Source of the DNA: Eubacteriales bacterium
GTDB lineage: Bacteria; Bacillota; Clostridia; Lachnospirales; Lachnospiraceae
Assembly (NCBI GenBank): GCA_030524175.1
Contig: JAUNHC010000043.1
Coordinates: 1 to 43,784, forward strand
Length of the DNA stretch: 43,784 nucleotides
Direction of reading: 5' to 3'
Shown here: piece by piece, positions 1 to 43,784 of the stretch
How the letters are laid out: each line of letters begins with the position of its first letter
Numbering within the stretch: position 1 is the stretch's first letter
Made by a program: the position numbers and the translations under genes
Notes under the pieces: generated by a model
The model's database searches: none
Seen by the model: the letters and a program-made list of their open reading frames with translations, nothing else
Told to the model about the DNA's origin: nothing

Positions 1-47
1 CCGCATTTCTGCGGCTTACAGGGGTTTTATTCAATTACAAGTGTTGA

Positions 48-158
48 AAACCCGGAAAGATCAATGGTGGTGGATACTTCTCAGATGGGGAAGATTTTAC
101 AGATGGAGACCCAGGTTTTACTGATGGAGGAGACCCAGGCTTTACTGATGGCAACTAA
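48..158 (+). pseudogene. Possible 3' end of a broken or truncated upstream gene
   Basis: One plus frame reads from just after a TGA at 45-47 to TAA at 156-158 and gives a Gly/Asp/Thr/Phe-rich tail with repeated DGDPGFTDG units, as seen at the C-terminus of exported Firmicute proteins. No start codon lies in this frame. A second plus frame is open from base 1 to 165 but gives a less protein-like sequence. Either the gene carries a frameshift near 45-65 or only one of the frames is real. The window edge prevents a decision. Confidence 0.25.
105..152 (+). repeat. 24-bp tandem repeat, two copies
   Basis: Units 105-128 and 129-152 both begin GGAGACCCAGG and end TTTACTGATGG, differing at two positions. 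In the frame ending at 156 each encodes GDPGFTDG, so this is an in-frame peptide repeat at the end of the fragmentary upstream gene. Confidence 0.7.
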
Positions 159-188
159 GTTTTGAATACAATTTGATTTAGAAGAGTA

Positions 189-215
189 GGGGAGTCAAAT
201 GACTTCCCTTTAAAT
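189..215 (+). terminator. Weak intrinsic terminator after the upstream fragment
   Basis: GGGGAGTCA and TGACTTCCC form an almost perfect 9-bp stem with one G-T pair around a very small AA loop, followed by TTTAAATT. The short loop and interrupted T tract make it a modest terminator. It lies between the fragment ending at 158 and the promoter at 279. Confidence 0.4.
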
Positions 216-278
216 TAGCATCGTAGCAATTTGTAATTTGTATATAATCATGAAAATGAAATATTTATCTCAAAAACA

Positions 279-306
279 TTTACAAAACTTTGAAAAGATG
301 TATAGT
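279..306 (+). promoter_or_regulatory. Candidate sigma-A promoter for the lipoprotein gene
   Basis: TTTACA at 279-284 and TATAGT at 301-306 are separated by 16 bases in an AT-rich stretch. Transcription would start near 313, leaving a leader of about 80 nt before the TTG start at 392. Confidence 0.4.
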
Positions 307-391
307 TTATATTATAAGTATAAAGTATAAAACAGGGCATCAATAAGACGAGGATTCAATGCAGGATAGAGTCGTGGAGGGAGGTATATTA

Positions 392-1180
392 TTGGGCAAA
401 GCGAGGCAAAAGATGGCAAGATGGTTGGGACATGCACGAAGACTTGTCAACATGGGGCTATTGATCAGGCGGCCTTCAGTTGGCGATTATTGCAAGCAGT
501 TGATATTGGTATTTCTTTCTGTTGGCATGCTCGGTATGCTCTGCTTTGTTTCTGGCTGCAAAAAAGACGTACTGCCTCAACCCACTTTTCCATTAGATGA
601 GGAAGTGGTTAACGCTGCGCTGGAAAAATCCGGGTTGCCGGGAATACTCTCTGAATCAGAAACCGCTTCTTGGGCTGAAGGACAAATGGTGCATGCTGTA
701 CGCAGCCTAACTATAACTTATTCAGATACGATTAGTGCAGAGGAGGCTAATGCCAATCCCATCACAAGATTGTTAATCGCCTCCATTGTCTCTAATTCCT
801 CTGAAATCACCGAGGGCAAACGGATGTTATTTATAAGGTTCGGTCAAATAGATGTCCCAGATCAAATGACGTGGGAGGACTGGAAACAACAAATCGTATT
901 CGCTACGTTACTTTATGGTGGTTTTGAGGATGAAGAACAGGTTTATCAGGCTTTTGCAGACAAAGAACTTCCCTGTCTGCATGGTGAAAGCTCGTTTCAG
1001 GCATGGGACGCTCAGCTTCCAGGAGGATACTGTATAGTGAACTATAGGATCTCTAACGAAACCAGTAAACCAGTGGCTAAACAGGAAGCTTCCATGGGTG
1101 TATATATCTATGAATCCAAAGAACTCTATCAAAGGATTCAGCAAAAGATTAAGAAGCCCGCTACACAGGCCGAACCATAA
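392..1180 (+). CDS. Putative exported lipoprotein of unknown function
   Basis: About 262 residues. The frame is open from ATG 359, but the only strong ribosome binding site, GGAGGGAGG at 376-384, sits 7 bases before TTG 392, so TTG is preferred. A basic N-terminal stretch precedes a hydrophobic segment (LILVFLSVGMLGMLCF) ending in the lipobox VSGC, then KKD, indicating lipidation at that Cys and anchoring on the outer face of the membrane. The mature part is soluble, acidic and moderately helical, with no recognisable catalytic motif. Its stop overlaps an ATG at 1180 (TAATG), suggesting the next gene was once translationally coupled. Function unknown; it resembles small accessory lipoproteins of gut Clostridia only in general design. 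Confidence 0.7.
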   Translation: MGKARQKMARWLGHARRLVNMGLLIRRPSVGDYCKQLILVFLSVGMLGMLCFVSGCKKDVLPQPTFPLDEEVVNAALEKSGLPGILSESETASWAEGQMVHAVRSLTITYSDTISAEEANANPITRLLIASIVSNSSEITEGKRMLFIRFGQIDVPDQMTWEDWKQQIVFATLLYGGFEDEEQVYQAFADKELPCLHGESSFQAWDAQLPGGYCIVNYRISNETSKPVAKQEASMGVYIYESKELYQRIQQKIKKPATQAEP

Positions 1181-1230
1181 TGAATAGAGTTTAAAGCTCT
1201 CCATAATCATCATTAGTTAAGTGTCGTATT

Positions 1231-1872
1231 ATGTTGCTTTTAATTGCAATTGTGTTATTCATTCCATCCCGTGTATCAGCAGGTAATCCATCTGCACTAT
1301 CGGAAGCTAAAGCTTCTGAACAAGCACTTGGTTTTCTGAAAAATATGTATGATGATCTTACTGATGTACAAGTAACGAATATTGTTTTTGATGAGGCGGA
1401 AGGCATACAAAAGAGCTTCTATATAGTTGATTTTACGGATGACAATAATTCGTATTATCAGGTGGAAATTTCTGCTGAAACAGGAGAACTTGAATATATT
1501 TTATTAGAGCAGCAGGGGATTGATTTTCAAGAAGAATCTTTTCCTTTGAATGATATTGATTTCGATGATCTTTATAAAAAAGGTAAGGAGATTTTCAGGC
1601 AGGTCAGAGGTGAGGATTGCGAAAGTAAGAGTAGTACATGTGAATATAATATTACGAAGGAAAATACGATACCTCACGGCAATATTAATTTCCTTTTTGA
1701 ATTAAATAATGGCGATGCAGTTAGGCTGCTATATAATGTAAATAATGATGTATTTTGGAATTTGACATACATCTCTTATTACCAAAGTTATAGAAATCAG
1801 CAAGATGCGAATGAATCATATAGGCAAGACTTAGGAATAACAAGAAATATTATGGACATGACCGGAAAATAG
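1231..1872 (+). CDS. Secreted PepSY-like protein with damaged 5' end
   Basis: 213 residues from ATG 1231. The N-terminus (LLLIAIVLFIPSRVSA) is a signal-peptide core with a cleavage-like VSA-G, but lacks the usual basic residues. Residues about 30-90 look like a PepSY-type alpha/beta unit ending in YQVEISAETGELEYI; a related but more divergent segment may follow. No ribosome binding site precedes ATG 1231. In the same frame an ATG at 1180-1182 overlaps the stop of the lipoprotein gene, and between it and 1231 lie two TAA codons (1192, 1204) plus the missing basic residues (K, R at 1219-1227). The original start was therefore probably 1180 and the gene may now be poorly expressed or a pseudogene. 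PepSY domains often restrain proteases or act at the cell surface; the role here is unknown. Confidence 0.55.
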   Translation: MLLLIAIVLFIPSRVSAGNPSALSEAKASEQALGFLKNMYDDLTDVQVTNIVFDEAEGIQKSFYIVDFTDDNNSYYQVEISAETGELEYILLEQQGIDFQEESFPLNDIDFDDLYKKGKEIFRQVRGEDCESKSSTCEYNITKENTIPHGNINFLFELNNGDAVRLLYNVNNDVFWNLTYISYYQSYRNQQDANESYRQDLGITRNIMDMTGK

Positions 1873-1882
1873 GAGGTTAAAT

Positions 1883-2124
1883 ATAAAAAAGATAGGTTTG
1901 GTTTTAATGCTTGTTTTTATTTTAGCTTTTCTACTACTGTATACGCAGCTTCGGAAGCGATTGGCACAGAAGCATCAGTAAAAGGTGAAACTGGAAAATG
2001 TGTAAAAGGATTTATTGTAATAACAGTATATATTTATTATGATAGGAGCGGATTCCAATGGGGAATAGAAGTAATAGTTCTGATAAAAGAACTTGTTTCT
2101 TACACAGTAAAGATAAAATTATAG
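1883..2124 (+). pseudogene. Remnant of a small exported protein: start codon lost and frameshifted
   Basis: A strong AGGAGG (1871-1876) lies 6 bases before ATA 1883, where an ATG would be expected. From ATA the frame reads a basic signal-peptide start (KKIGLVLMLVFILAF). One missing T in the run near 1925-1930 shifts the frame; restoring it gives TTVYAASEAIGTEASVKGE and an open frame to TAG 2122-2124. This is a classical signal peptide with cleavage after VYA. Both the start change and the frameshift argue for an inactive gene. The 3' part overlaps the next gene's start at 2058. Family not recognised. Confidence 0.55.
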
Positions 2125-2501
2125 TTTTGCAATGGATTTTGTTAATTATATCTGTACTAAGTATAATTTTTTTGGTGATATACAGAAAGGACAATTCATC
2201 TTACCTTATCGTGAAGAATACCGATGAAAAAATACAGGCATATCAAATAAATTCAAAGGATAAAAATTGTGATAAAGTTAATTTATTAATAGGAGAAGTA
2301 TCCGAATTGTATGCTTGGTATGCTGTCTTGACAGATGATAAAAGATATACATATCATGTTGAGATTACCAGTGACGGACAATTAGAGGTTGGTGATAAGG
2401 TTTTGGTTTTTTATTCCCAAATTTCACCAGAGGCTATAGCACCTGCTCAATTGGAAAAACAATATGGGTATATAATAATAAATGATATTTCATTGCTATA
2501 A
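2058..2501 (+). CDS. Small membrane-anchored protein, extracytoplasmic beta domain
   Basis: 147 residues. ATG 2058 is preceded by AGGAG at 2044-2048, 9 bases away. Residues 1-22 are polar and basic; one membrane segment spans about 24-44 (IVLQWILLIISVLSIIFLVI) followed by YRKD, predicting N-in/C-out topology. The remaining ~100 residues are soluble and beta-rich, with alternating patterns (YTYHVEITSDGQLEVGDKVLVF) suggestive of an OB- or barrel-like fold, but no family is recognised. It is AT-rich and lies among decaying small genes, suggesting accessory DNA. The start region (gattccaATGGG) closely resembles that of the next gene. Confidence 0.55.
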   Translation: MGNRSNSSDKRTCFLHSKDKIIVLQWILLIISVLSIIFLVIYRKDNSSYLIVKNTDEKIQAYQINSKDKNCDKVNLLIGEVSELYAWYAVLTDDKRYTYHVEITSDGQLEVGDKVLVFYSQISPEAIAPAQLEKQYGYIIINDISLL

Positions 2502-2625
2502 ATCGTATGTTGTTTAGGAAAGAATAGCTGATAGCTCTTGTGGTTTTATAAAGTCCTACAGGGATGTATAAAAGCCCAACAGAAATTGCTGATTTGTAAA
2601 TTAAAAGAGTAAGGAGGCGATTCCG

Positions 2626-2844
2626 ATGGGAATGCAAAAAATATTGACTGTATTGCAATACACTATATGTTCCGGTATGATTATATTTGGGGCTATAATT
2701 TGTTGCAGAGATTATATTGAGTTAAAAAATAATCCAGCATGGAGTGCTCCAACAAATACAGCCTTTTATAAATTTTTGTTTTTTGTGATAGTTACTATAA
2801 TAATATACTTCTTTTTTTGGTTGCTTAAAAAGATATTAAAATAG
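2626..2844 (+). CDS. Small two-helix membrane protein
   Basis: 72 residues. ATG 2626 is preceded by AAGGAGG at 2611-2617, spacing 8. Two hydrophobic helices are visible, residues about 10-27 (QYTICSGMIIFGAIICC) and 49-67 (FLFFVIVTIIIYFFFWLL), joined by a polar loop, with a lysine-rich C-terminus. Nothing further identifies a function. It follows the single-span protein by 124 bases and shares its start-region sequence, so both may belong to one inserted module. Its 3' end overlaps the opposing remnant at 2836-3198. Confidence 0.5.
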   Translation: MGMQKILTVLQYTICSGMIIFGAIICCRDYIELKNNPAWSAPTNTAFYKFLFFVIVTIIIYFFFWLLKKILK

Positions 2845-3198
2845 TGTAGGATAGAATAAGTCTCTTAAGCTGCTTGCGACTTTATCTTTGCTTATGCCTG
2901 ATAAATCAACAGATTTTATCAACTGGTCTTTCAGAGACTCGAAAGCTTTAATATCCACATCAGATGTAACGGTTTTTATTTAGTCATCAATGGAAGATAT
3001 CATCTGGGCCAGATTATCTGCGTTTAGATTCCCTAAAGATTCATTATGATTATCCGTCTGTGATGCAAGTTGCGGAAACTGTTGGATTAAGTCAGCAATA
3101 TCTGTAGAAGTCAATTCACCACCAGAGTGAAGTGTTTCCAATGTGGAATTTACGTTGATAAACTGTGCGCTTACGATATTAAGCGAGATACCGGAATT
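2836..3198 (-). pseudogene. Decayed helical, possibly phage tail-tape-measure-like remnant
   Basis: On the minus strand one frame reads about 120 codons (from GISLNIVSAQF to KVASSLRDLFYP) with a single in-frame TAA at 2980-2982, bounded by TGA at 3199-3201 upstream and TAA at 2836-2838. The peptide is rich in Ser, Asp, Leu and Gln and reads as amphipathic helices (TDIADLIQQFPQLASQT), which recalls phage tail tape-measure or similar long helical proteins. No start codon or ribosome binding site is evident. It is best read as an internal fragment of a larger lost gene; the phage assignment is a weak inference. Confidence 0.45.
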
Positions 3199-3206
3199 TC
3201 AGGCAA

Positions 3207-3243
3207 AATAAAAACCAATCAACTTATATTAGTTTGATTGGTT
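3207..3243 (-). terminator. Intrinsic terminator of tRNA-Glu
   Basis: AACCAATCAA (3213-3222) and TTGATTGGTT (3234-3243) form a perfect 10-bp stem. Read on the minus strand the hairpin is followed by TTTATTTTG, matching an intrinsic terminator about 60 nt after the tRNA 3' end. Confidence 0.75.
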
Positions 3244-3303
3244 CTTTGATTGGTTTTGATTTACCAAAGCCTTACAACCCCAGTAAAATCAACATATTTA
3301 AAG

Positions 3304-3375
3304 CAGCCAGTACGGGAATCGAACCCGTGTTTCCGCCGTGAGAGGGCGGCGTCTTAACCCCTTGACCAACTGGCC
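3304..3375 (-). tRNA. tRNA-Glu, anticodon CTC
   Basis: On the minus strand a 72-nt cloverleaf begins GGCCAGT and ends ACTGGCT plus discriminator G. The anticodon arm is CCGCC-CTCTCAC-GGCGG with anticodon CTC, and the T arm carries GGTTCGATTCC. The CCA end is not encoded. It reads GAG codons. It is transcribed alone from the promoter at 3394-3422, facing away from parE. Confidence 0.95.
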
Positions 3376-3393
3376 TCATCAATCGACTTGCTT

Positions 3394-3422
3394 AGTATAT
3401 AACACTTCAAAACAAAATGCAA
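3394..3422 (-). promoter_or_regulatory. Promoter of tRNA-Glu
   Basis: On the minus strand TTGCAT (3417-3422) and TATACT (3394-3399) are separated by exactly 17 bases. Transcription would begin near 3387, 12 bases before the mature tRNA 5' end at 3375. Confidence 0.8.
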
Positions 3423-3478
3423 GTGTTTTTTTGAAAATTTTTTGATTTTTTTATTTAATTAACACAGAACGCTTAAAT

Positions 3479-3511
3479 ACGCCCTTGACGAAGTTTTTTC
3501 GGCAGGGGCGT
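3479..3511. other. Hairpin between the divergent tRNA-Glu and parE promoters
   Basis: ACGCCC at 3479 pairs with GGGCGT ending at 3511, with inner TG/CA and CGAA/TTCG pairs, two mismatches and a GTTTT loop. No clear T tract follows on either strand. It may insulate the two transcription units or be part of a repeat. Confidence 0.4.
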
Positions 3512-3545
3512 TCCCTTTCTTAAATCTCGAATTTAGTAAATATAC

Positions 3546-3575
3546 TTGCAAATTTCCCAGGGTTTGGGTTATTAT
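3546..3575 (+). promoter_or_regulatory. Promoter of the parE-parC operon
   Basis: TTGCAA (3546-3551) and TATTAT (3570-3575) are spaced by 18 bases, placing the start near 3583 and giving a ~130-nt leader that contains the 46-bp tandem repeats. Confidence 0.6.
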
Positions 3576-3599
3576 ATAGAACGAATGTTTGAACAGGAA

Positions 3600-3691
3600 G
3601 GAAATCCTTACAGGATACGATTATGGCCGTCTGGCCGATTATATAGGAAATCCTTACAGGATACCATTATGGCTATCCGGCTAATTATATA
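3600..3691 (+). repeat. Two 46-bp tandem repeats in the parE leader
   Basis: Units 3600-3645 and 3646-3691 begin identically for 19 bases (GGAAATCCTTACAGGATAC) and both end ATTATATA. A third start, GGAAAGG at 3692, runs into the ribosome binding region. Each unit contains ATCCT-TAC-AGGAT, a small hairpin. Differences cluster in the second half. The position between promoter and start codon suggests a leader-RNA role or repeat expansion. Confidence 0.85.
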
Positions 3692-3711
3692 GGAAAGGAA
3701 ATGTAACAGTC

Positions 3712-5637
3712 ATGGCAAATAAAGACACGTATGATGCGGGCAGTATCTCTGTCCTGGAGGGGCTTGAGGCGGTTCGTAAGCGTCCGGGAATGTACATCGG
3801 GAGCGTATCCCGAAAAGGTCTGAATCATTTGATTTATGAGATAGTGGATAATGCGGTAGATGAACATCTGGCCGGTCATTGTGACCTTATCCATGTGGTT
3901 TTGGAGAAAGACGGCTCATGTACGGTCAGTGACAACGGAAGAGGAATCCCGGTGGATATGCACGAAAAGGGGGTTTCCGCAGAACGTCTTGTTTTTACTA
4001 CCCTTCATGCAGGGGGAAAGTTTGATAACTCTGCATATAAGACAAGCGGCGGGCTTCATGGCGTGGGATCTTCGGTGGTAAATGCCCTTTCCACCTATCT
4101 GGATATTAAAATCAGCCGTGACGGTTATGTTCATCATGACCGTTATGAACGGGGCATCCCGGTTATCGAACTGGAGGACGGACTTCTCCCTAAGGTTGGG
4201 AGAACAAGGTCAACGGGAACCTGCGTGAATTTCCTGCCGGATCCTGAAATATTTGAAAAGACAAGATTTTCTGCCACTGAAGTTAAGAGCCGGCTTCATG
4301 AGACTGCTTACCTGAATCCGGAGCTGACGATCCATTTTGAGGACAAAAGAGGAGAGACTGGGGAGGATATCAAGTTCCATGAACCAGATGGGATCGTGGG
4401 GTTTATTAAGGATTTGAACCAGAATGCCGAACCCCTTCATGAACCAGTATACATTAAAGGAGAATCAGAAGGGATTCAGGTGGAGGCTGCGTTCCAGTTT
4501 ACCAATGAATTCCGTGAAAATGTTCTGGGCTTCTGCAACAACATATATAATGCGGAAGGCGGCACTCATTTGACCGGGTTCAAAACCACTTTTACCACAG
4601 TGATGAATACCTATGCCCGGGAGATTGGTGTGCTGAAGGAAAAGGATGCCAATTTCACAGGTGCAGATATAAGAAACGGGATGACAGCCGTTGTCTCTAT
4701 CAAGCATCCTTCCCCCCGCTTTGAAGGCCAGACAAAGACGAAGCTGGATAACCAGGATGCGGCCAGGGCTGCCGGTAAGGTGCTGGGAGAGCAGATGGTA
4801 CTCTATTTTGACCGGAACTTGGAAACGCTGAAGACTATTTTGTCCTGTGCAGAAAAAGCGGCAAAAATCCGGAAAACTGAGGAGCGTGCTAAGACAAATC
4901 TTCTTTCCAAACAGAAATATTCCTTTGATTCTAACGGAAAACTGGCAAACTGTGAGAAAAAAGACCCTTCCCAGTGTGAAATCTTTATTGTGGAGGGAGA
5001 TTCTGCAGGGGGGTCAGCCAAGACAGCCAGAAACAGAAATTATCAGGCGATCCTTCCTATCAGAGGTAAAATCCTTAACGTGGAGAAAGCCACCATTGAT
5101 AAGGTTCTGGCCAATGCTGAAATCAAAACTATGATCAATGCTTTTGGCTGCGGCTTCTCTGAGGGCTTTGGAAATGATTTTGATATCACAAAACTCCGTT
5201 ATGATAAAATTGTTATTATGGCCGATGCCGATGTGGACGGTTCCCACATCTCCACTTTGCTCCTTACCTTATTTTACAGATTTATGCCGGAACTTATCTA
5301 TGAAGGTCATGTTTACATTGCAATGCCTCCTTTATATAAGGTAATGCCTAAGAAAGGGCAGGAAGAATATCTTTATGATGATAAGGCACTGGAGAAATAC
5401 AGGCGAAGCCACAAACCGGGAAGCTTTACCCTGCAGCGGTACAAAGGTCTCGGGGAGATGGATGCAGATCAGCTCTGGGAGACAACCTTAAATCCTGACA
5501 CCAGAATGATGAAGAGGGTGGAGATAGAGGATGCCCGTCTTGCATCCAGCGTCACAGAGGTTCTAATGGGAAGTGATGTTCCGCCAAGAAAGGCATTCAT
5601 CTATGAACATGCAGCTGATGCAGAGCTGGATATCTGA
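3712..5637 (+). CDS. parE: Type II topoisomerase subunit B (topoisomerase IV ParE)
   Basis: 641 residues, usual length for GyrB/ParE. It is the ATPase subunit of an A2B2 type II topoisomerase that passes one DNA duplex through another to unlink or relax chromosomes. Visible motifs: GHKL ATPase with YEIVDNAVDE near 45, DNGRGIP at 74-80 and GGLHGVGSSVVNAL near 110; TOPRIM with EGDSAGG at 428-434 and DADVDGSH from 505 for metal binding; the C-terminal QRYKGLGEM signature. ATG 3712 follows GGAAAGGAAATG. It lies 25 bases before the A subunit. GyrB and ParE are hard to separate by eye; the ParE call rests mainly on the partner lacking a GyrA box. Confidence 0.85.
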   Translation: MANKDTYDAGSISVLEGLEAVRKRPGMYIGSVSRKGLNHLIYEIVDNAVDEHLAGHCDLIHVVLEKDGSCTVSDNGRGIPVDMHEKGVSAERLVFTTLHAGGKFDNSAYKTSGGLHGVGSSVVNALSTYLDIKISRDGYVHHDRYERGIPVIELEDGLLPKVGRTRSTGTCVNFLPDPEIFEKTRFSATEVKSRLHETAYLNPELTIHFEDKRGETGEDIKFHEPDGIVGFIKDLNQNAEPLHEPVYIKGESEGIQVEAAFQFTNEFRENVLGFCNNIYNAEGGTHLTGFKTTFTTVMNTYAREIGVLKEKDANFTGADIRNGMTAVVSIKHPSPRFEGQTKTKLDNQDAARAAGKVLGEQMVLYFDRNLETLKTILSCAEKAAKIRKTEERAKTNLLSKQKYSFDSNGKLANCEKKDPSQCEIFIVEGDSAGGSAKTARNRNYQAILPIRGKILNVEKATIDKVLANAEIKTMINAFGCGFSEGFGNDFDITKLRYDKIVIMADADVDGSHISTLLLTLFYRFMPELIYEGHVYIAMPPLYKVMPKKGQEEYLYDDKALEKYRRSHKPGSFTLQRYKGLGEMDADQLWETTLNPDTRMMKRVEIEDARLASSVTEVLMGSDVPPRKAFIYEHAADAELDI

Positions 5638-5662
5638 GTAACCGCAGTTGGAGGAATAGAAA

Positions 5663-7909
5663 ATGAATACAAAACAAGAAAATATTATCCGCACCGACTA
5701 TGCGGAGGTCATGCAGAAGTCCTATATTGATTATGCCATGAGCGTTATCATAGCCAGAGCCCTGCCGGATGTACGTGACGGACTGAAGCCTGTGCAGAGG
5801 CGTACCTTATATGATATGTATGAGCTTGGCATCCGTTACGACAGGCCCTATCGTAAATGTGCCCGTATCGTAGGGGATACCATGGGTAAATACCACCCTC
5901 ACGGTGACAGCTCTATTTATGATGCCCTGGTGGTAATGGCCCAGGATTTCAAAAAAGGAAAAAACCTGGTAGACGGTCACGGTAACTTTGGCTCCATTGA
6001 GGGCGACGGCGCTGCTGCCATGCGTTACACGGAGGCGCGGCTGGAAAAGCTTTCCCAGGAAGTGTTTCTGGGAGATCTTGACAAAGATGTGGTCGACTTT
6101 ATGCCAAACTTTGATGAGACAGAGAAGGAACCAGTGGTGCTTCCCGTGCGTATCCCTAATCTTCTGGTAAACGGTGCGGACGGCATTGCAGTTGGTATGG
6201 CCACCAGTATTCCCCCTCATAATCTGGTTGAGGTAGTGGATGCGGTTAAGGCATATATGAAGAATAATGACATCAGTGTCAAAGGTTTGATGCGCTATCT
6301 GAAGGGGCCTGATTTCCCTACCGGCGGAATTGTGGTAAACAAGGATGATCTGCTGAAAATTTACGAGACAGGTACCGGTAAAATCCGGATCCGCGGTAAA
6401 GTTGAGGTTGAAAAGCTGAAAGGAGGGCGCCTTCAGCTTGTGATCACCGAAATCCCGTACACAATGCTGGGTGCTAATATCGGGAAATTTTTAAATGATG
6501 TTGCCACCCTGGTAGAGACAAAAAAAGCAACGGATATTGTGGATATTTCCAACCAGTCCTCAAAAGAGGGAATCCGTATCGTACTGGAACTGAAGCGTGA
6601 CACAGATGTGGAAAACCTCACCAACATGCTCTACAAAAAGACAAGGCTTGAGGATACCTTTGGAGTAAATATGCTTGCAGTGGCAGACAGCCGCCCGGAA
6701 ACTCTCAGCCTTAAACAGATCATTGAGCATCATGTAGACTTTGTTTTCGAGGTGACGACCAGAAAATACAATACGCTTCTCTCCAAGGAAATGGAGAAAA
6801 AGGAGATACAGGAAGGCTTGATCAAAGCCTGTGACGTCATAGATTTGATCATCGAGATCCTGAGGGGCAGCAAGAGCCGCGAACAGGTAAAAAAATGTCT
6901 GGTAGAAGGAGTGACACAGGGAATCACTTTTAAATCCAAGGTCAGCGAGAAGGCAGCCAAAACCCTCAGATTCACAGAAAAACAGGCCACTGCCATCCTG
7001 GAAATGCGCCTGTACAAATTGATCGGACTGGAAATCCAGGCACTCCAGGCAGAGTACGATGAGACCATGAAAAACATTGCCCTGTACCAGGATATTCTTA
7101 ATAACTATGATTCCATGGCAAACGTGATAATGAAGGACTTAGATGCCATCAAAAAAGAATACGGCAGCAAACGCCGCACAGCCATCGAAAACGCAGAAGA
7201 GATTGTATATGAAGAGAAAAAAATGGAAGAGATGGAAGTCTGCTTCCTCATGGACCGCTTCGGCTACATGAAACTCATTGACAAGAACGCCTATGAACGG
7301 AACAAAGAAGCCGCCCATGCCGAAAACAAATACATCTTCACCTGCATGAACACAGACAAAATCTGCATTTTCACCCACAACGGCAAAATGCACACCATAA
7401 AAGTAGCAGACATCCCCCTGGTACGCTTCCGGGACAAGGGCACTCCCGCAGATAACCTGAGCAACTACAACAGCTCCCAGGAACAAATGCTGTATGTGGC
7501 CCCCATGACCCAGGTGATAAATTCCAGCCTTATGTTTGTTACAGCCACATCCATGTGCAAACTGGTAGAAGGCGCTGAGTTCGACGTGGCCAAAAGAACC
7601 ATCGCTGCCACAAAACTCTCAGAAGAAGACACCCTCATCTTCGTCGGCGCAGCAGACGAAATGGAACAAGTAGTCCTCCAAAGCACAGGAGGCTGTTTCC
7701 TCCGCTTCCTGAAACAAGAAGTACCCACAAAGAAAAAAACAGCCGTAGGCGTCCGCGGAATGAAACTCCCCCCCGAAGACACCCTGGAAGCCGCCTACCT
7801 CCTGGAACCCCGCCAGGAATACACCATCACCCACCACGAAAAACCCTACTCCCTAAATAAAGTAAAACTAGCAAAACGCGACACAAAAGGCACCAAACCC
7901 AGACTCTAA
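5663..7909 (+). CDS. parC: Type II topoisomerase subunit A (topoisomerase IV ParC)
   Basis: 748 residues. It forms the DNA cleavage/religation core with ParE. The N-terminus has the winged-helix region ([20 protein letters not shown]) and the catalytic tyrosine in [11 protein letters not shown] at Y122, which attaches to DNA. A long coiled-coil tower follows, then a C-terminal beta-pinwheel from about 525. At the place where gyrases carry QRRGGKG, the sequence reads [15 protein letters not shown], so the GyrA box is absent; this supports topoisomerase IV rather than supercoiling gyrase. The ribosome binding site is TTGGAGGAATAG. From about 7140 to the stop, codon third positions shift strongly to C and A compared with the first two thirds of the gene. 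Confidence 0.85.
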
Positions 7910-7952
7910 AATCCCCCCAAAATACATCAAAAAATACATCAAACCCAAACAC

Positions 7953-7989
7953 CAGGGCGCTGCCACCAGGCACCGCCCTGATTCTATCT
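7953..7989 (+). terminator. Probable terminator of parE-parC
   Basis: CAGGGCG (7953-7959) pairs with CGCCCTG (7974-7980), extended by TGCC-ACCA-GGCA inside, giving a strong stem. The following ATTCTATCTA is a poor T tract, so the activity is uncertain. Confidence 0.5.
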
Positions 7990-8118
7990 AATAAATCCAT
8001 CACATAAGTCCTCTTCTCCCCCAAAATATACCCCGCCGCCAGGCGCCATCCCCTCCCCCTAAGAAACACCTAAGGCAGACCCGCCAAAAGTCATCACCCA
8101 CCCTCCTTGATCCACCAA

Positions 8119-8171
8119 GCACTCCCAAATCCAGCGCGAAGGGAGTGCAGAGGGTCCGGCGCCCGGACCCT
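8119..8171. repeat. Pair of adjacent GC-rich hairpins, REP-like
   Basis: GCACTCCC (8119-8126) pairs with GGGAGTGC (8141-8148), and two bases later AGGGTCCGG (8151-8159) pairs with CCGGACCCT (8163-8171) around CGC. Both stems are perfect. No start codons or ribosome binding sites nearby suggest a gene. The composition and paired architecture resemble dispersed intergenic palindromes. I see no convincing gene in 7910-8347. Confidence 0.5.
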
Positions 8172-8347
8172 TTGCAAAATTCCCGGGGAGATATTATATC
8201 CCCAAACCCATATTACACTATTTTTCTAAGTAATACGCTTATTATTAATTATCGAAATTTAATTCATATTTACAAATATTAGCCATGCTTTTTGCGCGTT
8301 TACACGATGTTTTCCTGAAATACTACTATTAATATCGTAAAAATCTG

Positions 8348-8376
8348 TTTACTTTTAACCGAATTTCTGCTATATT
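8348..8376 (+). promoter_or_regulatory. Promoter of the symporter / UroD-like operon
   Basis: TTTACT (8348-8353) and TATATT (8371-8376) are separated by 17 bases. The start would be near 8383, leaving a ~100-nt leader that includes GCCCTA (8393-8398) and TAGGGC (8426-8431), a possible hairpin. Confidence 0.65.
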
Positions 8377-8485
8377 GTACCTATGTATGCGAAGCCCTAA
8401 AAGCAGGAGACGGGTAATGCAGTGATAGGGCCTGTAGGATGCAGGATACTTGCAAATGATAAACAAATGGGAGGGGGAATATGTT

Positions 8486-9892
8486 ATGAGTGACAATACC
8501 CAAGTCACAATCAAAAAAAACGTACCATGGATGTTTTTCACTGCTTACTTTACAAATCAGATTGGTTCTGCTCTCACCATGCTTTTTCTGACAGTCTTTA
8601 TCACAGAGTATATGGGCATTTCGCCTGCACTCATGGCTGTCAGCCTGACAGCGGCCCGAATCGCGGATCTTGTCGTTTCACTTTTCGCAGGAGCCATCGT
8701 CCAGAAGACAAATATGCGCTTTGGACAATTCCGTTCCTGGCTGGTGATCATCATGCCTATTGTCCAGGTTGCTACTTTCCTGATCTTTGTGAACCCTGAT
8801 ATCGGTACAACAGGAAAGGCAGTCCTGATCGGTATCGCGTATTTCTTTACAAGTGCTCCAATGAATATTTTCGTAGTTGTACACAATTCACTTATGGCCA
8901 AAATTTCAGGCCCCAATATGGCAAACAGGATGGCAATAACGCCCAGGCTCGTTCAGGGAATACAGCTGGGAAATATTGTAGCATCTATGATCACCCTTCC
9001 TCTTGTACAGTTCTTTGGCGGAAGTGAAATGACAAAGGGATTTCCTGTGGTCGCTGTATTGTTTGGCGTGATAGCTCTCGGCGGACAGATCCTGATGTTT
9101 ATAGGAACTAAAGATTATGATATTTATAACCCAAATCTTAAAAAGGTGGAAGGCAGTACCCAGTCGGTAAAGCTGACTGCAATGTACGGCGAAACTCTGA
9201 AAAACGGCCAGCTCTGGATACTGCTCATAACAGACATCCTGCGCCAGACATCAGTATTTGTACTTTCCGGCATGTTGGGGTATTTCTTTACCTTTGCAGT
9301 AGGTGACTTTACTATGATGAGTAAAGGCCTTTTGATCAACAGCTTAGCTGCCTGCGCAGGAGCCTTCTTTGTAGGTCCCTACATAGCACGGAGGATCGGA
9401 AAGAAGAATTCCAGTATACTTTCTGCAGGTATAGCTTGTATTGCTTATCTGATTCTTGCTTTCTTTGCAAAAGACAACTGGATCATCTATATAAGCTGTA
9501 CTGCATTTGCAGCGCTGGGCCTCTCTGTGGTGGGCTCTGTGGGCATTAATCTTTATCTGGATGCCGGTGAATACCAGTTCTACAAGACAGGCAAGGATAA
9601 CCGTCCTTTTGTTATGTCACTGCAGACAGTACCTATGAAGGTGGGGATGACACTTTCCGGTTCTATTGTAGCTGCGATCCTTTATGAGGCGGGCTACGTT
9701 CAGCATGAAGGGGCCGCCGCAACTATGTCCGACCCGCTGCGTATGGTATTCCTCACCGGTATACTCGTAGCCATCTTGTATGGTCTGTCAGCAATACTGG
9801 TGTCAACATTTAAGATAAATGAAGAAAAGTCTAAGGAATATGCAGCCGAAAATGACCGCACACTAAAGGACCGCATGGAGAAGCGGCCGTAG
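8486..9892 (+). CDS. GPH-type MFS cation symporter
   Basis: 468 residues from ATG 8486, chosen because GGGAGGGGG (8469-8477) is 8 bases upstream; an earlier in-frame ATG at 8450 has no such site. About 12 hydrophobic segments are visible. The N-terminal AYFTNQIGSAL, the loop RFGQFRSWL after segment 2, and HNSLMAKI are typical of the glycoside-pentoside-hexuronide:cation symporter family, which imports sugars or related organic anions with Na+ or H+. The substrate cannot be read from sequence. It lies 24 bases before a UroD-superfamily gene and was probably transcribed with it, suggesting import of a compound that the second enzyme processes. Confidence 0.8.
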   Translation: MSDNTQVTIKKNVPWMFFTAYFTNQIGSALTMLFLTVFITEYMGISPALMAVSLTAARIADLVVSLFAGAIVQKTNMRFGQFRSWLVIIMPIVQVATFLIFVNPDIGTTGKAVLIGIAYFFTSAPMNIFVVVHNSLMAKISGPNMANRMAITPRLVQGIQLGNIVASMITLPLVQFFGGSEMTKGFPVVAVLFGVIALGGQILMFIGTKDYDIYNPNLKKVEGSTQSVKLTAMYGETLKNGQLWILLITDILRQTSVFVLSGMLGYFFTFAVGDFTMMSKGLLINSLAACAGAFFVGPYIARRIGKKNSSILSAGIACIAYLILAFFAKDNWIIYISCTAFAALGLSVVGSVGINLYLDAGEYQFYKTGKDNRPFVMSLQTVPMKVGMTLSGSIVAAILYEAGYVQHEGAAATMSDPLRMVFLTGILVAILYGLSAILVSTFKINEEKSKEYAAENDRTLKDRMEKRP

Positions 9893-9916
9893 ATTTAAGT
9901 AAAGGAGGTTGATGAT

Positions 9917-10993
9917 ATGTCAGAAAGAATATACAATGGAATGCTGCCCTTAATGATCGATATGGTGTCTGCCACTGCCGGACCGGAGGTGGGCCAGATG
10001 CTGAAAAATGCACCTCTTGGCACAAAGCCATATAATCCTGATCTGCCCTGTTCCCCCCGGGAGAACATGAAACTCCTGCTGGAACACAAGATTCCTAAAT
10101 ATCTGCCCATATCAGGTGATACATATCCGATCACCCCGGATATTGTATGCGAGCGATCCTATGACAATAAGACAGGGCTTGACTGGTTCGGATGTAAATG
10201 GAGTTATGAGCCGGGCATAGGAGCCACTATCGTAAAACCAGGTGACGAGATGCTGGACTCTATAGAAGGCTGGCAGAATAAGATAACATTTCCGGATATA
10301 GATGCCTTGGACTGGGAAGAGTGTGCTCAGGGTATTGCTAAATACTATGATGACAACAGGATGTCTGACTGGTGGTTTCAGGTGGGCCTCTTTGAGCGAC
10401 TCCACTCTCTGCTTGGAATGCAGACTGCCCTGGAGTCCCTGATGATTGACGAGGACGAGGTTGCTGAGTTTTTTGACGCTTTGACAGAACATAAGATTCG
10501 TGTCATCAGAAAGCTGACCAGTCATTTCCGTGTGGAGATGATCTGCTACCACGATGACTGGGGCTATAATAAAGACGGATTCATACCCCCTGAGATTTTT
10601 GAACGCCTGATCGCACCTAACTTGAAGAAAATCGTTAGGGCAGTGCATGAAGGAGGCGCTTATTTTAACATGCATTCCGACGGACGTATAGAGCGTTATA
10701 TTCCATATATGATCGAGGCAGGAGTAGACATGTGGAATCCGGCACAGGCCGTAAATGACCTGGCTGCGATCAAACGTGAGTACGGCAGCCGCCTTGTACT
10801 GAACGGCGGTATGGATGAGGGCTGGACAAATGATCCTGCCGCAGACGAAGAAAAGCTGCGGGCTTATGTCCGGGATAAAGTGGATCTTCTGGGGGCAGGA
10901 GGCGGTTACTTGGCAAGCCCGGCAACTTTCAACGGGCGGAACAAGGCGATCATGACAGACGAACTGCGTAAATATGGAAGACATTTTTATTAA
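9917..10993 (+). CDS. Uroporphyrinogen decarboxylase-superfamily protein (methyltransferase-like)
   Basis: 358 residues with the (beta/alpha)8 pattern of the UroD/MtaA/CmuA superfamily. ATG 9917 follows AAAGGAGG. True heme-pathway UroD features are not evident and no heme genes are nearby. Methylcobamide:CoM methyltransferases in this group bind zinc through a His-x-Cys motif; here the corresponding site appears to be H253 in MHSDG, with Ser where Cys would stand, so zinc binding and methyl transfer are uncertain. C-terminal landmarks are VDMWNPAQ, NGGMDEG and LGAGGGYLASP. The partner symporter suggests catabolism of an imported small molecule such as a methylated or aromatic compound. No corrinoid protein is present in the window. 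Substrate unknown. Confidence 0.7.
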   Translation: MSERIYNGMLPLMIDMVSATAGPEVGQMLKNAPLGTKPYNPDLPCSPRENMKLLLEHKIPKYLPISGDTYPITPDIVCERSYDNKTGLDWFGCKWSYEPGIGATIVKPGDEMLDSIEGWQNKITFPDIDALDWEECAQGIAKYYDDNRMSDWWFQVGLFERLHSLLGMQTALESLMIDEDEVAEFFDALTEHKIRVIRKLTSHFRVEMICYHDDWGYNKDGFIPPEIFERLIAPNLKKIVRAVHEGGAYFNMHSDGRIERYIPYMIEAGVDMWNPAQAVNDLAAIKREYGSRLVLNGGMDEGWTNDPAADEEKLRAYVRDKVDLLGAGGGYLASPATFNGRNKAIMTDELRKYGRHFY

Positions 10994-11076
10994 CTTAATC
11001 TGTGCACTTTACCCTTACCGGCAGCAGCAGACGGGAACGTAAACACAGGCGGTTCCTGCCTTTCATAAAAAAATCC

Positions 11077-11105
11077 TTGCAATTGGTGTATTTTGGTGCT
11101 ACAAT
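11077..11105 (+). promoter_or_regulatory. Promoter of the rimP-nusA-infB operon
   Basis: TTGCAA (11077-11082) and TACAAT (11100-11105) have a 17-base spacer. Transcription would start near 11112, 76 nt upstream of the rimP start codon. Confidence 0.8.
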
Positions 11106-11129
11106 GAATAAAACTTAGAACTTGTTGGC

Positions 11130-11160
11130 ATAGGAGTGGGCGAGAGCCCGCTCCTATTTG
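11130..11160 (+). promoter_or_regulatory. Leader hairpin with GNRA loop, possible attenuator of the nusA operon
   Basis: ATAGGAG-T-GGGC (11130-11141) pairs with GCCC-G-CTCCTAT (11146-11157) as a 12-bp stem with one G-T pair and a GAGA tetraloop, followed by TTTG. It sits between promoter and rimP start. nusA operons are known to be feedback-regulated by NusA, so a NusA-responsive terminator is a reasonable inference. The very short T tract argues against simple intrinsic termination. Confidence 0.55.
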
Positions 11161-11187
11161 CTGGAAGGAGAAAGGCAGGTGGGAAGC

Positions 11188-11652
11188 ATGAGCAGACGAG
11201 AGATATATGAGCAGAAGGCAGAAGCGCTGTTGATGCCTATTGTGGATGAGCATGGCTTTGAGCTGGTGGATGTAGAGTATGTTAAGGAAGCGGGGAATTG
11301 GTATCTGCGGGGCTATATTGACAAGCCGGGCGGCATCACGGTCAATGACTGTGAAGCAGTGAGCAGGGCTTTCAGCGAGAAGCTGGATGAGGATGACTTT
11401 ATAGAAGACAGCTACATTATGGAAATCAGTTCTCCGGGTCTGGACAGACCATTAAAAAAAGAAAAAGATTTTGTGAGAAGCATGGGAAAACTGGTGGAAA
11501 TCCGCACCTACCGGCCAATCGAAAAACAAAAAGAGTTCTGCGGCATTTTATCAGCATATGATAGTAACAGTGTGACGATTGAGGAAGACGGGACAGAACG
11601 GACCTTTGACAAGAAGGATATTGCACTGGTACGTCTGGCTATTGAATTTTAA
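11188..11652 (+). CDS. rimP: Ribosome maturation factor RimP
   Basis: 154 residues from ATG 11188; an upstream in-frame TTG 11158 lies in the leader hairpin tail and is unlikely. RimP binds the 30S subunit precursor and assists assembly around S12. The N-terminal alpha/beta domain has GFELVDVEYVKEAGNWYLR and YIDKPGGITVNDCEAVSR, then SYIMEISSPGLDRPL, the most conserved RimP signature; the C-terminal half is the SH3-like barrel. It is the first gene of the operon and is followed 106 bases later by nusA, the usual arrangement in Firmicutes. Confidence 0.95.
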   Translation: MSRREIYEQKAEALLMPIVDEHGFELVDVEYVKEAGNWYLRGYIDKPGGITVNDCEAVSRAFSEKLDEDDFIEDSYIMEISSPGLDRPLKKEKDFVRSMGKLVEIRTYRPIEKQKEFCGILSAYDSNSVTIEEDGTERTFDKKDIALVRLAIEF

Positions 11653-11758
11653 CTTTAGCGGCTCAATGCAGGAGCATGCGGCGGCATGACATATATGCCG
11701 TGTGGCGGATAGAGCATCCGTTATGTAGGTTTGACAAATTAGGAGGAAAAGAGAAAAA

Positions 11759-13036
11759 ATGAACAGAGAGTTAATGGAAGCGCTGGATATCCTGGAAAAA
11801 GAAAAGAGTATCAGCAAGGATACTCTGCTGGGAGCTATCGAGCAGTCTTTGATCCAGGCGTGCAAGAACCATTTCGGCAAGGCTGATAATGTACACGTGA
11901 CCATTGATCCGGAAACCTGTGATTTCAGTGTATATGCAGAACGGACCGTGGTAGAGTATGTGGATGACTCGGCGTTGGAGATTTCTCTGGTAGATGCACA
12001 GAAAATCAATACCAATGCAGAAATCGGTGATGTGGTGAAGGTGCAGATCCATTCAAAGGAATTTGGCCGGATAGCAACCCAGAATGCCAAGAATGTAATA
12101 TTACAGAAAATCCGCGAAGAAGAGCGGAAGGTTCTGTATGACCAGTACTACGGAAAAGAAAAAGAAGTAGTGACTGGTATCGTTCAGCGTGTGATGGGCA
12201 AAAATGTAAGTATCAATTTAGGCAAGGCTGACGCTATATTAAGTGAAAATGAACAGGTTAAGGGTGAAATCTTCCAGCCTACTGAGAGGATCAAGGTTTA
12301 TATCCTTGAGGTCAAGGATACACCTAAGGGACCTCGTATCCTGGTGTCCAGGACACATCCGGGCCTGGTGAAGCGCCTTTTTGAATCTGAGGTTGCAGAG
12401 GTGAAGGATGGTACGGTAGAGATTAAGAGCATTGCCCGTGAGGCAGGCTCCCGTACTAAGATCGCTGTGAGCAGCAATGATCCTGATGTGGATCCGGTTG
12501 GTGCCTGTGTGGGTATGAACGGTGCCCGTGTAGGGGCTATTGTAGGGGAACTGCGAGGAGAAAAAATTGATATCATCAACTGGGATGAAAACCCGGCGAT
12601 TTTAATTGAGAACGCTTTAAGTCCGGCTAAGGTTATCGCTGTTATGGCTGACCCGGATGATAAGACAGCCCTGGTGGTTGTTCCTGATTACCAGCTTTCT
12701 CTGGCAATCGGCAAGGAAGGGCAGAATGCACGTCTTGCGGCAAGGCTCACCGGCTTTAAGATCGACATCAAGAGTGAGACACAGGCAAGAGAATCCGGAG
12801 ACTTCTACGATTATGAAGACGATGAATACTATGAGGATGAAGAGTACGAAGAAGAGTACAGTGAATCTGCCGGGGAAGAGCAATACAGCGATACAGCAGC
12901 GGATGCAGAGGAAGAGGTTTATGACAGCTCTGCTGAGGAGAACATGGCAGAAGAATCAGTAGAACAGGTTTCAGCGGCAGAGGAGGAGTATGAAGAAGCA
13001 TCCGGAGATGCAGAAGAATATGAAGACGAAAAGTAA
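11759..13036 (+). CDS. nusA: Transcription termination/antitermination factor NusA
   Basis: 425 residues. It binds RNA polymerase near the exit channel and modulates pausing, intrinsic termination and antitermination. The N-terminal polymerase-binding domain covers about 1-125, S1 about 134-200, then two KH domains to about 345, with [19 protein letters not shown] and [18 protein letters not shown] as the GxxG loops. Residues 346-425 form an extremely acidic Glu/Asp/Tyr tail ([15 protein letters not shown]), which is not part of the core and varies between species. The ribosome binding site is AGGAGG at about 11742. Its 3' end overlaps ylxR by 17 bases. Confidence 0.95.
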
Positions 13037-13295
13037 GATTCCTATGCGTCAGTGTACTGGCTGCAGGGAAATGAAAAGTAAGAAGGAAATGATTAGGGTT
13101 CTTAAAACAGCAGAGGATGAGATCGTGCTGGATACTACAGGGAAAAAGAACGGCAGGGGTGCTTATCTGTGTTTTTCAGGGGATTGCCTTGAGAAAGCAA
13201 TAAAAAATCACGGCCTGGAGCGTTCTCTGAAGGCTGCGATCCCCGATGAAGTCTATGAGAGCCTTAAAAAGGAGTTAAGTGCGATTGAAAAATAA
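13020..13295 (+). CDS. ylxR: YlxR family RNA-binding protein
   Basis: 91 residues from ATG 13020 ([12 protein letters not shown]), which lies inside the end of nusA; an upstream in-frame ATG 12990 would add an acidic-tail shadow and is less likely. The YlxR fold shows IPMRQCTGCREMKSKKEMIRV at the N-terminus and GRGAYLCFSGDCLEKA with the conserved GRGAYLC signature. The family is nucleic-acid binding, encoded between nusA and infB in Firmicutes, and has been linked to RNase P or nucleoid functions. Start overlap with nusA suggests translational coupling. Confidence 0.9.
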   Translation: MKTKSKIPMRQCTGCREMKSKKEMIRVLKTAEDEIVLDTTGKKNGRGAYLCFSGDCLEKAIKNHGLERSLKAAIPDEVYESLKKELSAIEK

Positions 13296-13599
13296 TAAAA
13301 CACTGTCTTTGATAGGACTTGCCACGAAGGCCGGAAAGACCGTCAGCGGAGAGTTTTCTACAGAAAAATCCGTGAAGACGGGCAAGGGCTTTTTGGTATT
13401 GGTTGCAGACGATGCCTCCGAAAATACGAAGAAAAAGTTTCGGAATATGTGTACCTTTTATGAGGTGCCGTTATATTTCCTTTCAGACAAAGAGAGCCTT
13501 GGCAGAGCAATGGGAAAAGAATTCCGTGCAAGCCTGGCCGTACAGGATGAAAATTTTGCGAAAGCAATAATTAAAGAACTGGAGCGGGATAAACTGTAA
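13279..13599 (+). CDS. ylxQ: L7Ae-family ribosomal protein YlxQ
   Basis: 106 residues. GTG 13279 follows AAGGAG (13269-13274) by only 4 bases; TTG 13285 with 10 bases spacing is an alternative. The L7Ae/L30e/S12e/Gadd45 fold binds kink-turn RNA; visible landmarks are LIGLATKAGKTVSGEFSTEKSVK and LVLVADDASENTKKKF, then VPLYFLSDKESLGRAMGKE. It overlaps the ylxR end by 17 bases, indicating coupling within the operon. The cellular RNA partner is not known from sequence. Confidence 0.9.
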   Translation: MRLKNNKTLSLIGLATKAGKTVSGEFSTEKSVKTGKGFLVLVADDASENTKKKFRNMCTFYEVPLYFLSDKESLGRAMGKEFRASLAVQDENFAKAIIKELERDKL

Positions 13600-13652
13600 G
13601 GCGGAAAAGATAACCCGTTTTACCAGTGAATTGGTCAGAAGGAGGTATGGCA

Positions 13653-16600
13653 ATGTCGAAGATCAGAGTACATGAGCTTGCCAAAGAATTAGGCAGACAG
13701 AACAGAGAAGTAATAGAGGTTTTAAAAGCAAAGGGCATGGATGTGAAGAGCCATATGAGCAACATTGAAGAGCCTTATGTTTCAATGGTAAAAGAAAAAT
13801 TTGGATTAGCGGGAAAGGAGCAAGTTATAAAGTTGGATAATACTCCCAAAACAGAAGAAAAGGTAGTTACGGCGAACACAGAAGCAGGAAAAGCGGAGGC
13901 GCCGAAAAAGAAAAAAAATATCATCCGTGTATATCATGCACAGAATGCAAGTGACGGAGGAAAGACCAGGAGAAGACCTAATTCGGGGGAACGCAAGGGC
14001 GGAGCCCGTCCTCAGGGCAGTGCGCAGCAGCGTCCCGCACAGGCAAAACCTCAGGAAGCAAAGCCTGTTGAACAGGTTCAGGCAAAGCCGGCAGCTCCGT
14101 CACCGGAGAAAACGGCAGCTCCTGCAGCAGCAGCCGGGGAGCAGGCAGCGATCAAGCAGCCGGCAGTAAATAAACAGCCCGCAGCAGAAAATACAAGCCG
14201 TCCGGCAGCAGCAGGCCAGACCTCTGTAAATCAGAGCAGCCCAAATCAGCCTGTTCAGAGCCAGAATCGTCCTCAGGGGCAGAGCAGCCAGAATCAGGCT
14301 GTCCAGGGACAGAATCGTCCTCAGGGCCAGAATACCCAGGGTCAGGGAGGCCAGAACCGTTACCAGGGCCAGAACAGCCAAAGCCAGGGCGGTCAGGGCC
14401 AGAATCGTTACCAGGGGCAGAACAGCCAGGGTCAGGGTGGTCAGGGCCAGAACCGTTACCAGGGCCAGAACAGCCAAGGCCAGGGAGGTCAAAGACCTCG
14501 TTACCAGGGTCAGAACCAGGGAGGCCAGGGCCAAAACCGTTATCAGGGTCAGAACAGCCAGAACCGTCCTCAGGGTCAGGGCGGACAGAGCCGCCCCCAG
14601 AACACTCAGGGCAGAGATTTCCGTGACAACCGCGGGGGAGAAAACAGAAATAATCAGGGCCAGAATCGTCCTCAGGGTCAGTACGGCCAGAACCGTTACC
14701 CAAGAACAGGGGATAACAGCAGCCGTCCGGTAAGGCCGGGAGATAATAACGGACGTCCGGCAAGACCAGGGGATAACCGCGGTCAGAGACCGGGAGGTCC
14801 GGGAAGACCTCAGGGCCAGAACGGACAGGGCCGTCCTCAGGGCAATTACCAGGGCAGAAGCGACAACCGTTTTGGAGGACCGAATCGTCCTCAGGGCGGC
14901 GGACAGCGTCCGGCAGCCAGAAAGACCGACGGTGAGGCAGTATTTACTACAGAGCTGACTAAGACAGCTAAGGACAGCAAGAGAGAACGTGACAGAGAGA
15001 ACAAAAATAAGAAAAAAGAGTTTGATAAAGCAGCAACTGCAAGCCGCAGACCAAACCAGGGAGGCTTCAGGCAGAATTCCAGAATACCGAAGGCTCTTCA
15101 GAAGCTGGTTCCTCAGCAGAAACCGGAAGAGAAGAAACCAGAAGTAAAGGAAATCATGCTTCCTGAGAAAATGACTATCCGTGAGCTGGCAGAGGCAATG
15201 AAGATGCAGCCGTCAGCCATTGTGAAAAAACTGTTCCTTCAGGGAATCATGGTTACTGTAAATCATGAGATAGATTTCGAAAAAGCGCAGGAAATTGCAT
15301 TGGAATATGATATTGTGGCTGAACAGGAAGTAAAGGTGGATGTGATCGAGGAACTTCTGAAAGAGGAAGAAGAGGATGAATCCACCATGACAGCCAGACC
15401 TCCTGTAGTCTGCGTAATGGGCCATGTCGACCACGGTAAAACATCCCTTCTGGATGCCATCAGGGATACAAGTGTCACAAGAGGCGAGGCCGGCGGAATC
15501 ACTCAGCATATCGGTGCTTATGTAGTCAAGGTTGATGACCAGAAGATCACCTTCCTGGATACACCTGGCCATGAGGCATTTACAGCTATGCGTATGCGTG
15601 GCGCAAATGCAACAGATATCGCAGTCCTGGTGGTTGCGGCAGATGACGGTGTGATGCCACAGACAGTGGAAGCTATCAGCCATGCAAAAGCTGCAGGCGT
15701 AGAAATCATTGTTGCCATCAATAAAATTGATAAACCAAGTGCAAATGTGGAACGTGTCAAACAAGAACTTTCCGAGTATGAGCTTATTCCTGAGGACTGG
15801 GGCGGAAGCACAATTTTCGTGCCTGTATCAGCACACACAGGAGAGGGCATTGACACCCTTCTTGAGATGATCCTTCTTACAGCAGAAGTGAGTGAGCTGA
15901 AGGCAAACCCGAAACGTGCGGCAAGAGGTCTTGTCATTGAGGCACAGCTTGATAAAGGAAAGGGGCCTGTAGCCACGATCCTTGTACAGAAGGGAACTCT
16001 TCATGTAGGTGATTTCATCGCGGCAGGCGCTTGCAGCGGCAAGGTCCGTGCCATGATGGATGATAAAGGACGGCGTGTAAAAGAAGCAGGCCCGTCTACT
16101 CCTGTAGAGATTCTGGGACTTGGCGATGTACCTAACGCAGGTGAGATCCTTATGTCCTTTGACAGTGACAAAGAGGCTAAGAGCTTTGCAGGTGCTTTTG
16201 TTTCTGAGAATAAGAATCGTCTTCTGGAGGATACTAAGGCTAAATTGTCACTGGATAATCTCTTTGACCAGATTCAGGCAAGCGATCTGAAGGAACTTCC
16301 TATCGTGGTGAAAGCAGATGTTCAGGGTTCTGTGGAAGCAGTTAAGCAGAGTTTGACAAAGCTTTCCAACGAAGAGGTTATTGTAAGAGTTATCCACGGC
16401 GGAGTCGGTGCGATCAATGAGTCTGACGTAAGCCTTGCAGCTACTTCCAATGCTATTATCATCGGCTTTAACGTGCGCCCTGATACGATGGCAAAGCAGC
16501 TTGCAGAGCAGGAAGGTGTGGATTTACGTCTGTATAAAGTTATTTATCAGGCGATCGAGGATGTGGAAGCAGCCATGAAGGGTATGCTGGATCCTGTATT

Positions 16601-16895
16601 CGAGGAGAAGGTTATCGGTCATGCAGAAGTGCGCCAGCTGTTTAAGGCATCCGGTGTAGGTACCATTGCAGGAAGCTATGTTCTGGACGGTATGTTCCAG
16701 AGAAACTGCAAGGTGCGTATTACAAGAGAGGGCGAGCAGATTTTCGACGGCGAGCTGGCATCTCTGAAGCGTTTTAAAGATGATGTAAAAGAAGTAAAAA
16801 CAGGATATGAATGTGGTTTTGTATTTGACGGATTTAATGAGGTTAAGGAAGAAGACCGCGTAGAAGCATATATCATGGTAGAAGTACCAAGATAG
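13653..16895 (+). CDS. infB: Translation initiation factor IF-2 with long Q/G/N-rich segment
   Basis: 1080 residues from ATG 13653, chosen because GGAGGT at 13641-13646 is optimally placed; GTG 13626 and ATG 13647 are in frame but upstream of or inside that site. IF-2 is the GTPase that places initiator tRNA on the 30S subunit and promotes subunit joining. Order: IF2_N domain 1-40 ([16 protein letters not shown]), long disordered region to about 500, second IF2_N about 515-565 ([20 protein letters not shown]), GTPase from about 583 with GHVDHGKT at 590-597, [16 protein letters not shown], then domains II, III and IV to the end. Residues about 190-425 consist of Gln, Gly, Asn, Arg, Pro, Ser and Tyr, partly as tandem repeats. 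Length is greater than B. subtilis or E. coli IF-2 because of this segment. Confidence 0.95.
14349..14528 (+). repeat. 48-bp in-frame tandem repeats inside infB
   Basis: Units 14349-14396, 14397-14444 and 14445-14492 each encode 16 residues beginning [11 protein letters not shown] and ending QGGQ. A shortened 12-codon unit (14493-14528) and a diverged one (from 14529) follow. Synonymous differences between units (CGT constant; GGC/GGG/GGT, CAA/CAG varying) show selection for the peptide rather than recent slippage alone. Confidence 0.9.
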
Positions 16896-16907
16896 GAGTG
16901 AGACATA

Positions 16908-17288
16908 ATGAGAAAAAACAGCATCAAGAATACAAGGGTCAATGGGGAAGTGCAGAAGGAACTGAGCATTATCATCCGCAATGAAATCAAAGATCCGCGT
17001 ATTCACCCCATGACATCTGTCATGGCGGTAGAAGTGGCTCCGGATTTAAAAACTTGTAAGGCATATATCAGTGTCCTCGGGGATAAGGAAGCAAAAGATG
17101 CGACGATCAAAGGTCTGGTCAGCGCGGAGGGATATATCCGCCGCCAGCTTGCAAAAAGCCTCAACCTGAGAAACACACCTGAGATAAGATTTATCCTGGA
17201 TGAATCTATAGAATATGGAGTGAATATGTCTAAGTTGATCGATGATGTTACAAAAAAAGACAGCTCCCCAGAGGAGCCCCAGGAGTAA
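16908..17288 (+). CDS. rbfA: 30S ribosome-binding factor A
   Basis: 126 residues, 12 bases after infB with ribosome binding site TAGGAGTGAG. RbfA binds the 30S subunit near the 5' helix of 16S rRNA and is needed for late maturation and cold growth. The KH-like fold is recognisable from RVNGEVQKELSIIIRNEIKDPR, VAPDLKTCKAYISVLGD and FILDESIEYGVNMSKLI. Position after infB is conserved across bacteria. Confidence 0.95.
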   Translation: MRKNSIKNTRVNGEVQKELSIIIRNEIKDPRIHPMTSVMAVEVAPDLKTCKAYISVLGDKEAKDATIKGLVSAEGYIRRQLAKSLNLRNTPEIRFILDESIEYGVNMSKLIDDVTKKDSSPEEPQE

Positions 17289-17301
17289 AGAGGGTGAATG
17301 C

Positions 17302-18267
17302 ATGAATAAAATTGCAGAGATACTGGATGGCGTAGAGACAATGGGGATTGCAGGCCACATCCGTCCTGACGGGGACTGTGTGGGGTCCTGCATGGCATTG
17401 TATTTATATATAAAGAAATGTTTTCCGGAAATCAAGGTAGATGTGTATCTTGACAATCCAAAGCCGGTGTTTCAGCATATTGAATGTATGGATGAGATAA
17501 AGACAGAAGCCTGCGGTGAAAAGGATTATGATTTGTTTGTCACCTGTGATGTAAGCGCCAGGGACCGTATGGCAATAGCAGGAGAATATTTTGACAGAGC
17601 TAAGCTTAACGTATGTATTGACCATCATGTGAGCAATCTGGGATTTGCTCAGATCAATCATGTAAAAGGTGATGTAAGTTCAGCCTGTGAGGTGCTTTAC
17701 AATCTTCTGGAGCCTGAGATGGTGGACCGTACGGTGGCGGCGGCAGTTTATACAGGAATGATCCATGATACAGGGGTCTTCCAGTATTCATCGACTTCGC
17801 CTGAAACCATGCGGATTGCCGGAGAGCTTATGAAGACCGGATTTAATTTCAGCAAGATTATTGACGAATCATTTTATCAGAAAACATATATTCAGAATCA
17901 GGTAATGGGACGCGTACTGGCTGAGAGCATTATGCTTTTAGACGGAAAATGTATTGTAGGTTACCTTAAAAAGAGAGATATGGACTTCTACGGTGTGGAT
18001 GGAAAGGATTTAGACGGTATAGTAAGCCAGCTCCGTCTTACTGCAGGCGTGGAGGTTGCCATGTTCCTCTATGAGGTGGAAACTCAGACATTTAAAGTGT
18101 CCCTGCGTTCCAACGGGCCTGTAGATGTAAGCAAAATTGCTGTTTATTTCGGAGGCGGCGGCCATATGCGCGCAGCCGGCTGCGACCTGCAGGGGTCTAT
18201 GTATGATGTGATCAATAATATTTCGGCAGAAATTGAAAAGCAGATGCCTAAGGAGCAGGATGCATAA
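17302..18267 (+). CDS. nrnA: DHH/DHHA1 phosphoesterase, NrnA-type oligoribonuclease/pAp phosphatase
   Basis: 321 residues from ATG 17302, 13 bases after rbfA, with AGAGGGTG upstream; a frame extension to 17242 overlaps rbfA and is rejected. Metal-binding motifs: H19-x-x-x-D23-x-D25 (GHIRPDGDCVGS), D85-region CDVSARDR, and DHH at 107-109 (CIDHHVSN). The DHHA1 domain ends with YFGGGGHMRAAG. Family members degrade nano-RNA and 3'-phosphoadenosine 5'-phosphate, or cyclic dinucleotide breakdown products such as pApA. The stop overlaps the truB start (TAATGG), so translation is coupled. Confidence 0.9.
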   Translation: MNKIAEILDGVETMGIAGHIRPDGDCVGSCMALYLYIKKCFPEIKVDVYLDNPKPVFQHIECMDEIKTEACGEKDYDLFVTCDVSARDRMAIAGEYFDRAKLNVCIDHHVSNLGFAQINHVKGDVSSACEVLYNLLEPEMVDRTVAAAVYTGMIHDTGVFQYSSTSPETMRIAGELMKTGFNFSKIIDESFYQKTYIQNQVMGRVLAESIMLLDGKCIVGYLKKRDMDFYGVDGKDLDGIVSQLRLTAGVEVAMFLYEVETQTFKVSLRSNGPVDVSKIAVYFGGGGHMRAAGCDLQGSMYDVINNISAEIEKQMPKEQDA

Positions 18268-19148
18268 TGGACGGAATACTGGTGATCAGGAAGGAAAAGG
18301 GTTTCACCTCCCATGATGTGGTGGCTAAGCTGCGCGGTATTCTCCATATGAAGAAAATCGGCCATACAGGAACCCTTGACCCGGAAGCAGAAGGGGTACT
18401 CCCTGTGGCTTTGGGTAAGGCAACCCGTCTGGTTGACATGCTCACAGATAAGGAAAAAACTTATGAGGCTGTCCTTCGTCTGGGAATCACTACGGATACC
18501 CAGGATATGACAGGGACAGTATTAAAAGAGCAGGAAGTAAAAGTCACAGAGCAGGAGGCCCGCGACGCTGTGAAAAGCTTCTGCGGAGAACAAATGCAGA
18601 TCCCCCCCATGTATTCTGCCCTTAAAGTAGGCGGTAAGAAGCTGTACGAGCTTGCGCGCCAGGGAGAAGTAGTGGAGAGAAAGCCGCGGCCTGTACATTT
18701 TTACAGTATTGATATTTTGGATATGGCACTTCCCTTAGTACATTTTTCTGTAACCTGCAGTAAAGGGACATATATCCGTACCCTCTGCAATGACATCGGT
18801 GAGAAACTGGGCTGCGGAGGTTGTATGGAGTCTCTTATGCGCACCAGGGCAGGAAGGTTTACTCTGGAGGACAGTCTGACATTGGCAGAGGTCCAGGAGG
18901 CTGTCTGTGACGGGAGTATTTCAGGTAAGATCGTTGGTATCCAGGAAGTGCTGGGGGAATATCCCCAAACAAGATGTACAGCACAGGGGGATAAGCTTCT
19001 GGCCAATGGAAATCCTTTGCCTGAGGCAGTGGTGGAATGCCGGGAAAAAAAGGGGTGGGTACGTATGTGCTCAAGCCAGGGTATTTTTGCGGGCATTTAC
19101 CAGTGGGACGAAAGAAGAGAGCGGTACTATCCGGTCAAAATGTTCTGA
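18267..19148 (+). CDS. truB: tRNA pseudouridine-55 synthase TruB
   Basis: 293 residues, usual length. It converts U55 in the T loop of tRNAs to pseudouridine. The catalytic Asp is D38 in IGHTGTLDPEAEGVLPV; other signatures are PMYSALKVGGKKLYELAR and CSKGTYIRTLCNDIGEKLG. The C-terminal ~70 residues form a PUA-like domain. It overlaps nrnA by one base and precedes ribF by 64 bases, as in many Clostridia. Confidence 0.95.
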   Translation: MDGILVIRKEKGFTSHDVVAKLRGILHMKKIGHTGTLDPEAEGVLPVALGKATRLVDMLTDKEKTYEAVLRLGITTDTQDMTGTVLKEQEVKVTEQEARDAVKSFCGEQMQIPPMYSALKVGGKKLYELARQGEVVERKPRPVHFYSIDILDMALPLVHFSVTCSKGTYIRTLCNDIGEKLGCGGCMESLMRTRAGRFTLEDSLTLAEVQEAVCDGSISGKIVGIQEVLGEYPQTRCTAQGDKLLANGNPLPEAVVECREKKGWVRMCSSQGIFAGIYQWDERRERYYPVKMF

Positions 19149-19212
19149 CAGACAAAAACAGCAGGGAACCGGGGGAAATTCCGTTCCTTTGCAGTGAGCA
19201 GCAGGAGTAAGT

Positions 19213-20109
19213 ATGGAATATTTGAGGATTGATGGAGAATTTCCCAGGCTTTCCAACAGTGCGGTAACCCTTGGAAAGTTCGACGGCGTACACCGGGGCC
19301 ACAGAAAACTGGTGGAGAAGGTTCTGGAGCAGAAGGAAAAGGGAGCACAGGCTGTCTTGTTCGCATTTGTCACTTCCAGTCAGATGATCCTTACCAGGAA
19401 AGAACGGCGTGCACTTCTGGAAAACATGGGAGTGGACGTTCTTTTGGAATGTCCTCTTGATGCACGTATGAAGCATATGAAGGCAGAGAACTTTGTCAGG
19501 GAGATCCTGGTAGGTGACCTGCAGGCGTCTTATGTGGCTGTGGGGGAAGATTTCCGATTCGGATATGAGCGCAAGGGTACCCCTAAGCTTCTTAGGGAAC
19601 TGGGAAAGAAATACCAGTTTCAGGTGGAGATACTTCCGAAAGAGATGGACGGACACCGGAAAATCAGCAGCACCTATATCAGGGAGGAATTAAAGCATGG
19701 CAACATGGAGAAATTCACTTCTCTGATGGGGATGGAATTCTCTGTGGAAGGTGTGGTGGAGCATGGGAGAGGACTGGGGCATAAAAAGCTCTTTCCCACA
19801 ACGAACCTGGTTCCATCCGAAGAAAAGCTGATGCCGCCAAACGGTGTGTATGTGACAATGTCATATTTTGAAGGGAAATGCTACCAGGGAATCACCAATG
19901 TGGGATATAAGCCCACCATAGGCGAAAAATTCCTGGGAGTGGAGACGTACCTTTTTGGATGTGAAGAAAATCTATATGGGCAGAAATGCAAGGTATTGTT
20001 CCTGAAATTTCTTCGGCCGGAGCAGAAATTCGGTTCTCTGGAATCCCTTAAGTCCCAGCTTGTCCGGGATGTGGAAAACGGTAAGGCCTATTTCAGGGAA
20101 AAACGTTAG
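19213..20109 (+). CDS. ribF: Bifunctional riboflavin kinase / FAD synthetase
   Basis: 298 residues, start ATG 19213 behind GCAGGAGTAAG. It phosphorylates riboflavin to FMN and adenylates FMN to FAD. The N-terminal nucleotidyltransferase domain shows LGKFDGVHRGHRKLVEK and the ISSTYIREEL motif near 150-160. The C-terminal flavokinase domain begins with VEGVVEHGRGLGHKKLFPT and includes NGVYVTMSY and GITNVGYKPTIG. It is the last gene of the rimP-to-ribF block. Confidence 0.95.
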   Translation: MEYLRIDGEFPRLSNSAVTLGKFDGVHRGHRKLVEKVLEQKEKGAQAVLFAFVTSSQMILTRKERRALLENMGVDVLLECPLDARMKHMKAENFVREILVGDLQASYVAVGEDFRFGYERKGTPKLLRELGKKYQFQVEILPKEMDGHRKISSTYIREELKHGNMEKFTSLMGMEFSVEGVVEHGRGLGHKKLFPTTNLVPSEEKLMPPNGVYVTMSYFEGKCYQGITNVGYKPTIGEKFLGVETYLFGCEENLYGQKCKVLFLKFLRPEQKFGSLESLKSQLVRDVENGKAYFREKR

Positions 20110-20198
20110 ACAAATAAGGGAATTTCATTTATAGTTATTAGTGGTGTATTTTGCAGACAAATGAAAAGGTAACAAATTACAAGGGAGATATTTGAGGA

Positions 20199-21863
20199 AT
20201 GGCAGAGATTATTCTTGGTTTAATGGGAGGTTTGGGCCTCTTTTTATTTGGTATGAAGCAGATGAGCGACGGCCTTGAGAAAGCAGCCGGAGCCAAGATG
20301 AGAAGCATTCTGGAATTTTTTACGAAAACGCCTGTCCGCGGGATTTTAGTAGGAACCTTCTTTACTGCAGTAATCCAATCCTCCAGCGCAGCCACTGTCA
20401 TGGTTGTCAGCTTTGTAAATTCCGGGCTGATGAATCTGTACCAGGCAGCGGGAGTTATCATGGGTGCCAATATCGGTACCACGGTGACTTCACAGCTGAT
20501 TTCATTCAACCTTTCAGCATTGGCACCGGCTATTGTCATGGCAGGTGTTGTCATGGTAATGTTCTGTAAAAAAACAAATATCCAGCGTATCGGTGAGGTG
20601 CTTCTGGGTTTTGGTATTCTGTTTATGGGGCTTACCACCATGTCGGATTCTATGTCTGTGCTGAAGGAATCACCTAAAGTTGTAGAAATTATGGGTTCAC
20701 TTTCCAATCACTTTGTTGCAATCGTGGTAGGTATGGTCGTTACCGCAGTGCTGCAGAGTTCTTCTGCTACAGTAGGTATCGTTCTGCTGCTTGCAAACCA
20801 GGGACTTCTTAATATACAAATTTGCTTCTTTATTATCCTTGGATGTAACATCGGCGCCTGTGTTTCCGCACTTTTGGCAGGACTGAACGGCAAGCGGGAT
20901 GCAAAGCGGGCATCTCTGATTCATTTATTATTTAATATTATCGGTACTTTGATCATGTTTATTGCCCTTACAGTGGCGCTGGATCCAATTACGCAGTTTA
21001 TCCAGTCTATTTCCGGGAATAATCCTGGAAGAGAGGTGGCCAATGCCCATACATTGATCAAGATTGTGGAAGTAGTTATGTTAGCTCCGTTTATTAAGTA
21101 TATTGTTAAACTTACAGGTGTGTTTGTCAGGGGCGAGGAAAAGAAACCGGCAGACGGCTTCGAGCTTCATTATATCGGGGCAAAATCAGTATTTTCTCCT
21201 ACAACAGCAGTATTTGATGCCACACGTGAGATGGAGCGTATGGGGCATATGGCGATCACCAATCTGGAAAGAGCCATGAATGCGCTGATCACGCTGGACC
21301 AGGAGGATATCGCAGAGGTGTATGCTGTTGAGAAGCAGATTGATTTTCTGAACCATTCCATTACGGATTATCTTGTGAAAATCAACCAGACTACTCTGCC
21401 GGCAGACGATGCCAAGAGTATCGGCGGTTTATTCCATGTTGTAAACGATATTGAGCGGATCGGCGACCATGCGGAAAATATTGCTGATGCGGCGAAATCC
21501 AGAATGGAAGATAAGATTGATTTCAGTTCCCAGGCAAAACGGGAGCTGTCGGGAATGCTTGACATGGTGATCAAGATCACTACATATGCACTTGATATGT
21601 TCTCACATAATAATCAGGAGCACATGCAGGAAATTCTGGACTTGGAGGATAAGGTGGATGACGCTGAGCGCAGTCTGCAGGAGTCTCATGTACAAAGGCT
21701 TACAAGAGGTGAATGCACCGCGAGCGCAGGTATGATGTTCTCTGATATCATTTCCGGGCTGGAGCGTGTTTCCGACCATGCTACAAATATAGCATTCTCT
21801 CTCCTTGACGATGATCCCATTGAACAGCAGAAAGTACAGCGGGCGCAAGTGTCAGGAAAATAG
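20199..21863 (+). CDS. Na/Pi cotransporter with C-terminal PhoU-like domain
   Basis: 554 residues. The N-terminal ~320 residues are hydrophobic and contain two QSSSA repeats, Q60 in AVIQSSSAATVMV and Q186 in AVLQSSSATVGIV, the hallmark of the Na+/phosphate cotransporter type II family (NptA/YjbB-like). Residues about 340-540 are helical and PhoU-like (DRIGDHAENIAD near 420, ERVSDHATNIAF near 525), with the E/D-rich motifs that bind metal clusters in PhoU. Import or export of phosphate coupled to sodium is likely. It lies 89 bases after ribF and interrupts the usual ribF-rpsO adjacency. A short terminator follows at 21892. Confidence 0.9.
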   Translation: MAEIILGLMGGLGLFLFGMKQMSDGLEKAAGAKMRSILEFFTKTPVRGILVGTFFTAVIQSSSAATVMVVSFVNSGLMNLYQAAGVIMGANIGTTVTSQLISFNLSALAPAIVMAGVVMVMFCKKTNIQRIGEVLLGFGILFMGLTTMSDSMSVLKESPKVVEIMGSLSNHFVAIVVGMVVTAVLQSSSATVGIVLLLANQGLLNIQICFFIILGCNIGACVSALLAGLNGKRDAKRASLIHLLFNIIGTLIMFIALTVALDPITQFIQSISGNNPGREVANAHTLIKIVEVVMLAPFIKYIVKLTGVFVRGEEKKPADGFELHYIGAKSVFSPTTAVFDATREMERMGHMAITNLERAMNALITLDQEDIAEVYAVEKQIDFLNHSITDYLVKINQTTLPADDAKSIGGLFHVVNDIERIGDHAENIADAAKSRMEDKIDFSSQAKRELSGMLDMVIKITTYALDMFSHNNQEHMQEILDLEDKVDDAERSLQESHVQRLTRGECTASAGMMFSDIISGLERVSDHATNIAFSLLDDDPIEQQKVQRAQVSGK

Positions 21864-21891
21864 AAATGTGTCTTGAAGACGGCCCGGAGCA

Positions 21892-21914
21892 GGGGAGAGA
21901 ATCCCTTTTTTCTC
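21892..21914 (+). terminator. Intrinsic terminator after the phosphate transporter gene
   Basis: GGGG (21892-21895) pairs with TCCC (21902-21905) through a short stem, followed by six T residues. The stem is short, but the T tract is good and a new promoter starts 12 bases later. Confidence 0.5.
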
Positions 21915-21925
21915 ATAAAAAACAG

Positions 21926-21954
21926 TTTACAGAAAAGTTTCTGTGTGCTATACT
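21926..21954 (+). promoter_or_regulatory. Promoter of rpsO
   Basis: TTTACA (21926-21931) and TATACT (21949-21954) are 17 bases apart. Transcription would start near 21961, giving a leader of about 88 nt. Confidence 0.8.
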
Positions 21955-21960
21955 ATCCAA

Positions 21961-22035
21961 GGTGAATTAAGCCCATATTCAGAGGCTGGAGACTCCGACC
22001 GTTTCTTGATATGAGGCGATTACAAAAATTATTAA
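21961..22035 (+). promoter_or_regulatory. Structured rpsO leader, candidate S15 autoregulatory site
   Basis: The leader contains CATAT (21973-21977) that can pair with ATATG (22010-22014), enclosing GGCTGGAG and CTCCGACC, which can pair with each other. S15 is known to repress its own mRNA through leader structures in several bacteria. The fold is my reading and matches no specific class with certainty. Confidence 0.4.
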
Positions 22036-22048
22036 GGAGGAAATCAAA

Positions 22049-22315
22049 ATGATTTCAAAAGAAAAGAAAACAGCAATTATGAAAGAGTATGCAAGATGTG
22101 AGGGTGACACAGGTTCACCGGAGGTACAGATTGCAGTTCTGACAGCAAGAATTCAGGAGCTCACAGAGCATTTACAGACACATCACAAGGATCATCATTC
22201 CAGACGCGGTCTTCTGAAGATGGTTGGTCAGAGACGTGGCCTGTTGGCTTATCTGAAGAAAACAGACATCGAAAGATACCGTACACTGATCGAAAAATTA
22301 GGTTTGAGAAAATAA
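22049..22315 (+). CDS. rpsO: 30S ribosomal protein S15
   Basis: 88 residues, ribosome binding site AAGGAGG. A primary 16S rRNA-binding protein in the central domain of the 30S subunit. The signature [35 protein letters not shown] and the end [12 protein letters not shown] are typical of the four-helix family. It has its own promoter and terminator and precedes pnp, the widely conserved order. Confidence 0.98.
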
Positions 22316-22327
22316 TCAGTAAGCGGA

Positions 22328-22355
22328 AGGGCGGATATCCATCCGCCCTGTTTTT
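22328..22355 (+). terminator. Intrinsic terminator of rpsO
   Basis: AGGGCGGAT (22328-22336) and ATCCGCCCT (22341-22349) form a perfect 9-bp stem around ATCC, followed by GTTTTTG. Confidence 0.85.
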
Positions 22356-22400
22356 GCAGAAGGGACCATTATATAAGCCCCCGAAAGCAGCGGAACCTTA

Positions 22401-22483
22401 ACAGGAGTTATTTCCGAGACTACTGAAAAGCCCATCCTGCCGGATATGGTGGTTTTTTCAGTTGTTTCGGACTCCTGTTTTTG
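22401..22483 (+). promoter_or_regulatory. Long hairpin upstream of pnp (terminator or RNase III/PNPase control element)
   Basis: ACAGGAG (22401-22407), TCCGAGAC (22413-22420) and ACTGAAAA (22422-22429) pair with TTTTCAGT (22455-22462), GTTTCGGA (22464-22471) and CTCCTGT (22472-22478). This gives about 23 pairs with a 5-base bulge and one mismatch, followed by TTTTTG. It ends about 50 bases before the pnp start. A TATAAG at 22366 could be the -10 element of a promoter that places the hairpin in the pnp leader. Confidence 0.65.
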
Positions 22484-22528
22484 TGTTAATATATTAATTT
22501 TATCAATAGTATGTAAAGGAGAAACAAT

Positions 22529-24622
22529 ATGTACAAAAGTTATTCCATGGAATTAGCTGGAAGAACACTGACCGTAGATGTCGGCCGTGTTGCAAAACAG
22601 GCAAATGGAGCCGCCCTGATGCATTACGGGGACACTACCGTACTGTCCACTGCCACAGCATCCAAAGAGCCAAGAGAGGGAATTGACTTTTTCCCTTTGA
22701 GTGTAGAATACGAGGAGAAAATGTATGCAGTAGGCAAGATCCCCGGAGGCTTTAATAAGAGAGAAGGAAAGGCAACTGAACATGCCACCCTTACCTCCCG
22801 TGTGATCGACAGACCTATGCGTCCTCTGTTTCCTAAGGATTACAGAAATGATGTGACCCTGGTAAATATGGTAATGTCTGTTGACCCGGACTGTAATCCT
22901 GAGATTCCGGCTATGCTGGGTTCTGCTATTTCCACCAGTATTTCAGATATCCCCTTCGCAGGTCCTTGTGCAACTACTCAGATTGGTATGATCAACGGTG
23001 AATTTATTGTCAATCCTACACTTGCACAGAAGGATGTTTCTGATCTGCAGCTTACTGTAGCCTCCACCAGAGAGAAAGTTATCATGATCGAGGCAGGAGC
23101 TAACGAGATTTCTGAGGACAAGATGATCGAAGCAATCTATAAGGCTCATGAAGTAAACCAGGAAGTCATTAAATTTATAGATAAAATCGTGGAAGACTGC
23201 GGCAAAGAGAAGCACTCCTATTCTTCCTGTGCAGTTCCGGAAGAACTGTTTGAGGCGATTAAGAAGATCGTTCCTCCTGAAGAGATGGAAGTTGCCGTAT
23301 TTACCGATGAGAAGCAGGTAAGGGAAGCCAATATCCGCAAAGTCACCGAGAAGCTTCAGGAAGCATTTGCTGACAATGAAGAGTGGCTGGCAGTTTTAGG
23401 TGAGGCAGTTTACCAGTATCAGAAGAAGACTGTCCGCAAGATGATCCTGAAGGATCATAAGCGTCCTGACGGAAGACAGCTGACTCAGATCCGTCCTCTT
23501 GCAGCAGAGGTTGACCTGATCCCGAGAGTACATGGATCTGCTATGTTCACCCGTGGACAGACTCAGATCTGCACCATCACAACTCTGGCTCCTCTTGCAG
23601 ATGCACAGAGACTTGACGGCCTGGATGAGTTTGAAACTTCCAAGAGATATATGCACCACTATAATTTCCCGTCCTATTCCGTAGGTGAGACAAAGCCTTC
23701 CAGAGGACCGGGACGCCGTGAGATCGGTCATGGTGCGCTGGCTGAGAGAGCACTTGTTCCGGTGCTTCCCACAGAAGAGGAATTCCCATACGCAATCCGT
23801 ACGGTATCTGAGACCTTTGAGTCAAACGGTTCCACTTCACAGGCCAGTATCTGTGCATCCACCATGTCACTGATGGCTGCCGGAGTGCCTATCAAGAAAC
23901 CGGTTGCCGGTATTTCCTGCGGTCTTGTTACCGGGGAAACAGATGATGATTATATTGTACTCACTGATATCCAGGGCCTGGAGGACTTCTTCGGAGATAT
24001 GGACTTCAAGGTGGCAGGAACTCATGACGGTATCACTGCGATCCAGATGGATATTAAGATCCACGGTCTCACAAGACCTATTGTAGAAGAAGCGATCAGA
24101 ACAACAAAGCAGGCCAGAGAATATATTCTTTCCGAAGTTATGGAGAAATGTATTGCCGAGCCACGTGAGGGTGTAGGTGAATATGCGCCGAAGATCATCC
24201 AGATCCAGATCGATCCTCAGAAGATCGGTGATGTAGTGGGCCAGAGAGGAAAGACAATCAATACTATTATCGAGCGCACTGGCGTGAAGATCGATATCAC
24301 AGACGAGGGTGCAGTGTCTATCTGCGGTGTTGACAAGAAGAGCATGGATGAGGCTGCCCATATGGTAGAGATCATTGCCGCTGATTTTGAAGCAGGCCAG
24401 ATTTTTACCGGTAAGGTTGTGAGCATTAAGGAGTTTGGTGCGTTTATTGAATTTGCACCCGGCAAAGAGGGAATGGTACACATTTCCAAGATCAGCAAAG
24501 AGAGAATCAACCGTGTGGAAGATGTTCTTACCCTTGGGGACAAGGTAAAGGTAGTCTGCCTTGGAAAAGACAAGATGGGAAGAATCAGCTTCAGCATGAA
24601 GGATGTGCCGGAAGAAGTATAA
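22529..24622 (+). CDS. pnp: Polyribonucleotide nucleotidyltransferase (PNPase)
   Basis: 697 residues, usual length; ATG 22529 follows AAAGGAG. PNPase is a trimeric phosphorolytic 3'-5' exoribonuclease of mRNA decay and can also add tails. Two RNase PH domains (about 10-145 and 310-460), the helical linker, a KH domain with GQRGKTINTIIERTG near 570 and a C-terminal S1 domain (IFTGKVVSIKEFGAFIEFAPG) are all present. Catalytic features include FETSKRYMHHYNFP and GRREIGHGALAERAL. The end overlaps the ORF shadow of nrdG and is 4 bases from its start. Confidence 0.97.
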   Translation: MYKSYSMELAGRTLTVDVGRVAKQANGAALMHYGDTTVLSTATASKEPREGIDFFPLSVEYEEKMYAVGKIPGGFNKREGKATEHATLTSRVIDRPMRPLFPKDYRNDVTLVNMVMSVDPDCNPEIPAMLGSAISTSISDIPFAGPCATTQIGMINGEFIVNPTLAQKDVSDLQLTVASTREKVIMIEAGANEISEDKMIEAIYKAHEVNQEVIKFIDKIVEDCGKEKHSYSSCAVPEELFEAIKKIVPPEEMEVAVFTDEKQVREANIRKVTEKLQEAFADNEEWLAVLGEAVYQYQKKTVRKMILKDHKRPDGRQLTQIRPLAAEVDLIPRVHGSAMFTRGQTQICTITTLAPLADAQRLDGLDEFETSKRYMHHYNFPSYSVGETKPSRGPGRREIGHGALAERALVPVLPTEEEFPYAIRTVSETFESNGSTSQASICASTMSLMAAGVPIKKPVAGISCGLVTGETDDDYIVLTDIQGLEDFFGDMDFKVAGTHDGITAIQMDIKIHGLTRPIVEEAIRTTKQAREYILSEVMEKCIAEPREGVGEYAPKIIQIQIDPQKIGDVVGQRGKTINTIIERTGVKIDITDEGAVSICGVDKKSMDEAAHMVEIIAADFEAGQIFTGKVVSIKEFGAFIEFAPGKEGMVHISKISKERINRVEDVLTLGDKVKVVCLGKDKMGRISFSMKDVPEEV

Positions 24623-24626
24623 GAAT

Positions 24627-25118
24627 ATGAGATACCATAATATTACCAAGGACGATATGCTTAACGGGGACGGGCTTAGGGTAGTGCTCTGGTGTGCAGG
24701 CTGCTCCCATGGGTGCAGAGAATGCCAGAATCCTATAACCTGGGACCCGAACAGCGGCCTGCCTTTCACAGAGGCAGAGCGTGCAGAGATTTTTGCAGAA
24801 TTAGAGAAAGACTATATCAGCGGAATCACCTTTTCCGGAGGAGATCCTCTGCATCCGGCGAATATCACTGAGGTAACAGCCCTTGCCAGGGAAATACGGG
24901 AGAAATATCCCCACAAAACAATCTGGCTGTATACAGGCTCACTCTGGGAAGAAATCCAGGATGATGAGATCGTACGGTATTTAGATGTATGTGTGGACGG
25001 TGAATTTCAGGTTGAAAAAAAGGAACTGCTCCTTAAGTGGAGAGGTTCTGCCAACCAGCGCGTCATCAATGTCCCGGAAACCCTCAGGGAGGGAAAAGTG
25101 ATTCTGCATGAAGACTAA
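24627..25118 (+). CDS. nrdG: Anaerobic ribonucleotide reductase activating protein
   Basis: 163 residues from ATG 24627 (MRYHNITKDD), 4 bases after pnp. It is a radical-SAM enzyme that installs the glycyl radical on the class III ribonucleotide reductase NrdD. The [4Fe-4S] motif C-x3-C-x2-C is C26, C30, C33 within WCAGCSHGCRECQN. GITFSGGDPLHPAN carries the SAM-binding GGDP. The ribosome binding site is weak (GGAAGAAG), so coupling to pnp is likely. NrdD is not in the window, so the activase is encoded apart from its partner. Confidence 0.93.
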   Translation: MRYHNITKDDMLNGDGLRVVLWCAGCSHGCRECQNPITWDPNSGLPFTEAERAEIFAELEKDYISGITFSGGDPLHPANITEVTALAREIREKYPHKTIWLYTGSLWEEIQDDEIVRYLDVCVDGEFQVEKKELLLKWRGSANQRVINVPETLREGKVILHED

Positions 25119-25169
25119 AGAGGATGACACTTCTGTCCATGCATAAGCAGCTGCAGAACGGAGGATACC

Positions 25170-25685
25170 ATGAAGAGAATCGCAAAATTTCATAAAGTAA
25201 GCGAAGATAGATTTATAAAAGACTGGAAAGATACTTTTGCCGCAGCTACAGATGAGGAAATCAAAGGGATTTACAGCGGTATCCGTCTTCCAAGGAGAGC
25301 AACGGCAGGAAGTGCGGGCTATGATTTCTTCGCCCCGGCGGACTTTATTGTGGAGCCTGGAAAGACTGTCAAGATTCCCACAGGAGTGAGAGTGGAGATG
25401 GATACAGAATGGGTGCTTAAATGTTATCCCAGAAGCGGGCTGGGCTTTAAATACCGCCTTCAGCTTAATAATACAGTTGGGATCATTGACAGTGATTATT
25501 TTTACTCTGACAATGAAGGCCATATATTTGCAAAGCTTACCAATGATACCAATGAGGACAAAACTCTTGAGATTCCGGCGGATACGGGATTTATGCAGGG
25601 GATTTTTGTAGAATACGGTATTACGGTGGATGACGATGTGACCGATGTGCGCAACGGAGGGCTGGGAAGTACCACCAGAAAATAG
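25170..25685 (+). CDS. dUTPase-family protein (dUTP diphosphatase-like)
   Basis: 171 residues, ATG 25170 behind GGAGGATACC. The trimeric dUTPase fold has five motifs; here motif 1 AGSAGYDFFAP, motif 2 PRSGLGFK, motif 3 GIIDSDYF, motif 4 region GFMQGIF and motif 5 GGLGSTTRK can be identified. The catalytic Asp of motif 3 is kept. It likely hydrolyses dUTP to dUMP, keeping uracil out of DNA; adjacency to nrdG fits nucleotide metabolism. An N-terminal extension of about 40 residues is unusual, and motif 4 differs from the common form, so activity on dCTP/dUTP cannot be told apart. It ends just before a strong terminator. Confidence 0.85.
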   Translation: MKRIAKFHKVSEDRFIKDWKDTFAAATDEEIKGIYSGIRLPRRATAGSAGYDFFAPADFIVEPGKTVKIPTGVRVEMDTEWVLKCYPRSGLGFKYRLQLNNTVGIIDSDYFYSDNEGHIFAKLTNDTNEDKTLEIPADTGFMQGIFVEYGITVDDDVTDVRNGGLGSTTRK

Positions 25686-25693
25686 AGAAAAGA

Positions 25694-25733
25694 TGCGGAA
25701 CGAAATAAACTCTTTACGTTCCGCACTTTTTTT
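25694..25733 (+). terminator. Intrinsic terminator after the dUTPase gene
   Basis: TGCGGAACG (25694-25702) and CGTTCCGCA (25717-25725) form a perfect 9-bp stem, followed by seven T residues. The fabV -35 box (25713-25718) lies inside its loop and 3' arm. Confidence 0.9.
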
Positions 25734-25741
25734 GGTATAAT
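25713..25741 (+). promoter_or_regulatory. Promoter of fabV
   Basis: TTTACG (25713-25718) and the perfect TATAAT (25736-25741) are 17 bases apart. The -35 box is embedded in the upstream terminator and the -10 box abuts a palindrome, so repression at this site is plausible. Confidence 0.8.
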
Positions 25742-25759
25742 ACTTTGGAAATCAAAGTA
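25741..25759 (+). promoter_or_regulatory. Palindromic operator candidate, FabT-like
   Basis: TACTTTG (25741-25747) and CAAAGTA (25753-25759) are perfect inverted arms with a 5-base centre GAAAT, covering the -10 edge and start site. The pattern TTTGxxxxTCAAA resembles operators of FabT-type MarR regulators that control fatty-acid synthesis in Firmicutes. The link to that regulator is inference. Confidence 0.55.
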
Positions 25760-25860
25760 AATTGATAAAATAAAAAGTGTAATCCGTTATAGAGGATATG
25801 GGAACCGGGCACAGCCCGTACCAGAAGGAAGCCGCAGTTCATGCGGCAAGGGAGGTTATT

Positions 25861-27042
25861 ATGATTATAGAACCGAAAGTCCGTGAATATATCTGTACTA
25901 CCGCACACCCCCAGGGATGCGGGGAGAGTGTGCGCAGACAAGCCGCATATGCTGCATCTAAAGGTGAGATAACCGGCGCCAAAAAAGCCCTGATCATCGG
26001 ATGTTCTACCGGATATGGGCTTGCATCCAGAATCAGCGCCCTGGTAAACTGTAAGGCTGCCACATTAGGAATTATGTTTGAACGTCCTGCAAATGAGAAG
26101 CGCACTGCCACTCCGGGCTGGTACAACACCGCTGAGTTTGAGAAGCTTTCCGGTGAGCAGGGTATATATGCCAGAACTTTAAACGGTGATGCCTTTTCCA
26201 GGGAAATGAAAGAGCAGGCCATAGAGGCCATACGCGAGGATTTAGGAGAGGTGGATCTGGTTGTATATAGTCTGGCTGCACCGCGCAGAACAGATGAGAA
26301 TGGTGTCACCTGGAACTCCTGTCTCAAAACAACAGCAGCTCCTTTCACAGAGAAGAGCCTGGATCTACGTACAAACAAAATTGTTGAAAAGACGATCCAG
26401 CCTGCCACAGAGGAAGAGGTACAGGGTACTGTTAAGGTTATGGGCGGCGAAGACTGGGCGGATTGGATAGACGCCCTGTCCGCAGCAGGAGTTCTTAAAA
26501 AAGATGCAGTGACAGTTGCCTATTCCTATATCGGCCCGGAGCTTACATATCCCATTTATTACCATGGCACCATCGGTACAGCCAAGCAGCATCTTCACCA
26601 GACTGCCAATGAGATCAATCAGGCTCATCCGGATATCAAAGCGTATATTTCTGTAAACAAAGGTCTGGTGACACAGGCCAGCTCAGCAATTCCTATTGTG
26701 CCGTTGTATTTCGGCATTCTTTATAAGGTAATGAAAAAGAAAGGGCTGCATGAGGGATGTATTGAGCAGATGACAAGGCTGTTTACAGAAAAGCTTTACG
26801 GGAAAGATGTACCTGAGACAGATGAGAATGGATTTATCCGTATGGATGATTATGAGCTTCTGCCTGAAATACAGGAGGAAGTGAACCAAGATTGGAAAGC
26901 AGTAACCACTGAGAACCTGGAAGAATCCTGTGATTTAGATGGTTACTGGGAGGATTTCTATCATATGTTTGGTTTCCATTACGGAAATATTGATTACGCA
27001 AAGGATACAGACCCTGTAATTCCTATTCCCAGTCTGGAATAA
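25861..27042 (+). CDS. fabV: Trans-2-enoyl-CoA/ACP reductase, FabV/Ter type
   Basis: 393 residues from ATG 25861, chosen because GGGAGG precedes it; the frame is open upstream to 25798. It reduces trans-2-enoyl thioesters with NADH, as the last step of fatty-acid elongation or of butyrate formation. The nucleotide-binding segment is LIIGCSTGYGLASRI near 45-60; the catalytic Y-x8-K is Y233 to K242 in YYHGTIGTAK. Other family landmarks are YSLAAPRRTDENG and DGYWEDFYHMFGFHYGNIDY. FabV and Ter are hard to separate by eye. A monocistronic unit under a palindromic operator suggests regulation with lipid synthesis. Confidence 0.92.
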   Translation: MIIEPKVREYICTTAHPQGCGESVRRQAAYAASKGEITGAKKALIIGCSTGYGLASRISALVNCKAATLGIMFERPANEKRTATPGWYNTAEFEKLSGEQGIYARTLNGDAFSREMKEQAIEAIREDLGEVDLVVYSLAAPRRTDENGVTWNSCLKTTAAPFTEKSLDLRTNKIVEKTIQPATEEEVQGTVKVMGGEDWADWIDALSAAGVLKKDAVTVAYSYIGPELTYPIYYHGTIGTAKQHLHQTANEINQAHPDIKAYISVNKGLVTQASSAIPIVPLYFGILYKVMKKKGLHEGCIEQMTRLFTEKLYGKDVPETDENGFIRMDDYELLPEIQEEVNQDWKAVTTENLEESCDLDGYWEDFYHMFGFHYGNIDYAKDTDPVIPIPSLE

Positions 27043-27130
27043 GCGGGGGTGAAAAGTTCTTCTTTTGGAATTGCCGGCTGCATATAAATATTGAACAGGG
27101 GAATACTGCCCTATATAAGAGGAGGCAGAG

Positions 27131-27337
27131 ATGGGAGATAATCAAAAGCAGAAAAATCCGGCATCCGGAAGAGACAGATGGGAGAAATGTGTACTTTGTA
27201 ACTGTATTACTGACGTGGAGTTGTGTATGCCGGTTTCCTCAAGGGAGGGCTACATTGAAGGAGCAGGACAGCTTTGCCGTGAATGCTTTAGGATGATATA
27301 CGGAAGAGCTGCCGGGGAATATACTTGGGCAAAATAA
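27131..27337 (+). CDS. Small zinc-ribbon-like protein
   Basis: 68 residues, ribosome binding site AGAGGAGGCAG. Two Cys pairs, CVLC (about 21-24) and CREC (about 50-53), spaced by a short beta-rich segment containing VELCMPVSSREGY, indicate a treble-clef or zinc-ribbon fold. No catalytic residues are visible. It is 88 bases downstream of fabV and read into a shared terminator. The family is unrecognised; it could be a small regulatory or RNA-binding protein. Confidence 0.6.
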   Translation: MGDNQKQKNPASGRDRWEKCVLCNCITDVELCMPVSSREGYIEGAGQLCRECFRMIYGRAAGEYTWAK

Positions 27338-27339
27338 TA

Positions 27340-27385
27340 AAGGTGCTGACAAGCTGAAATTTCATACAGCTTGCCGGCACCTTTT
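27340..27385. terminator. Bidirectional terminator between convergent genes
   Basis: AAGGTGC (27340-27346) and CAAGCTG (27350-27356) pair with CAGCTTG (27367-27373) and GCACCTT (27377-27383), with a 3-base internal loop on each side. T or A tracts flank both ends, so it can serve both the zinc-ribbon gene and the minus-strand DUF1292 gene. Confidence 0.85.
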
Positions 27386-27406
27386 GTACATTACAAGAAG
27401 AAGCGG

Positions 27407-27775
27407 TTATTCCAGCGGTTCCCCTGAGGCTTCTGCTTTTCTTGCGTTTTCCAGGATGGAATCGAAAGCATCAGCAGCCTTGGCATATTCATCGTCATCC
27501 TCGATATTGTCAAGCATAGGATCGCCTGCTTCTGTGCGGGAAAAAGCATAGAGGAAAACTTCACCGTCTTCATTCTGTCCGTTTTCGTCAAGAGGAAGAA
27601 GGGCAATGTATTCCTTTTCGTCAACAGGATAAATGGTCAGGATAGCGCATTCAACCTCGGAATCGTCTTCCATGGTCAGGGTGATCGTGCGATGCTCGTC
27701 ATCACCGCCGCATCCGCCCTGGCAGGATGCACAGTCGCTGGGGCTGCAGCCTCCGTTATTAAATTCATCACTCAT
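27407..27775 (-). CDS. DUF1292-family protein with Cys-rich N-terminus
   Basis: 122 residues. The core (about 28-85) reads RTITLTMEDDSEVECAILTIYPVDEKEYIALLP and VFLYAFSRTE, typical of the DUF1292/YrzB family, small acidic proteins of unknown function in Firmicutes. The N-terminus carries C10, C15, C18 and C22 (CSPSDCASCQGGC), a C-x4-C-x2-C-x3-C arrangement that could bind a metal or FeS cluster. The rest is highly acidic. The ribosome binding site on the minus strand is GTGAGGACAATCC. DUF1292 genes commonly sit near ruvX; here it is alone. Confidence 0.8.
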   Translation of the reverse strand: MSDEFNNGGCSPSDCASCQGGCGGDDEHRTITLTMEDDSEVECAILTIYPVDEKEYIALLPLDENGQNEDGEVFLYAFSRTEAGDPMLDNIEDDDEYAKAADAFDSILENARKAEASGEPLE

Positions 27776-27932
27776 AGGATTGTCCTCACTTTAAAATATA
27801 CTAGGAAATAAAATTCCCGTTTATCAGGCACGGAACATAGGTCCCTGCCGTATATACACTGTACAGGTGCAAAGTGTATATTTTGTTATTGTAACAGAAG
27901 AACAGCGAAAATACAATAGCTACGTTGCAGAG

Positions 27933-29126
27933 TTAGGCATTTGGCTGCGGGGTGCCGCTTGTTTTCCTGCTGTACAGGATCTTTAATATGATCGGCGTGA
28001 TCACTGAGGAAACAAGTATCAACAGGATGACAGCAGTGAAATATTTCGCCTGGATCATACCTACATCAAGACCCTTCTGGGCAACGATCAGAGCGACCTC
28101 CCCTCGGGTCATCATACCCACACCTATTTTCAGAGAGTCATTGGTATCAAATCCCAACACACGGGACATCAGGCTGCAGCCGATAATTTTGGTCACAAGG
28201 GCAACTGCCACGAACAACAGACAAAACAGCAGCAGAGATGAAGTCATATCATCTATGGATGTTTTAAGGCCTATACTTGCAAAGAACAAGGGGGCAAACA
28301 TCATGTAGGAGCTGACATCCACCTTACGTGCAATATATTCGGAATCCTGAATACTGCAAAGGACGATACCTGCCACATAAGCCCCTGTAATGTCTGCAAT
28401 GCCGAAATATTTTTCAGCAATATAAGCCATGGCAAAGGCCAGTACAAAGCCGAGAATAGGGATACGGCGCGTGTGGGGATAACGTTTATCCAGATACAGG
28501 AATAATTTGTAGATCAAATATCCGAATATGACAGCAGCGGCAAAGAATAAAGCGGTGCTGGCAATAACAGCCGTTGGGTCAGTGGTTGGATCTTTCATAC
28601 CCACCACAAAGGTCAGGACAATGATTCCAATAACATCATCAATAATTGCGGCACTCATAATAGTGGTTCCGGTTTCTGATTTGAGAAAACCCAATTCCTG
28701 GAGGGAGGCAACTGTGATGCTCACAGAGGTTGCAGTCATAATAACCCCGGTGAAAAGAGCTGAGTAAAACTGGCTTGTTCCGCTTGGCGCAAACCCGTAA
28801 TAGCAGCAGTAAAGTAAATAACCGCCGGCAAGAGGCACAAACACACCTGCACATGCAATAAGCAGTGCTTTCCATCCTGTACGCATGAGATCACGCAGAC
28901 TTGTCTGGAGTCCGGCGAAAAACATCAAAAGAACCACGCCGATTTCCGCCATTCCGCTGATAAGCTCTGTCTGCTGTACCAGACCTAAGATACTTGGGCC
29001 GATCAACAGCCCGGCAATGATCTCACCAACTACCTGCGGCGCCTTCAGCTTAGCGGCCAAAAGTCCGCACAGCTTGGCAGAGATAAGGATAATTGCCAAA
29101 TCCTTAAATATTTCATAGGTTTCCAT
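27933..29126 (-). CDS. CPA2-family cation:proton antiporter (KefB-like)
   Basis: 397 residues, about 12 membrane segments. It exchanges Na+ or K+ for H+. Landmarks: KLKAPQVVGEIIAGLLIGPS near 27-45, VVLLMFFAGLQTSL, and the ion-binding Asp-Asp D163-D164 in SAAIIDDVIGI, an arrangement of electrogenic antiporters. There is no C-terminal RCK/TrkA_N domain, so it is the short, membrane-only form. The start follows a GGGGG ribosome binding site on the minus strand. It lies 157 bases upstream of the DUF1292 gene and may be transcribed together with it. Confidence 0.9.
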   Translation of the reverse strand: METYEIFKDLAIILISAKLCGLLAAKLKAPQVVGEIIAGLLIGPSILGLVQQTELISGMAEIGVVLLMFFAGLQTSLRDLMRTGWKALLIACAGVFVPLAGGYLLYCCYYGFAPSGTSQFYSALFTGVIMTATSVSITVASLQELGFLKSETGTTIMSAAIIDDVIGIIVLTFVVGMKDPTTDPTAVIASTALFFAAAVIFGYLIYKLFLYLDKRYPHTRRIPILGFVLAFAMAYIAEKYFGIADITGAYVAGIVLCSIQDSEYIARKVDVSSYMMFAPLFFASIGLKTSIDDMTSSLLLFCLLFVAVALVTKIIGCSLMSRVLGFDTNDSLKIGVGMMTRGEVALIVAQKGLDVGMIQAKYFTAVILLILVSSVITPIILKILYSRKTSGTPQPNA

Positions 29127-29184
29127 ATTATATTCCCCCTCAAATGTAATGATATGTATATTGAACTGTAACTATCCGGCAGTC

Positions 29185-29212
29185 AGTATAGTATCCCTCC
29201 AGGTGTTTTCAC
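29185..29212 (-). promoter_or_regulatory. Candidate promoter of the antiporter gene
   Basis: On the minus strand GTGAAA (29207-29212) and TATACT (29185-29190) are spaced 16 bases. The -35 match is only moderate. Confidence 0.35.
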
Positions 29213-29419
29213 ACTTTTACGCACGAAAAAACCCGGGATATGCAGATTCTGAATAAAACAGAAAACATCAGTTCTGTACATCACGATCACGCAGCGGTAA
29301 CTAAAAGACGCTGAACATTTACGTTTACAAAAAAATTATAGCACCAGCTCCATAGGAGTGCAAGTAAATGTAAGAATCCTGTCGAAAGCTGATATTTACA
29401 GAAAAAATCTGAATTTGTG
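29213..29419. other. Intergenic stretch without recognised genes
   Basis: Between the divergent antiporter and exoA units this AT-rich stretch holds no open frame with a ribosome binding site. Short mirrored pieces occur (TTTACG near 29318, GTAAATGTAAG near 29364), but no strong hairpin or known motif was recognised. Confidence 0.5.
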
Positions 29420-29448
29420 TTTTGTATATAGAAAAAACGTGTTATAAT
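29420..29448 (+). promoter_or_regulatory. Promoter of the exoA operon
   Basis: TTTTGT (29420-29425) and a perfect TATAAT (29443-29448) have 17 bases between them. The start near 29455 falls just inside the first arm of the leader element, giving a ~160-nt leader. Confidence 0.7.
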
Positions 29449-29451
29449 AAA

Positions 29452-29583
29452 GACTAACCACGAGCCGTAGAGCGAGTGGTTAGTCGATGCTGATTGACCG
29501 CCAGGTCAAGCAGTTTCCAAAAATCAAACGAGCTATGAAGCGAGTGGTTAGTCGATACTGATTGACCTCAGGTCAAGCAGTTG
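29452..29583 (+). repeat. Tandem structured leader element, two copies, upstream of exoA
   Basis: Copy 1 (about 29460-29514) and copy 2 (29529-29583) share AGCGAGTGGTTAGTCGAT, CTGATTGACC and CAGGTCAAGCAGTT with a 68-bp offset. Each has the hairpin TTGACC-loop-GGTCAA (29494-29509, loop GCCA; 29562-29576, loop TCA), extended by CTG/CAG. The sequence GACTAACCAC (29452-29461) occurs once and is perfectly complementary to GTGGTTAGTC in both copies (29476-29485 and 29544-29553), so two alternative long pairings are possible. Promoter placement means the RNA starts at this region. No known riboswitch class is recognised. Confidence 0.8.
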
Positions 29584-29616
29584 TTTTAAGTAATTAATCT
29601 GACAGAGGAGAATACA

Positions 29617-30372
29617 ATGAAGTTAGTCTCATGGAATGTAAACGGCATTCGTGCCTGCCTTACCAAAGGATTTGAAGAGCGGTTTAAAGAGTTGGATGCG
29701 GATATTTTCTGCCTGCAGGAAACAAAATGTCAGGAAGGCCAGGTGGATCTTCAGCTTCCCGGCTATCACCAGTATTGGAATTATGCCAACAGGCGCGGTT
29801 ATTCAGGAACGGCAGTCTTCACAAAGCAGGAGCCGATAGATGTATCTTATGGGATAGGAATAGAAGAGCACGACAAAGAAGGCCGTGTGATCACCTTAGA
29901 GTTCAATGATTTTTACATGGTTACCGTCTATACACCTAATTCACAGAGCGAGCTTAAAAGGCTGTCCTACCGCATGGACTGGGAGCGGGATTTTCTGGAA
30001 TATCTCATCAGGCTGGACGAGAAGAAACCGGTGATCTGCTGCGGTGATCTGAACGTGGCCCATCAGGAGATTGATTTGAAAAATCCAAAGACCAACCGTA
30101 AAAACGCAGGTTTCACCGATGAGGAACGTGCCTGCTTTACAAAAGTGCTGGAAAGCGGTTTTATTGATACATTCAGATACTTTTATCCGGATATGGAAGG
30201 AGTGTACTCCTGGTGGTCCTACCGTTTCCGCGCAAGAGAGAAAAACGCAGGGTGGAGGATTGATTATTTTATCGTTTCTCCGTCTCTGAAGGACAAGCTT
30301 GAGGATGCAAAGATCCATACGGATATTATGGGCTCCGATCACTGCCCTGTTGAACTTGACATCAAAGCATAG
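29617..30372 (+). CDS. exoA: Exodeoxyribonuclease III / AP endonuclease
   Basis: 251 residues, ribosome binding site AGAGGAG. It cleaves abasic sites in DNA during base-excision repair and has 3'-5' exonuclease and phosphatase activities. Exo III family residues: N7 (SWNVNG), metal ligand E35 (LQETKC), the [12 protein letters not shown] loop with catalytic Asp/Asn, [12 protein letters not shown], and H242 in [11 protein letters not shown]. Length is typical. It is the first gene after the tandem leader element and 30 bases before the GH13-like gene. Confidence 0.95.
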
Positions 30373-30402
30373 GCTGAATAAGTATGATAAGGAGGGCTTT
30401 CT

Positions 30403-32256
30403 ATGGCAAGCCATAAGATTACTCGGGTGGAACCCGGTTATCCGCTGATACTTGGGGCGAATAAATTGATAAACGGTTATAATTTTACAGTTGAGGTTCC
30501 TGAGGAGTCGGAAGCCTCACTGCTTCTTTACCGCAAAAAAGCAAAAACACCAACGCAAGAAATACCTTTCACGGAAGAACATAGAACAGGGCGGATCTGT
30601 TCTTTTTCCCTCCCTGAATTTACGCCCGAGGAATATGAATACAATTATTGTATTGACGGGAAGGTTTACCCGGATCCATGTGCCTATAGTATCCGGGGCA
30701 GGGATAAGTTCGGCGAGACAATGGACGGTGATCTCCACAAAATCCGCTGCGGATTTCTGCCGGAGGTACGTTATGATTGGGAGGATGACAAGTTTCCGGA
30801 GATTTCTTACAAGGATATGATTTTGTATAAGCTTCATGTAAGAGGCTATACGAAGCTTAATAAAGAACTGGGAAACAGAAAGGGAACATTCAGCGGACTG
30901 ATTGAAATGATTCCTTACTGGAAGAAATTGGGGATAAATGCAGTTGAGCTGATGCCAGCCTATGAATTTATGGAAGTGCCGGTCATAGAACCGGACAGCG
31001 GTTTTATTTCTGAGCGCAGGCAGGAAGGAAAAGTAAATTACTGGGGCTATATACCAGGATACTATTTTACCCCGAAACGTTCTTATTGTGCCACAAGAGA
31101 ACCGGAAACAGAATTCAGAAATTTTGTCAAGGAGCTTCATAAATCCGGGATAGAGTGCATTATGGAAATATATTTTCCAAAGGAGATCAGTCCGTTTCTC
31201 ACATTAAGGGTTCTTCATTTCTGGAAACTGTATTACCATGTGGATGGATTCCATCTTCTCGGGGAGGGAGCAGCTTTAGACCTGATATTAAAGGATGGCT
31301 TATTATCACGGACAAAGCTTATGGTGCCTGGCTTTAACCCTTATGATATTTATCACGGGAAAACACCAAAGCACCGTAACCTGGCTGAATATAATATGGG
31401 CTTTCTCCAGGATATGAGACGTTTTCTCAAGAGCGATGAGGATGCAGTGGAGGGAGCCGCTTATCGTATCAAGCATAACCCTGATACCCATGCAGTCATT
31501 AACTATATAGCCTGTCAGGATGGTTTTACCCTCAATGACATGGTTACTTATAATTATAAACATAATGAAGGGAATATGGAGGATAATCAGGATGGCAGCA
31601 GCTATAATTATTCCTGGAACTGTGGCGTGGAAGGTCCGAGCCGGAAAGTGATCATCCGCCAGATACGCGAACGTCAGATGAGAAATGCCTTCCTTATGGT
31701 GCTTCTGAGCCAAGGTGTGCCTATGATTTATGGCGGAGATGAGATTGCCAATTCACAGGCCGGGAATAATAATGCCTATTGCCAGGACAATCCTGTGGGC
31801 TGGGTAGACTGGAAAGGACTGAAAAAGAACGAGGGACTGTTACGTTTTGTCCGAGAGGCCATAGCTTTTCGCCGGGAGCATCCCATTCTTCACACGGAGA
31901 AGGAACTGAAAGGAACCGATTATAAAACAAAAGGATTTCCAGATATTTCCTTCCATGGAGAACGTGCATGGTACTGTACTTATGATAATACCTGCAGGCT
32001 GCTGGGAGTTATGTACTGCGGTGCCTATGCAAAAAAGGAAAACGGAGAGCCTGATGATTTTATCTATATGGCATATAATTTCCATTGGGAGAGCAGGGAG
32101 ATCGCGCTTCCCAACCTGCCGGACGGACTGAAATGGAAGAAGGCGGCAGACACTGGAGATTTGGGCAGTGACAGCTTCTTCTGCCAGCAGGAGGAGGAAC
32201 ATACAAAATCTATTGAAATAGGCCCGCGCACCATTGTTGTACTGCTGGCAAAATAG
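30403..32256 (+). CDS. GlgX/isoamylase-like GH13 protein lacking catalytic residues (probable pseudoenzyme)
   Basis: 617 residues, ATG 30403 behind AAGGAGGGC. An N-terminal CBM48-like beta domain (about 15-105; LILGANKLINGYNF) precedes a GH13 barrel with debranching-enzyme landmarks KLHVRGYTK, INAVELMPAYEF, NYWGYIPGYYFTP, YKHNEGNMEDNQDG and VPMIYGGDE. All four catalytic motifs are changed. Motif I, usually DVVYNH, is EIYFPK (255-260). Motif II, FRFD with the nucleophile Asp, is FHLL (283-286). The general-acid AEPW region is VPGFNP (308-313). Motif IV AHD is CQD (371-373), only Asp kept. The frame is intact, so a non-catalytic role such as glucan binding or partner regulation is likely, as for the plant isoamylase subunit ISA2. 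It sits between exoA and DUF5662. Confidence 0.85.
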   Translation: MASHKITRVEPGYPLILGANKLINGYNFTVEVPEESEASLLLYRKKAKTPTQEIPFTEEHRTGRICSFSLPEFTPEEYEYNYCIDGKVYPDPCAYSIRGRDKFGETMDGDLHKIRCGFLPEVRYDWEDDKFPEISYKDMILYKLHVRGYTKLNKELGNRKGTFSGLIEMIPYWKKLGINAVELMPAYEFMEVPVIEPDSGFISERRQEGKVNYWGYIPGYYFTPKRSYCATREPETEFRNFVKELHKSGIECIMEIYFPKEISPFLTLRVLHFWKLYYHVDGFHLLGEGAALDLILKDGLLSRTKLMVPGFNPYDIYHGKTPKHRNLAEYNMGFLQDMRRFLKSDEDAVEGAAYRIKHNPDTHAVINYIACQDGFTLNDMVTYNYKHNEGNMEDNQDGSSYNYSWNCGVEGPSRKVIIRQIRERQMRNAFLMVLLSQGVPMIYGGDEIANSQAGNNNAYCQDNPVGWVDWKGLKKNEGLLRFVREAIAFRREHPILHTEKELKGTDYKTKGFPDISFHGERAWYCTYDNTCRLLGVMYCGAYAKKENGEPDDFIYMAYNFHWESREIALPNLPDGLKWKKAADTGDLGSDSFFCQQEEEHTKSIEIGPRTIVVLLAK

Positions 32257-32269
32257 GAGGTCAGAAAAA

Positions 32270-32839
32270 ATGCACCCATGGCTTCATTTTAGAACAATCA
32301 CCAAACATAAGCTGATGGTCATGCAGTATTGTTTCCGTGTGGGACTGTACAAGCAGGGTCTGCTCCATGATATGTCCAAATACTCACCCACTGAGTTTCT
32401 TGTGGGATGTAAGTATTATCAGGGAGACAGAAGCCCGAACAATGCGGAGAGGGAGGATATCGGGGTGTCCACCTCCTGGCTCCACCATAAAGGCCGTAAC
32501 CGGCATCACTTTGAACATTGGGTGGATTACTCCCTGGATGATAAGTATGTGATCATGGGGGCAAAAATGCCCAGAAGATATGTGGCGGAAATGGTGATGG
32601 ACAGGATCAGTGCATCCCGCACATATCTGGGAGACGCCTACAATAACAGGGAGCCGCTGAAGTACTTCCTGAAAAGTAAAGAAAAACTGTGGTTCATCCA
32701 CCCTCAGACAAAAAAAGAACTGGAGGGGCTTCTCAGGATACTCCATGACCACGGGGAAGACAAAACCTTGTGGTATATCAAGCATGTATACCTAAAGAAA
32801 AATAAGAGAAAATCCGCCATAAAAAGAAAAATAAGATGA
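32270..32839 (+). CDS. DUF5662-type protein with HD-like motif
   Basis: 189 residues from ATG 32270, preceded by AGGAGG, 13 bases after the GH13-like gene; the open frame extends upstream only within that gene. The N-terminal part has LLHDMSKYSPTEF (H33-D34) and a His cluster WLHHKGRNRHHFEHW (H72, H73, H79, H80, H83), reminiscent of HD-domain metal phosphohydrolases, although the exact ligand set is not confirmed. The C-terminus is very basic. I believe it belongs to DUF5662, whose function is undefined. A strong terminator follows, so exoA, the GH13-like gene and this gene make one operon. Confidence 0.7.
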   Translation: MHPWLHFRTITKHKLMVMQYCFRVGLYKQGLLHDMSKYSPTEFLVGCKYYQGDRSPNNAEREDIGVSTSWLHHKGRNRHHFEHWVDYSLDDKYVIMGAKMPRRYVAEMVMDRISASRTYLGDAYNNREPLKYFLKSKEKLWFIHPQTKKELEGLLRILHDHGEDKTLWYIKHVYLKKNKRKSAIKRKIR

Positions 32840-32850
32840 ATTTTCACAAA

Positions 32851-32883
32851 AAATAAGGAGACAGCCCATGTCTCCTTATTTTA
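32851..32883 (+). terminator. Terminator of the exoA operon
   Basis: AAATAAGGAGACA (32851-32863) pairs perfectly with TGTCTCCTTATTT (32869-32881) around GCCCA and is followed by a T tract. Confidence 0.9.
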
Positions 32884-32886
32884 TGG

Positions 32887-32916
32887 TTGCATAAATAAGT
32901 GATAATGTGGTAAAGT
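32887..32916 (+). promoter_or_regulatory. Candidate promoter of putP
   Basis: TTGCAT (32887-32892) and TAAAGT (32911-32916) are spaced 18 bases. A TATAAT at 32934 overlaps the ribosome binding region and is less likely. Confidence 0.45.
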
Positions 32917-32952
32917 GTAAAAGAATATTCTATATAATGAGGAGGAGAGATT

Positions 32953-34491
32953 TTGAGCGGAACAACAATCATCATTTTGTCCGCATTTGTTGTCTATCTG
33001 CTTTTGATGGTAGTCATAGGTGCGGTCTATATGAAAAGAACTGTGAATTCAGAAGATTATTTTCTGGGCGGCAGAGGTCTGAACGGATGGGTGGCTGCTT
33101 TATCAGCGCAGGCTTCCGATATGAGCGGATGGCTGCTGATGGGTCTGCCCGGTGCCATCTATGCAATGGGAACAGGGCAGATTTGGATAGCTGTAGGTCT
33201 GTTTCTCGGAACTGTGTTTAACTGGGTATGTATCTCAGGCAGACTGAGAAAATATACAATTGAGGCAAACAATTCCCTGACGATCCCTGCATACTTTGAG
33301 AACCGTTTCAGGGATAAGAAGCGCATTCTTCTGCTGGTGTCATCTATTGTTATTGTTATCTTTTTCCTGGTATATACAGCGTCTGCCCTGGCAGCAGGCG
33401 GAAAGCTGTTTAATACTGTATTTGGGATTGACTATCATTTGGCTTTGGCTATCGGCGCCGGCGTTATTCTCTGTTATACGTTCATGGGCGGATTTATGGC
33501 AGTCTGTGTCACAGACTTTATCCAGGGCACACTGATGCTTATCGGACTTTTAATCGTACCCATCGTAGCTTATTTCATGCTTCCCGGAAACCTGACAGAC
33601 TTATTGACACAAAGCGGTGTCACAGGCGGTGCAGCTGCATTCCTTGACCCCTTTACAAACGGTGACCGCCCTTATACCTTCATTGAGATTTTTTCTCAGC
33701 TGGCCTGGGGCCTTGGATACTGCGGAATGCCCCATATCCTCACACGTTTCATGGCAGTAAAGAATCCTAAAGAATTAAAGAAGTCCCGGGTTATCGCCAT
33801 TGTGTGGGACATTCTTTCCCTGACAGCAGCATGTCTGATCGGTGTCATTGGACGAGCTTATCTTCTTCCTGCTATTCTCGGCGAGGAAGGTGCAGCATCC
33901 TCTGAAAGTGTATTTATTGAAATGATCAATAAGCTCTTTACTTCAGATCTTGCATTGCCGTTTATCGGAGGCCTGTTCCTCTGCGGTATCCTGGCAGCGA
34001 TCATGTCAACAGCAGATTCACAGCTTCTTGTGACAGCATCTGCGGTATCTGAGGATTTATTTCACAAATTTGTGGATAAAGATGCAGACAGCAAGAAAAT
34101 TCTCCGTGTGGGACGTGTAACAGTAATCGTTGTTGCCATACTGGCCTTCGCTATTGCGTGGGATCCAAACAGCAGCATCATGGGACTGGTTTCCAATGCC
34201 TGGGCAGGTCTTGGCTCTGCCTTCGGACCCATTGTACTTCTGTCATTGTTCTGGAGAAGGACAAACCTGGCAGGGGCTATTGCCGGAATCGTATCCGGCG
34301 GACTGACTGTTATCATCTGGGATTACATACCGTTTATCGGCGGACAGACACTTGGAACTGTAACAGGACTTTATTCCCTGGCAATAGGCTTCTTCCTCAG
34401 TGTGGTCATGATAGTGATCTTCAGCCTGGCAACAGAGGCTCCATCCAAAGAAATAACAGATGAATTTGACAAAGTAGCATCTATGAAATAA
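32953..34491 (+). CDS. putP: Sodium/proline symporter PutP
   Basis: 512 residues from TTG 32953 with GGAGGAG at 32941-32947. A sodium:solute symporter (SSS family) with about 13 membrane helices. PutP features: DYFLGGRGLNGWVAALSAQASDMSGWLLMGLPG near 35-65, where the sodium-site Ser/Asp lie; TIPAYFENRF; and GGLFLCGILAAIMSTADSQLLV near 340-365. It imports proline, used as osmolyte or as an electron acceptor in Stickland fermentation. Single-gene unit ended by a strong terminator. Confidence 0.93.
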   Translation: MSGTTIIILSAFVVYLLLMVVIGAVYMKRTVNSEDYFLGGRGLNGWVAALSAQASDMSGWLLMGLPGAIYAMGTGQIWIAVGLFLGTVFNWVCISGRLRKYTIEANNSLTIPAYFENRFRDKKRILLLVSSIVIVIFFLVYTASALAAGGKLFNTVFGIDYHLALAIGAGVILCYTFMGGFMAVCVTDFIQGTLMLIGLLIVPIVAYFMLPGNLTDLLTQSGVTGGAAAFLDPFTNGDRPYTFIEIFSQLAWGLGYCGMPHILTRFMAVKNPKELKKSRVIAIVWDILSLTAACLIGVIGRAYLLPAILGEEGAASSESVFIEMINKLFTSDLALPFIGGLFLCGILAAIMSTADSQLLVTASAVSEDLFHKFVDKDADSKKILRVGRVTVIVVAILAFAIAWDPNSSIMGLVSNAWAGLGSAFGPIVLLSLFWRRTNLAGAIAGIVSGGLTVIIWDYIPFIGGQTLGTVTGLYSLAIGFFLSVVMIVIFSLATEAPSKEITDEFDKVASMK

Positions 34492-34494
34492 AAA

Positions 34495-34527
34495 CAGGCG
34501 CAGCCATATGCTGCGCCCGTTTTTTTG
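34495..34527 (+). terminator. Intrinsic terminator of putP
   Basis: GGCGCAGC (34497-34504) pairs with GCTGCGCC (34510-34517) around CATAT and is followed by seven T residues. Confidence 0.9.
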
Positions 34528-34635
34528 GAAGCGGCCGCTGTACCCACTTCCCTCACGCCCTAGCTCCCGGATTTTTTGCCCATACCCCACAAAATCAATA
34601 AAATGACTTAAGGGCTACCCAATTTTGGTTTTATT

Positions 34636-34644
34636 TGCTATAAT
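34636..34644 (+). promoter_or_regulatory. Extended -10 promoter of glf
   Basis: TGC immediately followed by TATAAT (34639-34644) forms an extended -10 element. No good -35 hexamer lies 17 bases upstream. The glf start is 30 bases downstream. Confidence 0.55.
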
Positions 34645-34673
34645 AGTACCATTACAAGAAAGAGGGTGTCTCG

Positions 34674-35789
34674 ATGAAAAAATATGATTATCTGATTGTG
34701 GGAGCCGGGCTTTTTGGCGCTGTTTTTGCCCATGAGGCAGCCAGACGGGGTAAGACCTGCCTCGTGATCGACAAAAGAGACCATATCGGCGGCAATATTT
34801 ATACGGAAGAGATTGAGGGGATCCAGGTACACCGTTTTGGAGCACATATTTTCCATACTTCCAACAAGAAGGTTTGGGATTATGTGAATCAGTTTGCGGA
34901 TTTCAACCATTTTGTGAATTCTCCCATTGCCATATATAAGGACGAGCTGTACAATCTTCCCTTTAACATGAACACGTTCCATCAGCTTTGGGGTGTGCGC
35001 ACGCCTGCTGAGGCCAAGGCGAAGATCCAGGAGCAGATAGCCAGGATGCATATCACCCATCCTAAGAATCTGGAAGAGCAGGCATTGGCTCTTGTGGGAC
35101 AGGATGTGTATGAGAAACTGGTGGAAGGTTATACCAGAAAGCAGTGGGGCAGAGAGTGTAAGGACCTGCCGTCCTTTATCATCAAGCGTCTTCCTCTGCG
35201 TTATACCTATGATAACAATTATTTTAAGGATCCCTATCAGGGAATTCCCAAGGGCGGTTATACACGAATAGTGAAGAAGCTGCTGGAGGGAGTACAGGTA
35301 TGCCTGAACACAGACTTTTTTGCAAACCGGGAAGAGCTTACTTCCAAAGCAGAGAAGGTACTTTTCACAGGTATGATCGATGAGTTTTACGATTATTGTT
35401 ATGGCGAACTGGAATACCGGTCACTGAATTTTGAGACAGAAGTGCTGGATATGGCCAATTACCAAGGAAATGCAGTTGTGAATTATACGGATTTTGAGGT
35501 GCCCTATACACGGATCATTGAGCATAAGCACTTTGAATTCGGCACCCAGCCTAAGACAGTGATAACGAGAGAATATCCTGCGTCATGGGAGAAGGGGGCA
35601 GAGCCGTATTATCCTATTAACGACCCGGCAAACAGTGTGCTGTTCGCCAAATATGAGCGCCGTGCCCTTGAGGAGAAGAATGTTCTCTTCGGCGGAAGGC
35701 TTGGCATGTACCGGTACATGGATATGGATCAGGTTATTGATGAGGCTTTATCCATGGCTGAGACAGAATTAACATATGAAGAACCATGA
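34674..35789 (+). CDS. glf: UDP-galactopyranose mutase
   Basis: 371 residues, ribosome binding site AGAGGGTG. A flavoenzyme converting UDP-galactopyranose to UDP-galactofuranose for cell-surface glycans. The FAD-binding Rossmann motif is GAGLFGAVFAHEAARRGK at the N-terminus, followed by DKRDHIGGNIYTE and HRFGAHIFHTSNKKVW. EGYTRKQWGRECKDLP and YPINDPANSVLFAKY are typical substrate-site segments. It is separate from any polysaccharide cluster in this window, transcribed from its own promoter. Confidence 0.95.
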   Translation: MKKYDYLIVGAGLFGAVFAHEAARRGKTCLVIDKRDHIGGNIYTEEIEGIQVHRFGAHIFHTSNKKVWDYVNQFADFNHFVNSPIAIYKDELYNLPFNMNTFHQLWGVRTPAEAKAKIQEQIARMHITHPKNLEEQALALVGQDVYEKLVEGYTRKQWGRECKDLPSFIIKRLPLRYTYDNNYFKDPYQGIPKGGYTRIVKKLLEGVQVCLNTDFFANREELTSKAEKVLFTGMIDEFYDYCYGELEYRSLNFETEVLDMANYQGNAVVNYTDFEVPYTRIIEHKHFEFGTQPKTVITREYPASWEKGAEPYYPINDPANSVLFAKYERRALEEKNVLFGGRLGMYRYMDMDQVIDEALSMAETELTYEEP

Positions 35790-35827
35790 CCTTAAGCAGC
35801 AGTGATATGGTTATGGACAAAGCAGAT

Positions 35828-35850
35828 AAGCGGAACGCCAATTTCCGCTT
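35828..35850 (+). other. Small hairpin between glf and the hypothetical gene
   Basis: AAGCGGA (35828-35834) pairs with TCCGCTT (35844-35850). The following TTC is not a T tract, so it may be a weak terminator or a leader hairpin of the next gene. Confidence 0.4.
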
Positions 35851-35874
35851 TCACTGACGGACAGAGAGGATGAA

Positions 35875-36462
35875 ATGATGGATACACCGACAATAGCGGC
35901 TTATTACAGGGAGCATGATCCCATGAAGAGAAAAGCTTTGCTTGAAGAAGCGATTCAGGCAGGAGATGATCCCCAGGGAAATGCGATCCGCAAGGAAATT
36001 TGGGAAATACGCTACCACGGTACTTCCGAGAACGGATCAGGGTCACCGGCAGATGGCTATCTGGGATTGTGGATGGCATTGGAGTTTAACAGGGATGCAG
36101 CCAGGAAGCTTTTCGGGATCAAGGGAGCGCGTAAAGAGATAATGAAGCATCTGGATAAATTGAAATTCAGAGAGCTTGCGGAGAAAGGCTCTGAGTATGA
36201 GGAGCTTCTTTACCGTGAATGCTGCCATTTAGTGAAGCTGTATATAGAGCTTTGTGAGAAAGACAGGAATTATAATACTGTGCTCTGCGGTATTATGAAC
36301 ATGAGCAGCGATAAATCCAAGGCGAAACTGCAGAAGGATATCTTTGAGACAGCAGTGGCGCTGCCGCCGTCCATAAAGATGGAAGAGGAGCTTGGAATTA
36401 TCACCAGAGCAGCCAGAGAAATGTACGAGGTACATTTTCCGGGTGAGGGAGGACTGGCGTAA
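35875..36462 (+). CDS. Conserved-looking helical hypothetical protein
   Basis: 195 residues. ATG 35875 or ATG 35878, both behind AGAGAGGA. Mostly charged, helical and cytoplasmic, without signal peptide or membrane segments. Segments such as DPMKRKALLEEAIQAGDDP and GYLGLWMALEFNRDAARKLFG recall short helical repeat domains of Lachnospiraceae proteins labelled DUF6553, but I cannot confirm this family. No catalytic motif. It is 85 bases downstream of glf and 180 bases upstream of the M16 protease. Confidence 0.6.
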   Translation: MMDTPTIAAYYREHDPMKRKALLEEAIQAGDDPQGNAIRKEIWEIRYHGTSENGSGSPADGYLGLWMALEFNRDAARKLFGIKGARKEIMKHLDKLKFRELAEKGSEYEELLYRECCHLVKLYIELCEKDRNYNTVLCGIMNMSSDKSKAKLQKDIFETAVALPPSIKMEEELGIITRAAREMYEVHFPGEGGLA

Positions 36463-36512
36463 GCCACTCTCTTCTGAAACGGGCACAAAGCAGAAGAAAT
36501 GCACATGTTACT

Positions 36513-36538
36513 GCCCCCGCTGGTATTATCGGCGGGGA
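36513..36538. other. GC-rich hairpin upstream of the M16 protease gene
   Basis: CCCCGC and GCGGGG flank TGGTATTATCG near 36515-36538. No T tract follows. It lies in the 180-base gap before the protease and may stop or slow incoming transcription. Confidence 0.35.
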
Positions 36539-36642
36539 CTTGCTTATGTAAGGCATAAAAGAGTTACTGACTGCGGAGCGTACGGCAGCATAAAATCTTC
36601 TGATTTGTGGAATAATAAACAATCAAAAAAATGGAGGAAATC

Positions 36643-39567
36643 ATGAATAGAGAATGTCTGTCTGCCTATGAGGTGCTCAGTGAAGAGAATTTAACAGATA
36701 TCCACTCCAAAGGCTTTGTCCTGCGCCACAGAAAAACAGGTGCCAGGGTTATGCTTATGGAGAATGATGATGAGAACAAAGTGTTCAATATTGCTTTCCG
36801 CACACCGCCTAAGGACAGTACCGGGGTTGCCCATATATTGGAACACAGTGTGCTGTGCGGTTCCAGGGAGTTTCCCCTTAAGGATCCTTTTGTGGAGCTG
36901 GTGAAGGGATCGCTGAACACTTTTTTAAATGCAATGACATACCCGGATAAAACATGTTATCCGGTGGCCAGCTGCAATGACCAGGATTTTCAGAATCTTA
37001 TACATGTTTATCTGGATGCAGTGTTTTTCCCGAATATATATGAGAAGGAAGAAATTTTCCGGCAGGAAGGCTGGTGCTATCATCTGGAAAATCCGGAAGG
37101 ACCCCTTAAATACAACGGGGTGGTATATAATGAGATGAAGGGTGCTTTTTCTTCACCGGACGAGGTGCTTGAGCGGGAGATTATGAACTCTCTCTTCCCG
37201 GATACGGCATACGGGTGTGAATCAGGCGGAAACCCGGATAATATCCCAGAGCTGACGTATGAAGATTTCTTGTCCTTCCATAAGAAATACTATCATCCGT
37301 CCAATAGCTATATCTATCTCTACGGCAACATGGATATGGCAGAGAAGCTTGATTTTATTGACAAGCATTACCTTTCAAAGTTCGATCCGCTGGAAGTGGA
37401 TTCCAAAATCCGGGAGCAGGGCGCTTTTTCCTCGCAGAAGGATATCACCCTTAATTATCCGGTGTCAGAAAATGAAGGGGAAGAGGACAACACTTATCTT
37501 TCCTATAATATGGTGACAGGAAGTGCCATGGATAATATTTTGTGTATGGCATTCGAGGTGCTGGACTACGCTCTTTTAAGTGCGCCTGGAGCACCTCTTA
37601 AGAAAGCACTTCTGGACGCGAAGATCGGCAAGGATATTTACGGCTCCTTTGATGATGGTATCCTTCAGCCATACTTTAACATTGTGGCAAAAGGAGCAAA
37701 CCCTGACCGGAAAGATGAATTTGTATCCATCATCCAAGAGGTTCTAAGGGGAATCGTCAAGAACGGCATTGATAAAAAATCAGTGGAAGCCGGGATAAAC
37801 TATTTTGAATTCCGGTACCGTGAAGCTGATTTTTCATCGTATCCTAAGGGATTGATGTACAGCCTTGATATTTTAGGCAACTGGCTCTATGATGATGCAC
37901 AGCCCTTTGCCCAGGTGAAGCTGCTGAAAGTGTTTGAGACATTGAAAAAAGCTCTCCACGAGGGATACTTCGAGAATTTGATCCAGAGATATTTGCTTGA
38001 CAATCCCCATGGGTCAGTGCTCACACTTATTCCGGAGAAGGGACTTGCCGCACGCAGGGAAAAAGCTCTTGAGGAAAAACTGGAGGCGTACAGAACAAGT
38101 CTCACGGAAGAAGAACGGATGGCTTTGGCAGAGAAGACGAAGGCTCTGGAAGAATACCAGGAAGCAGAAGAAGAACCTGAGGCATTGAAATGTATTCCTA
38201 TGCTGAAAAGGTCTGACATCAAAAAAGAGGCTGCAAAGCTTTATAATCAGGAACTACAGGTGGATGACAGCCTGTTTTTGTACCATGAGGTATGTACAAA
38301 CGGTATCGGATATGTGGATCTTATGTTCGATCTAAGAGATTTAAGCCCGGAAAAGATTCCTTATCTTGGGCTTCTGAAATCAGTTCTGGGATATGTGGAT
38401 ACAGAGCATTATACCTACGGAGAGTTGTTCAATGAGATCAATGCCAGTACAGGAGGAATCCAGTGTGGTATTGAGGTCTTTGATAAAGCCGGTTCAACAG
38501 AGGAATTCAAGGCCATGTTTTCCATCAGGGGAAAAGCATTGTATCCCAAAATGGAGTTCCTTTTTGAAATGATCCGGGAAATCCTTAACACCTCGAAAAT
38601 GGGCGATGCCAAAAGATTGTACGAGATCATAGCCCAGGTGAAATCCAGGGCTCAGGCAAGTCTGGTAAGCGCAGGCCATTCCACTGCAGTTCTCCGTGCA
38701 GCATCCTATTCTTCTCCTATGGCAGCTTTTCAGGATGATATGGCGGGAATCGGGTATTACCAGTTTATCGAAAAGCTGGAAAAAGAGTTCAGCCAGCGAA
38801 AAGAAGAGACGATCCGGGAACTTGAGAAGCTTTTGACTGAAATTCTCCGGCCGGAATATTTCAGTGTAAGCTATACAGGAGAAGCAGAGTCACTGGAGAA
38901 CATGAAAAAGCTTACCTCTTCTCTTAAGAAAACACTGCACACAGAGCCGTCTGCTCCGTCTGCAGACCATATTTGCTGTGAGAAGAAAAATGAAGGCTTC
39001 AAAACCTCCGGCCAGGTACAGTATGTGGCACAGACAGGAAACTTCTGTAAGAAAGGATATGCATACACAGGTGCATTGGAGATTCTCAAGGTTGCCTTGA
39101 GCTATGATTATCTGTGGATGAATCTCCGGGTGAAGGGCGGGGCCTACGGATGCATGAGTGGATTTAAACGTACGGGAGAGAGCTTCTTTGTCTCCTACCG
39201 CGATCCTCACCTCAGGAGAACCCTTGAAGTGTTTGAAGGGATTCCGGAATATATCCGTACCTTCCAGGCAGACGAGAGAGAAATGACAAAATATATCATC
39301 GGTACCATCAGCAGCAAGGATGTTCCAAGAACACCCCAGATGCAGGGGGCAGTATCAAAAAATGCTTATTTCTGCGGTGTCACAGAGGAAATGCTCCAGA
39401 AAGAACGGGACGAAATCCTGGGTGCGAAGGTAGAAGATATGCATAATCTGGCACCTATCGTGGAAGCAGTCCTTTCAGCCGGGCAGATATGCGTGGTAGG
39501 CAGCGAGAATGCAGTAGAAAAAGCAAAAGACAGCTTCCAGGAAATCAAGCCTTTGATCACCTGTTAA
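36643..39567 (+). CDS. M16C insulinase-family metalloprotease (presequence protease type)
   Basis: 974 residues from ATG 36643, which has GGAGGAAATC upstream; ATG 36631 lies within that site. Zinc ligands form the inverted motif H64-x-x-E67-H68 (HILEHSVLCGS), with the third ligand E164 in VVYNEMKGAFSSPD, matching the PreP/Cym1 subfamily. The enclosed two-half clamshell cleaves short unstructured peptides in the cytosol. The second half begins after a charged coiled-coil linker (about 480-520). The C-terminal VKGGAYGCMSGF is the conserved substrate-binding Gly/Arg/Tyr region. Confidence 0.93.
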   Translation: MNRECLSAYEVLSEENLTDIHSKGFVLRHRKTGARVMLMENDDENKVFNIAFRTPPKDSTGVAHILEHSVLCGSREFPLKDPFVELVKGSLNTFLNAMTYPDKTCYPVASCNDQDFQNLIHVYLDAVFFPNIYEKEEIFRQEGWCYHLENPEGPLKYNGVVYNEMKGAFSSPDEVLEREIMNSLFPDTAYGCESGGNPDNIPELTYEDFLSFHKKYYHPSNSYIYLYGNMDMAEKLDFIDKHYLSKFDPLEVDSKIREQGAFSSQKDITLNYPVSENEGEEDNTYLSYNMVTGSAMDNILCMAFEVLDYALLSAPGAPLKKALLDAKIGKDIYGSFDDGILQPYFNIVAKGANPDRKDEFVSIIQEVLRGIVKNGIDKKSVEAGINYFEFRYREADFSSYPKGLMYSLDILGNWLYDDAQPFAQVKLLKVFETLKKALHEGYFENLIQRYLLDNPHGSVLTLIPEKGLAARREKALEEKLEAYRTSLTEEERMALAEKTKALEEYQEAEEEPEALKCIPMLKRSDIKKEAAKLYNQELQVDDSLFLYHEVCTNGIGYVDLMFDLRDLSPEKIPYLGLLKSVLGYVDTEHYTYGELFNEINASTGGIQCGIEVFDKAGSTEEFKAMFSIRGKALYPKMEFLFEMIREILNTSKMGDAKRLYEIIAQVKSRAQASLVSAGHSTAVLRAASYSSPMAAFQDDMAGIGYYQFIEKLEKEFSQRKEETIRELEKLLTEILRPEYFSVSYTGEAESLENMKKLTSSLKKTLHTEPSAPSADHICCEKKNEGFKTSGQVQYVAQTGNFCKKGYAYTGALEILKVALSYDYLWMNLRVKGGAYGCMSGFKRTGESFFVSYRDPHLRRTLEVFEGIPEYIRTFQADEREMTKYIIGTISSKDVPRTPQMQGAVSKNAYFCGVTEEMLQKERDEILGAKVEDMHNLAPIVEAVLSAGQICVVGSENAVEKAKDSFQEIKPLITC

Positions 39568-39587
39568 GAGGACAAGAGAGGATATAA

Positions 39588-40496
39588 ATGAAAGAAAATT
39601 TTAAATCAGGATTTGTGGCAATCATCGGAAGGCCCAATGTAGGAAAATCAACACTTATGAATTACTTGATCGGCCAGAAGATCGCCATTACATCCAAGAA
39701 GCCCCAGACAACACGTAACCGTATTCAGACGGTTTACACATGTGAGGAAGGGCAGATCGTGTTTCTGGACACACCGGGAATACACAAGGCCAAGAATAAA
39801 CTGGGAGAATATATGGTCCAGGTGGCAGAGCGCACATTAAAGGAAGTGGACGCCATCATGTGGCTGGTGGAGCCTTCCACCTTCATAGGGGCCGGGGAAC
39901 GGCACATTGCGGAACAGCTTCAGAACACAGGAGTTCCTGTGATCCTAATCATCAATAAGATCGATACAGTGTCAAAGGAAGAAGTCCTTCCGGCCATTGA
40001 CACTTATCGGAAAATCTGTGATTTTGCAGAAATCATCCCCTGTTCTGCCTTAAGAGAGCAGAACACCCAGGATATTATAAGCTGTATTTTTAAATATCTG
40101 CCCTACGGACCTATGTTTTTTGACGAAGATACAGTGACGGACCAGCCTCAGCGTCAGATCGTGGCAGAGGTAATAAGGGAAAAGGCCCTTCACGCCCTGG
40201 ATGCGGAGATTCCCCATGGGATCGCTGTGGCTGTGGACCAGATGAAACGCCGTCCCGGAAAAAAAGCACTGGTTGACATTGATGCCACCATCATCTGCGA
40301 GAGGGAATCCCACAAAGGGATCATCATCGGAAAACAAGGTGCAATGCTTAAAAAAATCGGCAGCAACGCTCGCTTTGAGATTGAACGGATGCTGGATGCA
40401 AAGGTGAACCTGAAGCTTTGGGTCAAAGTGAAAAAAGACTGGCGGGACAGCGATTTTATGATCAAAAACTTCGGCTACGATAAAAAGGAAATCTAA
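39588..40496 (+). CDS. era: GTPase Era
   Basis: 302 residues, ATG 39588 near AGAGAGGAT, 20 bases after the protease gene. Era is a GTPase that binds the 3' end of 16S rRNA and is essential for 30S maturation. Motifs: GRPNVGKST (G1), TTRNRIQTVYT (G2 region), DTPGIHKAK (G3), INKIDTVS (G4). The C-terminal KH domain (GIIIGKQGAMLKKIGSNARFEIE) binds RNA. It is followed 3 bases later by recO, a common pair. Confidence 0.97.
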   Translation: MKENFKSGFVAIIGRPNVGKSTLMNYLIGQKIAITSKKPQTTRNRIQTVYTCEEGQIVFLDTPGIHKAKNKLGEYMVQVAERTLKEVDAIMWLVEPSTFIGAGERHIAEQLQNTGVPVILIINKIDTVSKEEVLPAIDTYRKICDFAEIIPCSALREQNTQDIISCIFKYLPYGPMFFDEDTVTDQPQRQIVAEVIREKALHALDAEIPHGIAVAVDQMKRRPGKKALVDIDATIICERESHKGIIIGKQGAMLKKIGSNARFEIERMLDAKVNLKLWVKVKKDWRDSDFMIKNFGYDKKEI

Positions 40497-40499
40497 AAA

Positions 40500-41252
40500 A
40501 TGAGCGACCTGATCACAGTGCAAGGAGTGGTGCTTTCAGCCATGCCTGTTGGGGAATATGACAAAAGAATTGTACTTCTCACAAGGGAGAGGGGGAAGAT
40601 TTCCGCCTTTGTAAAAGGAGCGCGGCGTCAGAACAGCCCTTTTATGGCTGCCGCAAGCCCCTTTGTTTTCGGCACCTTCACCTTGTTTGAAGGAAGAAGC
40701 AGTTATAATCTCAACCAGGTGTCTGTTACCCATCACTTTGTGGAACTGGCGGGGGAACAGCCGGGGATCTATTATGGGTACTATTTTCTGGAACTGGCGG
40801 ATTATTTCGGCAGGGAAGGCACAGACGAAAGGGAGATGATGAATCTCCTCTATGTGTCTGTGAAAGCCCTTTTAAATCCTCATATGGACAACAGGCTGGT
40901 AAGATGTATTTTTGAACTGAGAGCTATGACAGAGCAAGGCTTTATGCCTCAGCTTTTCCAGTGCGCAGGCTGCGAACGGGAACTGCAGGAGGGGGAGGAA
41001 CTATTCTTCTCCCAGGAAGCACACGGCATACTGGGGAGGGAATGTCTGGGAAGCGCCGGGGATGCCAGGAGGATATCTCAGGCAGCACTCTATGCCCTCC
41101 GGTACATAGTTACCGTTCCCATGGGAAAACTGTATACCTTCACTGTCACTGAGGAGGTCCTGCGGGAAATGGAGCATGTGATCCATATCTATGTGTCCAA
41201 AAATACAGATAAGAAATTTAAAAGCCTGGAGATCCTGGAGATGATGATCTGA
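40500..41252 (+). CDS. recO: DNA repair protein RecO
   Basis: 250 residues, starting 3 bases after era. RecO works with RecR and RecF to load RecA at gaps and anneals single strands. The OB-fold N-terminus reads VQGVVLSAMPVGEYDKRIVLLTRERGKISAFVKGARR, typical of the family. The C-terminal helical domain contains a zinc-type pair CAGC (about 158-161) and a later Cys in GREC. Length is typical. Confidence 0.93.
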   Translation: MSDLITVQGVVLSAMPVGEYDKRIVLLTRERGKISAFVKGARRQNSPFMAAASPFVFGTFTLFEGRSSYNLNQVSVTHHFVELAGEQPGIYYGYYFLELADYFGREGTDEREMMNLLYVSVKALLNPHMDNRLVRCIFELRAMTEQGFMPQLFQCAGCERELQEGEELFFSQEAHGILGRECLGSAGDARRISQAALYALRYIVTVPMGKLYTFTVTEEVLREMEHVIHIYVSKNTDKKFKSLEILEMMI

Positions 41253-41316
41253 ATAGGGCGGCAGCAGACATCCTGCCTCTGTATGGCGAGAAATACAGTA
41301 TTCAGGCGGTTTTCTG

Positions 41317-41345
41317 TTGAAAAAAAAATAAGATGCTAGTATAAT
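41317..41345 (+). promoter_or_regulatory. Promoter of glyS
   Basis: TTGAAA (41317-41322) and TATAAT (41340-41345) are 17 bases apart. The leader before ATG 41388 is only about 36 nt, too short for a T-box riboswitch. Confidence 0.85.
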
Positions 41346-41387
41346 GATACGAAAGTATTGACTAATAAGATAACGAGGAGAGATATC

Positions 41388-42782
41388 ATGGAAAAAACAA
41401 TGGACAAAATCGTGGCGCTGGCAAAGGCCAGAGGATTCGTCTATCCGGGGTCCGAGATTTACGGCGGCCTGGCAAACACCTGGGATTACGGTAATCTGGG
41501 CGTAGAATTAAAGAATAATGTTAAACGGGCCTGGTGGCAGAAATTTATACAGGAATCTCCCTATAATGTAGGTGTGGACTGTGCAATCCTTATGAACCCT
41601 CAGACATGGGTGGCATCCGGCCATCTCGGCGGTTTCTCCGACCCTCTGATGGACTGTAAAGAGTGCCATGAGCGCTTCCGTGCAGACAAGATCATTGAAG
41701 ACTACAGCGCGGAACACGGCATTGAACTGGACGGCGCTGTGGATGCATGGTCACAGGAAAAAATGATGGACTTCATCAAAGAGCACGGCGTACCCTGCCC
41801 AACCTGCGGCAAGCACAACTTCACTGACATCCGCCAGTTCAACCTGATGTTTAAAACATTCCAGGGCGTTACCGAGGATGCCAAGAACACTGTGTACTTG
41901 AGACCGGAGACAGCCCAGGGTATCTTTGTGAACTTTAAAAACGTACAGAGAACATCCCGCAAGAAGATTCCCTTCGGCATAGGACAGATCGGTAAATCCT
42001 TCCGTAACGAGATCACTCCCGGAAACTTTACCTTCCGTACCCGTGAATTCGAGCAGATGGAGTTAGAATTCTTCTGCGAGCCGGACACAGATCTGGAATG
42101 GTTTGCATATTGGAAGAAATTCTGCCTTGACTGGCTGAGCTCTCTGGGCCTCAAAGAGGATGAAGTGCGCTACCGCGACCACGATCCTGAGGAACTGAGC
42201 TTCTACAGCAAAGCAACCACTGACGTGGAATTCTTATTCCCATTTGGCTGGGGCGAGCTGTGGGGCATAGCAGACAGAACCGACTATGATCTCACTCAGC
42301 ACCAGAACGTGTCGAAACAGGACATGAGCTATTTTGACGATGAGAAGAAAGAGAAATATGTACCTTATGTCATCGAGCCTTCCCTTGGCGCAGACCGTAT
42401 GGTACTGGCTTTCCTGTGCAGCGCTTACGACGAAGAGGTACTGGACGCAGAGAAGAACGATGTCCGTACAGTTCTCCGTTTCCATCCGGCTCTGGCACCG
42501 GTGAAGATTGGTGTGCTGCCCCTTTCCAAGAAGCTGGCAGAAGGAGCAGAGAAGGTTTATCAGACACTCTCCAAGAAATATAACTGCGAGTACGATGACA
42601 GAGGAAATATCGGAAAACGTTACAGAAGACAGGATGAGATCGGTACACCGTTCTGCGTGACCTATGACTTCGACTCAGAGACAGACGGAGCCGTAACTGT
42701 ACGTGACCGCGACAGCATGGAGCAGGTTCGTGTGAAGATTGATGAGCTGGATGCATACTTTGCGGATAAATTTGTATTCTGA
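41388..42782 (+). CDS. glyS: Glycyl-tRNA synthetase, one-chain (GlyQS) type
   Basis: 464 residues from ATG 41388 (GAGGAGAG upstream); the open frame from TTG 41358 precedes that site. A class II synthetase of the homodimeric kind found in Firmicutes and eukaryotes, charging tRNA-Gly. Class II motifs: motif 1 near residues 30-50 ([14 protein letters not shown]), motif 2 [25 protein letters not shown] and motif 3 [16 protein letters not shown]. The C-terminal anticodon-binding domain follows from about 365. A CPTCGKHN and CKECHERF pair resembles a zinc finger in the insertion. Confidence 0.95.
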
Positions 42783-42870
42783 TCCATTGGTCAGCAGTTG
42801 GTTTGATTTTCGCTGAAATTCAGCGGCGGTTAAGAGAACAGGAATGAATATTGTAGGAATATAGGAATGG

Positions 42871-42914
42871 AGCCCCTTTTGCCGGAGTGGAATTGAACCG
42901 GCGGAAGGGGCTTT
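42871..42914 (+). terminator. Terminator of glyS
   Basis: AGCCCCTT (42871-42878) and GCCGG (42881-42885) pair with CCGGC (42898-42902) and AAGGGGCT (42905-42912), followed by TTTAT. Small symmetric internal loops of two bases lie between the stems. Confidence 0.85.
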
Positions 42915-43056
42915 ATGCGACCAGTAGATTAATAGATCAAGACCATAAAGTTTCTATGATAAACGGAAGACATTCAGGGATTGATGTGATATATTTTACT
43001 TACGGATATTATATGGTAAGTTTATTGACAAACAGTAGAAAGTATGGGGGTACCAT

Positions 43057-43647
43057 ATGGGGAATTTTGCTGGGGAAAGTTTATACTGGATCAGAAAACC
43101 GGAAAACGTAGTGATGGAAGAAAACAGGATTGAAATACATACACAGCCGGGAACTGATTTATGGCAGCGTACTTATTATGGCTTCCAGAATGATAATGCA
43201 CCTGTATTACAGGCAGAAACAAGGGAAAAGTATTTTTCATTTGTTGTAAAAACTCATTTTGAAAGCAAACACCGGTTTGACCAATGCGGCATTGCGATTT
43301 ACCTGGACAGTGACAACTGGCTCAAAGCATCTGTTGAGTATGAAAATGAAGAATATCAGCGTTTAGGCAGTGTGGTCACCAACCATGGTTACTCCGACTG
43401 GGCCACAACAGATATACCTGCTTCAATTAAAGATATGTGGTACAGGCTGAGCAGGCGGGAAAGTGATTACTGTATTGAGTGCAGCCAGGACGGAGTGAAT
43501 TTCAAACAGATGAGAATCTGCCATTTATGGGAAGGTGCAGAGAAGATATCCTTTGGAATCTATGTGTGCAGCCCGGAAAACTCTTCATTTAAGGCTGTGT
43601 TTACGGATATGGAGGTTACGGAATGTAAATGGGAGGAGCATAAGTAA
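43057..43647 (+). CDS. DUF1349 beta-sandwich (concanavalin-like) protein
   Basis: 196 residues, ATG 43057 with GGGGG at 43046-43050. It is cytoplasmic by lack of a signal peptide. Sequence features ESLYWIRKPENV, TYYGFQNDNAPVLQ, DQCGIAIYLDSDNWLKASVEY, SRRESDYCIECSQDGVNFKQM and ISFGIYVCSPENSSFKAVFTD match the DUF1349 family, a jelly-roll fold related to glycan-binding lectins and to a protein that affects enolase expression in yeast. No enzymatic motif is established. It could bind or process a carbohydrate. No operon partner is visible. Confidence 0.85.
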   Translation: MGNFAGESLYWIRKPENVVMEENRIEIHTQPGTDLWQRTYYGFQNDNAPVLQAETREKYFSFVVKTHFESKHRFDQCGIAIYLDSDNWLKASVEYENEEYQRLGSVVTNHGYSDWATTDIPASIKDMWYRLSRRESDYCIECSQDGVNFKQMRICHLWEGAEKISFGIYVCSPENSSFKAVFTDMEVTECKWEEHK

Positions 43648-43680
43648 ATAGGGGGATGGTTTTTACTGAACTGAAATGGG

Positions 43681-43738
43681 AGAGCAAATAGCATTGAGAG
43701 TGACCGGGAAATAGGGTTGCTCTTTTTTATGTGGATTT
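43681..43738 (+). terminator. Terminator of the DUF1349 gene
   Basis: AGAGCAA (43681-43687) and TTGCTCT (43727-43733) form a perfect 7-bp stem followed by TTTTTT. The long loop is unusual but the T tract is good. Confidence 0.65.
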
Positions 43739-43752
43739 TTAAGATAGGATTG

Positions 43753-43780
43753 GGTGGTCGCTTATCATCTCCATAAGCGA
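43753..43780. other. Palindrome at the window end
   Basis: GTCGCTTAT and ATAAGCGAC form a perfect 9-bp stem with a short loop near 43753-43780. Its context is cut by the window end, so it may be a terminator of an opposing gene or the edge of a repeat. Confidence 0.4.
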
Positions 43781-43784
43781 CAAA

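Follow-up and report, generated by a model that had tools for sequence, protein, structure and literature searches.

A non-catalytic GlgX paralogue of the Lachnospiraceae that probably binds alpha-glucan

Background

What might a relative of the glycogen debranching enzyme GlgX do once the residues that carry out catalysis are gone? The question is raised by a gene found in a stretch of 43,784 nucleotides from a Eubacteriales bacterium placed in the Lachnospiraceae (assembly GCA_030524175.1, contig JAUNHC010000043.1), called here the window. We refer to the gene as dead glgX and to proteins of the same kind as the dead type, a family of which we found no published description in the open-access literature.

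Inactive companions of glycogen enzymes have precedents. GlgD is an inactive paralogue of GlgC, and in this case both the enzyme and the fold differ from the GlgX type. In some bacteria GlgD is the regulatory subunit for GlgC, and its likeness to the protein described here would be that of a regulatory companion within the glycogen pathway (PMC10395257). Closer in sequence family is plant ISA2, which acts with ISA1 (PMC12892837, PMC12510319), and the selective reason for a non-catalytic plant isoamylase is described in the latter source as not understood. An apparently independent bacterial case, in which the active enzyme is sometimes absent, would make a non-catalytic role testable alone. 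It also concerns annotation. Two glgX homologues are described for Blautia obeum (PMC10395257), and homology-based GlgX counts such as this one may include a protein unable to debranch.

Results and discussion

The former catalytic site

The window protein is read in one intact frame preceded by a ribosome binding site (Table 1), as a previous sequence-only reading of this DNA had stated. Its top NCBIfam model is GlgX TIGR02100, with 326.6 bits for a curated cut-off of 640.9. This cut-off proves little alone because the genuine GlgX of the window genome, whose triad is intact, also misses it narrowly (635.6 bits), and most canonical GlgX matches in the window's genus likewise stay below it. 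PF00128 was matched above the Pfam cut-off (27.2 bits, cut-off 22), and ISOA1-3_C, Isoamylase_C and CBM48 were all below theirs (for the N-terminal CBM48, 16.7 bits vs 22.4). By sequence, the closest proteins of known structure are 2vnc (GlgX/TreX), isoamylase 1 and the Streptomyces GlgX 7u39, and the homology with GlgX/TreX (GH13_11) extends over most of the length of the window protein.

We read the motifs against the canonical GlgX of the window genome (G000:C81), which has the Asp-Glu-Asp triad intact. The sequence-only reading had proposed that the nucleophile Asp is replaced by Leu at 286, that the acid region reads VPGFNP, that motif I reads EIYFPK, and that all the catalytic positions are lost together. 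The alignment bears out the first three. GFRFDLA of GlgX aligns with GFHL followed by a gap, and L286 occupies the site where GFRxD would put the nucleophile; MVPGFN is aligned to IAEAWD; and EIYFPK is aligned to DVVFNH, with the Asp, the Asn and the His of motif I all lost. The fourth was right for the nucleophile, the acid, motif I and the motif IV His (CQDGF in the window protein vs CHDGF in the canonical GlgX) but overstated, as the motif IV Asp is present as D373, the only member of the triad that survives. D373 corresponds to the motif IV Asp450 of Streptomyces GlgX, an enzyme with three catalytic residues of which Asp450 is one (PMC9530166). Furthermore, the list of losses, correct in the main ones, omitted two deletions. 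The spacing from motif I to motif II is 27 residues vs a median of 71, and from motif II to motif III 24 residues vs 38, indicating that the loops after motifs I and II have been deleted; about 58 loop residues are absent between motifs I and III. The window protein differs from GlgX/TreX in its two shortened loops and in the absence of nucleophile, acid and motif I His, and we consider it very probable that glycosidase activity by the GH13 mechanism is absent.

Table 1 Features of the dead glgX locus in the window
Feature	Coordinates	Strand	Remarks
Exodeoxyribonuclease III gene (xth)	29617..30372	+	30 nt upstream of dead glgX
Shine-Dalgarno-like AGGAGGG	30390..30396	+	6 nt spacing to the ATG
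Dead GlgX (GH13_11) paralogue gene	30403..32256	+	617 aa, ATG start, zero internal stops
Former motif I, EIYFPK (residues 255-260)	31165..31182	+	Replaces DVVFNH; from alignment
Former motif II, GFHLL (282-286)	31246..31260	+	Replaces GFRFD, nucleophile absent; from alignment
Former motif III, LMVPGFNP (306-313)	31318..31341	+	Replaces LIAEAWDA, acid absent; from alignment
Former motif IV, CQD (371-373)	31513..31521	+	His lost, Asp373 present; from alignment
Retained stretch after motif IV, HNEGNMEDNQDGSSYNYSWNCGVEG (387-411)	31561..31635	+	From alignment; E393 = Glu470 of Streptomyces GlgX
Retained stretch GNNNAYCQDN (454-463)	31762..31791	+	N457/Y459 = Asn534/Tyr536 of Streptomyces GlgX
DUF5662 gene from its ATG	32270..32839	+	13 nt downstream of dead glgX

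Descent and distribution of the dead type

Among 227 distinct homologues, 144 lack the nucleophile/acid pair (dead type) and 83 have it (canonical). The labels were set from these two alignment columns, so that the figures are a sorting and not a test, and the dead-type alignment near the columns is uncertain because of gaps. The nucleophile column is occupied in two dead-type rows, L181 and L229, in one case by an N and in the other by a D without the acid. A score threshold separating both types was tried and discarded: the profile, built from 20 dead-type rows, scored canonical rows at up to 626.5 bits and dead-type rows as low as 545.6. As the scores overlap, types were assigned by motif.

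The test of this sorting is whether the two labels separate in a tree. A tree of 53 of the 144 dead-type and 53 of the 83 canonical rows, obtained by a quick search with SH-aLRT values and without bootstrap, placed both sets on opposite sides of one branch (SH-aLRT 100), and the same one-branch separation was found for these rows after removing the block of motifs I to IV. In a tree rooted with 5 type I pullulanase rows, which also held 25 dead-type and 53 canonical rows (short search without bootstrap, with four long-branch dead-type rows removed beforehand), the dead-type rows grouped inside GlgX (SH-aLRT 100), next to a group of GlgX sequences that come mostly from Firmicutes. A single origin of the dead type within GlgX would fit this tree, which is compatible with it and does not prove it. 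Judging from the nesting on the Firmicutes side, in trees without plant sequences, the derivation was apparently separate from that of ISA2; plant ISA has been traced to Chlamydiae (PMC12510319).

The window protein was used to search 200 genomes of the family Lachnospiraceae and 164 gave a match (E <= 1e-20), a figure that may include genomes with a canonical GlgX match alone. The best match was fetched from 93 of them, taken in listed order, and was of the dead type in all 93, which together with the window's own makes 94 family genomes with a confirmed dead type. In each of the 93 the gene is one frame without inner stops, with one of them ending at a contig edge. Within the window's genus the protein was matched in 62 of 64 genomes, including all 34 of good quality, and the dead type was found in the 32 fetched besides the window, the remaining 29 of the 62 being counted by match and not by motif.

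Among the best 80 loci of a further search for relatives, with a capped list, 19 were of the dead type. Fifteen are labelled Lachnospiraceae or a genus placed there (two placements from origin labels, the rest from the title or assumed), and the other four are labelled Clostridia, Clostridiales, Eubacterium and an unplaced bacterium. A survey of 291 genomes of the class (E <= 1e-60) gave 14 matches, of which eight, each at full length, fall within this family and six outside it. Four of these six were fetched and all have intact canonical motifs, and G520 and G525, also outside the family, gave two-piece matches resembling those of canonical GlgX. No dead type was found outside the Lachnospiraceae family among the 291 class genomes; the non-matching genomes listed include two of the same family, and 257 more lie beyond those listed. 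The dead type is one group inside GlgX, seen here in the Lachnospiraceae-type family alone.

Retained positions and glucan contacts

Positions with the same residue in at least 98% of the 83 canonical GlgX were considered invariant, and there are 94 of them. In the dead type 44 are kept (at least 90%), 12 are intermediate and 38 are lost. The losses are concentrated between motifs I and IV (34 positions), with two more at motif IV and two before motif I. From motif IV to just beyond the GNNN loop 26 of 31 invariant positions are kept at 90% or more (Fisher p = 4e-14 for the clustering of kept and lost positions, which are non-independent).

The contacts with the substrate have been described for Streptomyces GlgX and are W222, Y224, H271, D342, E378, W380 and H449 for the -1 sugar and R212, E470, N534 and Y536 for other, outer sugars (PMC9530166). 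We mapped them from the S. venezuelae enzyme via one alignment to 7u39, taking the chain numbering as the paper numbering +3, judged from the motif IV His-Asp. Five of the 11 are kept in the window protein: of the seven -1 contacts, W214 and Y216, and of the four to outer sugars, E393, N457 and Y459. They are also well preserved across the 144 dead-type proteins: W222/W214 and N534/N457 in 143 each, Y536/Y459 in 133, and Y224/Y216 as Y in 130 and F in 14. E470/E393 is E in 142 of the 144 vs 45 of the 83 canonical proteins. R212 is lost in the dead type, and so are most of the -1 contacts, D342 among them (H271 kept in 1/144, W380 in 40/144 and H449 in 44/144, with an E at E378 in 16/144). Such a pattern of kept and lost positions is what would be expected for a glucan cleft without the catalytic centre, and the contacts kept in both sets make glucan binding more likely as far as residues can tell. 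W214, N457 and Y459 are invariant or nearly so in canonical GlgX also, and they may have been kept for a structural role instead of a glucan contact.

The reading that we prefer is that the window gene codes for a non-catalytic GlgX paralogue that is probably an alpha-glucan-binding protein of glycogen metabolism. The protein would grip branched alpha-glucan chains in the remaining cleft without cutting them and might take part in glycogen turnover as a scaffold holding glucan, a sensor, a regulatory subunit or a subunit presenting chains to an enzyme. This mode would resemble that of plant ISA2, the loss of activity being apparently independent. We also put forward, as a tentative extension, that the dead type could be a family-wide counterpart of ISA2, a dedicated non-catalytic glycogen reader that senses or organises the chains and perhaps signals to the adjacent DUF5662 protein.

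Glycogen genes in the same genomes

The ISA2 precedent, already invoked in the sequence-only reading, could be taken literally, with the dead protein as an obligate subunit that modulates canonical GlgX within a heteromer. In rice, debranching by ISA1 is enhanced by the attachment of ISA2 (PMC12892837), and the window genome does encode the canonical GlgX used above as reference. In two genomes GlgX and dead glgX are close to each other: in G126 (L230, G126:C6) they lie on one strand with a single ABC-F-like gene between them, and in G133 (L159, G133:C30) within 2 kb on opposite strands with two genes between. Against this, canonical GlgX was found in only 41 of the 64 genus genomes (matches > 565 bits), and 21 of the 62 that match the window protein have no canonical GlgX match. 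Eleven of these 21 are at least 90% complete, G213 and G261 being single contigs. The remaining ten have lower completeness, and in one of them, G252, a fragment at a contig edge might represent GlgX. Over the whole family canonical GlgX appeared in 58 of 200 genomes, two of them with fragments, vs the 94 with the dead type, which is thus present in more family genomes than GlgX and is the sole GlgX-type protein detected in some glycogen makers. Since GlgX is missing in 21 of 62 genus genomes, it is unlikely to be the only partner of the dead protein, and we give the obligate heteromer a low probability.

ISA2 remains a fair analogy in other respects. Both are non-catalytic GH13_11 paralogues, lineage-wide and faster-evolving than the active one (PMC12510319), and for the dead type the loss of the catalytic residues extends to 93/93 family and 32/32 genus genomes fetched. 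The analogy fails in that the window protein is bacterial, has shortened loops and sometimes lacks the active paralogue.

Debranching routes other than GlgX and pullulanase are possible in the genomes without GlgX. Type I pullulanase was above its cut-off in 11 of the 64 genus genomes, five of them among the 21, leaving 16 of the 21 with neither GlgX nor pullulanase by profiles. PF00128 gave 11 matches in G213 and 12 in each of G261 and G262. Of seven G261 proteins scanned, the nearest models were of phosphotrehalase type for three, maltodextrin-glucosidase type for two and trehalose synthase for one, and the seventh had no match at E <= 1e-60.

GlgA was considered as a functional clue and discarded. 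It is present in 62 of 64 genus genomes and 194 of 200 family genomes, and being nearly universal its co-occurrence with the dead type is uninformative. Of the 36 family genomes without a window-protein match 20 are listed, and 18 of these 20 have GlgA as well; therefore the dead protein is dispensable for glycogen synthesis.

Gene neighbourhood

Another explanation is that the fold has been re-used outside glucans, either as a protein-protein scaffold or in some role with the neighbours. In the window dead glgX is located between xth and the DUF5662 gene, with very short gaps (Table 1). The AGGAGG of the DUF5662 gene overlaps the stop of dead glgX and both genes are probably co-transcribed (as listed by the program, the DUF5662 ORF starts at a TTG, at 32234). 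We surveyed 91 loci, the window included, in which the same organism may recur. In 19 of them the first or second gene upstream is a same-strand member of the exonuclease III family. In 39 a DUF5662 gene is the first or second one downstream, also on the same strand, at a distance of -86 to +64 nt in 27 cases and of 569 to 780 nt in 12. Besides this arrangement, the conservation of K225, D506, D514 and Q437 in the dead type does not extend to canonical GlgX. But the best conserved positions include several that hold the glucan in GlgX, and the DUF5662 family, which has members in 167 of the 200 family genomes and in none of 14 control genomes, is present in some family genomes without a window-protein match, indicating that the two proteins are separable. 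For the same reason DUF5662 was rejected as a strict partner. We regard a role outside glucans as improbable and keep glucan binding as the preferred reading.

No paper naming DUF5662 was found in the open-access literature; the protein has an HD-like His/Asp pattern, read from its sequence, that may be a metal site. Among the other neighbours, an ABC-F-like gene lies at most four genes from the dead type in 42 of the 91 loci and a TraX-like gene is the next one downstream in 29 (both names read from sequence). Glycogen genes were not recognised in any of the 12 families inspected by sequence among the 16 commonest neighbour families. Neighbours are mostly housekeeping-looking, and the neighbourhood was set aside as a functional guide.

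Ten dead-type loci (L183, L189, L190, L192, L193, L197, L198, L199, L204 and L208) code for shorter proteins, their stop-to-stop frames spanning 568-614 aa, in which the former motif I is of PF type and in most cases VLEMPF. These ten loci and L211 share a neighbour family at most four genes away, and immediately upstream in 10 of the 11, which resembles a sugar-binding lipoprotein (name read from sequence). Elsewhere in the window, a DUF6553 protein is encoded at 35875-36462, and the product of 9917-10993 has a partial URO-D match (43.7 bits), beside a sugar-type MFS transporter at 8450-9892.

Acidic residues in the dead type

Catalytic residues might also have been relocated, leaving an active carbohydrate enzyme. 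In the dead type the column of the motif I Asp holds E or D in 128 of 144 proteins, and that of the motif IV Asp holds D in 59 and N in another 59. We looked for the catalytic Asp and Glu elsewhere in the protein, which the sequence-only reading had named as evidence against its own proposal, and no conserved replacement acid appeared at the motif positions of the dead type. D or E occupies 18 positions in more than 90% of the dead type, but at 13 of these positions about 80% or more of the canonical proteins have an acid too, and the clearly dead-type-specific acids E346 and D506 lie away from the former motifs. An E in the acid column together with the D of motif IV occurs in 6 of the 144 proteins, none of which has the nucleophile. 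Relocated catalysis was rejected on these grounds and is very improbable.

Selection

The sequence-only reading had taken the gene for a maintained pseudoenzyme and had put forward neutral dN/dS values among orthologs as evidence to the contrary. The values obtained are far from neutral, 0.053-0.224 in 27 genus pairs with dS <= 2 (NG86), which share genomes and hence are non-independent. The set leaves out pairs with dS > 2 or non-computable, including every pair of the window genome (the nearest relative of the window protein, in G214, has 77% identity and a dS of 2.7). For canonical GlgX in the same pairs dN/dS was 0.017-0.091 in 22 and four pairs gave no value; in one pair with very few changes GlgX had 0.138, above the 0.084 of the dead protein. 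Both proteins gave a value in 23 pairs, and in 22 of these the dN/dS of the dead protein exceeded that of GlgX by a factor of 1.7 to 4.1, indicating a weaker constraint. The dead protein is under strong purifying selection, weaker than that of GlgX. Together with the single group in the tree, the uninterrupted frames and the lack of a conserved replacement acid, dN/dS values of 0.05-0.22 uphold the proposal of a maintained pseudoenzyme. A recent pseudogene or an assembly error, suggested by the loss of catalytic residues, has a negligible probability given the open frame with its ribosome-binding site, the frames kept in 93/93 genomes and across genera, and a dN/dS far below 1. The pair G261/G262, both without GlgX, gave a dN/dS of 0.059 for the dead protein.
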